A DNA stretch of 64,000 nucleotides, from the NCBI RefSeq assembly GCF_037975245.1, contig NC_092574.1:27014713-27078712 (forward strand). Direction: 5' to 3'. Below the pieces are notes generated by a model, which worked only from the letters and a program-made list of their open reading frames with translations, was not told where the DNA came from and ran no database searches. Below are positions 1 through 64,000 of this stretch, one piece after another (the stretch's first letter is position 1; each line of letters opens with the position of its first letter). The translations under genes were made by a program, and so were the position numbers. The stretch comes from Apostichopus japonicus (lineage: Eukaryota; Echinodermata; Holothuroidea; Aspidochirotida; Stichopodidae).

Positions 1-931
1 ATTATCACTTGTATGGTTCGGTGTACTTAATCCTTGTTTTCGTTACCTGCATGTTTATTTCTGCATGTGATTTAACTATTTTCATCGATTTAATTCCAGA
101 TTTATTAACTAAGCGAAGAAGAAAAAGACAAATAAACCGATGCAAAATCAACTCGAAATTTGTATTTCGTTTTTTTTTTCTCGGAATGATCAAGGCGATA
201 ACTTTTAAGTTTCGTAGCCTAACATTTAATCAACTCTATGGACTGTACCTATTCGCATTCACCCGACGCGATCGGGAGCCCCATCCCGTACATAATATTA
301 AAAATTGGCTTATTTTATGGACGATATGTATATAAACAAATAGTAGATAGTTTTGCAACTTGTAAGAGGTATTTTGTTCAGGTTTAAGCCTATAAATATA
401 TAATATGACGAGTATTTTGAAGACGACCAGCATTACAGCTCAGTGAAACACCATGCATTATCACTCTAATATTAAAATGATATTCCTTAGCCGCTGTAAC
501 GCCCCCCCCCCCACTCCCCATCTCTCCCACCATCTGAACAATGCAAATTGCATGCACTTGATCCAGGGAGTGTGGAGTGTACATTCCCACTGATAGGAGG
601 GGGTGGAAAACCCACTCCTTATCCCTTAGTTTCAACCGCACAAAAAGTAGCTATTGTCACAACCGTTCGTGTAGATCTGTTTACAAAGACCTAACTAATA
701 GCCTTAATATGCCCCACAATGCACCATTTCATGTCTCAAATTTAAATAATTAAGTTCCTAGAGAATACCCCCCCCCCCAGACCCCCTGAATGAATAGTCG
801 GCTTCAACGACCTCAAGGCCACACCCCTCTCCTTAAAATGAAATCCTGCATCCACAGTTGGCTGTATCTCTCTAAGCTGTGTTGTCTATATTTTCTATCG
901 AGGTGATCAAAAACGTCGAGTTGGTAACTTG
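1..931. other. Gene-free stretch
   Basis: I see no convincing coding region. There are poly-C tracts near 500-512 and 767-778. The phrase around 715-735 (ACAATGCACCATTT) recurs in the degenerate repeats near 28.1-28.5 kb, so part of this interval is a dispersed repeat. Short open frames on both strands lack codon bias, splice context or recognisable motifs. Confidence 0.6.
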
Positions 932-1003
932 GTACAACCATGGAGGTAACCTCCATGGTACAACCAGCCAGCAAGCTGAACTCTAACTGCTCCCTGGTAC
1001 AAC
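932..1003. repeat. Two adjacent micro-insertions between three copies of GTACAAC
   Basis: The 7-mer GTACAAC occurs at 932-938, 958-964 and 997-1003. Between the first two copies lies a 19-bp near-perfect palindrome, CATGGAGGTAACCTCCATG (939-957). Between the second and third lies a 32-bp segment (965-996) beginning CAGCC and ending TCCCTG. The layout is what two small insertions, each duplicating the same 7-bp target, would leave. The same CATGGAGGT...ACCTCCATG palindrome recurs at 43510, and CAGGGA...TCCCTG ends recur at 35431, 38197 and 59619. Confidence 0.75.
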
Positions 1004-1063
1004 TGCCATAGACAATCTACACAAATCACGCATGGTGTTGTATGGAAGCAGGTCACTTCGCCC

Positions 1064-1228
1064 AACAACCATTTCGCCCAACTGCCATATCACCCAACCT
1101 TACCATTTCGCCCAACCAGCCTGGTCATTTCGCCCAACCAGCCTGGTCATTTCGCCCAACCGGCCTGGTCATTTCGCCCAACCAGCATGGTCATTTCGCC
1201 CAACCAGCCTGGTCATTTCGCCCAACCT
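1064..1228 (+). repeat. 22-bp minisatellite forming the left inverted end of the MULE-type element
   Basis: About eight units of the form CATTTCGCCCAACCAGCCTGGT, the last five or six nearly identical and the first ones shorter. The reverse complement of the same unit appears at about 4140-4232 with fewer copies, so the terminal inverted repeats have themselves become tandem arrays of unequal length. Open frames across this array are by-products of the repeat. Confidence 0.85.
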
Positions 1229-1548
1229 TATTTTTACTAATATTCTATTCCACTAGTGCAATATGATTTATTTTGGGTTATATTATTGGAAGTTATAATT
1301 TATTTCCAATAAATCATGTATTCATGGTTTGCCGAGCATATATTTGCAATGAGCTGGGATTTACGTCTTTGGGGAGTAGGTGGTGATGCAAACTACTTTT
1401 TACCAGGCTACTCCAGTCCATTTCATCTTGGATGCCCCCTTCCAGATGGAGACTATTGATGCAGTCAGAGTGCCCCTCTCACCTTCACTTTTTATCAGAA
1501 TGATGGTGTACTCTTTTCGCAAATTTATTTTACAAAAAAATACACGCA

Positions 1549-3722
1549 CAGTGGCGTAGCTAGGAATTTTTTGAGTGGGGGGCCATGGGGGGCTGTTCTT
1601 TCTTGTGGGGGGCCGGAGGTTACTATCTAAGCGGAGCGCCACCTTGGTTGGCGCGGAGCGTACAGAGAAAATTTGAGATTTCAGCACCCCCAGATCACAG
1701 GAGATGGCACCTGTGAGGCAAAATAGCAACCATGCTGACTGGCCTTGCCAACTCAGCCAGACTTTGACCTTGAGGGAAGTTGGCATCATTTGTCGTTTCA
1801 AGCTGTCAAGGCCTTTCTTCCAACTCAAACCCCTGTGGGCTACCGGTAGATTTGCAGGATATGCCCACATGTGGACTTAAATAGCATTATAGAGGAAGGG
1901 GATGGAAGACTAACACGCATCGATGTTTCGGTAATGGTCCACATTGGTGGCTCGGTGCTAATTAGGCCATTAATTGGGTTTCTTGAGGCAGCTGTCATCA
2001 GAATCTGGCTTTTTGTGCCAATCGATGACCGATAACATGTATTGTTATGTAAATTTCTTCTTCATATAAATAGCAACACTCTAAAAACAAACGAGTGGAT
2101 TTCATTCCATTGGAGTGATCACTCGGCGCACTTCAAATTAAGAGTGAAATTTAACTCTATTGGAGTTAACCCTCACTCCTAATATGAGTGAATATAGCTC
2201 TATTAGGAGTTAAGATTTACTCCAATGGAGTGGAAATTCACTCTTATACCGGAATGTGCTCAGTGATCACTCCCATGGAGTGAAATTCACCTATGTTTTT
2301 ATCAGTACAGTACAGTGCATATCATCATAGACGTACGTACGTACTACGTACGGTTCGTATATCAGACGCACTCGATACCCACGATACGATACGGTCCTGG
2401 AGAAACTATTTCCACTCATAATTTTTTAAGGCGATACAGTAGTGAGTATTGAACAGGCACAGCCGCATGTTTGCAGGAATTTCAGAATTCCCAATATTTT
2501 GTATCTCTACCAGTAGTGAAAATCATGTTTCGACAGTTTCGTGGGCATAAAAAAGTTGTTTTGTGGAATATTCAATGAAATATCAGGGGCGGATGCAGGA
2601 TTTGTGACAGGGGGGGGGGTCTGACTGGTCCAGCCGCGCCTGAATGTAAGACTATCTAAGCGGAGCGCCATCATCGGTTGGCGTGGAGCGTACAAGAAAA
2701 TTTTTGGCTTTACAAACCCCCCAGATGGCCGGAAACGGCACTTCCCGAGTATTCTAAGCAGCATGTACCTAGCCTGAAAATATGGATCTCATGTCTGCAA
2801 TTTCTCAATTGATGAGAAAAAAACAATCTATGAAATATGGTATTACATATCAGATGAGTTGAGATGATACAAACATCATAATGCCTTTAGCCCCCAATCC
2901 CCTCCCGTTCCGTCACCACTGTTTGATGCAGGGCCGGATCCAGGATTCTGGAAGGATGAGGGGTTTGCTCATGAAAAATTCGTTAGCGCATCCTAGCAGC
3001 CTACCGCTCTGTAACCTCACCGCCCAAAAAATTCGAACACCACCTCAATTTTGAAACTTTTCGGTCTGAAAATTGAGATCGTTAGGCATTTTTGGCACCT
3101 GTAGCACGCGTGCACACTCTAGTTCATTTGACGGAAAAGACACACCTGGCTGACTTGTGAGGATAACCGCTTTTCTGACGTACATGTTTAAACTTGGCGT
3201 TTAATTTAATTATTTTTTCTCTCTCTTTTTTTTCTCTCTTTTTTTTTTGCCCAAGAGCAGGGGGGTCCGGACCCCCTGGACCCCCCTGGATCCGCGCCTG
3301 CATATATTCATTTGACTCGAGGCAATATATCAAAACCTGATACCTCGGCTCAGTACAAACGGAGCCAATCTTTTGATAGATTGTTGCGCTAGGTGGAAGC
3401 ACTGAACATATTTTCAGCAGATATCGATATCGCGCAGCACAACAAGGTTCGTGGTATATGGTCGCAATCGTCGCATCGACCATTGCCATGCCATGCTGTG
3501 TGACCATTCTCATGATTACTACAGATATTGTATTTTCTTATTCTGCCAGATGCAGACGAGATAATTGTGTAACTCCATTTCCCAAATTATTGAACAAAAA
3601 ATATAAGTGAATCGCACTTATTTTTATTTTTTTACAACATTTTTTTTTACCCCATTCCCAGTGGGGGGCCAGCCTATTTCATGGGGGCCTCGGCCCCCAG
3701 GCCCCCCGTAGCTACGCCACTG
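1549..3722. mobile_element. hAT-like composite element, CAGTGGCGTAGC ends
   Basis: The left end is CAGTGGCGTAGCTAGG and the right end is its reverse complement GTAGCTACGCCACTG. Flanks TACACGCA (1541-1548) and ATCATGCA (3723-3730) match at 5 of 8 positions, consistent with an old hAT 8-bp duplication. A G-run lies just inside the left end and G/C-rich runs lie near the right. The interior carries the shared GCGGAGCGCC module at about 1625-1715 and 2650-2750, a foldback element at 2077-2305, and further ends of the CAGGGGCGGATCCAGG type at 2584, 2933, 3299 and 3828. No coding sequence is intact. Confidence 0.55.
2077..2305. mobile_element. Foldback MITE made of GGAGT/ACTCC palindromes
   Basis: The left half (CACTCTAAAAACA..., GGAGTGATCACTC) is mirrored by the right half (GAGTGATCACTGAGCAC when reversed, then TGTTTTTATCAG). 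Between them short palindromes of the ACTCCAATGGAGT kind repeat. No flanking duplication was found with confidence. Confidence 0.6.
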
Positions 3723-5057
3723 ATCATGCATGGGGCCCTTTCCCTCGAACGCGGTAAAAAAAAAAAAATCAGGATTTTTAAAAAGGGGGGGGGCCGGGCC
3801 CCCCGGGCCCCCCCTGGATCCGCCCCTGTACTCGGTTCGTATCCCGTAACGTTAACAATTCTCGAACGTTTACTATCAAACCTATCAAACTAACCCCTAA
3901 AACACTGATCCATCCTCAAGATTCCTTAATATTCGGTTCGTATCCTGTAACGTTAACAATTCCCGAACGTTTCCCTACTAAAGTAATACAAAGTAAAGGA
4001 CTTCAGTTTCCTTAATATTCCTTAATATTCGAACGTTTACTATCAAACCTAACCCCTAACACACTGATCCATCCTCGGTTCGTATCCTGTAACGTTAACA
4101 ATTCCCGAACGTTTCCTTTTGAAGTATCTTATTTAATCAAGGTTGGGCGAAATGACCAGGCTGGTTGGGCGAAATGACCAGGCTGGTCGAGCGAAATGGC
4201 AGTTGGGCGAAATGGTTGTTGGGCGAAGTGACTAGAAAGCGTGTTGTATTACGTATTGGCCATTGACGTTCGTAAACTTTTAAATATTCATATTGTGGGC
4301 GAGGTTTATTTGGATCCCATCGGAAAATATCTTCGAGAAAAACAAAGTTGAAAGTTGTTAATTTTTCGACTTTTATGCCACCATTTGAAGTAAGATTTGC
4401 ATAGATAAGCTAGTTATGTATGTCGTTATGGCATCGTGGAATCAGTGAGGTTGTGAAAAACCATAGAAAAGGACGCAAAATGCTGCTATAAAGGATACAG
4501 CCCTTATGCATGCATGCATATCAATTCAACCGATCTGACTCTTAAAATAGGGACAAAACAAATGACTTTGTCCTCTCAGGACTGGCTAAGCAGCCATACC
4601 AAGCTAGTTATGCAGGTTATGGCAGTATATATGTTGCACGGATTACTTCATGCATGGTCGTTATGGCGATGACGAACGTTATACGGATCACTAAGCATTG
4701 CAAGTGCTGTTAAATTACGGGGGTGACTATAAGCTTTGCTGTGGTCAGTTGTATTTAGCACTTCACAGAACCTGCAATATAAAACATTCATTGAAATTAC
4801 TGGTGAGTACGTCTATTTTTTTATATATATATTTTTTTTAACCATCTTCAGCTATTAAGCCAACATTTAATTTGATTTGATTTAAATAGATTAGATTTGA
4901 CTATTCAATCGATTAAATTGAAATTATTTGCGACTAACATCTTACAAGATCCACAAAATTCAATCTTTGGCACTGGTTGTGTTGGGTCGTAGACAAAGTT
5001 TGCATTCAAACAATTGGACATTAGCGCTGTTCTGATTAATTGATATACCCTCATTAG

Positions 5058-5681
5058 CAGGGGCGTCAATCCGATTTGAAACGTGGGGGGGGGGTCGTAA
5101 TCGATTGGAGTATTCCGGCCGTAAGTACTATCTAAGCGGAGTGCCATCATCGGTTAGCGCGCAGCGTACCAAGAAAAATGTCAGATTTCAATACATGCCA
5201 GATCGTTGGAGATGGCACTTGCCAGGCTGGATACCAGCCATCTAGTTGCGTGATTTCGGGAGAAAATTGCAAATTCGTCACTCATGAAATCTGCAATAAT
5301 GTTCATGCGGCCTTAAATTTTGGTGGATTATTTCTTTTATTAGTGATTCTAATTGACATGAACATTAGAACCCAGTGCAAGTTGACAAATGATGCGGCGA
5401 ACTAGAAACCCCAGCCCCATTTTGCCCTGTTTCAGGATAGAATACCCCTCATTTGTTCGAACCCATGAAAACTAACAATCTCGGTCACTTTTCATAGAAC
5501 TGAACTTCTAATATTTGATGATATGAATCCTGAGATGTGTAAGCCCTAAACAAATAGAGCCACGACACTACTCTTTCCCAAATGTGTGTGTGTGTGTGGG
5601 GGGGGGGGGATAGTGTGTCCTCCACCCATCGAAATGTGGGGAGTGTCCCCCCCGTCCCTTCCCCCAGGATTGACGCCTATG
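5058..5681. mobile_element. hAT-like MITE, CAGGGGCGTCAATCC ends
   Basis: The left end CAGGGGCGTCAATCC pairs with right end GGATTGACGCCTATG. Flanks CTCATTAG (5050-5057) and CTCATTTG (5682-5689) match at 7 of 8 bases, the hAT target length. A run of about ten G lies just inside the left end and a C-rich stretch just inside the right. The shared GCGGAGCGCC module is at about 5125-5225. No transposase coding is seen. A relative starts near 27230. Confidence 0.75.
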
Positions 5682-6808
5682 CTCATTTGATCCGTTTTGA
5701 TGTAACCATAAAAATTAGATAGTAGCGTACGAAGATTCTAAATCTAAAGGAATCTATATTTTACCTCATATCCCTACATGTAATATAGGCCTATAGGGAA
5801 ATGTGAGGAAGTTAATGTGTGTGTGTGGGTACGTGCGTTCGTATGTGTGTAAGTGGGTGATGAGTGAGTGAAGGAGTGGCCCAGCGGAGACATTGGAAAC
5901 AGTATAAAATGTATTGTCAAGTCATAATCTCTACTGTCTTCATCACGGAATTTCATCTTTTCTTGCGAATTCTCTTAAAATTTCCACATTTAATATCTAA
6001 ATTTCGAGCTTTCATCTCAAATTATGGGCGTTTTTATATGTCGATATTCCGGAGTTTTATATAAAAAAAAACATTTCGTCTGGGAATTTTATTTTTATCT
6101 AACATTAACGACATTTATCTCGAAATTTCGACAATAGGGCTAATAATTCAGTGTGACAATTTATTTCGATTGTTCGAGAAAAGTTCTGACGTTGCTAGGG
6201 AATGTGAGATTTTCGTCAGGACGAACATATATTGTTGTGGGACAGAAAAGTCAGTACTGCCACAAACGGCGTTCAACAGTATTGATATACCCTTGTGAAC
6301 GACTAATACTCTTTCTTCTCCCGTAAGTCTTCAAGTTTTCCCCAGGGTCAGTTTTTGTTTTATATTTGAGTAATATTCTTCACATTAATTTATTTCATTC
6401 TATGAATCAATTTATTTCTCTGTTCCCTCTGTCAAATTAAAAACATTTCCCGTAAATTAGTCCTCCTCGAAGTTCCTGCTTAAGGATCGAACTTGATTTC
6501 CGCGATGCTTTCTAAAACTTTGACAATATTCCTACACTGCAGGCTCCTTGCAATAGCTAAGATATCGATATGTTTTATTTTTCTTCTGTTTTTGTGGTTA
6601 TGCTGTCAATTTAAACTCGTCACAAAATACGAAAATGTTGAAAGTTTGACGCAATTCTTCCTCATTTGGCTTCTGAACTTGATTTATTTTTTATTTTCGG
6701 GAAAGAACACATTTATTTCTCGGGAGAGCTCTCTCCGCTCTCACTCTAAGTCTTTTTATCGATTTTCGTATTTTGCATTTTTACGCTCCTTTTTCTCAGC
6801 CGACTACC

Positions 6809-7126
6809 ATGTATTCCTTCGGAAATATCATCTTTTTCGCAATAACGCTGGTTTCTCCGATCAGCCTTGACGCAGGAAATGTGTGCACGGATGGGACAAG
6901 ATTTACCCAGTGTGGAGCTCCTCCCTTGACCGCCGAACAGATTGCGAACATTGACACAGACAGAGTGAACCAGCTTAGAAATACTATGATGAACTTACCG
7001 GGTGGCAGAGGTCCATTGGTGGAGAATCACCCTGGTATTCCAACAAACTTACTTCAACCGATCGTCAATTTCACGGACGAGCAGCTAGCGGTATACGAAT
7101 CCAAGTACCCGCCGTACGTATTATAA
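6809..7126 (+). CDS. Possible small secreted protein, 105 residues
   Basis: The frame opens at an ATG preceded by CCGACTACC. Residues 1-22 look like a signal peptide: a short polar start, a hydrophobic stretch NIIFFAITLVSPI, then a likely cut near Ala22-Gly23. The mature part has two cysteines (26 and 35), a GAPPLTAEQI stretch, a glycine-proline segment (LPGGRGP, 64-70) and an N-glycosylation sequon NFT at 87-89. It ends YPPYVL before TAA. A pyrimidine-rich tract ending CAG (about 6781-6800) just upstream looks like a splice acceptor, so this may be the second exon of a gene with a non-coding first exon. A larger frame from 6773 would lose the signal peptide. I do not recognise the family. 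The composition reads as real protein, unlike the low-complexity frames around it. Confidence 0.45.
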   Translation: MYSFGNIIFFAITLVSPISLDAGNVCTDGTRFTQCGAPPLTAEQIANIDTDRVNQLRNTMMNLPGGRGPLVENHPGIPTNLLQPIVNFTDEQLAVYESKYPPYVL

Positions 7127-7508
7127 ACATCGAAAATGGTGATATTAAATAATGATACGACGGTTTACTATGATTAAGAATAATCGTTTGTAGTGTCTAT
7201 TTTACGGACATTCAGCTGCAGGTCGGTATGTATGATTTATAGCTAACTTACAAGTAAAAAATAATCATAATAATAATGATAATAAATAAGGAAAAAACCC
7301 CGCAAGACGTTAACATTATGCATATGAGTGGAATCTAAAAATTTAATCATAATAAGATGAACAACTGGAGATCAGAATATCCCAATTAGCTAACGCTACG
7401 CCCATCGTTGCATTATGTAATGCTGTAAAACTAATTTCTTAAGTGTAAAACAAGAAACATTACAATTAAGTTGAATTCACATAGCTTGAGAAAAAGAGGC
7501 ACATCTAC

Positions 7509-8425
<917 letters not shown>

Positions 8426-8499
8426 ATTTCTAAAGCACACAGCACATCGTATCAGTGAGCATGAAAATGGCGTTCCAGGATGAACAGCCTCAAAACTGC

Positions 8500-8772
8500 C
8501 CGACTTGCCCGAAAAAAATAACCAAAAATTTTCGCGCGTTCAACATGTCAATGCCACATAAGTAAGCATCGGTTATTACACCGCATGCCATCGTGCACCG
8601 CACGGTTCGTGAAAGTTGCGCAGTATACCGCGGGATGCTAATGTAAACAACGACATGTCTTATGCAGATGGAGAAAAAGCATGGAAGTCCAATCATGTCA
8701 AAACTCTCTTTTACATTAGACATGGCGAATTAGGGGCTGCAGCCCCCCCCCCCCCCCCGCCTCCTACACCTA
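8500..8772 (-). mobile_element. Truncated CATAGGCG-family hAT-like element
   Basis: The right end here (poly-C, then GCCTCCTACACCTATG) is the reverse complement of the left end of the complete element at 61830-62213. The interior shares its CGCGCG and CAACATGTCAATG phrases. The opposite end is missing. Confidence 0.5.
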
Positions 8773-9143
8773 TGTGTATAGTGTTCGGTTTCGGAAATAT
8801 CTGCTATATTTTCATTTCCGAAACCAAGTTTTATAATAGCCGTTATAGGAAGTTTTAATATTTCTACACCAATAAATTAACTGTGTCTGAATTTTCGAAA
8901 ATTCCTTCACCAACATTCTTCATCATACTTCCCTCTACTCGTGCAATTATTGACCGGTCTGTTAGGGGTTCAAGGAGGTTTTTCTTTATTGGTTGTCCAT
9001 AGATGACATTTTTTGCAACATTATGGGTATGTTTTGAAGTGAGTTTATTCACGAGAAATGTGAATTTTCAAATTCTCAACAAATAATGGGCTTAAAACCT
9101 TCAAAAGTGGCGCTGACGGGTATTGTGGGCCGCGACGTAGAAT

Positions 9144-9316
9144 CATAGGCGTACGAGGCGGGGGGCAGACTGCCCCCCCCCCAACTTCAGAGGACAAGAA
9201 ATTCGGGCAAAGTCCTGAAAAATTCGGGCAGCCTAAGAGGAGAAATATATATATTTTTTTCTCTTCTTAGGCTGCCCGAATTTTTCAGGACTTTTGCCCG
9301 AATTTCTTGTCCTCTG
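9144..9316. repeat. Long hairpin inside a CATAGGCG-type terminus
   Basis: An element end CATAGGCGTACGAGGCGG at 9144 is followed by two inverted arms of about 56 bp (left from 9189, right to 9315). They are nearly identical when one is reversed, and are separated by an AT-rich loop. The arms contain AATTCGGGCA words typical of this element family, so the hairpin arose from an inverted duplication of the element's subterminal part. Confidence 0.8.
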
Positions 9317-9538
9317 GAAATATATATGTATATATATAGGCTATATATATATTAATATGCAGTAGCTTACCCGAATCTTTTTCAAATTTTTGCCCGACAA
9401 TTCCATGATTTTCTTTATTTAGCATCATGATGCCCGAATATTTCCGTGTAACACCACCGTAAGCGCAGTTCATCTGGGCTACCAAGCTTTTTGCACGATC
9501 AATTTTTTTTTTCTAACTAGTCAATTGTATACCTGGAC

Positions 9539-10186
9539 CAAGGGCGGTGGAACCGGGGGCACAGGGGGCACGTGCCCCCCACTTTTCCTCAGGTTAAAAA
9601 TGTGCCTTTTTTCTACATAAAAATTGAGGTGCCTCAAGTTAGCAAGAGGCCAGGAAACCAGAATGGCGCTCGGGGAGGGCCGTTTCCGGCCATCTGAGGG
9701 GTTTGTAAAACCAAACTTTTTCTAGTACGCTCCGCGCCAACTGATGGTGGCGCTCCGCTCAGATAGTCGTGCATACAACTTTGAAAATCCTGGCTAAGCC
9801 CGTGACTTTTAATGAATATCTGTGGGTCAAACTCAAAGCTATTTCGAATGGAAAAAATTTGTTAAGATATTAAGAAGAAAAGAAAACTCTAATTCGGAAG
9901 ATTCCTACATTAGCAACTAGCATGATTTCACCTCATTTTGTCTCAAAAGAAAACTTGTTCCTTGTTTACCAATTTGCGAATTGGATAATGCAGTGCTAGT
10001 ATGCATATTTTCCTTTAGGGGGTGGGGGGCGTTGATGGAGTGATGTGTATACACAAATAAGATAATACAATAAGAGTTATAAAGGGTACTAAATATAAGG
10101 CTGCATCAGTCCAATCGAATTTCTGCAAAGTGCCCTTTGATGTCGGTGCCCCCCCCCCCAGATTAAAAGTGCTTCCGCCGCCCTTG
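9539..10186. mobile_element. hAT-like MITE, CAAGGGCGGTGGAACC ends, copy 1
   Basis: Ends are CAAGGGCGGTGGAACC and the reverse of it (TTCCGCCGCCCTTG). The flanking 8-mer ACCTGGAC is perfect on both sides (9531-9538 and 10187-10194), diagnostic of hAT. The 648-bp body carries the shared module in reverse at about 9675-9770 and no coding sequence. A sister copy of 616 bp lies at 12430-13045; the two share nearly the whole body, including the CGTTGATGGAGTGATG and GTGCCCTTTGATGTCGG phrases. Confidence 0.9.
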
Positions 10187-10572
10187 ACCTGGACATCCCC
10201 GACATGAGTGTATATAAGGAACATTTTCTTTCTCATGGATGGTGGGGTGGGGGGGGTGCCTACAAGCCTAGAAGTACAGGTTTATCATATTCTTTGTTAT
10301 ATTTTATACTTTTTTGTGAGACAAATTGCAGTCTCACCCGACACAGCGACATTATCCCGCCTACGTGTCGTTAAACAATGTATGTTTTTTCTGGAGGTAG
10401 CTGAGTACCGTGTTAAAATAATAAATAAGGTAACTAAATAGGAGCTTAAAAAATATACTGTCCCATTTTTCCCCTTCAAAGTGATGTTACCATTTTTTCT
10501 TCTTCTACTTTACCAAATTTTTGGGGAAGTGTAAATTTCTAAAACGTGAGATTATAAAATAAAGAATGTTTA

Positions 10573-10690
10573 GATGCAACTTGCAAGACCTCAGAAGTGC
10601 CGTTTCCCGCAATCTGAGTGGCAGTTTTTGCCAAAACATTTTTTGTACGCTACGCGCCAACCGATGGTGGCGCTTCGCTTAGATAGTGTC
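10573..10690 (-). repeat. Stand-alone copy of the GCGGAGCGCC module
   Basis: Read on the minus strand this has the order seen elsewhere: CTATCTAAGCG, GCGCCACCATCGGTTGGCGC, AGCGTAC, then the GAAACGGCACTTC-like tail. It is followed by a fragment of an element end near 10700-10745. I could not place its host element's ends. Confidence 0.6.
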
Positions 10691-11805
10691 ACGGGTACTT
10701 TCGGGCACAAAATTTTCTGCCCCCCAAACTGAAATGGTCCCGTACGCTTATGAGAACCAATAAGGCAAAAAAATGTAACAGCCAAAAGCAACAATATAAA
10801 AAACACATCCGTATACTACAAGATACTAAAAACTAAAACGCAATAGTCCAAAACAATTTCAGAAGTATGCAAATAGTAAAATAGAGTCAATGTTTAAGTA
10901 TAAATAAGTATGAGAAACTATAGTACAGTAAGACAATTATTGTAAAAGCCTAAAACAGATAGTAATAAACACCCAATACTAAACGATAAAAATAGAACCC
11001 TAAACGTAGTAAATAAATAAAAAATACATTTAAAAGTAAAAAATGTTAAGAATTAAGTAAGTAGTTCCAAACGTACTATCTATGCATAATAAAAGTTAAA
11101 ACACAGTCAATTACCCAGTAAAAGTGAGTCTAAAATAATATGTTTTTAAAGCAGATTTAAAAGTGGTAAGAGAACTGCATACAGGCACAGAGTTCGGTAA
11201 GGCGTTCCATAATCTGGGAGCGCTGACTGAGAAGGCTCTGTCGCCGGTCTTGCATCTTGTTCCTTTCTCTTTGAGCAATTCCTTCGATGATGACCGTATG
11301 GTTCTGCTGGGTTTGTACGTTGTAAGGAGACAAGACAGGTAGTAGGGGCGAGACCGTGCAGAGCTTTGTAGGTGAGTAGGTTAATTTAAAACTTCACTCG
11401 AAAATCTATTGGAAGCCAATGCAGTGATTCCAGTAGTGGTGTGACATGGTCTCTTTTGCTTTTCTTACAAACTATACGAGCAGCATTTTCTTGAACCAAT
11501 TCCAGCTTGCGAGTTGTAGAGTTGGGGAGTTCATACAGCAGGCTATTTACATAATCCAGACGAGACGTGATGATAACGTTGACCAATGTAGCAGTGGCAT
11601 CACGAGTCAGGAATGGGCGGATATGTGATATCTGCCGGAGATGCGAGTAGCACGTCCTAACAATACTGTTAATATGGGGGATCATGCCTAATTCTGAGTC
11701 TAAAACGGCTCCTATGTTACGGGCTGATACACTTGCAGCAATCTTTGTAGTTCCTATCGTAATTTCTGTGATGTGTGACAGAAACTTCTTTGTACTTCTT
11801 TTACA

Positions 11806-11946
<141 letters not shown>

Positions 11947-12189
11947 CCTGTCAGTAAGTCCTTACAAGATGAAGACTTTGTATTTATCATAACTGACTGG
12001 GTACGTTGTTTCAAATAAGACACACGCCATGAATGTGCGGTACCTGTGACTGCAAACGATTCAGTAAGACGGTGTAGTAAAAGATCTTGATCGTATAGTG
12101 TCAAACGCTGCACTTTGATCAAGCATCACTAAGAACACGCAATGATTTCTGTCCAAGGCGCATTGTAAGTCATTGGTTATTTTAACAAA

Positions 12190-13242
12190 CAGTGGCGGAG
12201 CTAGGGGTATTGGTCAGGGGGGGGGGAGAATGGTCTGTAGGGGCGCTTGCGACACTATTAGAGACCCTATAGTAGTCTCTAGACACTATCTAAGCGGAGC
12301 GCCACCACAGGTTGGCGCGGAGCGTACAGAAATTGTTTGAGTAAAGATACTCCCTAGATCACCGGAAATGACCCTTTCCGGGCCTTGCTAATTTGCAGAT
12401 AAACGAAGAATAAATAGGTGTCATCGCCACAAGGGCGGCGGAACCGGGGGGCACAGGGGGCACGTGCCCCTCACTTTTCCTCAGGTTAAAAATGTGCCCT
12501 TTTGCTACATAAAAATTGAGGTGTCTCAAGTTAGCAAGAGGCCAGGGAACCAGAATGAACACTCGGGAAGGGCCATTTCCGGCCATCTGAGGGGTTTGTA
12601 AAACCAAAAATTTTCTTGTACGCTCCGCGCCAACTGATGGTGGCGCTCCGCTCAGATAGTCGTGCATACAACTTTGCAAATCCTGGCTACGCCTGTGGGT
12701 CAAACTCAAAGCTATTTCGAATGGAAAAATAATGTTAAGATATTAACAAGAAATAAACTCTAATTCGGAAGATTCCTACATTAGCAACTATTTTAGCAAC
12801 CTCATTTTGTCTCAAAAGAAAACTTGTTCCTTGTTTCCCAATTTGCACATTGGATATTGCAGTGCTATATGCATTTTTCCTTGAGGGGGGGGGGGGGGGG
12901 CGTTGATGGAGTGATGTGTATACGCAAATAAGAGTTATAAAGGGTATATTAAATATAAGGCTGCATCAGTCCAATCGAATTACTGCAAAGTGCCCTTTGA
13001 TGTCGGTGCCCACCCCCTAGATTAAAAGTGCTTCCGCCGCCCTTGCATCGCCATTTTGTCAGAAAATTACACCAACAAAATGTGACAAATGTCAATAGGT
13101 ATTAGAGAGCGAAATAAAAAAGTCAATAATCGCGAATAAGTAAAAAGTGGTAAAAAGCTGAAAAGGGCACCAGCAGTCCATTTGAGTCCGTGGGGGGGGG
13201 GGGGGCATCCGCCCCTCTGACTGTATGGACGCTCCGCCACTG
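12190..13242. mobile_element. hAT-like element inserted in the LINE
   Basis: Ends CAGTGGCGGAGC and GCTCCGCCACTG. The flanking 8-mers are TTAACAAA (12182-12189) and TTAACAAG (13243-13250), 7 of 8 matching, with the right copy preserving the original LINE codon context. LINE protein reads up to one side (HSTETALV) and resumes on the other (KITNDL), so the insertion is precisely placed. It carries the shared module at about 12286-12390 and hosts a second hAT-like element at 12430-13045. Confidence 0.88.
12430..13045. mobile_element. hAT-like MITE, CAAGGGCGGCGGAACC ends, copy 2
   Basis: Same family as 9539-10186, with the flanking 8-mer CATCGCCA perfect on both sides (12422-12429 and 13046-13053). 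It lies inside the element at 12190-13242. This gives a clear order of events: LINE first, then the CAGTGGCGG element, then this one. Confidence 0.9.
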
Positions 13243-13463
13243 TTAACAAGTGCAGTCTCAGTACTGTGATACTTCCTGTATGCTGACTGATTTTGTTCAT
13301 ACAAGTCATTCCGCTCCATATGTTCATGTAGTTGCCCCACAACCACTTTCTCAACTAGCTTAGACACGTAAGTATGATTGCTGACCGGTCGGTAGTTCTT
13401 GTAATCCTCGCGCTTGAGCGTGGGTTCCTTGATAATTGACACATAGGTGTACATATTATGCAT

Positions 13464-14103
13464 ATAACATATATGTACATAGTATATATAAATTACTTAA
13501 AGGTACATAGTGTATACATTTATAGTAGGACATAGCATGTACATTAGATAGAGATACACATTATTTGCATTTACATTACTGCTGAATAGATGAATGGGTG
13601 TAAACATTTTCAGTTTAAAAAGAGTACTCCCTTTTAACTACTTAGTTCTTTTTCTCTTCATTTCATGGTAAACTTTATCATCTACCGGGGAGTCTAAGTT
13701 GGCCAAACGACCAGCAAAATATACTAATGTACGCCTTGGTTACCACAAATAGGAGGGTTCATTGTGAAGAAGCAAATGGCATATGTAAGGTGCACAGGTA
13801 CCTTGTGCATTTCCATTCCAAAGCCATGAATATAGGGCAAAGCACTCTACATCAAGTCTTGGTTAATACTTTAATGTTTATACGTTTATGTTCATACTCG
13901 GTCTGGGAGTCAGTACACAACTTTTTGTTTCTTACTGTTTATAGTATTGTGAAAACTGAATATCTTTATATAGGGAGTGGGTCCCCCACCACGAATTTAC
14001 TACTGTTAATACCAAATGGCGTTCCATAGACCAATCCACTTTCAACAAGTTGTCAGACTCACTCCGTGTTGTGATTTATATTGAAATCTGACGAGCCTAT
14101 ACA
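13464..14103. other. Upstream region of FRG1
   Basis: AT-rich sequence with no coding signal I can support. It should contain the FRG1 promoter and 5' untranslated region, but I see no clear TATA box or initiator. GGCGTTCCATA at about 14018-14028 matches the terminal bases of the MITE at 36366 and may be a solo end. Confidence 0.4.
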
Positions 14104-17100
14104 ATGTCAGCCTACGACTTTGTCAGAAAAGGAAAGTTAAACCTCAAAGGATCATCAAGCTCGAGGTACAATGATGTCATGATTGAGTCGTTGATTTGGA
14201 ATTCCAACTGCCTGATTATGTTTAAATCGTCTCTGAATAAATGACACGTTTCAACGCCCAGACAATACAAATATGTTTTAGGACTCTGTTAGTGTTAGCT
14301 AGGCTAGGCTTAGTTCCACGAAAGAGGTTAGTCTAACAGTAACGTTAACACAGTGTACAGGGTAGTTCCACTCTAACTCTGTAATAACTTTCAAGTACTC
14401 CAGTTTAGTATCAACACATTTAATAATATGTGATATTATTACGGTACTCCTGTCCATACTAATAATATTTCTAGCATAGGGCAGTATGTGTACTTACTTA
14501 TACTAGGCCTAGACCTAATTGTCATTAGTGTCAAATCTAGATGTTACTGTGTTAGGACCAAGGCCTAGCCTAGCTATGACCTACTGATTTCTGTAGGCCA
14601 AGTCAGTCATGGCTAGTGATAAATTTTCTAAGAAAAACAAGATTTTGAAAGAATCAGACTACACCTACTGTAACTTAAGGCTAAAACACAAGTCAACAGG
14701 CATTTTCAAACTTGAGAAATTCAAAATTGATGGTGTGGGTTTGCCTTAGGTAGGACTAGCCTATAGATATAATTATTAGAGGATAGACTAAGGCATGACA
14801 ATGTTATTTGCTAGAACCTTGTCCAAACTGTATGCCATATATTTTGTTAAAAAATTGAGATTTTAATTGTATATATATTGTAATAAAGGAAAAATATAAA
14901 TACCATTCCAGCACCCTCATATACAGTTATGCTCCGCACACTTTACTTTCCGCTGAAACAAAACATTGTTTTCCGCACACAAATTTGTAAGCATACTTCT
15001 TTAAGTGATCCCTAATTACATACACCCCAAGCCTCCTGTAAATTATAAGCAGCTTAACTTTTCTGACATGAACTCAGTCTAACCATCCTTATCGACGTTC
15101 TTTGATACTTTCTCATGTTATTTTCATCAACCTGAATTTGGTATCCTAAAATTGAAGAAAAATATAGTGTACAGGTAAGTGGAATAAAAAGTTGTTTTCT
15201 GCACAAGAATTTTTTCAGCGGAAAGTAATGTGCGGAAAGTACCGTGTGCGGAGAACAATTGAAACCCATATTTAGTGATACTGCAGTTTGCATCTAAGCA
15301 AAAACACTGCTATTGGACATTGAATTTTGGAATGCAGCATGTAAGACAACATTCCTTCATCATGTGACGGTCATGAATTGTAGAAGTGCATCATAAATGA
15401 ATTAAAACATTTATGTATTTTTACAAAGTATACTTACCACCAGTTTCAAAACTTGAATAAGCTGTTGACGGCATATTTCTAAAATTTATGCAGCTCTAAA
15501 GAAAATTTGCTCACAATTGAAACACATAAGTGATGGACATTGGTGAAAGTTAGTATCCTTTTGTATTAACGTTTCCCACTTAATGAGACTTTATCTTATC
15601 CTACAGTGGCAGCGTTTCTAAGAAGCTGAAGAAGAAAAAGAAGAAGCGTAAGCTTGACAGAGAACATGAAGAAAAAGATGCAAGGCAGATCGATGCAGAA
15701 CAGAATGGTAAAGTACAACTTTAGTAGGCCTGATTATTAAGCAATATCTTTTAATTAAATTGTATCTCATTAAATTCTTTTGGAAGTTATGTTTATTTCT
15801 GCTTTTCAGCTTTTGCAAAGTAATTATTATTTTAGGTATTTGATAGCGCCCTCTACAAAAGATGACAGCGCTTTACAAAAACAATTATAAACTACACAAT
15901 AATAACAAACACCAAGCCTAAGCACAAGCAAAAATACAAACATTACTCCGTTTTCATGAGACCTTTGTAGACCGAGACATAAACCGCCACTCGTATATAT
16001 CCACAGGCAGCTGGTTCCAAAGAAGACAAATAACTTGTTGCTCTAGGATTAAATTTTATCATAAAAGTTCAGGTTATTTTAAGCTACCATGTAAACTTTC
16101 TTGTGTCTCTTAATTGATTTTTCCTCCAAACATATATTATATTTATATTTATGCGCAGCTACAAACCAGGCAATGCAACTATAAATGTATAAGTTGTATC
16201 ACACATTCCAGTTATGCACCTGGGTGAAGAGAGGCAATGACCATTTAGCCTTGCTAAAAGACACAATGTAATGATCTGCTTAAGACTTGAACCCGCTATA
16301 CCATAGCCTTCCCATTTGACCATTGCACTCCCCACTCCTTAAATAGTTTCACTAATCATTCCTAACATGGTGCCATTTTATGAACAAGTCACACATGTGT
16401 TATTACAATTTGGCATTACACAATTTATGAGCATGTACAGCACAACTGTTATCATTATGTACTTTGATCTTTTCATGTTGTCGGAGTGACTCTTCCAGCT
16501 GGTCACTTAACATAAATGTAGGCATCTTTTGAACACTTTAACTGGTTTTCAGTTGTTGGTGTAAATTTGTATTTGTTGAAATGCTATGAATGGAATAGCT
16601 TACTGTATAGTGTGCAGTTTCTAACATCACTTTTATCCTGTTTCCCCAATTTTTAGGTGGTTGGTGGTGTGTGTCTACATTTTCAGAAATAGAGGGCAGT
16701 ATTGCGATTGAGATGGGAAAGGGTACCTATGTGTATTCCCTTGACACTGGATTATTCACCCTTGGTGGACCGCACAAAGAATGTAAGTTATTCACTCTGA
16801 AATCAGAAACATGCTGGATTTTCTGAATATTCTTCTTTCAAATATCACTCTGGCTTGCAAAATGGCTCATGGGTGGCAAGGGGGATTGGGGAGGGCACAC
16901 CCAAATGATGGTTAATGTTCGTTGACTTCTCTGTTTTATAAATTCTTCCTCAGCTGCAGAAGGTCCTGCACCACCAGAACAGTATTGGGTTATACCCGTG
17001 TCCGACAGAAAGTTTTGTCTGAAATCCGGTTATGGTAAATATCTTGGTGTTGATGCTGCAAGTAAACTTATTGGCAGAGCTGAAGCAATGGGTCCGAGGG

Positions 17101-20100
17101 AGCAGTTTGAACCTGTTTTTCAAGATGTGAGTTAATATTGTTTGATTGAAAACAAAGCCTAAATGATGAATGACCATATCACAATGCAGGACAAATCAGT
17201 CTTGTAACTCGTGTGTGATTTTAGTAATGAAGTTTCATGTAATTAATTTTTCCAATCAAGATTTTTATAGCATGTGCAAACTAAGCATCATCTAGAAAGC
17301 AAAGTGGACTGCAAAAATTACCAATGGGGTCAGGAGGTTATTAAGGTATTCGGTACGAAAGCAACTTAAAAATGAGGTAAAACCATGTAAATGCCAGCAA
17401 ATTAATCATTGGACTTTCCCAACATGAATATGTGGCTACAGTATTATGGTAAAATGACTGTCGCCCAATTCCGGGCAGCTTATTAACACTGACTCCCATT
17501 GGATAATCTAAAGCACACCACCAATAGACAGTTGATGTCAAATAGTGAAAATACCAGTATCAAGGTGCACATTCATACCATCACTTCATTGAAACACGAC
17601 CTTAAACAGTCCGATTTTCATTAACCATATCATTGCCATCCTTTAACAATCCTTACAGATGAACAATTGTTACTTTTGGACAACCAGATTTCTCCTTCCA
17701 GGTTGTCCCATGGAAAGTTGTTTTTTGTAAATTCACACTAAACAAACTTGACTAAGAATGTTAATCTGTATTCTTGAATGATCCCATGAAGGAAAGAGTT
17801 TTCCATAAAAAAGTAATTCAGCACTAGTAGCTAATAGGAGCAGAACAATGGGGAAGCCCTCACAGAATTTTCACAGGGCTACATACATAGCTAACTACAA
17901 GCATTTAACAGAGATTAGTTCCCAAGTTAGTAGTCAATCCACATTTTCCTATAATCTGATTTTTTAATAGTGCAACAAGCTGTCTGAAAACATTTTGTAT
18001 TTTCACTGTGTATTGAAGTGTTGTTCGCTGTTTTATTGAATAAATTTGGTACAAAATTCCGAGTATGCACACAGCTTGTTGCTCAGCGCTCTGTAATTTC
18101 AAAATGTCTAAGTTCTGTTGAAGTATGATATGCTGGGATGAAGTATCTGTGCTGCAATACATTAACGTCCATTTTGGGAGGTGGTTGGCGGAAATGGATT
18201 GATTGAAAGTTTTATGTGTTGGAAGGTGTGTAACTCCCTACTGTTTGGTCTGTCCCATTTTAATTGCAACTTCTGCTGTATGCTCAGAACACAGCAGGGA
18301 TTGTCACTTGCACAAAACAGATCCACCACATCACTCTAGTTTTACAACAGCTTCATTGGTTTCTATCTCATACCGTGTGTTGACTTTAAACTTCTGCTAA
18401 TTAACTTAAAAGTTTTCAATGGTCTTGCTCCAACTTATTGACTTGCTCCAACAATTTGACTTTTAAGTATTGAGTCATATAGTTCTTCCTGCTCACCAGC
18501 GTTCATCTACAATGAAACAACAAACCAAAATGGAAGATTTCTTCATCTGCCCAACAATCATTCTCTGTAGGTGCAGCTCCTGAACTTTGAAACATACTTC
18601 CCACTGACATAAAAGCAGCTACTAATGTCAACACTATTAGAAGAAAACTTAACACCTTTCTTTCCTCAAGAGCATTTTCTAGACCTCTAACTTTGAAACA
18701 TACTTCCCACTGACATAAAAGCAGCTTCTAATGTCAACACTATTATAAGAAAAATTAACACCTTTCTTTCCTCAAGAGCATTTTCTAGACCTCTAACTTT
18801 GAAACATACTTCCCACTGACATAAAAGCAGCTTCTAATGTCAACACTATTATAAGAAAAATTAACAACTATCTCTCCTCAAGAGCATTTTTTAGACTCTA
18901 AGCGCCACTAAACATTGCTTGACTTTGGATATTAGGAACAATATAATTTTTGTTTATTGATTGATTTAAGGGGGAGGAGAGAGGGGTTAAATGGAACACA
19001 AGGCAACACTGGTAAGATACAAGTCTTTAGGAGAATTTCACACATTTGGGTCTGGTCCATTATTTAGTCTCTAGCTTGCATATATTCTTCTTCTGTCTTT
19101 TAGGTATTGCTATCAATCTAATTTGAGTTCTGTTTACCCCAAAGATGAATTCAATCATTGCTAAACTCACCTTTACTGAATTGGTTACACTGTGTCTGCT
19201 TTAAAGGGTAGTTTTGAGTCTGCTATACATTGTCTTTGTTTTCTACTACAGGGTAAAACAGCCTTAATGGCCTGCAACAATTGTTTCTTATCCTATAATG
19301 AGAGTGGTGACATTGTGGCAACTAGTAAAACAGCAGGCAGTGAAGAATACATTAATGTAAGTATCCCAGAATAATAATGTTTATTCTCTTACCCTATAAT
19401 GAGAGTGGTGACATAGTGGCAACTAGTAAAACAGCAGGCAGTGAAGAATACATTAATGTAAGTATCCCAGAATAATAATATTTATTCTCTTCTACAGAGC
19501 AGTCAGGCAGATGGGGCTAGTTGATTTGGGTCACCATAGTTTTTCTTCATGCCCCAAATAGTTTCCTTCCTTCAAGTCTTCTATGCCCTCCCTCTCTTCT
19601 CCTCAAGTCATCCATGGACATACAGTTAATCTGCCTGTAGCTGCCTTGTATCAACAGAGTTTATTCGTCAGCCTAACTTTCCTCTAACTACTGCTGCCTT
19701 TTGCTCTTGCAGATTCGTTGCAACGCTCCTTTGGTGAAGAAGGTGAAAGATGATACACCAACTATTGAGAAGGGAGACGTCGATGAATGTGAATTGAGCT
19801 ATGTGTGAGTAATAGGTGTAAAGGTGATGTAGATGAATGTGAATACAGCTATGTGTGAGTAATACCTGTAAGGTGATGTAGATGAATGTGAATACAGCTA
19901 TGTGTGAGAAATACCTGTAAGATGATGTACAGAGAATAGGAATGGAGATGTAGATGAATGTGAATTCAGCTATGTGTGAGTAATACCTGTAAGATGATGT
20001 AGATGAATGTGAATACAGCTATGTGTGAGTAATACCTGTAAGATGTTGCTCATAAATGTGAATACAGCTATGTGTGAGAAATACCTGTAAGATGATGTAC

Positions 20101-22973
20101 AGAGAATAGGAATGGAGATGTAGATGAATGTGAATTCAGCTATGTGTGAGTAATACCTTTAAGATGATGTTGATGAATGTGAATACAGCTATGTGTGGAT
20201 AATAGCTGTAAGATGATGTAGATGAATGTGAATACAGCTATGTGTGAGTAGTACCTGTAAGATGATGTTGATGAGTGTGAATACAGCTATGTGTGAGTAA
20301 TACCTGTAAGATGATGTACAGAGAATAGGAATGGAGATGTAGATGAATGTGAATTCAGCTATGTGAGTAATACCTGTAAGATGATGTTGATGAATGTGAA
20401 TGCAGCTATGTGTGAGTAATACCTGTAAGATGATGTTGATGAATGTGAATACAGCTATGTGTGGATAATACCTGTAAGATGATGTAGATGAATGTGAATA
20501 CAGCTATGTGTGATTAATACCTGTAAGATGATGTTGATGAATGTGAATACAGCTATGTGTGAGTAATACCTGTAAGATGATGTACAGAGAATACAGTAGG
20601 AATGGAGACGTCGATGAATGTGAATTCAGCTATGTGTGAGTAATAGGTGTAAAGGTGACGTCGATGAATGTGAATACAGCTATGTGTGGATAATACCTGT
20701 AAGATGATGTTGATGAATGTGATACAGCTATGTGTGAGTAATACCTGTAAGATGATGTTGATGAATGTGATACAGCTATGTGTGAGTAATACCTGTAAGA
20801 TGATATACTGAGAATAGGAATGGAGACGTAGATTAATGTGAAACAGCCTTGTGTTAGTTTTACCTGTAAGATGATTATCTTTCAAGCACATGTTGCATAA
20901 TTTGGTCTAATGGTTTGCATCTTCAATAATGTGTTTAGTTAATCCAGATCCTCTAGATAACATTAGAAACAATTTATGAAGTAAATGGATAGTGTAATAC
21001 CTATCACTTATGAGATCATTCCAGTATCTAGAACAAACCTTTAAGCTCAACCTTTCTATGCATTTTACATTTTAATGCAAAGCACCTGATTTTTATTTTA
21101 CATGATGCATTTTGCATCATAAATTTGCATTATTGCAAACTTCTTTTGTCATTGTGATTCTCTGGATAAACTGGTCACTGTTTCATGTTTGTTGCAACAG
21201 TGACAAACTGTCAGAATTGTTCTGTTCAAAAGCTACTATGAAGGCTAAGCATAAGTCTATAACACCATCATAGCAACATGTAACTATCCCTGCTAATGTT
21301 GGGTGTGAGGGAGGTGTAATTGTTGATGAGAAGTATGGATATATTAGTGCAGAGTGTCTTTGGTTTCTATGAAGGCTAAGCCTAAGTCTATAACACCATC
21401 ATAGCATGAACTATCCCTGCTGATGGTGGGAGGGAGGAAGTTGTAATGTTGATGAGAACTATAGCTATACAATCATACTGTGCACATTGTGATGTGAGGA
21501 TAGATTAGTGCAATGTGTCATTGGTTACTATGAAGCCTTAGTCTATGATACCATCATAGCAACATGTAACTATCTCTGCTGATGGTGGGTGTGAGGGAGG
21601 TGTAATTGTTGATAAGAAGTGTAGCTATTCTATCATCCTGGGCACATTGTGAGGATAGATTAGTGCAGTGTGTCATTGGTTACTATGAAGCCTAAGTCTG
21701 TAACACCATCTTAGCAACATGTAACTATCTCTGCTGATGGTGGGTGTGAGGGAGGTGTAATTGTTGATAAGAAGTGTAGCTATTCTATCATCCTGGGCAC
21801 ATTGTGAGGATAGATTAGTGCAGTGTGTCATTGGTTACTATGAAGCCTAAGTCTGTAACACCATCTTAGCAACATGTAACTATCTCTGCTGATGGTGGGT
21901 GTGAGGGAGGTGTAATTGTTGATAAGAAGTGTAGCTATTCTATCATCCTGGGCACATTGTGAGGATAGATTAGTGCAGTGTGTCATTGGTTACTATGAAG
22001 CCTTAGTCTATGATACCATCATAGCAACATGTAACTATCTCTGCTGATGGTGGGTGTGAGGGAGGTGTAATTGTTGATAAGAAGTGTAGCTATTCTATCA
22101 TCCTGGGCACATTGTGAGGATAGATTAGTGCAGTGTGTCATTGGTTACTATGAAGCCTAAGTCTGTAACACCATCTTAGCAACATGTAACTATCTCTGCT
22201 GATGGTGGGTGTGAGGGAGGTGTAATTGTTGATAAGAAGTGTAGCTATTCTATCATCCTGTGCACATTGTGAGGATAGATTAGTGCAGTGTATCGTTAGT
22301 TACTTGAGTAAATCTGGTGGCAAGTCAAACACGGTATCTCACAAATGAAACACAACCAAACTACACAATAGGAACGAATAATCACAAGTCTTGAGAGATT
22401 CATTTATTATCTTGTGTTCATCCTTGTTTTTCATGTAGGAGACAGAACCAAAGCTGGCAGGACAGAAGAGTAAGGGTGAACCAAAATAACAGTGAAATCT
22501 TAAAGAAGGCCAGAACAGATGGAAATCTTCATGAGGCTTTACTAGACAGGTGATTATAGAAATCCATAATAACTTCTCCTTTCATAGATTTGGCCTCCTG
22601 TATTTCATACTACTGTAGTATGGCTACATAAAGAGTGAATAGTTTGCTGTTTAGGTTGCGTCGGTATACCGACATACCAGGTTTACCAGGTATTTCCTCC
22701 ATACCCGCTGTTCATGTAGTACTGCTGTATAGTGGAATAATTAACTCTCATAGTTGAAATTGTTATCAGTATTTTGCAAATATATTCTCGGTTTATTGTA
22801 ACTAATCCGTGGAATAGATGGTTAATGTGTTGGTGTGACAAAATAGAAGGTTGGTGTGACGACAAAATCACAGCACGTTATATTCAAAATGTTATGATTG
22901 TTCAATATTGCAAAAAGATTGTTTCCATTTCTTCAGGAGGGAGAAGATGAAAGCTGATCGATACTGCAAATGA
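14104..22973 (+). CDS. FRG1: FRG1 (FSHD region gene 1 protein), complete, 8 coding exons
   Basis: Coding exons, each with GT-AG borders and consistent phases: 14104-14165, 15607-15707, 16657-16782, 16954-17126, 19252-19356, 19713-19804, 22439-22549 and 22937-22973. Together they give 268 codons, against 258 in human. Exon 1 starts [16 protein letters not shown], like the family's MAEYSYV start. Exon 2 is a lysine-rich nuclear localisation segment (KKKKKKRKL, about 30-38). Exons 3-5 (about 56-189) form the fascin-like beta-trefoil: [56 protein letters not shown]. The C-terminus [29 protein letters not shown] is near identical to the family. Known animal FRG1 proteins are nuclear/nucleolar, bind RNA and actin, and associate with spliceosomes. 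Introns 5 and 6 contain repeats made of this gene's own exon ends and donors. UTRs are not defined. Confidence 0.96.
15832..16030. repeat. Possible dispersed repeat in FRG1 intron 2
   Basis: The phrase GATAGCGCCCTCTACAAAAG and the nearby GCGCTTTACAAAAACAATTAT look like the tail of an old retroelement. On the minus strand LWNQLPVD can be read, reminiscent of the C-terminal block of LINE ORF2. Too degraded to classify. Confidence 0.3.
18285..18900 (+). pseudogene. LINE ORF2 C-terminal relic in FRG1 intron 4
   Basis: Translated fragments follow the same order as the LINE at 11.4 kb: [29 protein letters not shown] (about 18294-18380), then [10 protein letters not shown], then a GAAPEL...[18 protein letters not shown] block. 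Stops and frameshifts separate them. The last block is repeated three times with a 106-bp period (starts near 18585, 18691 and 18797). Confidence 0.7.
19282..19490 (+). repeat. 101-bp tandem duplication of the FRG1 exon 5 end and its splice donor
   Basis: The last 66-75 bases of exon 5, the GTAAGTATC donor and about 30 bp of intron are repeated once, with a 101-bp shift and only a few differences. The first donor is at 19357 and the copy at 19458. The copy has no good acceptor before it. Using the second donor would read into the in-frame TAA at 19372-19374 (GTAAGTATCCCAGAATAA). Confidence 0.92.
19805..20850 (+). repeat. Exon 6-derived minisatellite, about 49-bp unit, in FRG1 intron 6
   Basis: The unit GATGAATGTGAATACAGCTATGT followed by GTGAGTAATACCTGTAA is the end of exon 6 (DECELSYV codons) plus its donor. 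Besides the real exon end I count 18 recognisable copies and one decayed copy. About 12 keep an intact GTGAGT. Some copies carry an extra AGAGAATAGGAATGGAGATG block, giving longer higher-order units. Confidence 0.93.
21230..22310 (+). repeat. 155-bp tandem repeat, about 7 copies, FRG1 intron 6
   Basis: Units start near 21233, 21366, 21527, 21680, 21835, 21990 and 22145. The last four are spaced exactly 155 bp and nearly identical, while the first three are diverged and of other lengths. There is no coding potential. The decreasing divergence towards the 3' side suggests recent expansion there. Confidence 0.92.
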
Positions 22974-23148
22974 GAGAGAAGTCGACAACCTACTGCAGGA
23001 TTAAGAGACAGACACTCCTCCTCCTGATTGGATATATTGATCATTCAGTCTTCATCAGTATTATTGTCAGTGTTGATGATATCTGTATATTATATTACAT
23101 AACTGCTGAAAAGAAGTTACAGATTGATCTCAATTCATGGAGAGGATC

Positions 23149-23154
23149 AATAAA
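23149..23154 (+). terminator. Candidate FRG1 polyadenylation signal AATAAA
   Basis: AATAAA lies 176 bp after the FRG1 stop codon in an otherwise unremarkable 3' region. It is the first canonical hexamer after the stop that I see. Confidence 0.5.
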
Positions 23155-26237
<3,083 letters not shown>

Positions 26238-26479
26238 ACATTTGCCAACATATTTCATGAATTGATATAAATTTAATAATATATAATAATAATAATATTC
26301 ATATATTCCTGTGATCGTGAATGACCTAAAAATTGAAATATTTCGGTCAAAATTGACCTTTAATCAGTCATATTTTAACACGTTTTCCATGCCACTTGTA
26401 TCTCGCGGTTCTTATACTCTGCAATACAAAACTTCGTATGATTTTGAATACTCCAAAAAATGCCTAATAGAACTACCGT

Positions 26480-26826
26480 CATAGGCGTAGAAGCCCAATT
26501 TGATTTGGGGGGCTGTTACGACTCCCCCGAAAAATATCACCAAACTTTTCTGCGCGCGTTCCACATGTTAATGTGCATATCATATAGGCATGAATCGGTT
26601 TTTCCATCGCATCCTTGTAACGTACACTCATTTTCCGTGTTATTGCCCTTCTGTATTGGTTATAATTATTGGGGAAGTCGTTACAATATTTATGGTAATA
26701 ATAATATAAGTTTAACCATTGAAAAACACATTGCAAATTATCTTTCATTCAGTAGGTGCCCGAAAAGTTTTCAGCATATTGCCAGAATTTTCACAAAAAA
26801 TATTTGGTGGGGGGTGGGGTGGGGTA
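26480..26826 (-). mobile_element. CATAGGCG-family hAT-like element, one end eroded
   Basis: Begins CATAGGCGTAGAAGCCCAATTTGA and, read in reverse, follows the complete copy at 61830-62213: GTCGTTAC, CGCGCG, the TGGTTATAATTATTGGGGAAGTCG phrase, AACACATTGCAAATTAT, and GCCCGAAAAG. The G-rich opposite end dissolves at about 26826 without a clear terminus. Confidence 0.7.
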
Positions 26827-27229
26827 ATAAGTTTGTGAAGTGAGTGCCAGTGGGTACAAATGTATCGAAATAAGTTCGGAACAAAAGTGCAGTCGCGAAA
26901 GATGGGATGTCTGACTGACACTGACCGTATCGTTAACGAGTAGCGCGGGGGGGGGGGGGGGGAGGGGGGAATACAAAGGCAGCAGTCGGAATTGTCTGCC
27001 GTAAAAACCCATCCAGTTGGATTTTCAGCCACTACCCCCTTCCATGCCGTGCCTGTAACGCTGGAGGTGTATGATACGTGTTTCATGTTTGATTAGGCAA
27101 TATGAACTTGGAATTCATCGGATATAATTAATTTATATCTAGGGCAGCCAACTATAATCTAATAATGACCCATGACTATCGTCCGAAATCAAGTTTATCC
27201 TATCGAAGCAGGGTCCCGGACAATTGGGC

Positions 27230-28690
27230 AGGGGCGTCAATTATGGGGGGACAAGGGGACACGCCCCCGGTTTCTGAATTATCTATCAATTGCCCCCCCC
27301 CCCATGTTTGGTGACTGACTCGTGTAGGCACTAGGCCCATCAGATTCATAATGACTCATGTATCTCATAAAGGGAGCTCAAACACTGTGCTATGAGATTA
27401 GTAGTTATAATGTTTATTCTCATCTGCTCAACCCGCCGATGAAAGATAAAACGTTTTTAACTGGGTTAAATAAGAATTACAGATTTCATTTATAGCGTAA
27501 AATGAATGAAGAGCCACGCCCATACACCGCTGAGGCTTTCTGCCAAGCCAGCAGATAATGAAAACGCGCAGCATTGGCTATTCTCCTTTCCAGTTTATTA
27601 CTTTTGTTCTCAATATTTTTAGTATGTTTAATTTCACATACAAGCAATATAACACTATGTGTAAATTATATTGTTCTGTTTGGTTAGCAATGCCACTCAT
27701 GATAGTTTTTAAGTGTTTTGAGATCATTATATTTTCCATAAGAGTTTTGAGACAGATAGCCTACACGTGCTAAGCCTGGGTGCTAAGCTGCTATAGTCAT
27801 GTTGTTGTTATAGCCATGTTACCCATTATACCTCAAGATCTAGTTTAGTATAGTTATGTACATACGTTCACAAAATATATTTTTTGTGATAAGGTTAACT
27901 GAAGCCAACTACAGGGCCGTAGCCGGGGGGGGGGGGGGGGTGAATTGTTCAATTGCTCAGATGGAATGAAGTGAACAATTAAACATTTATTTGCATTTAT
28001 TAGCAAAACCTTGCCTCTATAGGGCTACTTACATAGACTTAACCTAAAGTCTAAATATGTCTCAGATGCACCATTTTAAATCACATTTTTTTTCGCGGGA
28101 GAACCTTCCAACCTCCAAAGTAGGACGGCTTCAGTGCAATACCCCTCCACGATAAATTCCTTCATTCGCCTCTGGCCCTCCCATAAAAATCCAGGTTCCT
28201 AAATTTGCCATTCGGAGAAATTTTGAATTTATTATTTATTAGCACAACTGTCCTTAAGAGCTACTTAAAAAACCTAAATTCCTCAGAATGCACCATTTGA
28301 CTTCTCGATTCGTATATTTTCTGCCCACACAAGAAAATTGGCTTTATTCATTCGACGGTCACACCCCGCCTTTGTTAAGTGCTTAATTCAACAACTGGTC
28401 CTCCCATAAAGATGCAGGTCTCTACCTTAATCAGTCTGGGAATTTTCAGTCTATTTTCTTTGCTATTAGAGCTACTTATATAGACCTAAATTTATGTCTC
28501 AGAATTCCCTGTTTGACGTTTAAAACTTTAATTTATTGTCTTGGCCCAGCCCCCCCCCTACTTAAAGGTGTCGGCTATACCCCAGTGCAGCCCCCCCCCC
28601 CCCGCTGTATGAAGTCCTTTATTCGCCTCTGACCCTACCACAAAAGGTCAGCCCCATACCACAATCAGTCGGGGCAAATTTTGAATCTGG
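27230..28690. repeat. Element ends and a degenerate tandem repeat of about 200 bp
   Basis: CAGGGGCGTCAATTATGGGG at 27231 and CAGGGCCGTAGCCGGGG at 27913 are starts of hAT-like families with G-runs; no partners were found. From about 27990 to 28690 a loose unit recurs two to three times: ATTCGCCTCTGGCCCTCCCATAA, then GAATTTATT, then AGAGCTACTTA, then CAGAATGCACCATTTGAC. No coding sequence. Confidence 0.5.
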
Positions 28691-31600
28691 TTCCCACCTT
28701 TGAAATCCTCCACACGTCACTGATTTGCAGCGAAATACTGTAGACAGCGAACTGAAGAATGTGGTAATGAGATGGATATCCAACCATTTTAAAGCTATCA
28801 ATAATGGACTGGATAATCTTTTTCGATTTCAAACTTTTGCTCTGCAAGTTCAGCTTTTCGTGATGTTTGTTTTTCCTCCTCTATCATGACTGCTTCTCTT
28901 CATACTTGGAACTAAATATGGCCAAATAGCAAGGTCTTGATTACTTGGCATGCACCGCCAAGGTCACGCCCAGTAATCGTACAAGATAAGAACTGAAGTT
29001 AAAATGGTTGTCCATAGGAATTAGCGAATGTAATCGCTTAGTATGAAGGCCTCCTGAAGACTGTACCCGTGTGATACTGAAGGTGCTACGTCAAGTTATG
29101 GCGCTTGCATAAAACTATATCAGAAAAGTCACTATAAAGAGAGAGAGAGAGAGTCACCTCGGGTCAAAAATTGTCGATTTCAATTTCAAGTAGAGCCTTT
29201 TAACAACTGGTGACAGAATCATCATACACAATGAGGTCTTCTGAGACTCCATTATTCTAACAGATGACATAAAAGCATTGTAAAGTCATTTAAAAGGTCA
29301 TCACAAATTTGAGCTTGCTAAGAATTGGTAAAAGCTATTAAATGTTCTGACTCTTTATGTGAATCCTATATGGCTCATTGATGCACAATAATGGCTGACA
29401 GTTAACTTATATATTTGTTGAAATCTGAGTATTCGAGAGTATTACTCAATTTTCCAGCATATTGGAGACCGATACTGTTGTAAGACCGATGTTCTAAGTG
29501 AGGCAAACATGGCATTGTTTGTAGTTCATTTTCCGTCAAAGGGTATCTTCTTCATATATGCTTTTCTTCTCACTAACACATCTCTGTTAAAATGTTGTAT
29601 TTCCAAGTTTTAATTGTCCTTTTATTTTAGTGCAAAATAGTAATTCATTTCCTAAAATCAATCTTTCCATGCATCAGAATGTAACCGTTTGTGTGCACCT
29701 AAAAGTGTGTAGTTTAAACTATGGAATTTTGTTTAAATACAGCTTCAATACTGCTTTAAAGGCATGCAATCTTTAACAATCTTAGCAAATTTCTTAATAC
29801 ACTGACGTTTAATCTGCAACATGTCGTCAATGGTTGAAGTTACTTTGCAAAATCCTTACCAAATTTCACAGATAATATCTTTATACTAGCTTTTACTTCC
29901 TTCTGGTGACATCTCGCAATGGCCTTCTCAAGACGTATGGTTCTTAAAATAATGTAGTTTGGAATAAGGTTTTAATAACTATAAAGGTTCGGTATAACCA
30001 AAACTATTTTCATGATAGGATATATCATATATTATAATAGTGTGCCGTTAGTTCCTCTCCGTGAACTCTTAACCCTAAGGTTAAATTGTCCCAACACGAT
30101 AGTAAAGCTGTGGATTGTTGTCAATCCTTTGGACATATGGTGTTGCTAGTTCAGCGAAACTGCGTCCATAATAAGATTTTGATTAATAGCACAGCAGGTG
30201 TCGATATTCGTCCTTGAACGTTCTCTTAACGAGAACAGAAATTTGTCAAATATATAAAGTACACGGTGAGAATATGTATTGAGATGTGTGTAATGAGACA
30301 TTGATGCCCTTTAGTTACCCGGATATAGGTCTGTATGTTAATATTAATGAGCAATTGTAACCCACATATCTTGTTTGATCATTTTTGTTTGCGGTCATTT
30401 AACCTCTATCGGAATTTTATTTCGCCTCCTCCATTTATAACTAGAACAAATAAATGAAGAGGCTAAATAAACGAAATCAAAGTAATACAGTAACGGTCCA
30501 CCTACATATTCTGTGATTTTCCTTTTGTTTTTGTAATTACGTTTTGACTTAATTTAATGTCAGGACTGAGGGTTATATTTCGCGAAAGTGTCTACGTATT
30601 TGGTATGTAGAATTTAAAAGTCTAATGTGAAATATGGTCAATGATATCGTGACGCTGATTCAAAACACTGGCTTGGCAAAGTCTCTTTAGCTTCCCGCTT
30701 AGTAGTCAATGACACAGGGTGCAACAATTAGGAGAAGGAAGGAACAAAAAAATATAGTTACAAATAATTGGTAAAATCTTACTAAAAGGTAATCTTTTTC
30801 ACCAGTTGTCGATAAATTCTGAATTTGGGCCTCACGTGATTGGGCAGGCAGTCGGAGTAGGAAGTTTGGAAGAAACCCCCTCTCATCCCTTCCCCTCAGA
30901 TAAATCACATACATGATCCCTCTCATCCCTTCCCCTCAGATAAATCACATACATGATCCACGGTTAATAACTTGAGACTTTTTAAAATCCCCGACAGTAT
31001 AACATCGACATTGAGCGTGCGCAGAACAACAGAACGTTAACGCGGTTCTGAGCATTACAGAAAGTTACGAGAGCAACAACGTACTAGATTTTTTTCTAGG
31101 GATATTCTCTCCAAGGATATTCTTTCTTTCCCTGATAACATTGACTCAACTTCCGGTATAAAAACCAACATATTCTATCAATTTAATGTAGAGAGACCAT
31201 TTCTTCTCTACTTCTAGTTGCAAAGAACCGTTTGAAGTCATTATCATTGATACGGCATTGAAGAGCTATGACGTGACCAATTTACATGGTATACACGTTA
31301 TAGATTTATATACTTTAGGCCCATAAACTAGAATTATTTGGTAGTATATATTGTGTGCCTACCTTGGGTGGGGTATGAACAACTCTGGATTTTATTCTTT
31401 ACAACCCCCCCCCCCGCCCCCAGTATACGTGATTGTGTCTATGTTACCAGACAAACACGGATAACACAGCTAACAGTGTAAGTGATGGGGAGGGGGGGGT
31501 GGGATGGGTGGAACTCCACGATTTGAATTAGTCTGGCTATGAATACTGAAGTGCGGGAAGTTGCACGTGAAAGTGGGGGACGATAAACCAATATCGGGAC

Positions 31601-31740
31601 CTGAGCCATAAAGGGTGCACAGAACCCTTACAAACGCCTATAGTCATAGCAACGTTATAACATGCTGAGGTGAAACCTATAATAGTGATATTCCTACGTA
31701 TACATATGTCGCAGGCTCATCTGGACTGCATTATATATCA
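28691..31740. other. Gene-free stretch
   Basis: I see no gene. A GAGAGA tract is at 29140. A 40-bp direct duplication (CCCTCTCATCCCTTCCCCTC...) lies at about 30878-30957. Poly-C and poly-G tracts occur near 31406 and 31490. Confidence 0.6.
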
Positions 31741-31759
31741 TTGCATGATTCTGTCAGTG

Positions 31760-32000
31760 GTATATACCCAGTTCATGCCTCTGGTAGTGGTATTTACATA
31801 TACCCAGTTCATGCCTCTGGTAGTGGTATTTACATATACCCAGTTCATGCCTCTGGTAGTGGTATTTTCATATACCCAGTTCATGCCTCTGGTAGTGGTA
31901 TTTTCATATACCCAGTTCATGCCTCTGGTAGTGGTATTTTCATATACCCAGTTCATGCCTCCATGGTAGTGGTATTGATATATACCCAGTTCATGCGTCC
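31760..32000 (+). repeat. 36-bp minisatellite, about 7 copies
   Basis: Units of CCCAGTTCATGCCTCTGGTAGTGGTATTT with starts at 31767, 31803, 31839, 31875, 31911, 31947 and 31985. The last junction has CTCCATGG in place of CTCTGG. Open frames on both strands are repeat artefacts. Confidence 0.95.
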
Positions 32001-32262
32001 CATATACTTCTTCTTGCGACCGTCTGTGGAGTAGTCATGAATTAGTGAGGCTAGCGTTGAATATGTAGAATGTTTTTGAGGCTTGAAAAACCCGATCAGC
32101 GAGTCAGTGAAATCCCTTTCCGTGGCAAGCCTTTTCAGTTTAGAGTAACAGATAAACCCCAAGACATTACATATCACCCTCAATCGTTTACTCGTTTTGC
32201 AATACGAAAATAGAACGTTAGAGTGTCTTGCCTGGAATTGTCAATAGGCCCCGACCTCGACG

Positions 32263-32390
32263 TTGGGCCCATTTGTCGTTGGGCCCATTTGTCGTTGGGC
32301 CCATTTGTCGTTGGGCTCATTTGACGTTGGGCCCATTTGTCGTTGGGCCCATTTGTCGTTGGGCCCATTTGTCGTTGGGCCCAGACAGTG
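32263..32390 (+). repeat. 16-bp minisatellite GTTGGGCCCATTTGTC, 8 copies
   Basis: Exact 16-bp spacing from 32263 to about 32384, with one variant unit (GTTGGGCTCATTTGAC). It resembles in style the GTTGGGCGAAATG arrays that form the inverted ends of the element at 1044-4240. No inverted partner lies in this window. Confidence 0.93.
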
Positions 32391-32502
32391 TCCTCTTCCG
32401 CACGTTGTGAAATCCGTCTCTGTGTGTCATTTTCGCCGCGGCAGGGTACCAAGTCGATACACTTTTGACAGCAGCTTCATCGTTGTCAAGAAAACTCAGT
32501 TC

Positions 32503-32772
32503 TAATGTATGTATGTGTGTATGTATGTTTGTATTTATGTACGGTATGTATTTTAGATCCTCCTGCAAGCAGGAACTCGCGAAGAAGCCTCTATGGCTTA
32601 TCAAAGCCGCAAGCTGACCGAAGTCAGTCTCTTGCATTCATATTTAACGTCCATTATTATGAATTGTCAACAACTCTGTAACTGGACGACATACATTAAT
32701 CTTGGAGTGAATCGAACCGGGGACCTTAAGATTGGAAGGCACCGGCGTTAACCACTGAGCTAACACTCCACG
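32503..32772 (-). mobile_element. tRNA-derived SINE
   Basis: Read on the minus strand from 32772, the head is tRNA-like. It has an A-box TTAGCTCAGTGGTTAACGCC and a B-box GGTTCGATTC at the usual spacing. The acceptor-like start GGAGTGT does not close into a full T-arm and acceptor stem, so it is not a working tRNA gene. A body of about 160 bp follows, and the tail near 32503-32545 is a TACA/TACATACA microsatellite, as expected for a SINE 3' end. Confidence 0.75.
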
Positions 32773-33050
32773 ATATATGAGTGCACATAAGTGCACACCA
32801 TTAATGAGTGCACACCATATATTAGTGCACACCATACATGAGTGCACACCATATATGAGTACACACCATATATGAGTGCACACCATATATGAGTGCACAC
32901 CATATATGAGTGCACACCATAAATGAGTGTACACCATATATGAGTGACACCATATATGAGTGCACACCATACATGAGTGCACACCATATATGAGTGCACA
33001 CCATAAATGAGTGTACACCATATATGAGTGCACACTATATATTAGTGCAA
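32773..33050 (-). repeat. 17-bp minisatellite, about 16 copies
   Basis: Units of GAGTGCACACCATATAT with point variants (ACATGAGT, AAATGAGTGT) directly beside the SINE head. All three reading frames stay open, giving false frames rich in Cys, Trp and His. Confidence 0.95.
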
Positions 33051-33840
33051 CGATCAAAAGGTGCATTCTGTCCTGTTACGTCGAGTTAAACCATACCGAT
33101 CTTTTTCATCTAGCCCACATTCCGTGCATCGAAATTATGGCACCATAGCTCAGTACTCAAATCATGGGAGTGAATGAAACCCACACTCAATTCACATGGC
33201 ACATGTACTAAGGTATGGTTTTAGCGCAGTTAAGGAGTCGCGTACGGTTTCCTTGCACCGGAAACATTTCAAATCCCACAGCTTCGCCGATATCACAAAT
33301 GGAATTATCAGACAACAAGCTTCTTGAAAGAATGGTTTCAGAAGGGCATTAGTAAACTAAAAAGCAGAATATTCTATTATTACGAAAGAGGACGTTTCTT
33401 ATTGATTGCACATATAATAACGAGATTTGCAGTGACCTGAAATGATCTAGTTCTAATTTTCAACTGACGCGGGAAAAAACCTCTGAGTACTGACTGACCA
33501 GTGAGGGCTAGTGGCACGAAAGGTTGTTATTATTCTGTAACGTCGAACTGATTACTCTAACCGCCGGAACAATCACGGTTATTTGGTCGGTGCCAGATAT
33601 CACTATCAAGAAATGCTCATGTTATTCCACAAAATCATCCCTGTGTGTCGTCTATATGGTGATTATATATGTGACCACCACCTGATGGGCACCACCGCAT
33701 GCGTATATAGTAGGCCTACTACACATGTGACGTGTACGACATGTTTTATCACACTGTAGAGTTGTCGTAGGAGTAAACGACTTCATGGATATTATGGCGC
33801 CTTGCGAGGATTTTCACCAATATTGAATTGATATTCCATT
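33051..33840. other. Gene-free stretch upstream of a sulfotransferase-type first exon
   Basis: No coding sequence is supported. It may hold the promoter for the exon at 33841-34092. I see no clear core element. Confidence 0.4.
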
Positions 33841-34092
33841 GTGCGGCAAGCATTGCTCGGAGAGAAACATCATTGCAGTTCATACAACAGATTATGGTTA
33901 CTGTATAACAATATGGTACGGTTTTGTCGACCCAGCCGTATCATGTTAGGTTCTGTAACACTATGTTGTGTGTTTATTTTCACACTGTTTCTACGAGATG
34001 TCTTCCAGTTCTTCGCCTCCGACTTTGATAGAGGTAACCACAGTGACGGCAACGAACGTACCCTAGAACAATTTGATGTCCTGAAGAGTGAG
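33841..34092 (+). CDS. Alternative N-terminal exon encoding a type II membrane anchor
   Basis: This 84-codon open exon ends at GAG followed by the strong donor GTAAGTTC (34093), in phase 0. A start at codon 25 (33913, MVRFCRPSRIML) puts a short basic cytoplasmic tail before one membrane helix (LGSVTLCCVFIFTLFL) and an acidic lumenal stem ending TLEQFDVLKSE. That is the layout of Golgi type II sulfotransferases. The donor phase fits the catalytic exon at 46866, and the product would be 355 residues from 33841 or 331 from 33913. It could be an alternative first exon of that gene or the first exon of a neighbouring paralogue whose catalytic exon is lost. No other catalytic exon is seen between. 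Confidence 0.55.
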
Positions 34093-36358
34093 GTAAGTTC
34101 AGAGTTTACATCTGTACTCTGTTACTACTAAAAAACAGGTGTGACGAAATCACGTACACGTGGACAGGGGCATAAACAACTTTGGTGTTGACATACATTC
34201 GTTACCATGGTGACGGTTAAATTATAGGCTATAGTTTTTTTATATCACCCTGATAGCGACACATTGAACATTAAACAAAGGAGTTATTGCTCCAATTCTC
34301 TGATCCAACACATACCGTAGCTAGCTATACCGGTTCAAAGATGTGGAAGAGAGACTACAACAATGACTACCGGCAAAGGCAGAGTTGCTGTGCGGGGGGG
34401 GGGGGGGGGATCAGCAACGCAATCCATGGAAATGCATTTCAATACCCTGGTGAGGATCCAGTGGCGAATCCCCCAGAAGTTGTACGAGTTAAGATATTTC
34501 TTCTTCTCTCGAGCGATTTAAAGTACAATTGGTCAAGGCTATGGAAGATATTCCAAGCCCGCCGGAAGTTGAAAAACATTCAGTTCCCTTGTAGCTAATT
34601 TTAACTTTCGATCCAAGCAATATCTCCTTCAGAGCCTCAGAGGCTAAGTGAAACGCAACCAAGTACGAACACATTAAAAGACAGATGGACAGAGAGACAC
34701 AGACAGTTTAAATTGGACAAATGAGAATAGAGCAGTATAAGAAAGTAAGTAAGTAAAACTTTATTTCATCCCAAAAGGGAAAATACAATAGTATATATCA
34801 ACTTTGCTAACAGTCTTTCTCTCTTTGTGAATAAAATGGATTAGAATGTACGGAAAAACGAAACGACACTTGAAGATACTAAAATTACACAAATACCTAC
34901 ATGAGTCCATTATAGACTTGTGAACAGAAATATTGTCACAACATTATGAATATTTTGCAAATACATATTCGAGAAAACTTTCAAAACCAGATCAAAGTAT
35001 TGTTGACAGGTTGCTGCCACTTAACCTTATCAACAAATCCATTCATCTATACGAGTCCCTTTAATAAACCATGACAAGGCCTACAGTTGACCTTCTGACC
35101 CTTCGTATCAGGTGTTGACTTCATTTTCTCGTAGTACATTTATATAACTGTACATGGAAGTTTTTGCACTGTTCTGGATTTTACAACTCGCTACAATTTC
35201 GATTAGACTCATTTGCCGTTGTCGTTTATTTCCATTTCATTTAACAGAGTCTGTTCAAAGTATCTCTTTCGAGATCCGGCTTTAGGAATCACAAATGTTT
35301 TTGAGTTAGTTAGCATCATGTTTGATCTTTAGAGAAAGGCAAAAATTTGACACCAAATCAGAACTAGCATTGTTCGATACAGGTGACAAGTGCCTACAGT
35401 GGAATTACGACCTTCCAATTACGATCTAACCAGGGAGCTGCTACTCTAACTAGAGTAGCAGCTCCCTGATCTAACAAACCCCTCTACGCAAACGATACCT
35501 GGAGTTAAGAAAGGGTCAAGTAAATATGATGCATCGTTAACCATCGTTAACTTAATGTTAAGTCACTAAGATGTTTAACTTTAGCATGTTGAAGTGTTAA
35601 CCAACATCATATGTTATATAAGTTTCAACAAATGATGAAACAATATAAACATAAATTAAACCAGTTTTCTTAAACAATCGGATGAACGATAATGGTGGCA
35701 GAAATAGGTCATTAATTTCCACTCGTTTGGGCACAAATAACAACCTTTTGCGGTCTGATATTAATGTTAATCCGAAGAGAGGAAATGTGCTCTTCCGCCG
35801 ATTTGATTGGTATACAACAAGGGTATGCACGTTAATACACTGCACTTTTATGTACATGCCATATAGATTATACAGCCTGATGATCAGGTCGCCTTATGAG
35901 CAGGGTTTTAAGTCCCCTTTTGCCTTGAACAGAAGTTATTACTTGCTAGTTCAAATTAAATATTTACTGTTACGATAAAGCCCAGTGTTCTTGTCGACCT
36001 ATAACTTCCATACTTTGAATCGGTCATTGACTCTTTCAGGCAAACATGAGAATCCCATTTCATTACATCTCTCGCTTTCTTCGGGGGATTATCTCCGGGG
36101 ATTGGAATTCATCTGTGTGCAACCTTGTTTGTGTATATCAGGATGTATTGTGTCATGTACATTTCAAAGGCCGGGTGTCAGCCGATGTCAGGCTGTAATC
36201 CTGTTCACAGGTCTGTTACGGCGGTACAGCGTCACAATTACCACTTGTCTTTGTTGTTAACTGGATCAGATATTTGATCCGTACTATGGCCCCAGGGATA
36301 CAAGCATTGGTCATGTCACGACAGCGGAAAGTTTGTCGATTTCGAAATTCCGCAATGA
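34093..36358. other. Intronic or intergenic stretch
   Basis: No exon can be supported. A poly-G tract is at about 34396. A possible retroelement tail (GTAAGTAAGTAAAACTTTATTTC) lies at 34745-34765. A 38-bp micro-palindrome at 35431-35468 is listed separately. Confidence 0.5.
35424..35475. repeat. 38-bp perfect palindrome with 7-bp direct repeats
   Basis: The arms CAGGGAGCTGCTACTCTA and its exact reverse complement are separated by AC (35431-35468). The 7-mer ATCTAAC flanks it on both sides (35424-35430 and 35469-35475). Confidence 0.9.
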
Positions 36359-36365
36359 ATAATAC

Positions 36366-36826
36366 TATGGAACGCCGAAAGGGCGTTGCACTATGTTGTT
36401 TACTTCTATGTTGTCTGTTATCATGTTGTTGTCTCTGTTGATGTTGTTGTCTCCTTTTATGTTGTTGTCTTCTTTGATGCTGACGGGGCTAGTCGGTCTC
36501 TCGGATAGTTTGGCTAGTTCTGAAGCACTAAATTCTTTGAATTTGTATACGTATTTTTACGTCATAAAAGTGAACAGCGCCGCCAGCTTCAAAGGAAACA
36601 ACAACATCAAAGGAGAAAACATTATCAAAGTAGACAACAACGTTGAAGGAGACAACAACATTGAAGGAGACAACAACATCAAAAGAGACAACAACATTGA
36701 AGGAGATACCAACATTGAAGGAGATACCAACATCAAAAGAGACAACAACATCAAAAGAGACAACATCATGATGACAGACAGCATAGCAGTAAACAACATA
36801 ATACAATGCCCTTTCGGCGTTCCATA
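36366..36826. mobile_element. MITE with TATGGAACGCC ends and an internal 18-bp array
   Basis: The inverted ends of about 88 bp begin TATGGAACGCCGAAAGGGC, and the right end reverses to the same. TAATAC flanks both sides (36360-36365 and 36827-36832). The ends and the interior are made of an 18-bp unit such as GGAGACAACAACATCAAA in about 10 copies. The ORF across it is a repeat product. It could instead be a TA-target element, since the ends can be read as TA-TGGAACG. Confidence 0.75.
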
Positions 36827-38150
36827 TAATACAACCATGGAGTTGATTCAGGCTATCGTTTTTATGCCCGCTCCCGAAGTAATTCTGACCTCTTCATTGT
36901 CTTAAGATGCGGTTTTCAATATTCCCTTGACCTCGGTCCGGTCACTGTGGTTTAAATAGTAACTACTTTAATTAAAAAGGACCGAGCGAGTACCCGTACA
37001 AGTACTTTATTTACAACGAAATTTAATGAGAGTATATTACAGCTGTGTAATCCTACAATATTTAAACGCCTCTTTCAGCCAACAAGGAGCTGCCATTTGC
37101 AGCCGTACATTGCTTCGATTTCCGGGTTTATAGGGTCCTTCAGTGCTCTGAAAGGAAAATCGCATGCAAAACATAACCACAGTGACATTATGCAAGCCTT
37201 ATATACCATTGTTTCAGTGTTTCTTGTTAACTATGATAACGAACAGGTCAACGACACGTTAACACTTTTGTTATTTTCTTTGTTGGAAAATCATTGTCAT
37301 CACGTCTATGCATGAATGCACATTCGCTATTTCAAGTAGGCCTACAGGATTCAAACCTAATTCACTGCATGAAGTAGTGAGTCACATGGAAGAAGAAGGG
37401 TCATATACAACCATATAGTTCTTCATTTATACAGACCACAAACTTGATAAATCGTAGTCTCTTTTATATTAATGAATTCAAACACACATTAGTAACTGTG
37501 GTAATTTTCTCCTAAGTAACTCAGTGAACTCAAAATACAGCAATAAGGAAGTTGTCTTATTTCAATCATTTGGGTTCTTACTTTGATAACGAGCGGAAGT
37601 GAAGTTGTAATGCTAAAAAATGCCAATCTAACCACTTAAATGGAAAGTGTTACACTTTCTCACCTTGTGGTGCAGGGACACTTGCTAATTACACCTCATA
37701 CCAGTCTCAAAGCCTTTTCGTTCTATTACAAAGAATTGTACTATATATGCAGAAAGAGTTGCTTCACCCGAAGGGGATGACGGGATAGTCACGATACTTT
37801 GCCATCTTGCACTCAATGACCTCTCTATACGTGATGGTCAAAATCAGAATAGATATATTCACACGGAGAACTGTTATATCAATAAAGAAGCCTTTTATTG
37901 ATTTCATAAAGAAAGTCAACAATAGTTTAACAGCCATATGGTACTTTATCCCGCGGCGAACAGCGAATCATTTGTGTACATAAGGATAATTTGTAAATGG
38001 AATAAATATGATATGATTGACAAGAAGGGGTGCGACCCTGGTCATACATGTAATTGCCTTTGGCAGTCTTGATAGCCGCTCTACGTGACATACACAAAGT
38101 GCAGATGGTATGATTATTAGTTGAGACATAGAATAGACTTGGCATCATTA

Positions 38151-38220
38151 GTATGAGAGTCCCTGGTATGAGCATGTTTGGCATCATTAGCATGAGCAGG
38201 GAGTTGCTCCCTGGTATGAG
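38151..38220. repeat. Duplicated locus with a 17-bp palindrome and GTATGAG repeats
   Basis: A palindrome CAGGGAGTTGCTCCCTG (38197-38213) is flanked by GCATGAG on the left and GTATGAG on the right. About 50 bp upstream, in a tandem copy of the surrounding sequence (TTGGCATCATTAG), only AGTCCCTG remains between two GTATGAG copies. This looks like a partly deleted copy of the same insertion. Confidence 0.75.
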
Positions 38221-38479
38221 CATGTTTAAATATCTTCCACAAGCTCCCGAAGGATTTAACATCTTGGGAATCAAGAGATTGTCATAAGAGTCGGGCCTTT
38301 AGTTCTGACAGGAAATGTTGATAAAAGTTTCTTAGTTCTGTTTTGCGACAGGGTCCGCACGGGTTTTTATATAGTACAATGTCTGCATGGCAGCAGTTTG
38401 AATCAATTAGATTATAAGAACGTCTTTCATCGAAGAGACTTGGCCAATATGCATCGAGTCCCGGTGAGGAAGTGACTCA

Positions 38480-38512
38480 GCTATACCAGGGGGTTCTACT
38501 CCCTGGATATAT
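38480..38512. repeat. 19-bp CAGGGGG...CTCCCTG palindrome, eroded flanks
   Basis: The palindrome (38487-38505) is flanked by GCTATAC and GATATAT, 5 of 7 matching. A likely older member of the micro-palindrome family. Confidence 0.45.
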
Positions 38513-41500
38513 CACTGACAACCGAGTAGACAGTTTGCTAAGGATTTATGTCGCTGTCAGGCAGTCAACTAAAGTAATGGCTATGATCTCGCTTACATCC
38601 TCCATCCAGACACGTCAACGAGCGTCATTTTTGCCAGCATGTATGAATTAAGGAGAACTTACCGTACTCAGTCCCATGCGTGTTTTAACGCAACCTTGAC
38701 ACAGATCAGTTAGCTTGAACAGGATGGCCGAAACAAAGATATTATAATTCGAGGAAACTATGAAAGCAACGTGGACGTTGTGTAACTTTTCACCTTGTCA
38801 GTTTTGTACTTATTTAGGTATGTCTATGTCAGCGAGAATGATAGTACTATGCAGTATCATCTGTTTATAATCAAAGATGGTGATAGAGTATAGTACCAGT
38901 TATCTTACATTCCGTCGGATTCTGTTTGTAAAAGAAGGTGATGGTGTTATGTTAAAGATCAAACAGCGTACTTCTTCAACTTGAAAAAGGTATATAATGA
39001 CGACATATGTAATCAAATACTTCCTGAAAACCTAAATGTGTTTACATAAAACGAACATTCAAAACAAGGTACATTGACATCTGTTCCATTTCGACAAAAT
39101 GAAGGTCAATAGCATTTTCCTGGGTTCTATGAAATGTATTTCCGTCTGCGGGTCAGATCACCGGGAATTGTGTGTCGTGACTTTATGCAGACTATTATAA
39201 TTATATTGTCGCTCTGTTTTACCTCCATGGCCCTACGTAGTACGTTACGGAGGCCACTGCACATCCTCGACTATTATGACTTAATCACCTCAGAATGTCA
39301 AAAGTACAAAGAATGATTCTATACCCAGCCTAACTTGTTCATGTCAAGTACATTGGATGATTCTATACCCAGCCTAACTTCACTTCAATTGTCTGATGTG
39401 CTGGATAAAAAAGTTATTCATCCATAGAGCCTTGTTTAATGATACGATTCCGGATCAGTGCAGAGATGCCTTTGTAGCGAATCTATAGCGAAATTCAAAC
39501 TGGGCTCGTTAAGCCAAACATATATGCTTGTACGTTGACATGATCATTGGGCGAACCTTCTCATATTTTATATTAGCCTACTGAAGCAGTGACAAATCAC
39601 ATGGAATTTAAGGAAACATATTTTCAGTATTGGATATTATATGTTTAATATGGTAGCTAAGGATCACCCAAGCTGTCGCAACAACGTGGATTTTATAGTT
39701 TGAACCAGGGATTCTAAACACTCCTTGTTTGAACAAATATGGGTTTCCAATTATCCCAAAAAATATGGAATGACTTTTGTCTAAAGGGTCGAAGTTCACA
39801 CAACTGAGCATAAAATGTACTGTACGCTTTAAAGTTTTTCGATGTGCAGCTTGTCGCATTTATTGACTTTCCTTATTCTCTGTAACCAAAAAAAAAATCT
39901 GTTTTCAAACCAATCATCGTATAGTGAATAACCTTTATTCCTATAAGGTATACATGCTTTTATAATTTTATTACATATCTTATGACCGAAAACCCACAGC
40001 TAGCTTAGGACAGCTTCCTACGTCTCAGAACGGTAAGGCTGAGTGGGGGTCACCTGGCACCCATGCTCACTTCACTTTGTTGAATCAAGTGTAGCTGCAG
40101 TTCTGCGTTCGAAAGGAGGCGAAGTTGTGTTAAGGATTTTACGTTATTTGATCTGGTCGCGAAGTTCAGGTTATATTTTTCAATACCTCTTTGATTAATC
40201 TTTGTCAATACTTTTTCGAAAAGAACATGTGTATTCCTAAATTGTGTTCGTGAATAGGTATGTATGGTAATGAGGAGACGATCAAACCTGTGCAATTATT
40301 CGGTGTTGGTACATGCATAGTTCTACTCTGGAAATAGTTTATACAAATTTGGCTTATAGGCTACTAATCGCTATGATGGACTTAGGAACGACTATGAACC
40401 GATGCTAAGATCTTGCATTCAGTAGTTCAATAGCCCGGTTAACGTGTGGTTTTCCTTTAAGTAGCTCACAGCGATAACGTGCATTGTACACCAGACATAC
40501 TGGAGTTGTTGTTTGTTGACCGTGGAAGGAATCTGTTTAGAATGCCACCACGTTCTACTTAAGAATTTCTTTTACAGTGTTGTTTGTTGTACCGTATCCA
40601 GAGAACAACATTGCTGAATTTACAGTCCCTATAGCTGGATGGAGTGTTATATGGCTTGCTGTTTGGCACGATGTTATCATGTGTCCTTATTGGCATCGCG
40701 TCGGTGAGTGGGAAATGTGACAGCAAAGTTGGACAGTGACTTGCTGCTTTACAGGAACTAACCGCAAAGTAAAGCCGGATAGGCGGGTGAGAATATAAGG
40801 TTTAGCAGCGGGAATCTGTTTGTATTCGGCTAACGGAATTGCATTAATTTTACCATAATTGCATTAAACATATTCCTTCATGCAGATGTCTAAAAGTTAC
40901 CGGCGGTAAAATTTCCTTCAGGCATTTTATTCGGTAGGTTTGAGAACCGTTGTTCGATTGTAACCTTCACTTTAATTAACTTGGACTAATTAAACTTGAA
41001 GTAAGGACATCCTGTTTTCCGTTTGTTGTATATCGTACGTCGAGGAGCCCTCCGGATTATTATTTTCTGTTGTTTCATTGAAATTGTATGTACTGTTGAA
41101 AGTTGTAACAGTGGCTCGCATATATACTGGATTGGAATACTGTTTGTTGCATAGATATCTTGTCCGGACTTACTGTAACCCGAGCTTTACGCGGGAAGTA
41201 ACACCAATTAGATCATTACTCATGTGTGACGGAGTACAGATAATTGGATATGGAATAATTATCACTAGCCCACCATTTTCAAAATATCGCATAGGCTACA
41301 TAAACTTTCTGTCGATTAGCGTACATGTTTGGGTAATCGTAATGCGTACCGGTTATGTGGAATAGCGTCAAACAGGATGATATTTTCCGGATGTAAACGT
41401 TTGTATACCGGTGACAATGACGTGACCTATGATAAACTGGAGGCCTGCATAGTCTTAGTGCACAGAGAGAGTGCTCGGTGTAATTACATGGCTGAACCAC

Positions 41501-41677
41501 TGAATTTTTAGACAAGTTGATGAAGTGTAAGCATTTTACCTAACTTTCCTTTGGTTTAAGAATGAAGAATATTGTGGAGTTTATATTGTGCCGGATCATA
41601 TTTACATAAAATATTAACATGAAGTGCTATCAAAACTGTAGCCTATCTACATAGTCAAGCAATTCATCAATAACAAA

Positions 41678-44600
41678 ATGAATAAACTCATACACAGGGC
41701 GTACTTCATCTCAATTGCCATCATTTTGGTCATTATCTTGACTTTTCAAGGAAGCGTACGAAACGAGTTACGTCGATACGGAATAAAGGATATGCTAAGA
41801 TTTGTATCTTATAGTAACAACATCACTATTGCGCAATCTATGAAATACCATTCCACGTTTGACGTTTTTTATTCGCCCGTCCAGTGGATGAATATATCAC
41901 TGCCTGGTGACCGAGTCAGATCCGTGGATCAAGAGGTACGTACTATATGTAGGGAGCTGCTACTCTAACAGTTAGAGTAGCAGCTCCCTGTTATACAGAC
42001 GCATCGTTTACAGCATGATATATACGTGTATTTGCGTAGCTATAGGGAGGGGGAGATTGGAGGGGCGGGGGAGTAGTGGTTTAGAATGCTGAAAAGTGAC
42101 AGAATGTTGACAGGTATATATACTTTTGAGATGGCACATGATGTGCGGGTTGGGGAGGTGGGAGGAGTATGGGGGGGGCGGGGTAGAGTAAGCAGAAACG
42201 GATGTACAACCATGCAATATGGTGAACATAATACATATACATTTAAATTAAGTCCTGTTGTGCGTTCAAAAATGACCGATATATATGAAATGGGGGTTAA
42301 TGTTGATATCTAGGTATTATCTTTGCTGACATTTTGTGTTCTGGTGATATGGATGTTCAGAATTTCGAGGTCAAAGTTCATTATTGGAATAAACACACAC
42401 AAAATCATTCCCTACGTTCACATTTAGTAATGGCTGTTGACTAGTGGACTCCTTACTGTAGGAATTTGAGGTGGAATTATAAATCAGAGAGTAAGTCGGA
42501 TCAAATTATCATTTGCCTTACACAGTTAATGAAGTGAGTATTCACGAGTCTTGCTCGCCGTGGTCCTAGTGTAAAGTAGTTCTTTTTTTATTTACGGTGT
42601 CATGAGGGTAAAGGTCAGAGGTCAAGCCATTGGCTGAAACACTCAATTTGCTTCAAGCAATGCATCAGCACTATTTTGTTAGTTGCTGATATACAGGTAT
42701 TTTTCAACGATCTTTGCTTGCCCGCTGCTACAAATCAGGACGTTGTCGACGATTTCTACATGATCGTTAATTGCTACAAATCAGGACGTTGTTAACGAAT
42801 TTTACGTGGTCGCTGCTACAAAGCAGGGAGTTGTTAACATATTTTACGTGGTTGTTGCTACAGTACAAATCCAATCAAATCAATGTTAACGAATTACCAT
42901 CTCGCGTTCCATTGCGTCTCATTGCCACAGTGGTCAAAATGAGTAGGCATTTCACACATCCATCGTTGTATAATACTATGGTCTTCATCCCTAAAATCCG
43001 TATACAATACAAATTGGGCTATGCAAGGATGGGTTTGAGTAATGACGTTAATGTCTACGCTTAATGCAACCACTCGCGTTTGGTGTTTTCCAAAGTCAGA
43101 CGTTCGCGCAGGCAGAACAGTCACATTGTGTTCTTTTACAAAGTATCATTTCAAGGTTTCTTTCAGAAAATATGGTGCTTACAAAACAACCATCAACACA
43201 AGAAGCAAATATGGCACATAGGCCTATTGACTCCACCGTCAGCATACAATGAGAAGCTTGTCAATGTCAGATTGAGGAATGGCAATCTGCTAAATCTGCT
43301 AGATCTGCTAACGTACCCACGGAGCTACTTAACGTTGGACTTTTAATATTTTTTTCAAGAAAGAAGAAGCTGTAAAACGATGTATGTTGAAGTCGTTCTC
43401 AAAAGCAATTTGTCAAAGAGTGCTTTTGCTAAAATGTATTGCCTCGCCTAGATTCACAGCGACATCGAAGCAACCGTTTCGCGAGCTGCCTGGTAGTAAT
43501 TACTTCAAGCATGGAGGTAAAAACCTCCATGCTTCAAGCATATTCCTACCAAATATACCTGCCACACTTTCACAACAGACGTACACGGCCTATAGCGCCT
43601 ATATATACGTTTCATATTAGAAACGGGCTTTATTCTGCATTATCAATGCTGTATGGAAGATAAAAAAATGAGCTGATCGTGAAGAATCTGAGAATTAACG
43701 AAAATATGGCTAAGAAGCAGGACTCGAGGTAATTTGTCAGTGCTCCAATGCCGATTGAAATTTTAGTCTGACAGGCCTGACGAGAGGGGGACAGGTCGAG
43801 GGGGTACAGCTGTCAAAAAGAAGCCCCGAGAGGGGAAATATGTGAGAAGTGTGTTCAGTTTCATAAAACAATGAACAATAAGTGTCCCGGGACCAAAGCA
43901 GGCTTTTTACTATCCAAACTGACATGTCAGTTTTACATTGAGCAAATAGTGATGTCTTTCATTATGATTTCAAAGAAATCATTTTAGTTAGGGAGAAACA
44001 TAAAATAAACTCTCTTTTTGAATGTTTGAAGGTTCAACATAAATAAACAATATTCACATTCAGCTTTACTTTGCCTAAAACTCTCGCATTCGTCACTTAT
44101 TTTCAATATGACTTGGTCATTTGGATACATTATAATCTTGTTTAATACAACCAGCGTTGCATATGCCTTTGATGGAACACGTAGGAGTACAACTTCCTGC
44201 TATAAGTTGATTTGTTTGACCGTGTGAAAGAGTTCCAGGCATTCCCCAATTATAATGCCTAATTTGGCATTTACTATTGGTTTTAGCCCAAAACCTCTCG
44301 GTAGCAACAATGGAAGAATGGGCAATAATCTGTTTCCTGATTGTACCACTGCGCCAAATGGTTTTGATTTCTTCTACAGCGTCAGACAGTTTTCAGTACC
44401 TTGTTATATACTCTTTACATGGGACGCGGTTTAAGAAAATTATATGCATATAAAAATAGAAAATATACTTGGACGCTTTGCTGTATTGTATATAACAGTC
44501 TCCTTCACCGATTATTAGCAGACAATTTGTAGAAAGTAGAGGTAACATTTGTCAGCTAGTGTCAGATTACTCGTGTCTAATCTACTTGGACTCGGGCTCA

Positions 44601-47600
44601 ACTGGACTGGTCCAGATACTGTATTATATATGTAGTTTAGCTGCAGGTCCGAGTTCGGTAATTTCTGAATACCGTCACGTCCCCCACCAAGAGGAAATAT
44701 TGAAGTAATAAGTTAACAAATAGTACTACTTTAAACGTGTAACTAATATCAAGTCACTATACTTTCAAAGTCCTAATGAGTTCATTGTGAAGAAAGTCCA
44801 TTGTCGCATAAGTTTCCTTAAACCAAGGGCAACCACAATTTAACTATACACTGTGAATGAGATGAAGGCTCGTTGAAGTATCGATTGGTTTAATAATGGT
44901 TTACCCATTACTCCCTATTCTTCTGGACTACAATGTAATACGTAAGCATCATTTTGTCCCATTTGTATTGAATGAAGCAATGAACTTACTCCTTGCAATT
45001 GCCCTATTGTGTTTTTGTATTAGTGAACAAATGTACGTATGTACAAACTCAGTGTTCTTTAGCCATGGAAGTATCGTTAATTAGATAATGCACGTTCATA
45101 CTGCAGCTGTCCCTTCAGTAGTCCATGCAAGACGTAATACTGTCTTTAATCTCACATTCAACTTCAAGGATGACTTTGGACAAAATAGTACAGTCACTTT
45201 ACTGAGTTGATGAAACTCAGCTGTTTAAAAGGTCATATCGTAAAACTTAAATGAGTTATATAAATAGAGCCATGAATGATAACAGAGTGTTTTAACGGTC
45301 TATTATATATCGAAATTAATTATATATTATTATACTTCCTTATGATTTATGTAATTTTTTTTCAGGTAATAAAATAGGCCAGTAACGTATATTAATTCCT
45401 AACCAAATCTTTCGTAAACTAGTAAGGTTGGTTACGTTTCAAAAGGAAAAACAAATTATTAGAAAGACACCTGTCAAGTTCTGCACAATTATAATTTGCT
45501 GTTTCGCGCTTCAAACATAAATAATCTTACAATGCTCGACCGACTTCTTGTGTTCGTACCTTTCATATTTCTTGAAAAAGACATTTATACAATTATTATA
45601 CAGCAAGTTGCCAAGTTGTTATTATAACGCAAGTTGCCGCGTTAATTATTTTTTCGAAACGTTGCTCAACTCGTCACTGAAAGTCGGTCTCGAAATCGAA
45701 CAACAAAAATTTGTGAATGTACGACCCTGGTTGTATGACATTAAAGTGCTGTCACAATTTTGAATTTCATAAAAAACATAATATATTCATAAATTGGAGT
45801 TTTGCTCTGCGATGAAGCGTGGATGGAAGGGGATATGATGTGTTCACTAGCCCCCCAACATGTTCAGTGATGTGCATGGTTTACGCTTTTCAGGGAATAA
45901 CGGGCGGAGTTGGTGCATGCAAACTATTATTATTATTTTTTTTATTATTATTATTATTAAACTCCAGTTTCGATAAATACGTTTTACACTAGATAATTTG
46001 GGGCAAGGTCCCTGTCGGAATTAGTGTTTCACTTTGTTACCAAGTATAGACTCTGATGAGTCTGCTCAGCGACGCGAATGAGTCTTCCTACATAAAAATA
46101 GGAAAATGCTACGGCTGTTATATATTTTCCTCCCCTTTCTACATACGCTTTTTGCATACGATAACACGCATTAACAAAGGTAAGTTTGTTACCGTGAAAT
46201 GCAAGCTGTTGTCGTTGCTGTAACGATCATGTCAAGCACTACTATAGGAGTTGGTAATTGAGTTGTGCTCTGAACGAAATATGATAGAATGTTGGGTAAA
46301 TGTCATTCGTGCTCGCACTGCAAAGATGTCAACGCATATACAGCTGTTTTAATTCTTTCAGTTTGCGCTAGTGCACAACCTGTGAATAAACTAAATGTGA
46401 ACACTTCCATATAGTATAGTTATAGATTAACCGGTGTGATTCCTTGCCGGATCGAGGCAGAAGGAACCAATATGCGAAAGTGATGGTCCGCGTGTGTGCG
46501 TGACGCGTGTATGTGACAATTGCTTGTAATGACAGTCGTGGGACCTTGTTAAACATACACACATATCCGACCGTTTCATTTGTTTTGTAACTGCCTTTTA
46601 TAAGTGACAATAGCTTGTTGTTCCATGTGGATGTCAACTTACAGTTTGAAGTCTGTATATACATGAAACTATCGACAGTGAGTGTATCTGTCGAAAATGG
46701 ACAAATGTTGAGAAATTTAGTCTGACCTAGGTTTGACTATATTGTGAATCTATCATCTCATGAATTGCTATGGAATCACATTATCACAAAGAAGGTGTTA
46801 ATCTTCTATTTGAAACTATACTGCTGAAATCAACCAACTTTTACTTTCTTTCATTTTTTTTGCAGATTACGCGTTCCATACGTAGTCGAACTTTACAGGC
46901 GTTATGTCAAGTGGAAAAAAAGAATGATACGAAGAATTTATCGGAGAAAGAGAAGACAACCTTATATCGGCAAATAATCGTAGATGATCAAAGACGGTTT
47001 CTTTTCTGTTTCATTCCAAAGGTAGCTTGTTCGAATTGGAAAAGGGTAATCAAAGTGATGCAAGGAACACTTGATCCGGAGAGTAAGGGTAAAATGGATC
47101 ACCATTCAGGGATGACATTTTTACAAGACAACGAACAAAATTTAGCTCGTTTAAAATTGAAACATTTTTATAAATTTATGTTCGTACGACATCCGTTGGA
47201 ACGATTATTGTCAGCTTACAGGAACAAATTCGGTGAAAATATAGGCGATTATCGCCGAAGATACGGTTCCAAAATTATTAGAGCTTACCGTCCTAAATCC
47301 AAAGCGAGAGAAGCTTTCATGAAGGGCGATTTATCGATAACATTTGAAGAATTTTTAAGATTTTTAATTGACAGCGATACATCGACGATGGACGTCCATT
47401 GGAAGCCAATGCATGAACTATGCCAACCATGTGCAGTACATTACGATTTCGTCGGATCCTTCGAACAGCTACGTGAGGACGCGGATTTTGTTTTGGGTAG
47501 AATTCGCGGTAATTCAACGGTGTCTTTCCCGAAGAGGCAAGGGTATTACCGTCCAACAACTCCTGACACTTTAATCTCAGAACTCAGCAAAGTTAGACCA

Positions 47601-47681
47601 ATAGTTCTACAACAGCTGGTCGATAAATATATATTAGATTTTGCTTTATTTGGTTATTCTGCCCCCTCTCTTGATGTTTGA
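41678..47681 (+). CDS. Carbohydrate (chondroitin/dermatan-type) sulfotransferase, two coding exons
   Basis: Exon 1 (41678-41935, 86 codons) starts MNKLIHRAYF, has one membrane helix (ISIAIILVIILTF, about 11-23) and a lumenal stem with a sequon NIT, and ends DQE before donor GTACGT in phase 0. Exon 2 (46866-47681, 271 codons plus stop) follows a strong pyrimidine tract and CAG. The predicted length is 357 residues, close to human CHST11 (352). Exon 2 has the sulfotransferase-2 family signatures: the PAPS 5'-phosphosulfate loop PKVACSNWKR (47015-47044), the 3'-phosphate motif FVRHPLERLLSAYRNKF (47181-47231), and the C-terminal YDFVGSFEQL and FALFGY blocks. Enzymes of this family (CHST8-14) transfer sulfate from PAPS to GalNAc or related sugars of glycosaminoglycans in the Golgi. 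The acceptor sugar cannot be told from sequence. The upstream exon at 33841 is an alternative start. Confidence 0.88.
41951..41989. repeat. 39-bp palindrome of the CAGGGAGCTGCTACTC type
   Basis: Arms of 19 bp (AGGGAGCTGCTACTCTAAC and its reverse complement) around a single A. The arm sequence is the same as that of the element at 35431. It lies 15 bp after the donor of sulfotransferase exon 1. Flanks show no clean 7-bp duplication. Confidence 0.85.
43503..43538. repeat. 22-bp palindrome with 7-bp direct repeats CTTCAAG
   Basis: CATGGAGGT, AAAA, ACCTCCATG (43510-43531) flanked by CTTCAAG at 43503-43509 and 43532-43538. The arms are identical to those of the 19-bp element at 939. Confidence 0.9.
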
Positions 47682-47836
47682 CGTAATTGCTTACGTCATC
47701 TCGATTCAATATGCAAGTACTAGCCATACTAAAAGTGTTAGTGATGTTTGTTTTTATGTTTTTTTTCAATATTACAACAATGCCATGAAACGATAACACT
47801 GAATATGGTAACGCAATGCGTATAGAATGTTAGGAG

Positions 47837-47842
47837 ATTAAA
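47837..47842 (+). terminator. Candidate polyadenylation signal ATTAAA for the sulfotransferase
   Basis: ATTAAA lies 155 bp after the stop codon. No AATAAA is closer. Confidence 0.4.
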
Positions 47843-47954
47843 GTGTGCGGGTTGAAAACAAGATACAAGCTTTCACATTTTATTTATAGTCGTAAAGAGT
47901 ATAAAATTTGAGTAAATCAGCAACTTGTCGGAAGCAAAAGGAAAAGATGTTATG

Positions 47955-48120
47955 GTGATGTCGTGTGTGTGTATGTATGTGACATTTGCTTGTAAACACG
48001 GTAACTTCATACTTGGTGTGTGGATCCGTCTTAACAAGGAGTACTAGAAGCCTTTTGTTTTCTGTGAAGTTCAATAGTCATGTGGGGTTAACAGAGGTCA
48101 AAATCTGAAAACCTTGCGAA
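47955..48120 (+). repeat. Dispersed AGGTCA-rich repeat, left part
   Basis: Shares phrases with 50358-50720, 54735-54840 and 56223-56420: TTGTAAACACG-ATA(A/T)CTC, GAAGCCTTTTGTTTTCTGTG, GTCAATAGTCATGTGGGGTTAACAGAGGTCAAA. It is interrupted at 48120 by the element at 48121-50357, whose 8-bp target duplication CTTGCGAA belongs to this repeat. Confidence 0.7.
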
Positions 48121-49076
48121 CATATGCATAGGAGGCGGTGGGCTGGGGGGGGGGAGGGGCTGCAGCCCCCAACCAAATTTTTTTTGTGAAAATTCGGGCA
48201 ATATGCTGAGAATTTTTCGGGCACCTACTGAAAGAAGAAAAATTTGCAATGTGTTTTTCAATTGTTTGGGTGAAAATTCGGGCAATATGCTGAGAATTTA
48301 TCGGGCACCTACTGAAAGAAGAATAATTTGCAATGTGTTTTTCATTTTTTGGGGGGTGAAAATTCGGGTAATATGCTGAGAATATTTCGGGCACCTACTG
48401 GAAAGAAGAATAATTTGCAATGTGTTTTTCAATGGTTAAACTGATATTATTATGATCGTTATTATTGTAACGACTTCCCCAATAATTATAACCAATATGG
48501 AAGGGTAATAACACGGAAAACATAACCAAAATTTTTCGCGCGCTCCGCGCGCGTTTATGGCAAGCCGTTTTAACATTTACCTCGCAATTCGACTTAAGTC
48601 GAATACATTTCACTTAAGTGGAATTCAATTTCATTTAAGCAGAATACTATTTAACTTAAGTGGAATTCTATTTAACTTAAGTGGAATACCATTCCACTTA
48701 AGCTTAATTGTATTTTACTTGAGCTGAATTCATCAACTTGTCACTGCATTTTACTTAAGCTAAATTCTATTTCACTTAAGTGGAAATGCATTTCACTTAA
48801 GTGGAATTGTATTCTACTTAAGTGGAATACTATTCCACTTAAGTGGAATGCATTCCACTTAAGTGAAATATGATTGGATAGTCTATTTCACTTAAGTGGA
48901 ATGTGATTGGCTAGTACATTCAACGCCAAACTTTGCCCATGCCTTTGCGCGCCATTATAAACAACTTGCCGCGATACGTGTACGTACGTACGTGGTGTCG
49001 ATATGTGCACAATGAATATCGACTGTCCATAGGGATCCAGCTAGCACTTTACATCCGTGCAAGGTGTGTACGTATA

Positions 49077-49538
49077 TGGCAAGCCATGTGGGACAAACAC
49101 TGCATAATATATCAGCATATTAATCGTAATTTATACGCGTATTAATTGGAATATATACGCGTATATATTAGTAGCCAATCATATGGCCCAAATATATCCG
49201 CGTATTAATTCGAATATATACACGTATTAATTCGAATATATCCGCGTATTAATTCGAATATATACACGTATTAATTCGAATATATTCACGTATTAAATAG
49301 AATACATATGGGATTAAATCCAATATATGCACGGATTAATTAGAATATACACGAAAACACATTTCCGCTCTTGCTGTGTACATATACCAACGATAACTGT
49401 TTTGGCGGGCTCGCGAGATCGCTTCATAAAGCGAAACTTTACACATGTACAACACATATTATATTCGAATTAATACGCGTATATATTCGAATTAATACGC
49501 GGATATATTATGCGGTGTTTGTCCCACATGGCTTGCCA
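49077..49538. mobile_element. Inner TA-target element with TGGCAAGCC ends
   Basis: The ends TGGCAAGCCATGTGGGACAA and its reverse complement extend with one mismatch for about 40 bp, and TA flanks each side. The interior repeats a 22-bp unit around TATTAATTCGAATATA. The terminal nine bases equal those of its host element. Confidence 0.8.
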
Positions 49539-49685
49539 TATACGTATGTACCTGACCTGGTACCTGACGAATACCATTAACAAAATAAAGCCATGGCAAA
49601 TACATTACAAGTGGTTGGAGGAGCTACAGCAGAAAACGCATTGACAAGGGCAAGAGAACGTATTACTTTTTTTGAATTTTGGGTT

Positions 49686-49904
49686 TTAGATGGAATCTTT
49701 AATTTCGTCAAAAGTTTCACTATCTAAAAAGTTACGAATTCTGCCAATGTTACTTAAACAAGATGTAAGTCAACTCTGTTGAGCATCATACTGATTGTAC
49801 CCCTGTGCAAGTGAGGAAATAACACTTCGAATTGTGTCTCTAACAACAACAATTATTTGATCGCATTCCAGCAATGTTAGATGTGAATGATTAGCCATAG
49901 CCAT
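49686..49904 (-). pseudogene. Decayed reading frame in the core of the palindromic element
   Basis: From an ATG at 49904 the minus strand reads MAMANHSHLTLLECDQIIV... for about 45 codons to a TGA, then continues in the same frame (LTSCLSNIGRIRNFLDSETFDEIKDSI) to TAA at 49686. It reads like a real, once-coding segment of about 72 residues with one stop. I do not recognise it. It could be captured host sequence or a transposon protein remnant. Confidence 0.3.
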
Positions 49905-50357
49905 GGTGTACACGTGCAACGAGGATCCACTACATCATCATATGTGATGAGCAATTGAATGCGTTACGACGAACATTACCCTAAATTGTATTTATATATA
50001 AGCCACATATCAACATTTCCACTTAAGTGGAATTGTATTTTACTTAAGCAGAATAGAATTCCACTTAAGTGAAATTGACGCCCAAAAGATATTATTCCAC
50101 TTAAGTGAAATTGTACTCCACTTAAGTGGAATTGTATTCAAGTGGAATACATTTTACTTAAGTGGAATAACATTTCACTTAAGTAGAATGTATTCCACTT
50201 AAGTGAAATGTATTCGACTTAAGTCTAATTGCGAGGTAAATGTTAAAACGGCTTGCCATATACGCGCGCGTAGCGGGCGAAAAATTTTGGTTTTATTTTT
50301 CGGGCAAGTCGTTACAGCCCCCCCCCCCCCCAATGAAATTAGGCTCCCACGCCTATG

Positions 50358-50720
50358 CTTGCGAACACGATAACTCAAAAAGTACGTCTTTGTTTAACTT
50401 CATACATGCAGTATGCAGATTCAGCTTGTTGTGTACAAGAACCATATTGAAATTGGTGAAGGTCAAATGTCATGGGTGGTCAACATTTAAGTGAATGTCT
50501 GAAAATCTTGATAACACAAGAAGTAAATCTTTCTTGAACTTCATATACTTAGTATAGATCCAGCTTGGTGAGTGCAAGAATCCTATTGAAATTGGTAGAG
50601 GTCAAAGGTCACATGAGGTCAACAGGCATCAAAATCGTTAAACCTTTTAAACATGATAATTCCAAACTTAAAGCTACAATTAACCTGTGAACTCTCCAAT
50701 GCTGTGATTTGCATTTGGTG
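50358..50720 (+). repeat. Dispersed AGGTCA-rich repeat, right part, two units of about 150 bp
   Basis: Two successive units: AACACGATAACTCAAAAAGT...GGTGAAGGTCAAATGTCATGGGTGGTCAAC, then ...GGTAGAGGTCAAAGGTCACATGAGGTCAAC. The second contains a perfect AGGTCAAAGGTCA (50599-50611), the DR1 arrangement bound by some nuclear receptors. Confidence 0.7.
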
Positions 50721-51617
50721 AACATAGTTTGGTGAAATTCATTTCAGTTCAGTTCTGTAAAGGGGCGCTACAGGTCTTCAACGAAACATACCTGGCATCC
50801 AGGTAAAGAAATCTACTTCAGTCTTCATATTCTATTGCTTTAAACGTGCACTTAAACCTCCCATCAGTTTTCACCCTGTGAACTTCAAGGGTTCGACAGG
50901 TTATCTAAAATGGGCACAAACTCGCTAAAGGGGTCAAATGGTGGGAAAATTGGCCATTTTCTCAAAATATTTCACAGTATATAAAAAATGTCATGTCTCA
51001 ACAATTATTAAAGGGATTTGCAAGCTCAAAATTGTTCAAATGTGGATATATTAAAAATAAGAAGTCTGTTCTTTCTGCATGCATATTGAAAGATTTTAGT
51101 TGAAAATTCTATGCTGTAAAATCCTTATGAGTGAATGACATGGTCGTTGCCCACAAGGGAATGCTACAAACCGTTTCTGGTTCTCACTTAATTCTTGGAA
51201 AAATTAAAACTCACATTAGTCAGATTGTTATGTTGAATTTTGAGCAAATTGTGTGGCAAGGAATGAAAAAGCTAACTGACTTGCTGGTTAAAATGTGTAT
51301 CAAATGTACCCTCTCGTGGAGTTTTATTTTGTAAGTAGGTATCTGAGTGTATGGCAACCTTACCATATACGTTGCCATTGGCTTTGTTTTGTATCTTTAA
51401 GAGTAAACACTGAGCTGAAGAATAGTACCTAGAAAGTCTTTGCAATTTTAGAGCATTTACACAACTTCAAAATAGCAATATTACCCCAATTATGTGTTAA
51501 CTACACTATTACGTATTGACCTCTATATAGTGTGTAATAAACGATGCCATAAGCTGCAACTCGTAAGTTTAAGCCGCAAGACTTCCAGACTGGCGATTTA
51601 TTTCCGTTGTTTACAGA
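50721..51617. other. Gene-free stretch
   Basis: AT-rich sequence without exons I can support. A frame at 51131-51334 has no recognisable motif. Confidence 0.5.
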
Positions 51618-53306
51618 TCAGACACTTGTTGTAACCATGGTAAAAACAGTCCTAATTTACTTAGTCGATGAATGGAGCTGAAAATAGCTCCATGGTCGAA
51701 ATAACATCGATGTTATACTTAGTCGATGTAATATCAGACACTTGTAACCCTGGTAATACAAGTCCTAATATACTAAGTCGATGTAATATCAGACACTTGT
51801 TACCCTGGTAATACAAGTCCTAATATACTAAGTCGATGTAATATCAGACACTTGTAACCCTGGTAATACAAGTCCTAATATACTAAGTCGATGTAATATC
51901 AGACACTTGTTACCCTGGTAATACAAGTCCTAATATACTAAGTCGATGTAATATCAGACACTTGTAACCCTGGTAATACAAGTCCTAATATACTAAGTCG
52001 ATGTAATATCAGACACTTGTAACCCTGGTAATACAAGTCCTAATATACTAAGTCGATGTAATATCAGACACTTGTAACCCTGGTAATACAAGTCCTAATA
52101 TACTAAGTCGATGTAATATCAGACACTTGTAACCCTGGTAATACAAGTCCTAATATACTAAGTCGATGTAATATCAGACACTTGTAACCCTGGTAATACA
52201 AGTCCTAATATACTAAGTCGATGTAATATCAGACACTTGTAACCCTGGTAATACAAGTCCTAATATACTAAGTCGATGTAATATCAGACACTTGTAACCC
52301 TGGTAATACAATACTAAGTCGATGTAATATCAGACACTTGTAACCCTGGTAATACAAGTCCTAATATACTAAGTCGATGTAATATCAGACACTTGTAACC
52401 CTGGTAATACAAGTCCTAATATACTAAGTCGATGTAATATCAGACACTTGTAACCCTGGTAATACAATACTAAGTCGATGTAATATCAGACACTTGTAAC
52501 CCTGGTAATACAAGTCCTAATATACTAAGTCGATGTAATATCAGACACTTGTAACCCTGGTAATACAAGTCCTAATATACTAAGTCGATGTAATATCAGA
52601 CACTTGTTACCCTGGTAATACAAGTCCTAATATACTAAGTCGATGTAATATCAGACACTTGTAACCCTGGTAATACAAGTCCTAATATACTAAGTCGATG
52701 TAATATCAGACACTTGTAACCCTGGTAATACAAGTCCTAATATACTAAGTCGATGTAATATCAGACACTTGTTACCCTGGTAATACAAGTCCTAATATAC
52801 TAAGTCGATGTAATATCAGACACTTGTAACCCTGGTAATACAAGTCCTAATATACTAAGTCGATGTAATATCAGACACTTGTAACCCTGGTAATACAAGT
52901 CCTAATATACTAAGTCGATGTAATATCAGACACTTGTAACCCTGGTAATACAAGTCCTAATATACTAAGTCGATGTAATATCAGACACTTGTAACCCTGG
53001 TAATACAAGTCCTAATATACTAAGTCGATGTAATATCAGACACTTGTTACCCTGGTAATACAAGTCCTAATATACTAAGTCGATGTAATATCAGACACTT
53101 GTAACCCTGGTAATACAAGTCCTAATATACTAAGTCGATGTAATATCAGACACTTGTAACCCTGGTAATACAAGTCCTAATATACTAAGTCGATGTAATA
53201 TCAGACACTTGTAACCCTGGTAATACAAGTCCTAATATACTAAGTCGATGTAATATCAGACACTTGTAACCCTGGTAATACAAGTCCTAATATACTAAGT
53301 CGATAT
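51618..53306 (+). repeat. 55-bp satellite, about 30 copies
   Basis: The unit is AAGTCGATGTAATATCAGAC, ACTTGTAACCCTGGTAATAC, AAGTCCTAATATACT. Most copies are identical. A minority read CTTGTTACC instead of CTTGTAACC. Two copies, near 52310 and 52463, lack ten bases (AGTCCTAATA). The first unit (51618-51670) is diverged and separated from the rest by a segment containing a small palindrome (51671-51694, AATGGAGCT...AGCTCCATG). Confidence 0.97.
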
Positions 53307-54734
53307 TGATCCTACCGTCGTCGTTGTCATTTCATATACCTCTGCAATATGCCAGGGAATGGGTAGCTCACGCTTTATCTTAACGGATCGTTACCGTGAC
53401 ACAGCGTGACTGGATCTTTGCTTCGATGGGGTAACATTATGATGAATATACATACCAAGACCTGTTCCTTACGTTAGATATCAACAAGCGGTGTAACTAG
53501 GCCGGTGCGGCCCAGGGAGCCCGGACCGTTCTTATCATGAAGCTTCTTATAGTGAAGTATCTATTGTGCACAAGTACATTCCTTTTGTCTTGTTACTTTG
53601 TAAAATGTCTGATTCATTTACAATGTTGCAGATACACCACAACTGTAACAAATTGAGCCCTAACTTATGCATTGACCCAATACATAAACTGAAACATCAT
53701 TTTCTAAAAGGTCATTCATATGTCATATGCTCCCTTGAACATTAATTACCAAGGCAACCCAGTTGGACAGTTTTTCGCTTCCAGAGCACTCGTATTGCCA
53801 GTACGAGCAGTATGAATATCATGTTTCTAAGACAGATCAAGGTTAGGAACTGTTCGTACTGACAATACCAGTGCTTTGAGAGCATGATATTGGAGTACAG
53901 TTTAGAACGGTATTAGCATTAGAATCATGCAGATAAAGATTAGGAACTGTCGATACTGTTAGTACGAGTGCTTTGAAGCATGATTTTGGAGTACAGTTTA
54001 GAGAGGTATTAGCATTAGGAAATGATCCTAACTGGCAGATTAAAGATGAATATTCATTACCTGGGATTTTCCATTGCTCACCAGGCTCCTTTTTGATCTT
54101 ATATGTGACCGCTACAGCACCGATGTTGATGGAATGATTATTTACGAGAAAAGTTAGGTTCGGGTTATCCATTTAGTCGTTTTAATGAACGGCACCATCT
54201 GCTTAAACGCAGATAGTCGTTCCTAATCGCATACGCTTGGAGTAGAGTTGTCATGATCACGTGACCATATTTTATCTATGAGGAATGGAATTAAGAAGAC
54301 GAGTTTGGTGAGAAACATTTGGGTCCTCGTGTCGAGTATTATTATCTAATACCGTATACTTTTGACCACACATCACGTATTGTCTGTGGAAGCCGTGCAG
54401 CCGTACACATGACTTGTACATGTTGTGAAGTATCTGCACTTTCCATGTACATGTTTGTTCTTGCTCGGCGGGCTGTCTGAGGATCGATCCTTCATTTAAT
54501 TATTGATATATTCATTGTGACGTCATCATCTGTCAACCGCTGTCCTGAGTGAACACAATTTTATGACTTTACAGATCACGGTGCAAGAATTATTGTTCGC
54601 AATAATTTACTTGTTACCGTCTGTGTTAGCCATTCCTCATGCAACCCCCTATCTGATTTAAAATCCTACCTTTTGATTTCGATGATATCGTAACCTTTGT
54701 ATAGTCATGCAGGCGGATGAGTGTGCGTATCAAA
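53307..54734. other. Gene-free stretch
   Basis: No gene is supported. An imperfect 110-bp duplication is visible at 53800-54040 (GAACTGT...GTACTG...GAGTACAGTTTAGA...GGTATTAGCATTAG). Confidence 0.5.
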
Positions 54735-54840
54735 ATGTGTATGTGTGGCGCCTTGCTTGTAAACACGATATCTCAAGAAGGGAAACTTGGACTAAGCTTA
54801 TATTTAGTCGGTAGGAGGACCACATTGAGTAGAAGAAGCC
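54735..54840 (+). repeat. AGGTCA-family dispersed repeat, interrupted
   Basis: CTTGTAAACACGATATCTCAAGAAGGGAAA... as at 47955. It resumes at 56223 after the inserted element, with TATTGTTTTCTGGGGACGTCAAATGTCATTTGGGGTCACC, followed by a second unit to about 56420. Confidence 0.75.
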
Positions 54841-55256
54841 CAGTGGCGTAGCCAGGATTTTTTAAGTGGGGGCGCTGGGGGGGGGGTTATCTAAGCGGAG
54901 CGCCACCATGATTTGTCGCGCAGCGTACCGAACATTTTTAGCTAAAAGGGTCTCCTAGATCGTTGGAAATGACACTTCCCAGGCCTTGTAAGCTGCTCTA
55001 AAGTTTTCTCAACATCCTTTATTTTGAGATTCCATATCTTGATATGGTCATCAAATAGTTTAGTGAAATAGAAAAAAAAAACCAGTCTGGTAAGTTACTT
55101 TGAAATATCATGACATACATCTTGTGAGTTTGACACCGGCATTGACATTTTTTCGACAAATGTGCAAATTGCGCGTGGAAAATAAGGAACGATTGACTGG
55201 GCTTTCAGGCAAGTATAACATACTGAAATGACCGAAAGATTGCGTCTGAAATATTA

Positions 55257-55445
55257 TTAGGGTGATAGACTGATTCGCCGGTAGTTCTCAGCGATAGTAT
55301 TGTCTCCTTTCTTGAAACTTTGTTTTTTTATCGGTTTTAAGAGCATCAGGGTACGTCCCAGAAGTGAAAACACGATTGAAAATGTAAGAGAGTATCGAGG
55401 CAATGCCGCGAGCAATGATGTTAGAAACCTGTATGATGTCAGCAT
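55257..55445 (-). pseudogene. LINE reverse-transcriptase fragment
   Basis: The minus strand reads KQSFKKGDNTIAENYRRISLSP, the conserved start of the RT domain (FKKGD...NYRPISLLP), cut off at both sides and carried inside a hAT-like element. Confidence 0.65.
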
Positions 55446-55590
55446 TTTTTACCTTTTAACATCTTCTTTGGCATTCCAGTACCTGGAAACCACCTTTCTA
55501 TAAGGGTATAGTAAAGCTCACTAGCTTGTTTGATCAGTTAATGCGCACTGGTTACATGATCCTGATTGGCTGTTTGTATTAGCATTTATT

Positions 55591-55898
55591 CAGGCGCGTA
55601 GCGAGGAATTTGCCAATGGAGGGGTGAATCTGTAGGCAAATTATCAGAGCCGTAGAATCGGCATTGGAAACTATCTAAGCGTATAGCGCCACTACGAGTT
55701 GGCGCAAAGCGTATAAGAAAATTTTGGCCGAAAATGACTCCCAGATCGCTGAAATGGCACTTCCCAGGCCTTGCAAGTTGATATAAGCATTTTCTATTTT
55801 GAAATTAAGGATATCATAAAAACGTACAAAAAAATATGCTCAAGGGGAAGTGGCGGTCACCCCTTTCGCCCCCCCCCCCCCTTGGCTATACGCGCCTG
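55591..55898. mobile_element. Small element with CAGGCGCGTAG ends
   Basis: CAGGCGCGTAGCGAGG at the left and GGCTATACGCGCCTG at the right. Flanks CATTTATT and TATATATT match at 5 of 8. It contains the GCGGAGCGCC module in altered form (55668-55790) and a poly-C run before the right end. Same family as the sequence starting at 7631. Confidence 0.6.
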
Positions 55899-56445
55899 TA
55901 TATATTAGAGCAGGAATTGTATAATTCGACGGTCGTTAACATGTGTTTTCAGTACAGTGCGACTACTGTAGATGTCTTCTCGGCCTATGCGCTATGTCAC
56001 GTCAGGTTTTTTTCAGCAACTGTAGCCTACTGCCGGTCCGCGGTCGAAGGGTCATTCATGAGTGGTCATCATGGAGATTCGAGACCATTAAGACCAATGA
56101 TATATTTTTCGCACATGTAATTTTTCTTCGACACCCAAAATCCCAGTGGGAGGACGACTGAGGGCGACAAGCTTTCATGGGGGCTGTCGCCCCCACGCCC
56201 CCCCCCCTTGGCTACGCCACTGAAGAAGCCTATTGTTTTCTGGGGACGTCAAATGTCATTTGGGGTCACCAGGGGTCAAATTGTGAAAACTTTGTAAACA
56301 CGATATCTCAAGAAGGGAATTTTCGACCATCTCATATTTAGTATACGGTTGTGAACGTTAAATACAAGACGCCTGTAGTTTTTGTGAAAGTCAAAAGTCA
56401 TTTGGAGTCACTAAAGGCCATAATAAATTTCCCACCAGCGTCTTT

Positions 56446-57535
56446 TACTTAGGCTGAGGAGTATGGGTGTCAATGGGAATTTTCTGTCTTGGATCGAGAA
56501 GTGGCTTGGTAATAGGAAACAGAGGGTGGTAATTAAAGGGTCTGTTTTGGGTCCTTTGTTGTTTGTTGCCTATATAAATGACATTGACGGAGATATTTTG
56601 TGTACAGCTAAGAAGTTTGCTGATGACGACAAACTGTATTCTGAGGTCTCATCCAAAAGCGATGTTGAGAAATTTCAAATAGATTTGGATAAGGTTTTTA
56701 CCTGGTCTCAGGGATGGCAAATGCTTTTTAATATTGATAAATGCAAGGTGATGCATATTGGTAGTAGTAACCAAAAGTATACCTTCAATCTTAATGGTGA
56801 GGAGTTACAGGAGGTCTTTATTGAAAGAGACCTAGGTATCTACATTGACTCATCTCTGTAACCTTTTAAACATTGTCTCGAAGCTGCTAAAAGAGGTAAT
56901 AGGGTTTAAGGTATGATCAAGAGGAACTTCAGTTTTCTGAAAGAGGACATAGTACTTAGGCTTTATAAGCAGTTGGTTGGGCCTCATCTGGATTATGCTG
57001 TGCAGGCTTGGAACCCATATTTTGCTTAGGATAAGGAAGTACTCGAGAAGGTCCAGAGGAGGGCCACTACCTACTAGGATGATTAGTTCCTTGAAGGGTG
57101 TTCCTTATTATAGACGGTTACAACTGTTGAATCTCACTACACTGGAGCCTAGGAGGTTACGTGGTGACTTGATTCAGGTTTTCAAGATTGTGTATGGTTT
57201 CGACAATTTATCCTTCACTGACTTTTTCATGTTTGCTAATAATGGTTGTACCCGAGGTCATTTTCTTAATCTCCAAAAGTCACAAAGTAGGATTAATATG
57301 CGGCATAACTTTTTTCTAATATGGTTGTGAATGAGTGGAAGTTTGCCTGTGAAAGTTGTACTTACAAGTAGTGTAAATGGGTTTAAGAATGTTTTGGACA
57401 AGCACTTTAAGCATTGTAATCGGGTCTGAGTGTTAGTGTCTTCAGTTTTTGTTTTCTCTCCTATGGGGTCCTTGATAGGGACTTGAGTGTCCCTCCTGAT
57501 CCTTTTTTCTACTAAACTAAACTAAACTATAATCT
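56446..57535 (+). pseudogene. 5'-truncated LINE, reverse-transcriptase end (CR1-like)
   Basis: Reads FLSWIEKWLGNRKQRVVIKGSVLGPLLFVAYINDI (with about 15 residues deleted before GSVLGPLLF), then KFADDDKLYSE (the FADD box), then QGWQMLFNIDKCKVMHIG. Beyond a stop at 56861 come LKEDIVLRLYKQLVGPHLDYAVQAWNPY and RMISSLKGVPYYRRLQLLNLTTLEPRRLRGDLIQVFKIV in other frames. It ends with a FKNVLDKHF block and a short ACTAA tandem tail (57513-57530). Frameshifts and stops show it is dead. Confidence 0.88.
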
Positions 57536-58044
57536 ACCGTATCTCCAGCCGACCAGCCTATTGGAGAACATGTGCGTTACGTCTCATAAGAATAGGTGGC
57601 TGCTGGCAATTGGAAATTAGCGTATTGGCATCTGTAGAATAGCTGAATACCTATACACTTAAGGTGGCCAAACATCTCCTAAATTTTTTCTTAAGGCATT
57701 TCCTACATGCCATCAGTCATAATTCGCAAATTAAGGAGTTTGGAGACAAGTTTGTTGTATTGCTGCCAGGATTTTTTGCAAAGATTTTTGTTGAACGCTT
57801 ACGTTTGGTGGAAAAAGTTTAAATTTTATACTTCACAGATATATTATTTTACAATGTGCAATTACGTAGTACTATGTATCTGCCTAAGTGCCTAACCTTT
57901 TTCACAGAAAGTATCGATGTGTAGATCTGTACTTTGGAGACTTCAACAGCAATCATATAGGCCTAGTGGCGAGTGAAATTTGGCGAGTATATTTTTAGCC
58001 ACGGTCGCTAAATAGCTAGTTCTTTTAAAAATATTTGTTGAGGC
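57536..58044. other. Gene-free stretch
   Basis: I see nothing coding or structured here. Confidence 0.5.
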
Positions 58045-58052
58045 CTGAGAAG

Positions 58053-59019
58053 CAGTGGCGACGCCAAGGGGGGGGGGGGCAGGGGGGCACGTGCCCCCTG
58101 GAAAACCGAGTGCCCCCCCCATATGAGATTTGGGTTGGTAAAAAAAAAATATATATATATTTTGTTATATTCAACTCCCATCATCTGAGTTGGTTTTTCA
58201 TAAGGACAAAGAAGCACAGTAATTCGTATTTTCTTCAAATGAGCTGCGAAAAAATGAAAAAGTTTATCCTTGACCGTCGGGTATCGAAGTCGTAACCCGC
58301 GCCATCACAACTCGTGAATTGGATGCCTGTGAAATGCCGAAAATCCGGACCTGCTGTGAGAAGGAAGGGTACTGCAGTATGTTGCCTTGGTCTGAGGTTG
58401 ACACGTTAGGAGCTGACGAAATGTGAGAATGTGAGGGTCCGCAGGCACCATACTTGCCTATATTTGTGGACCCATATATTAACCCTGTTGTGTAGGGGGT
58501 GCAGAGGTCATTTGAGGTCAGATGCTTGTAGGAACAAATGGCGAATGTTCACACCTGCATACTGAGCTATACTCGATGTGTGATCAAACTTTGGATTGCA
58601 TGGTGAGATCCCTGATAGGAGCCAATAACGATGCTGGAACCTGTTACATCTTAATAGATAATGGGAGAAAACGAGAAGGACAAGAGAGGAGTCGGGGGTC
58701 ATGCACACATTAATTCAACAAATGTAGGTTCTATTGATAGGGTTAGGCATAATATCGACAGCATGTGGTTCATATCCTCTGCAAAATTCTGCGCGTTGTT
58801 TAAATCATTACTTCAAAAATAGCAATTTCTGGAGATATCTTCAGATCGAATTTAGCATCAAATGTGGCACCATTTTGCATCTAGCCCATCCTCCGTATGC
58901 ACCCCCTCCCCTTAGACCCCTCCCCCAGGACGGCGATCCGTGTCTTCCTAAGTGCCCCCCCCCATCAAATGCTGGTGCCCCCCTGTGCCCCCAGACTGAA
59001 AAGTCTGGTGACTCCACTG
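58053..59019. mobile_element. hAT-like MITE, CAGTGGCGACGCC ends
   Basis: Left CAGTGGCGACGCCAAGG followed by a G-run; right GTCTGGTGACTCCACTG preceded by C-runs. The 8-mer CTGAGAAG is perfect on both sides (58045-58052 and 59020-59027). No transposase is seen. The element at 60661 is a shorter relative. Confidence 0.9.
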
Positions 59020-59027
59020 CTGAGAAG

Positions 59028-60660
59028 AAGCCTCTTGTCTTTGGTAGAGATCAATCTGTATGCTGAATACAAGAAACGTGTCCATATCGGTTATCAGCTG
59101 CCAATGTACATATTGTTTGACATATCTCAATGCTTTTGACTGGACTACTTTGAAGTATGTTGTTCATTCTGGCTATACGCTACAGCCTATAGTGTGTCAC
59201 ATTCGTTTAAGATTATTCATGTTTCATAATCGAAACCACACTGCAGTTTTGCTGTGTGGTTCTTAACATTCTTGTGAACTACGCTCTGAATGTGTAGCCT
59301 TGAACTTTTGTCTCAACACACTGCAGATGAAATTAAGCTGTATACCGGTAGGCGATGAACTATATAGTGAAAAAGAAATAATATATAATTGAATAACATT
59401 GTGCATTCGATGTTATTTTACCGTTTTTCCAATGACATAACCGGGAACCCGGCAGGAAGCAGAGGAGTGACAGTTCATAGGTGGTTAATGTCAATATCTT
59501 GAAAACCGCCATTGCTATGCAAAACCATTAGCACTCATTGTTTCTTGAAATATAACGTATCAAGATTAAACTTCTGCCCCCCAGTATACAACATCTAGGC
59601 CTATTTATGTGGTCTGACCAGGGATCTGCGTTAGAGCATGGAGGTGAAACAGATGGTTAGAGTAGCAGCTCGAGTCCCTGGTCTGACGGTGTTGTACACG
59701 TTGAAAATAGAAAGCGCTGTTCAACAACGTTTTATTTCCAAGAATAAGTTGCCACTATCTCTAGATCGACACACATGTCATATCCTTTTATATGGCTGAA
59801 AGTGAATAGTTGCTATCTTTGGCTAAGGCCATGTGTTGTATCTGTGGGTTTTATCAACGCAGATACACAATGCTGTAGATCGCTCAACAACCTTAACCAT
59901 CGTCATACATGTAATACACCCCCCCCTACCAAGGGACCCATGATGCCAACTTGACGTAGCTTCATCATGATCATACGGTTATACTGTCTTGCATAATAGG
60001 GTTGAGAGTGGATGAAGTTGTTTTGGTTTTCGTGTCCAGGCTCTCTATGATTTGGACACCCTCGATCATGAGCTTAAAAGAAAAGCTAGATAGACCAAAC
60101 AGCTAGATAGACCTACTGCTAGATAGGCCAACTGCTAGATAGGCCTACTGCTAGGAAGGGTATTAGGCATACTGTTAGATATGCCAATAGGCATACTGTT
60201 ACATACGCCAACTGCTAGATAGGCCAGTAACTTACGATAGCATATAATAGGTAACGGAATTGGGCACATTAACACGAATCGTCAAAATGTCAGTAAATCG
60301 GAAAGAATTATCCTTATCCAGTTATCCTTACCAGCAAACGCAAAAACTGATATCAATTACATATCCAAAGATTTCAATTTGACATCAGAAAACAGTAATA
60401 CACAACAGTTTCAATGTCATATGTAAACCAAGAAACGAAAAAAAAACTTTCTTGAGATTACTTACCGGTATGGAACTTAAAATGCAAACATCACACTATT
60501 GATTAGGCTTGACAAAATAACTGAGAAATCAATTGGCTATCGCCGTTGGATTAACCATGATTTAGTGTGGTCATTATAATGTATTTACTTTCGACCACTG
60601 GCAGGTATACATGTTGTACAACAGCACTGAGAGCACGGAGCAATTATAATTGCACACACA
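59028..60660. other. Gene-free stretch with a small tandem repeat
   Basis: No exon is supported. A loose 16-17-bp repeat of AACTGCTAGATAGGCC with variants fills about 60090-60230. The micro-insertion at 59619-59680 is listed separately. Confidence 0.5.
59612..59687. repeat. 62-bp CAGGGA...TCCCTG insertion with 7-bp direct repeats GTCTGAC
   Basis: Starts CAGGGATCTGC and ends GAGTCCCTG, with GGTTAGAGTAGCAGCTC inside, which is the arm sequence of the palindromes at 35431 and 41951. It also holds GCATGGAGGT, the arm of those at 939 and 43510. GTCTGAC flanks both sides (59612-59618 and 59681-59687). Confidence 0.85.
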
Positions 60661-61053
60661 CAGTGGCGTCGCCAAGGGGTTGTCTGAGGGCACGCGCCCT
60701 CCCAAAAGAATCGTGCTCCCCATGCATGTGCCCCCCCCCCCCTCCTATGCGATTTGTAGTGTTCAAAAAATACTCAAACAAAAACTTTATCTGCCTCAAT
60801 TGAAAACATAAATATCGGACAGACTAAGCCCGAAAATTCTTTAAACATAGAGTTACTTCAAGTTGCAAAATATAGCACCAGATTGCATATAAGGACCCTT
60901 AATTAATAAAAAAAAATTCTCACCAGGGGACAACCCTTCCCTTTAGACTCCTCCCTAGAACGGCATTTACAAATAAACATTGTTCCTCCCTAAGTAAGTG
61001 TTGTGCCTCCCACTCCCTGTCCCCCAAGATTGAAATGTCTGGCGACTCCACTC
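60661..61053. mobile_element. hAT-like MITE, CAGTGGCGTCGCC ends
   Basis: CAGTGGCGTCGCCAAGG at the left, GTCTGGCGACTCCACTC at the right, with flanks CACACACA and CACACACC. The flanks lie in a CA-rich context, so the 7 of 8 match is weak evidence. Internal phrases match 58053-59019. Confidence 0.7.
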
Positions 61054-61379
61054 CACACACCTCTGTGACCGTCCTAAAATGATAACGGTACAATTACTGT
61101 CAGTTCCAAGGAGTGAAACACTTTTATGACAAAGGGAAACCTTGTTTGTTTTTTTCTTGATAATGTTAGGCTTGACGACGAAATATATTAAACTGATCGA
61201 TTTGCCATTAGTTATTTCAAGCCGCGTTAATCAGGTCATTCTTAACGATAACCTCGTCAGAAATTCGATTTCAATTATTCTTTAACTTATATCAAGATTA
61301 AAACTGTCAGACAAAAATTAGAAACCATGTTGAATTTCTGGCCAAATAATTCCAATTTGCATTGAGCGCCATCCACTTC

Positions 61380-61829
61380 ATCATTCTTAGTTTTTATTTA
61401 TTTATTTATTTGTTTATTTTTGAGGAAGGGCGCTACTGTTGCCTATGTGGTTATATGACGAATCTGCTATCGATTTCTAAATGCCGCTAAATGCCTCTTC
61501 CACTGTTTTCCTCTGAAACCTTCCCTACCCCCTTCCCTTAATCCTCTCTTTGTCCCTCCGCTGTTTATCTCTTACCTCTCCTCTTCCCCTGTTGCTTTCT
61601 TCTCTCCATCCCTTGTCTACTAATCCCCTTACATCTATCTCTTTGTGTTCACCATGCTCATTAACCTGTCTGTATTCTGTGCGTGTTTTAGTCCCTTCTG
61701 TTACTGTAACTTGTCATTTAGCCTCTGAAGAAGAACCTGCTAGGATCGAAACGTCAGGCCAACTTACTTTCACACAGGAATATAAACAGAAAGACTTTGA
61801 ACAAAGAGGACATATTCAGCTGTCATTAG
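61380..61829. other. Gene-free stretch with a CTGAAGAAG...CGAAACG motif
   Basis: A pyrimidine-rich tract (61500-61690) is followed by CTCTGAAGAAGAACCTGC and GATCGAAACGTC (61723-61755), a motif arrangement common in repeat-rich invertebrate DNA. The reading frame across it is not convincing as a gene. Confidence 0.4.
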
Positions 61830-62213
61830 CATAGGCGTAGGAGGCGGGGGGGGGGGGGGCTGGGGGCTACAGCCCCCACCCAATTTTTTTTGTAAAAATT
61901 TGGGCAATATGCTGAGAATTTTTCGGGAACCTACGGAAAGAAAAATAATTTGCAATGTGTTTTTCAATGGTTAAACTGATATTATATTATCATTAGTATT
62001 TTAACGACTTCCCCAATAATTATAACCAATATGGAAGGGTAATAATACGGCGAATGATTATATGACATTGGCATGCGATGTTATAATCGATGCATGCGCA
62101 TATGATATGCACATTAACATGTTGAACGCGCGCGAAACGCGCGAACAATTTTGGTTAAATTTTTCGGCCAAGTCGTTACAGCCCGCAAATCAAATTGGGC
62201 TCCTACGCCTATG
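61830..62213. mobile_element. CATAGGCG-family hAT-like MITE, complete
   Basis: Ends CATAGGCGTAGGAGGCGGGG and GGGCTCCTACGCCTATG with a perfect 8-bp duplication GTCATTAG (61822-61829 and 62214-62221). It has a long G-run inside the left end, TTTGGGCAATATGCTGAGAA, and AACGCGCGCGAAACGCGCG near the right. At 384 bp it is the reference copy for those at 8500, 26480 and 48121. Confidence 0.93.
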
Positions 62214-62221
62214 GTCATTAG

Positions 62222-62627
62222 TTATTATTTTCCCTATATAATCTCTCTTACACGTTAATAAACCGGTCGTTCTTGTTCAGAGTTCGCACTGGAGCGACAT
62301 ATCACAACTCACAGAAATGGATGAAATTTTGTGGAACATATTCATCAGAGCCAAAAGAGCTTGCGCTGATATGTGTTTATGTTAGAGGGCGATATTACTA
62401 AACTTATTTTACGTCGTCATAGTTACCCATGGACTACACTATAAACAATGAAAGTACATACAACAGTACTGTGTGGTTGAACGGCGAACGTACAGTTGAT
62501 GATGATTTAAATTGATATCGCGCATATTATAGTTCTGAAAGAGTAGCACTAGAAGTATCAAATATATCTGGATTTCTGAATAGGAGCTTGTTACGTTGCC
62601 AAATCTATCCATTAAAGTTTGAGAATA
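62222..62627. other. Upstream region of the coiled-coil gene
   Basis: No coding signal; probably promoter and 5' untranslated sequence of the gene beginning at 62628. Confidence 0.4.
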
Positions 62628-63634
62628 ATGGCTAACAAAAGGCCTTTCGAGCAGACTGACGAGGAAAGAGACTTAGATAGACTGCAAGCCGAACTGGCAC
62701 AAGAAAAGCAAATGAAGTAAGTGATGCTTTAATAAAAAGCATATGAAGGATACTGCTACTACTAGTAGCATGGTGGGCTCATAATTGACGCACTTAAGGA
62801 TTTGATCAACGATATATATCTATCAAGGAAAAATCCAAATCACTCGACTGTTGTGTTTTTCATATGTGTAGTTCCTCAGAAATGTTATGATCTCAAAATA
62901 TTTAAGGTTCTGTGCTTATGCACCGTACAATTGAGCAGAATTTGACCACAAAATGTCTGCCGTGTCAAGTTCTTTCATACCCCTAAATTGACACATTCGT
63001 TGTAATGCTAACTGTAGTGTAGGCCTTAGTATACATCCATTGACTTTAGATGCTGTTTGCTATGCTCTGAGCCTCTAAGCTCAGACTGCAGTGTTATCAT
63101 ATTGAGGTAATGTTGGTTATTTTTAGGGAGTAAGATTTCCAAATGACCAAACAATGTGTAAAACTGGTGGGAGGGTGTTAAAAGCTCAAAAAATACCACA
63201 ATTTGGTCAGCAAATAGCTGAAATAGATTCAAACTCATGAAATATGTCATTCTGCTTGACTGCAAAAAGTTTAGGTGGCCTGCTGTATCATTGCTAGTAA
63301 TAATTGAAGGTGCATCAATTACGGGGGTGCGTCAATTATGAAGCCTTTACTATACTAGTAGTATACTATCATAAGTCGAGGCTAGGACTAGATGCCTAGC
63401 CTAACTTCTGCTCAGCCCACACCACAGGCCCTCAATGGGTAGTTTACCCAATATTGCAGCTTAAATTAACTGCCCTTTGCCATATTAGCATTGCCATCAA
63501 ATGGACTATTGTCTAATTTGAATTTTGATCTTTTAACTTTCTTTTTTTCAGAGAAATGCTTAACCAATCAATTCAAGACTTGCAGTTAACCATTGCTGAG
63601 TTGGAACAGAGATACAACAGTGTAATCGATGAGG
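62628..63634 (+). CDS. Coiled-coil protein, first two coding exons (gene continues beyond the window)
   Basis: Exon 1 is 62628-62716 (MANKRPFEQTDEERDLDRLQ, then AELAQEKQMK), ending before GTAAGTG. Exon 2 is 63552-63634, after a TTTTTTTCAG acceptor and ending before GTGAGA. The join is in frame and gives 57 codons plus one base. From about residue 13 the sequence follows a heptad pattern (LDRLQAEL, LNQSIQDLQLTIAELEQRY), so the product starts as a charged coiled coil. The ATG has A at -3. No signal peptide is present, so it is cytoplasmic or nuclear. I do not recognise the family from so short a piece. Possible roles such as centrosomal or chromatin-complex subunits would be guesses. Confidence 0.7.
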
Positions 63635-63654
63635 GTGAGATGTAGTCAATGCAT

Positions 63655-63845
63655 ACTGTAATACCTCTGGCCTCTCCCCCACCCCCATCACCCTTTGCCC
63701 TGGTAAGATACCCTCCAACACTGGCTTCTCCCCCACCCCATCACCCTTATTCCCTAAGATCCCCTCCAACACTGGCTTCTCCCCCACCTGGCCCATCATC
63801 CTTGTGCCCTGGTTTTCCATCCAACACCATCTCCCCTTCCCCAGC
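63655..63845 (+). repeat. Pyrimidine-rich minisatellite after exon 2 of the coiled-coil gene
   Basis: Three loose copies of a unit of about 55-60 bp: CTTCTCCCCCACCCCATCACCC...CCCTGGTAAGAT...CCTCCAACACTGG. It begins about 25 bp after the donor at 63635 but does not overlap the exon. Frames on both strands across it are artefacts. Confidence 0.8.
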
Positions 63846-64000
63846 CTATGTGCTGTAATGTATAGTCACAATATTTCATCATAAAATTATTAATATCATG
63901 AACCTGCAACCTTGTTAATTACCAAAGATATCTTAAAGCTAATAACTGTATGAACAGCACTTTCCACATATATGAAACTGCAGTTATACTTTACTACCCA

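Follow-up and report, generated by a model that had tools for sequence, protein, structure and literature searches.

We interpret the palindromes of 17-62 bp that lie between 7-bp direct repeats in a 64,000-nucleotide stretch of the Apostichopus japonicus genome (the whole stretch analysed here, C14:27014713-27078712, referred to as the window) as excision scars, left by at least two, and probably at least three, related families of cut-and-paste elements that probably belong to the P superfamily. We put the probability of this reading at about 0.8. The initial annotation had regarded the palindromes as units that insert by themselves; our analysis favours scars that stay behind after the excision of a larger element, and agrees with that annotation that a parent transposase is required. 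Scars of this kind most likely number in the hundreds in this genome.

Palindromic loci in the window

Re-reading of the letters recovered CA...TG palindromes between 7-bp direct repeats at all five loci (5/5) at which they had been reported. The repeats are exact at four of the five, and at the fifth (38190/38214) the two copies are one transition apart (GCATGAG/GTATGAG). We also scanned the window for 7-bp repeats with at most 1 mismatch that directly flank a CA...TG insert of 15-65 nt with a perfect terminal inverted repeat of at least 6 bp. This returned five structures, all of them the known ones, whereas 100 first-order Markov sequences averaged 0.18 and none gave more than 2. The GTACAAC array, described initially as palindromes among three copies of one target, does hold three copies, but a clean palindrome is present only in its first insert (939-957), and the second (965-996) is read as a decayed type-A scar.

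Three pieces had been missed in the initial annotation, namely the copy at 41950-41990, the scar at 38151-38172 and the relic at 39213-39229 (Table 1). The first of these is flanked by decayed targets, CTATATG and TTATACA, which are three transitions apart. The second lies in a tandem duplicate of the 38190-38220 locus, whose own scar contains CAGGGAGTTG, a better match to arm C (see below) than to arm A. Within 38130-38225 a segment has been tandemly duplicated together with its target, and the two copies hold different scars (AGTCCCTG versus CAGGGAGTTGCTCCCTG). For the relic we looked for a right end with a matching target and found none; from this one-armed piece, arm B appears to run on to a 17-nt form, CATGGAGGTRAAACAGA.

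Table 1. Target copies and putative scars in the window, with positions counted from its first letter.
Feature	Position	Strand	Basis
Target copy 1, GTACAAC	932..938	+	letters read, scan
Type-B scar, short arms CATGGAGGT/AACCTCCATG	939..957	+	letters read, scan
Target copy 2, GTACAAC, common to two events	958..964	+	letters read, scan
Decayed type-A scar, 3' part ...CTCTAACTGCTCCCTG as in L053	965..996	+	assigned by eye
Target copy 3, GTACAAC	997..1003	+	letters read, scan
Target copy 1, ATCTAAC	35424..35430	+	letters read, scan
Type-A scar, left arm 20 nt and right arm 18 nt	35431..35468	+	
Target copy 2, ATCTAAC	35469..35475	+	letters read, scan
GTATGAG-AGTCCCTG-GTATGAG, nearly erased second scar	38151..38172	+	by eye
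GCATGAG-CAGGGAGTTGCTCCCTG-GTATGAG, short scar, each arm 7-10 nt	38190..38220	+	
One-armed type-B relic, 17-nt arm CATGGAGGTAAAACAGA	39213..39229	-	
Sixth locus, type-A scar 41950-41990 (20 nt + A + 20 nt) with targets	41943..41997	+	
CTTCAAG-type-B scar (22 bp)-CTTCAAG	43503..43538	+	letters read, scan
GTCTGAC-outer type-A scar (insert 62 bp)-GTCTGAC	59612..59687	+	letters read, scan
Nested type-B scar in the outer A scar, GTTAGAG-CATGGAGGTGAAACAGATG-GTTAGAG	59630..59662	+	

Targets are re-used: the same duplicated 7-mer can adjoin scars from different families. At 932-1003 three copies of a single target enclose a B scar and a decayed A scar; the same three-copy layout recurs outside the window at L098, with a C scar and a B scar, and at C14:23818314 a C scar lies between two CTCTAAC copies inside an A scar. 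Since older scars contain GTTAGAG/CTCTAAC and later scars lie between copies of these 7-mers, old scars have served as targets for later insertions. The 62-bp member is a case in point. It had been taken to contain parts of both arm types, and the two arms to be deletion forms of one parent. It is instead a B scar with its own GTTAGAG repeat inside an A scar, which indicates two events rather than a common parent, and each of the two arms recurs alone across the genome.

Other features of the window were recorded alongside. Inserts at 12422-13053, 9531-10194, 54833-56230 and 61822-62221 have 13-14 of 14 terminal bases inverted and are flanked by exact 8-bp repeats; they look like ordinary terminal-repeat elements with an 8-bp target, which we take to be hAT-like. 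A minisatellite of about 22 bp (catttcgcccaaccagcctggt), seen by eye, occupies 1058-1230 just downstream of the first scars, dense arrays of palindromic ACTTAAGTGGAAT units are found at 48587-48900 and 50020-50224, and a 305-aa open frame at 46764-47681 looks by eye like a carbohydrate sulfotransferase exon.

Abundance and target duplications across the genome

We searched the 671.6-Mb assembly (35 contigs) for both arms. Arm A (18 nt, at most 2 mismatches) has 1,414 matches (722 forward and 692 reverse), compared with 7 (3+4) for a reversed-pattern control, and arm B (17 nt, at most 1 mismatch) has 454 genome-wide (259+195, control 2+0). A third arm, C (CAGGGAGTTGTTATGGA), was met at several fetched loci. 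Sites were read at 95 of the 100 A places listed and, among the 100 B places listed, at 39 single places and at 16 that belong to one tandem array on C6. Related copies were collapsed by their 20-bp left flank, by which 38 A and 8 B views were dropped as duplicates, and a further 4 mirror or inner A views were removed, leaving 58 A and 33 B sites (91 distinct). This collapse is imperfect, as L004 and L016 are alike yet counted twice, and L013, L044, L068 and L115 perhaps represent a single site in diverged form. Short scars are under-counted, because the samples demanded a nearly whole left arm.

A stretch of C6 (995700-996500, L105) consists of 18 units of GTATGAG plus a B scar, mostly with a 32-bp period. 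The insert is 25 bp long in 14 units and 29 bp in four, and the 7-mer is inverted (CTCATAC) twice. Such an array could have come either from repeated insertion or from tandem amplification.

The initial annotation had proposed real transposition events with 7-bp duplications, and the evidence upholds this. An exact copy of the left 7-mer is found within 60 bp at 34 of the 58 A sites, whereas 200 permutations of the left 7-mers among sites gave 1.6 on average and never more than 6; under a looser rule (1 mismatch, within 140 bp) the figures are 45/58 versus an average of 12.2 and at most 20 after permutation. The 58 sites of this test are distinct 20-bp left flanks, some of which are related copies or two views of one palindrome. 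Furthermore, the sequences we read include an empty paralogue for five loci (L035 versus L025, L023 versus L110, L051 versus itself, L053 versus L036, and L063 in its satellite), and in every case the target 7-mer is single in the empty copy, counted as itself or as a one- or two-base variant. The 7-mers are therefore real target duplications and did not pre-exist as pairs, which the initial annotation had named as a finding that would refute insertion.

Of 55 distinct 7-mers, 43 have T at position 2, 47 have A at position 6 and 34 have C at position 7; position 1 is G in 25, position 3 a pyrimidine in 38 and position 5 a purine in 32. From these counts the motif is roughly G-T-Y-n-R-A-C. The motif N-T-N-Y-R-A-S suggested earlier fits the window loci, but in the larger sample it holds only in part, as Y stands at position 4 in just 24/55.

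Arm ends, joins and the search for a parent

Arm A ends after 20 nt and arm B after 17 nt. In the 58 A sites, where nt 1-18 were fixed by the search, the commonest base is present at nt 19 in 41, at nt 20 in 51 and at nt 21 in 36, and the right arm often starts at nt 21. In arm B, whose identity through nt 17 was set by the construction of the search, the commonest base at nt 18 occurs in 16 of 33 sites. An exact A arm is followed by CTCCCTG at a gap of 0-26 nt in 410 cases (203+207) and at a gap of 27-57 nt in 23 (12+11), with 0 in the control for both ranges. The long-gap pairs represent 16 places, 14 of which read as adjacent, tandem or nested scars; the other two are a closed scar with a chance match and a case of unexplained filler (C22:16787875). 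Among the first 100 exact A places listed, 73 have a right arm within 26 nt.

The A sites comprise 29 clean joins, 15 with inserted or altered bases, 9 without a right target and 5 in which the right arm is shorter than 2 nt or changed; the corresponding numbers for B sites are 12, 6, 10 and 5, and the class with insertions (15 A, 6 B) takes in arms altered by mutation. Of the nine A sites that lack a right target, six still show, by eye, a right arm or parts of one.

These counts bear on the idea that we are looking at ordinary short MITEs, or at solo ends of longer elements, with a terminal repeat of 17-20 bp and diverse interiors. The 10 of 33 B sites that lack a right target in reach and continue into unique sequence past the arm would suit such elements, as would a few similar A sites (L015, L019, L031, L036). 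We consider this explanation very improbable, because exact two-arm pairs nearly vanish past a 26-nt gap, and because a search of the next 1.0-1.5 kb at 4 A and 5 B one-armed sites found no right end with a matching target. Moreover, 14 A and 14 B sites show no right-arm end in the next 32 nt, and a shared continuation was seen in two A pairs only and in no B pair; both A pairs consist of scars, tandem in one case and in the other built as 20+T+20 with mutated ends. A 20-nt A arm followed by A and then by a base other than G occurs at 17 exact places, and 10 of the 13 that were read in addition look scar-like, the remaining L154, L162 and L164 showing one arm and unique flank.

The sites share several features with P-type excision footprints. 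Both targets are kept around the remnants of the ends, the target is single at unoccupied sites, and short overlaps and templated filler occur at the join. Overlaps of at least 1 nt are found at 19 of 29 clean A joins (random expectation 0.36) and at 8 of 12 B joins (0.12), but this excess is weak when identical junctions are counted once (7/13 A types, 1/5 B types), and microhomology is therefore used as support only. Arms are tandemly repeated or copied as filler at L006, L035, L093 and L124, and inserts with a single arm lie between intact targets at L022 and L136.

Identical junctions recur at different targets (one is common to 9 A sites and another to 8 B sites), as amplified tiny elements would also give, and this speaks against scars. 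This raises the alternative that the palindromes are themselves mobile, as units of less than 50 bp inserted in trans, with variants produced by later central deletion. The target duplications are real, as that alternative needs, and perfect palindromes of 40 bp and 34 bp are present at 3 places each among the 100 places listed. The one-armed inserts at L022 and L136, however, could not have been delivered as a unit by transposition of terminal repeats, and neither arm-copied filler nor tandem arm copies are in keeping with such units. Real P excision often yields recurrent junctions too: in one study two of them were each recovered from 14 isolates, and other products contained copied filler (PMC2895639). 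According to another report, at least 138 bp and 216 bp of end sequence are required by the Drosophila P element, though it deduces that less than 100 bp may suffice in Anopheles (PMC1562414). We regard mobile palindromes as unlikely, and excision scars remain our preferred reading.

We looked for a shared element body at the 91 distinct and 13 further sites, a minority of the arm matches in the genome, and found none there; the expected parent end would start with CAGGGAGCTGCTACTCTAAC or CATGGAGGTAAAACAGA next to a 7-bp target. P-like transposases, the type marked by an RNase H domain with a GTP-binding insertion, are present in the genome (12 matches to PF12017 and 45 to PF21787), but none could be tied to arms A or B in the stretches read. 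We read the stretches around P transposases (L071-L082 and L109-L113), the flanks of two L071-L075 family members (L083-L086), the flanks of L076 (L107-L108) and two copies of a cluster on C16 (L167-L168). Scanning stretches near P transposases for the first 11-12 bases of the arms, with at most 2 mismatches in some stretches and 1 in others, gave only loose matches that by eye do not look like the ends of elements. Type-C scars adjoin L081 and L111.

One P family (L071-L075) has copies that are 86-99% alike, with transposase pieces carrying P transposase domains. Like the scars, it has CA...TG ends and inverted terminal repeats (CACTGATCTACACTAACTGG). Its target is an 8-bp sequence, ACTGCGCG, at the only copy read at both ends, and its different ends together with this 8-bp target rule it out as the parent of arms A and B. 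For other P-like lineages no ends could be found, so they can be neither linked with arms A and B nor dismissed as their source.

In L112, an outward-facing CATGGAG pair near 1150 and a scar-like CATGGAGCTATAAACGA...TCCATG at 3127 could not be tied to a parent. The same stretch holds an open frame (L112:1208-3133, C17 near 20914516) with a P-type RNase H domain (PF21787), the N-terminus of which matches the RAG1 importin-binding domain (PF12560, E 4.4e-10); the combination presumably recalls N-RAG-TP elements.

Proposed excision route and comparison with known systems

The route we propose begins with elements whose ends start with CAKGGAG and whose insertion at roughly GTYnRAC duplicated 7 bp, a step that the sequences show. 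The transposase would later have cut one strand at the edge of the element and the other strand inside it, at 17 nt (B, and probably C) or 20 nt (A), which would have left 3' tails of terminal-repeat sequence on both flanks. End joining may then have paired the two identical tails, trimmed and copied them and closed the break, in agreement with a published experiment, and the product would read target copy, left arm, right arm, target copy. That such tails existed, 17 and 20 nt long, we infer from where the arms end.

Individual junctions can be accommodated in this route. The commonest B junction (8/12 clean joins) would form if the last base, A, of one tail paired with T9 of the other, and pairing of that A with the only other T (T3) would yield the nested 19-bp insert at 59637-59655. 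For A tails, pairing of the last C with G10 could account for the junction of 4/29 clean joins, and a TA overlap for that of 9/29.

A long staggered cut, CA...TG ends and a 7-bp target with T at position 2 and A at position 6 appear to point to the P superfamily, in which Galileo seems closest in target size. Since no parent was found, this assignment is drawn from mechanism, ends and target, and is probable rather than proved. The duplication is 7 bp, near GTYnRAC, and thus within the 7-8 bp expected of the superfamily. With respect to the 17-nt tail of the P type, end remnants are bounded at 17 nt in B and at 20 nt in A, and the A value, which departs from that of P, counts against the reading.

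According to the accessible text of a review, the Drosophila P transposase makes its 3' cut at the element edge, while the cut in the opposite strand falls 17 bp into the terminal repeat, a stagger that the review terms unusual without excluding other systems (PMC7776569). A transposon outside the P superfamily, with an independently acquired stagger of 17-20 nt or with 17-20 nt of each end kept during repair, might thus leave similar scars; the missing parent and the 20-nt limit of arm A are compatible with this. The presence of P-like transposases in the genome, the CA...TG ends and the likeness of the 7-bp T2/A6 target to that of Galileo stand against it, and we hold such an origin to be improbable.

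For a DNA transposon, so many scars beside few or no bodies would be unusual, which weighs against the scar reading. It is conceivable, if somewhat doubtful, that P-like families were almost wholly removed by excision, with scars outnumbering bodies hundreds to one, and that at least one of them (A) cut with a 20-nt stagger. If the bodies are truly gone, one may ask by what course excision could become the main route of loss for a DNA transposon; and if removal was near-total, the scars created new GTTAGAG/CTCTAAC targets that later elements used. Work on excision footprints has usually relied on laboratory crosses and on single loci. Hundreds of readable scars would form a natural archive of the germline repair of long 3' tails, and they point to where a transposase, perhaps no longer present in this genome, made its cut. 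For annotation, very short palindromes between direct repeats should not automatically be interpreted as mobile elements.

MITEs resemble these loci in having inverted arms between target copies and a high copy number. Unlike MITEs, the scars have no common internal sequence (no common continuation past the arm was seen except between scars), their arms stop at one place, their joins differ and some are one-armed.

Galileo, a Drosophila member of the P superfamily, makes 7-bp duplications with the consensus GTAGTAC, and thus shares the length, T at position 2 and A at position 6 with the sites studied here (PMC2775673). Galileo is known from elements that have bodies and long terminal repeats, and the comparison drawn here is one of targets.

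P-element excision footprints themselves are already known. In the accessible open-licence literature we found no account of fossil P footprints at this scale, nor, in a search not aimed at stagger, of a P-like element with a 20-nt stagger. The footprints of Drosophila melanogaster were induced in the laboratory from a known parent and have an 8-bp target and a 17-nt tail, whereas here hundreds of fossil sites with no parent found have a 7-bp target and inferred tails of 17 (B) and 20 nt (A). In the study of those footprints, P excision gives repair products with an 8-bp target, a partial end, an overlap or filler, a second partial end and again the 8-bp target; the same layout, the same recurrence of short-homology junctions, templated filler and CA...TG ends are found at the sites described here (PMC2895639).
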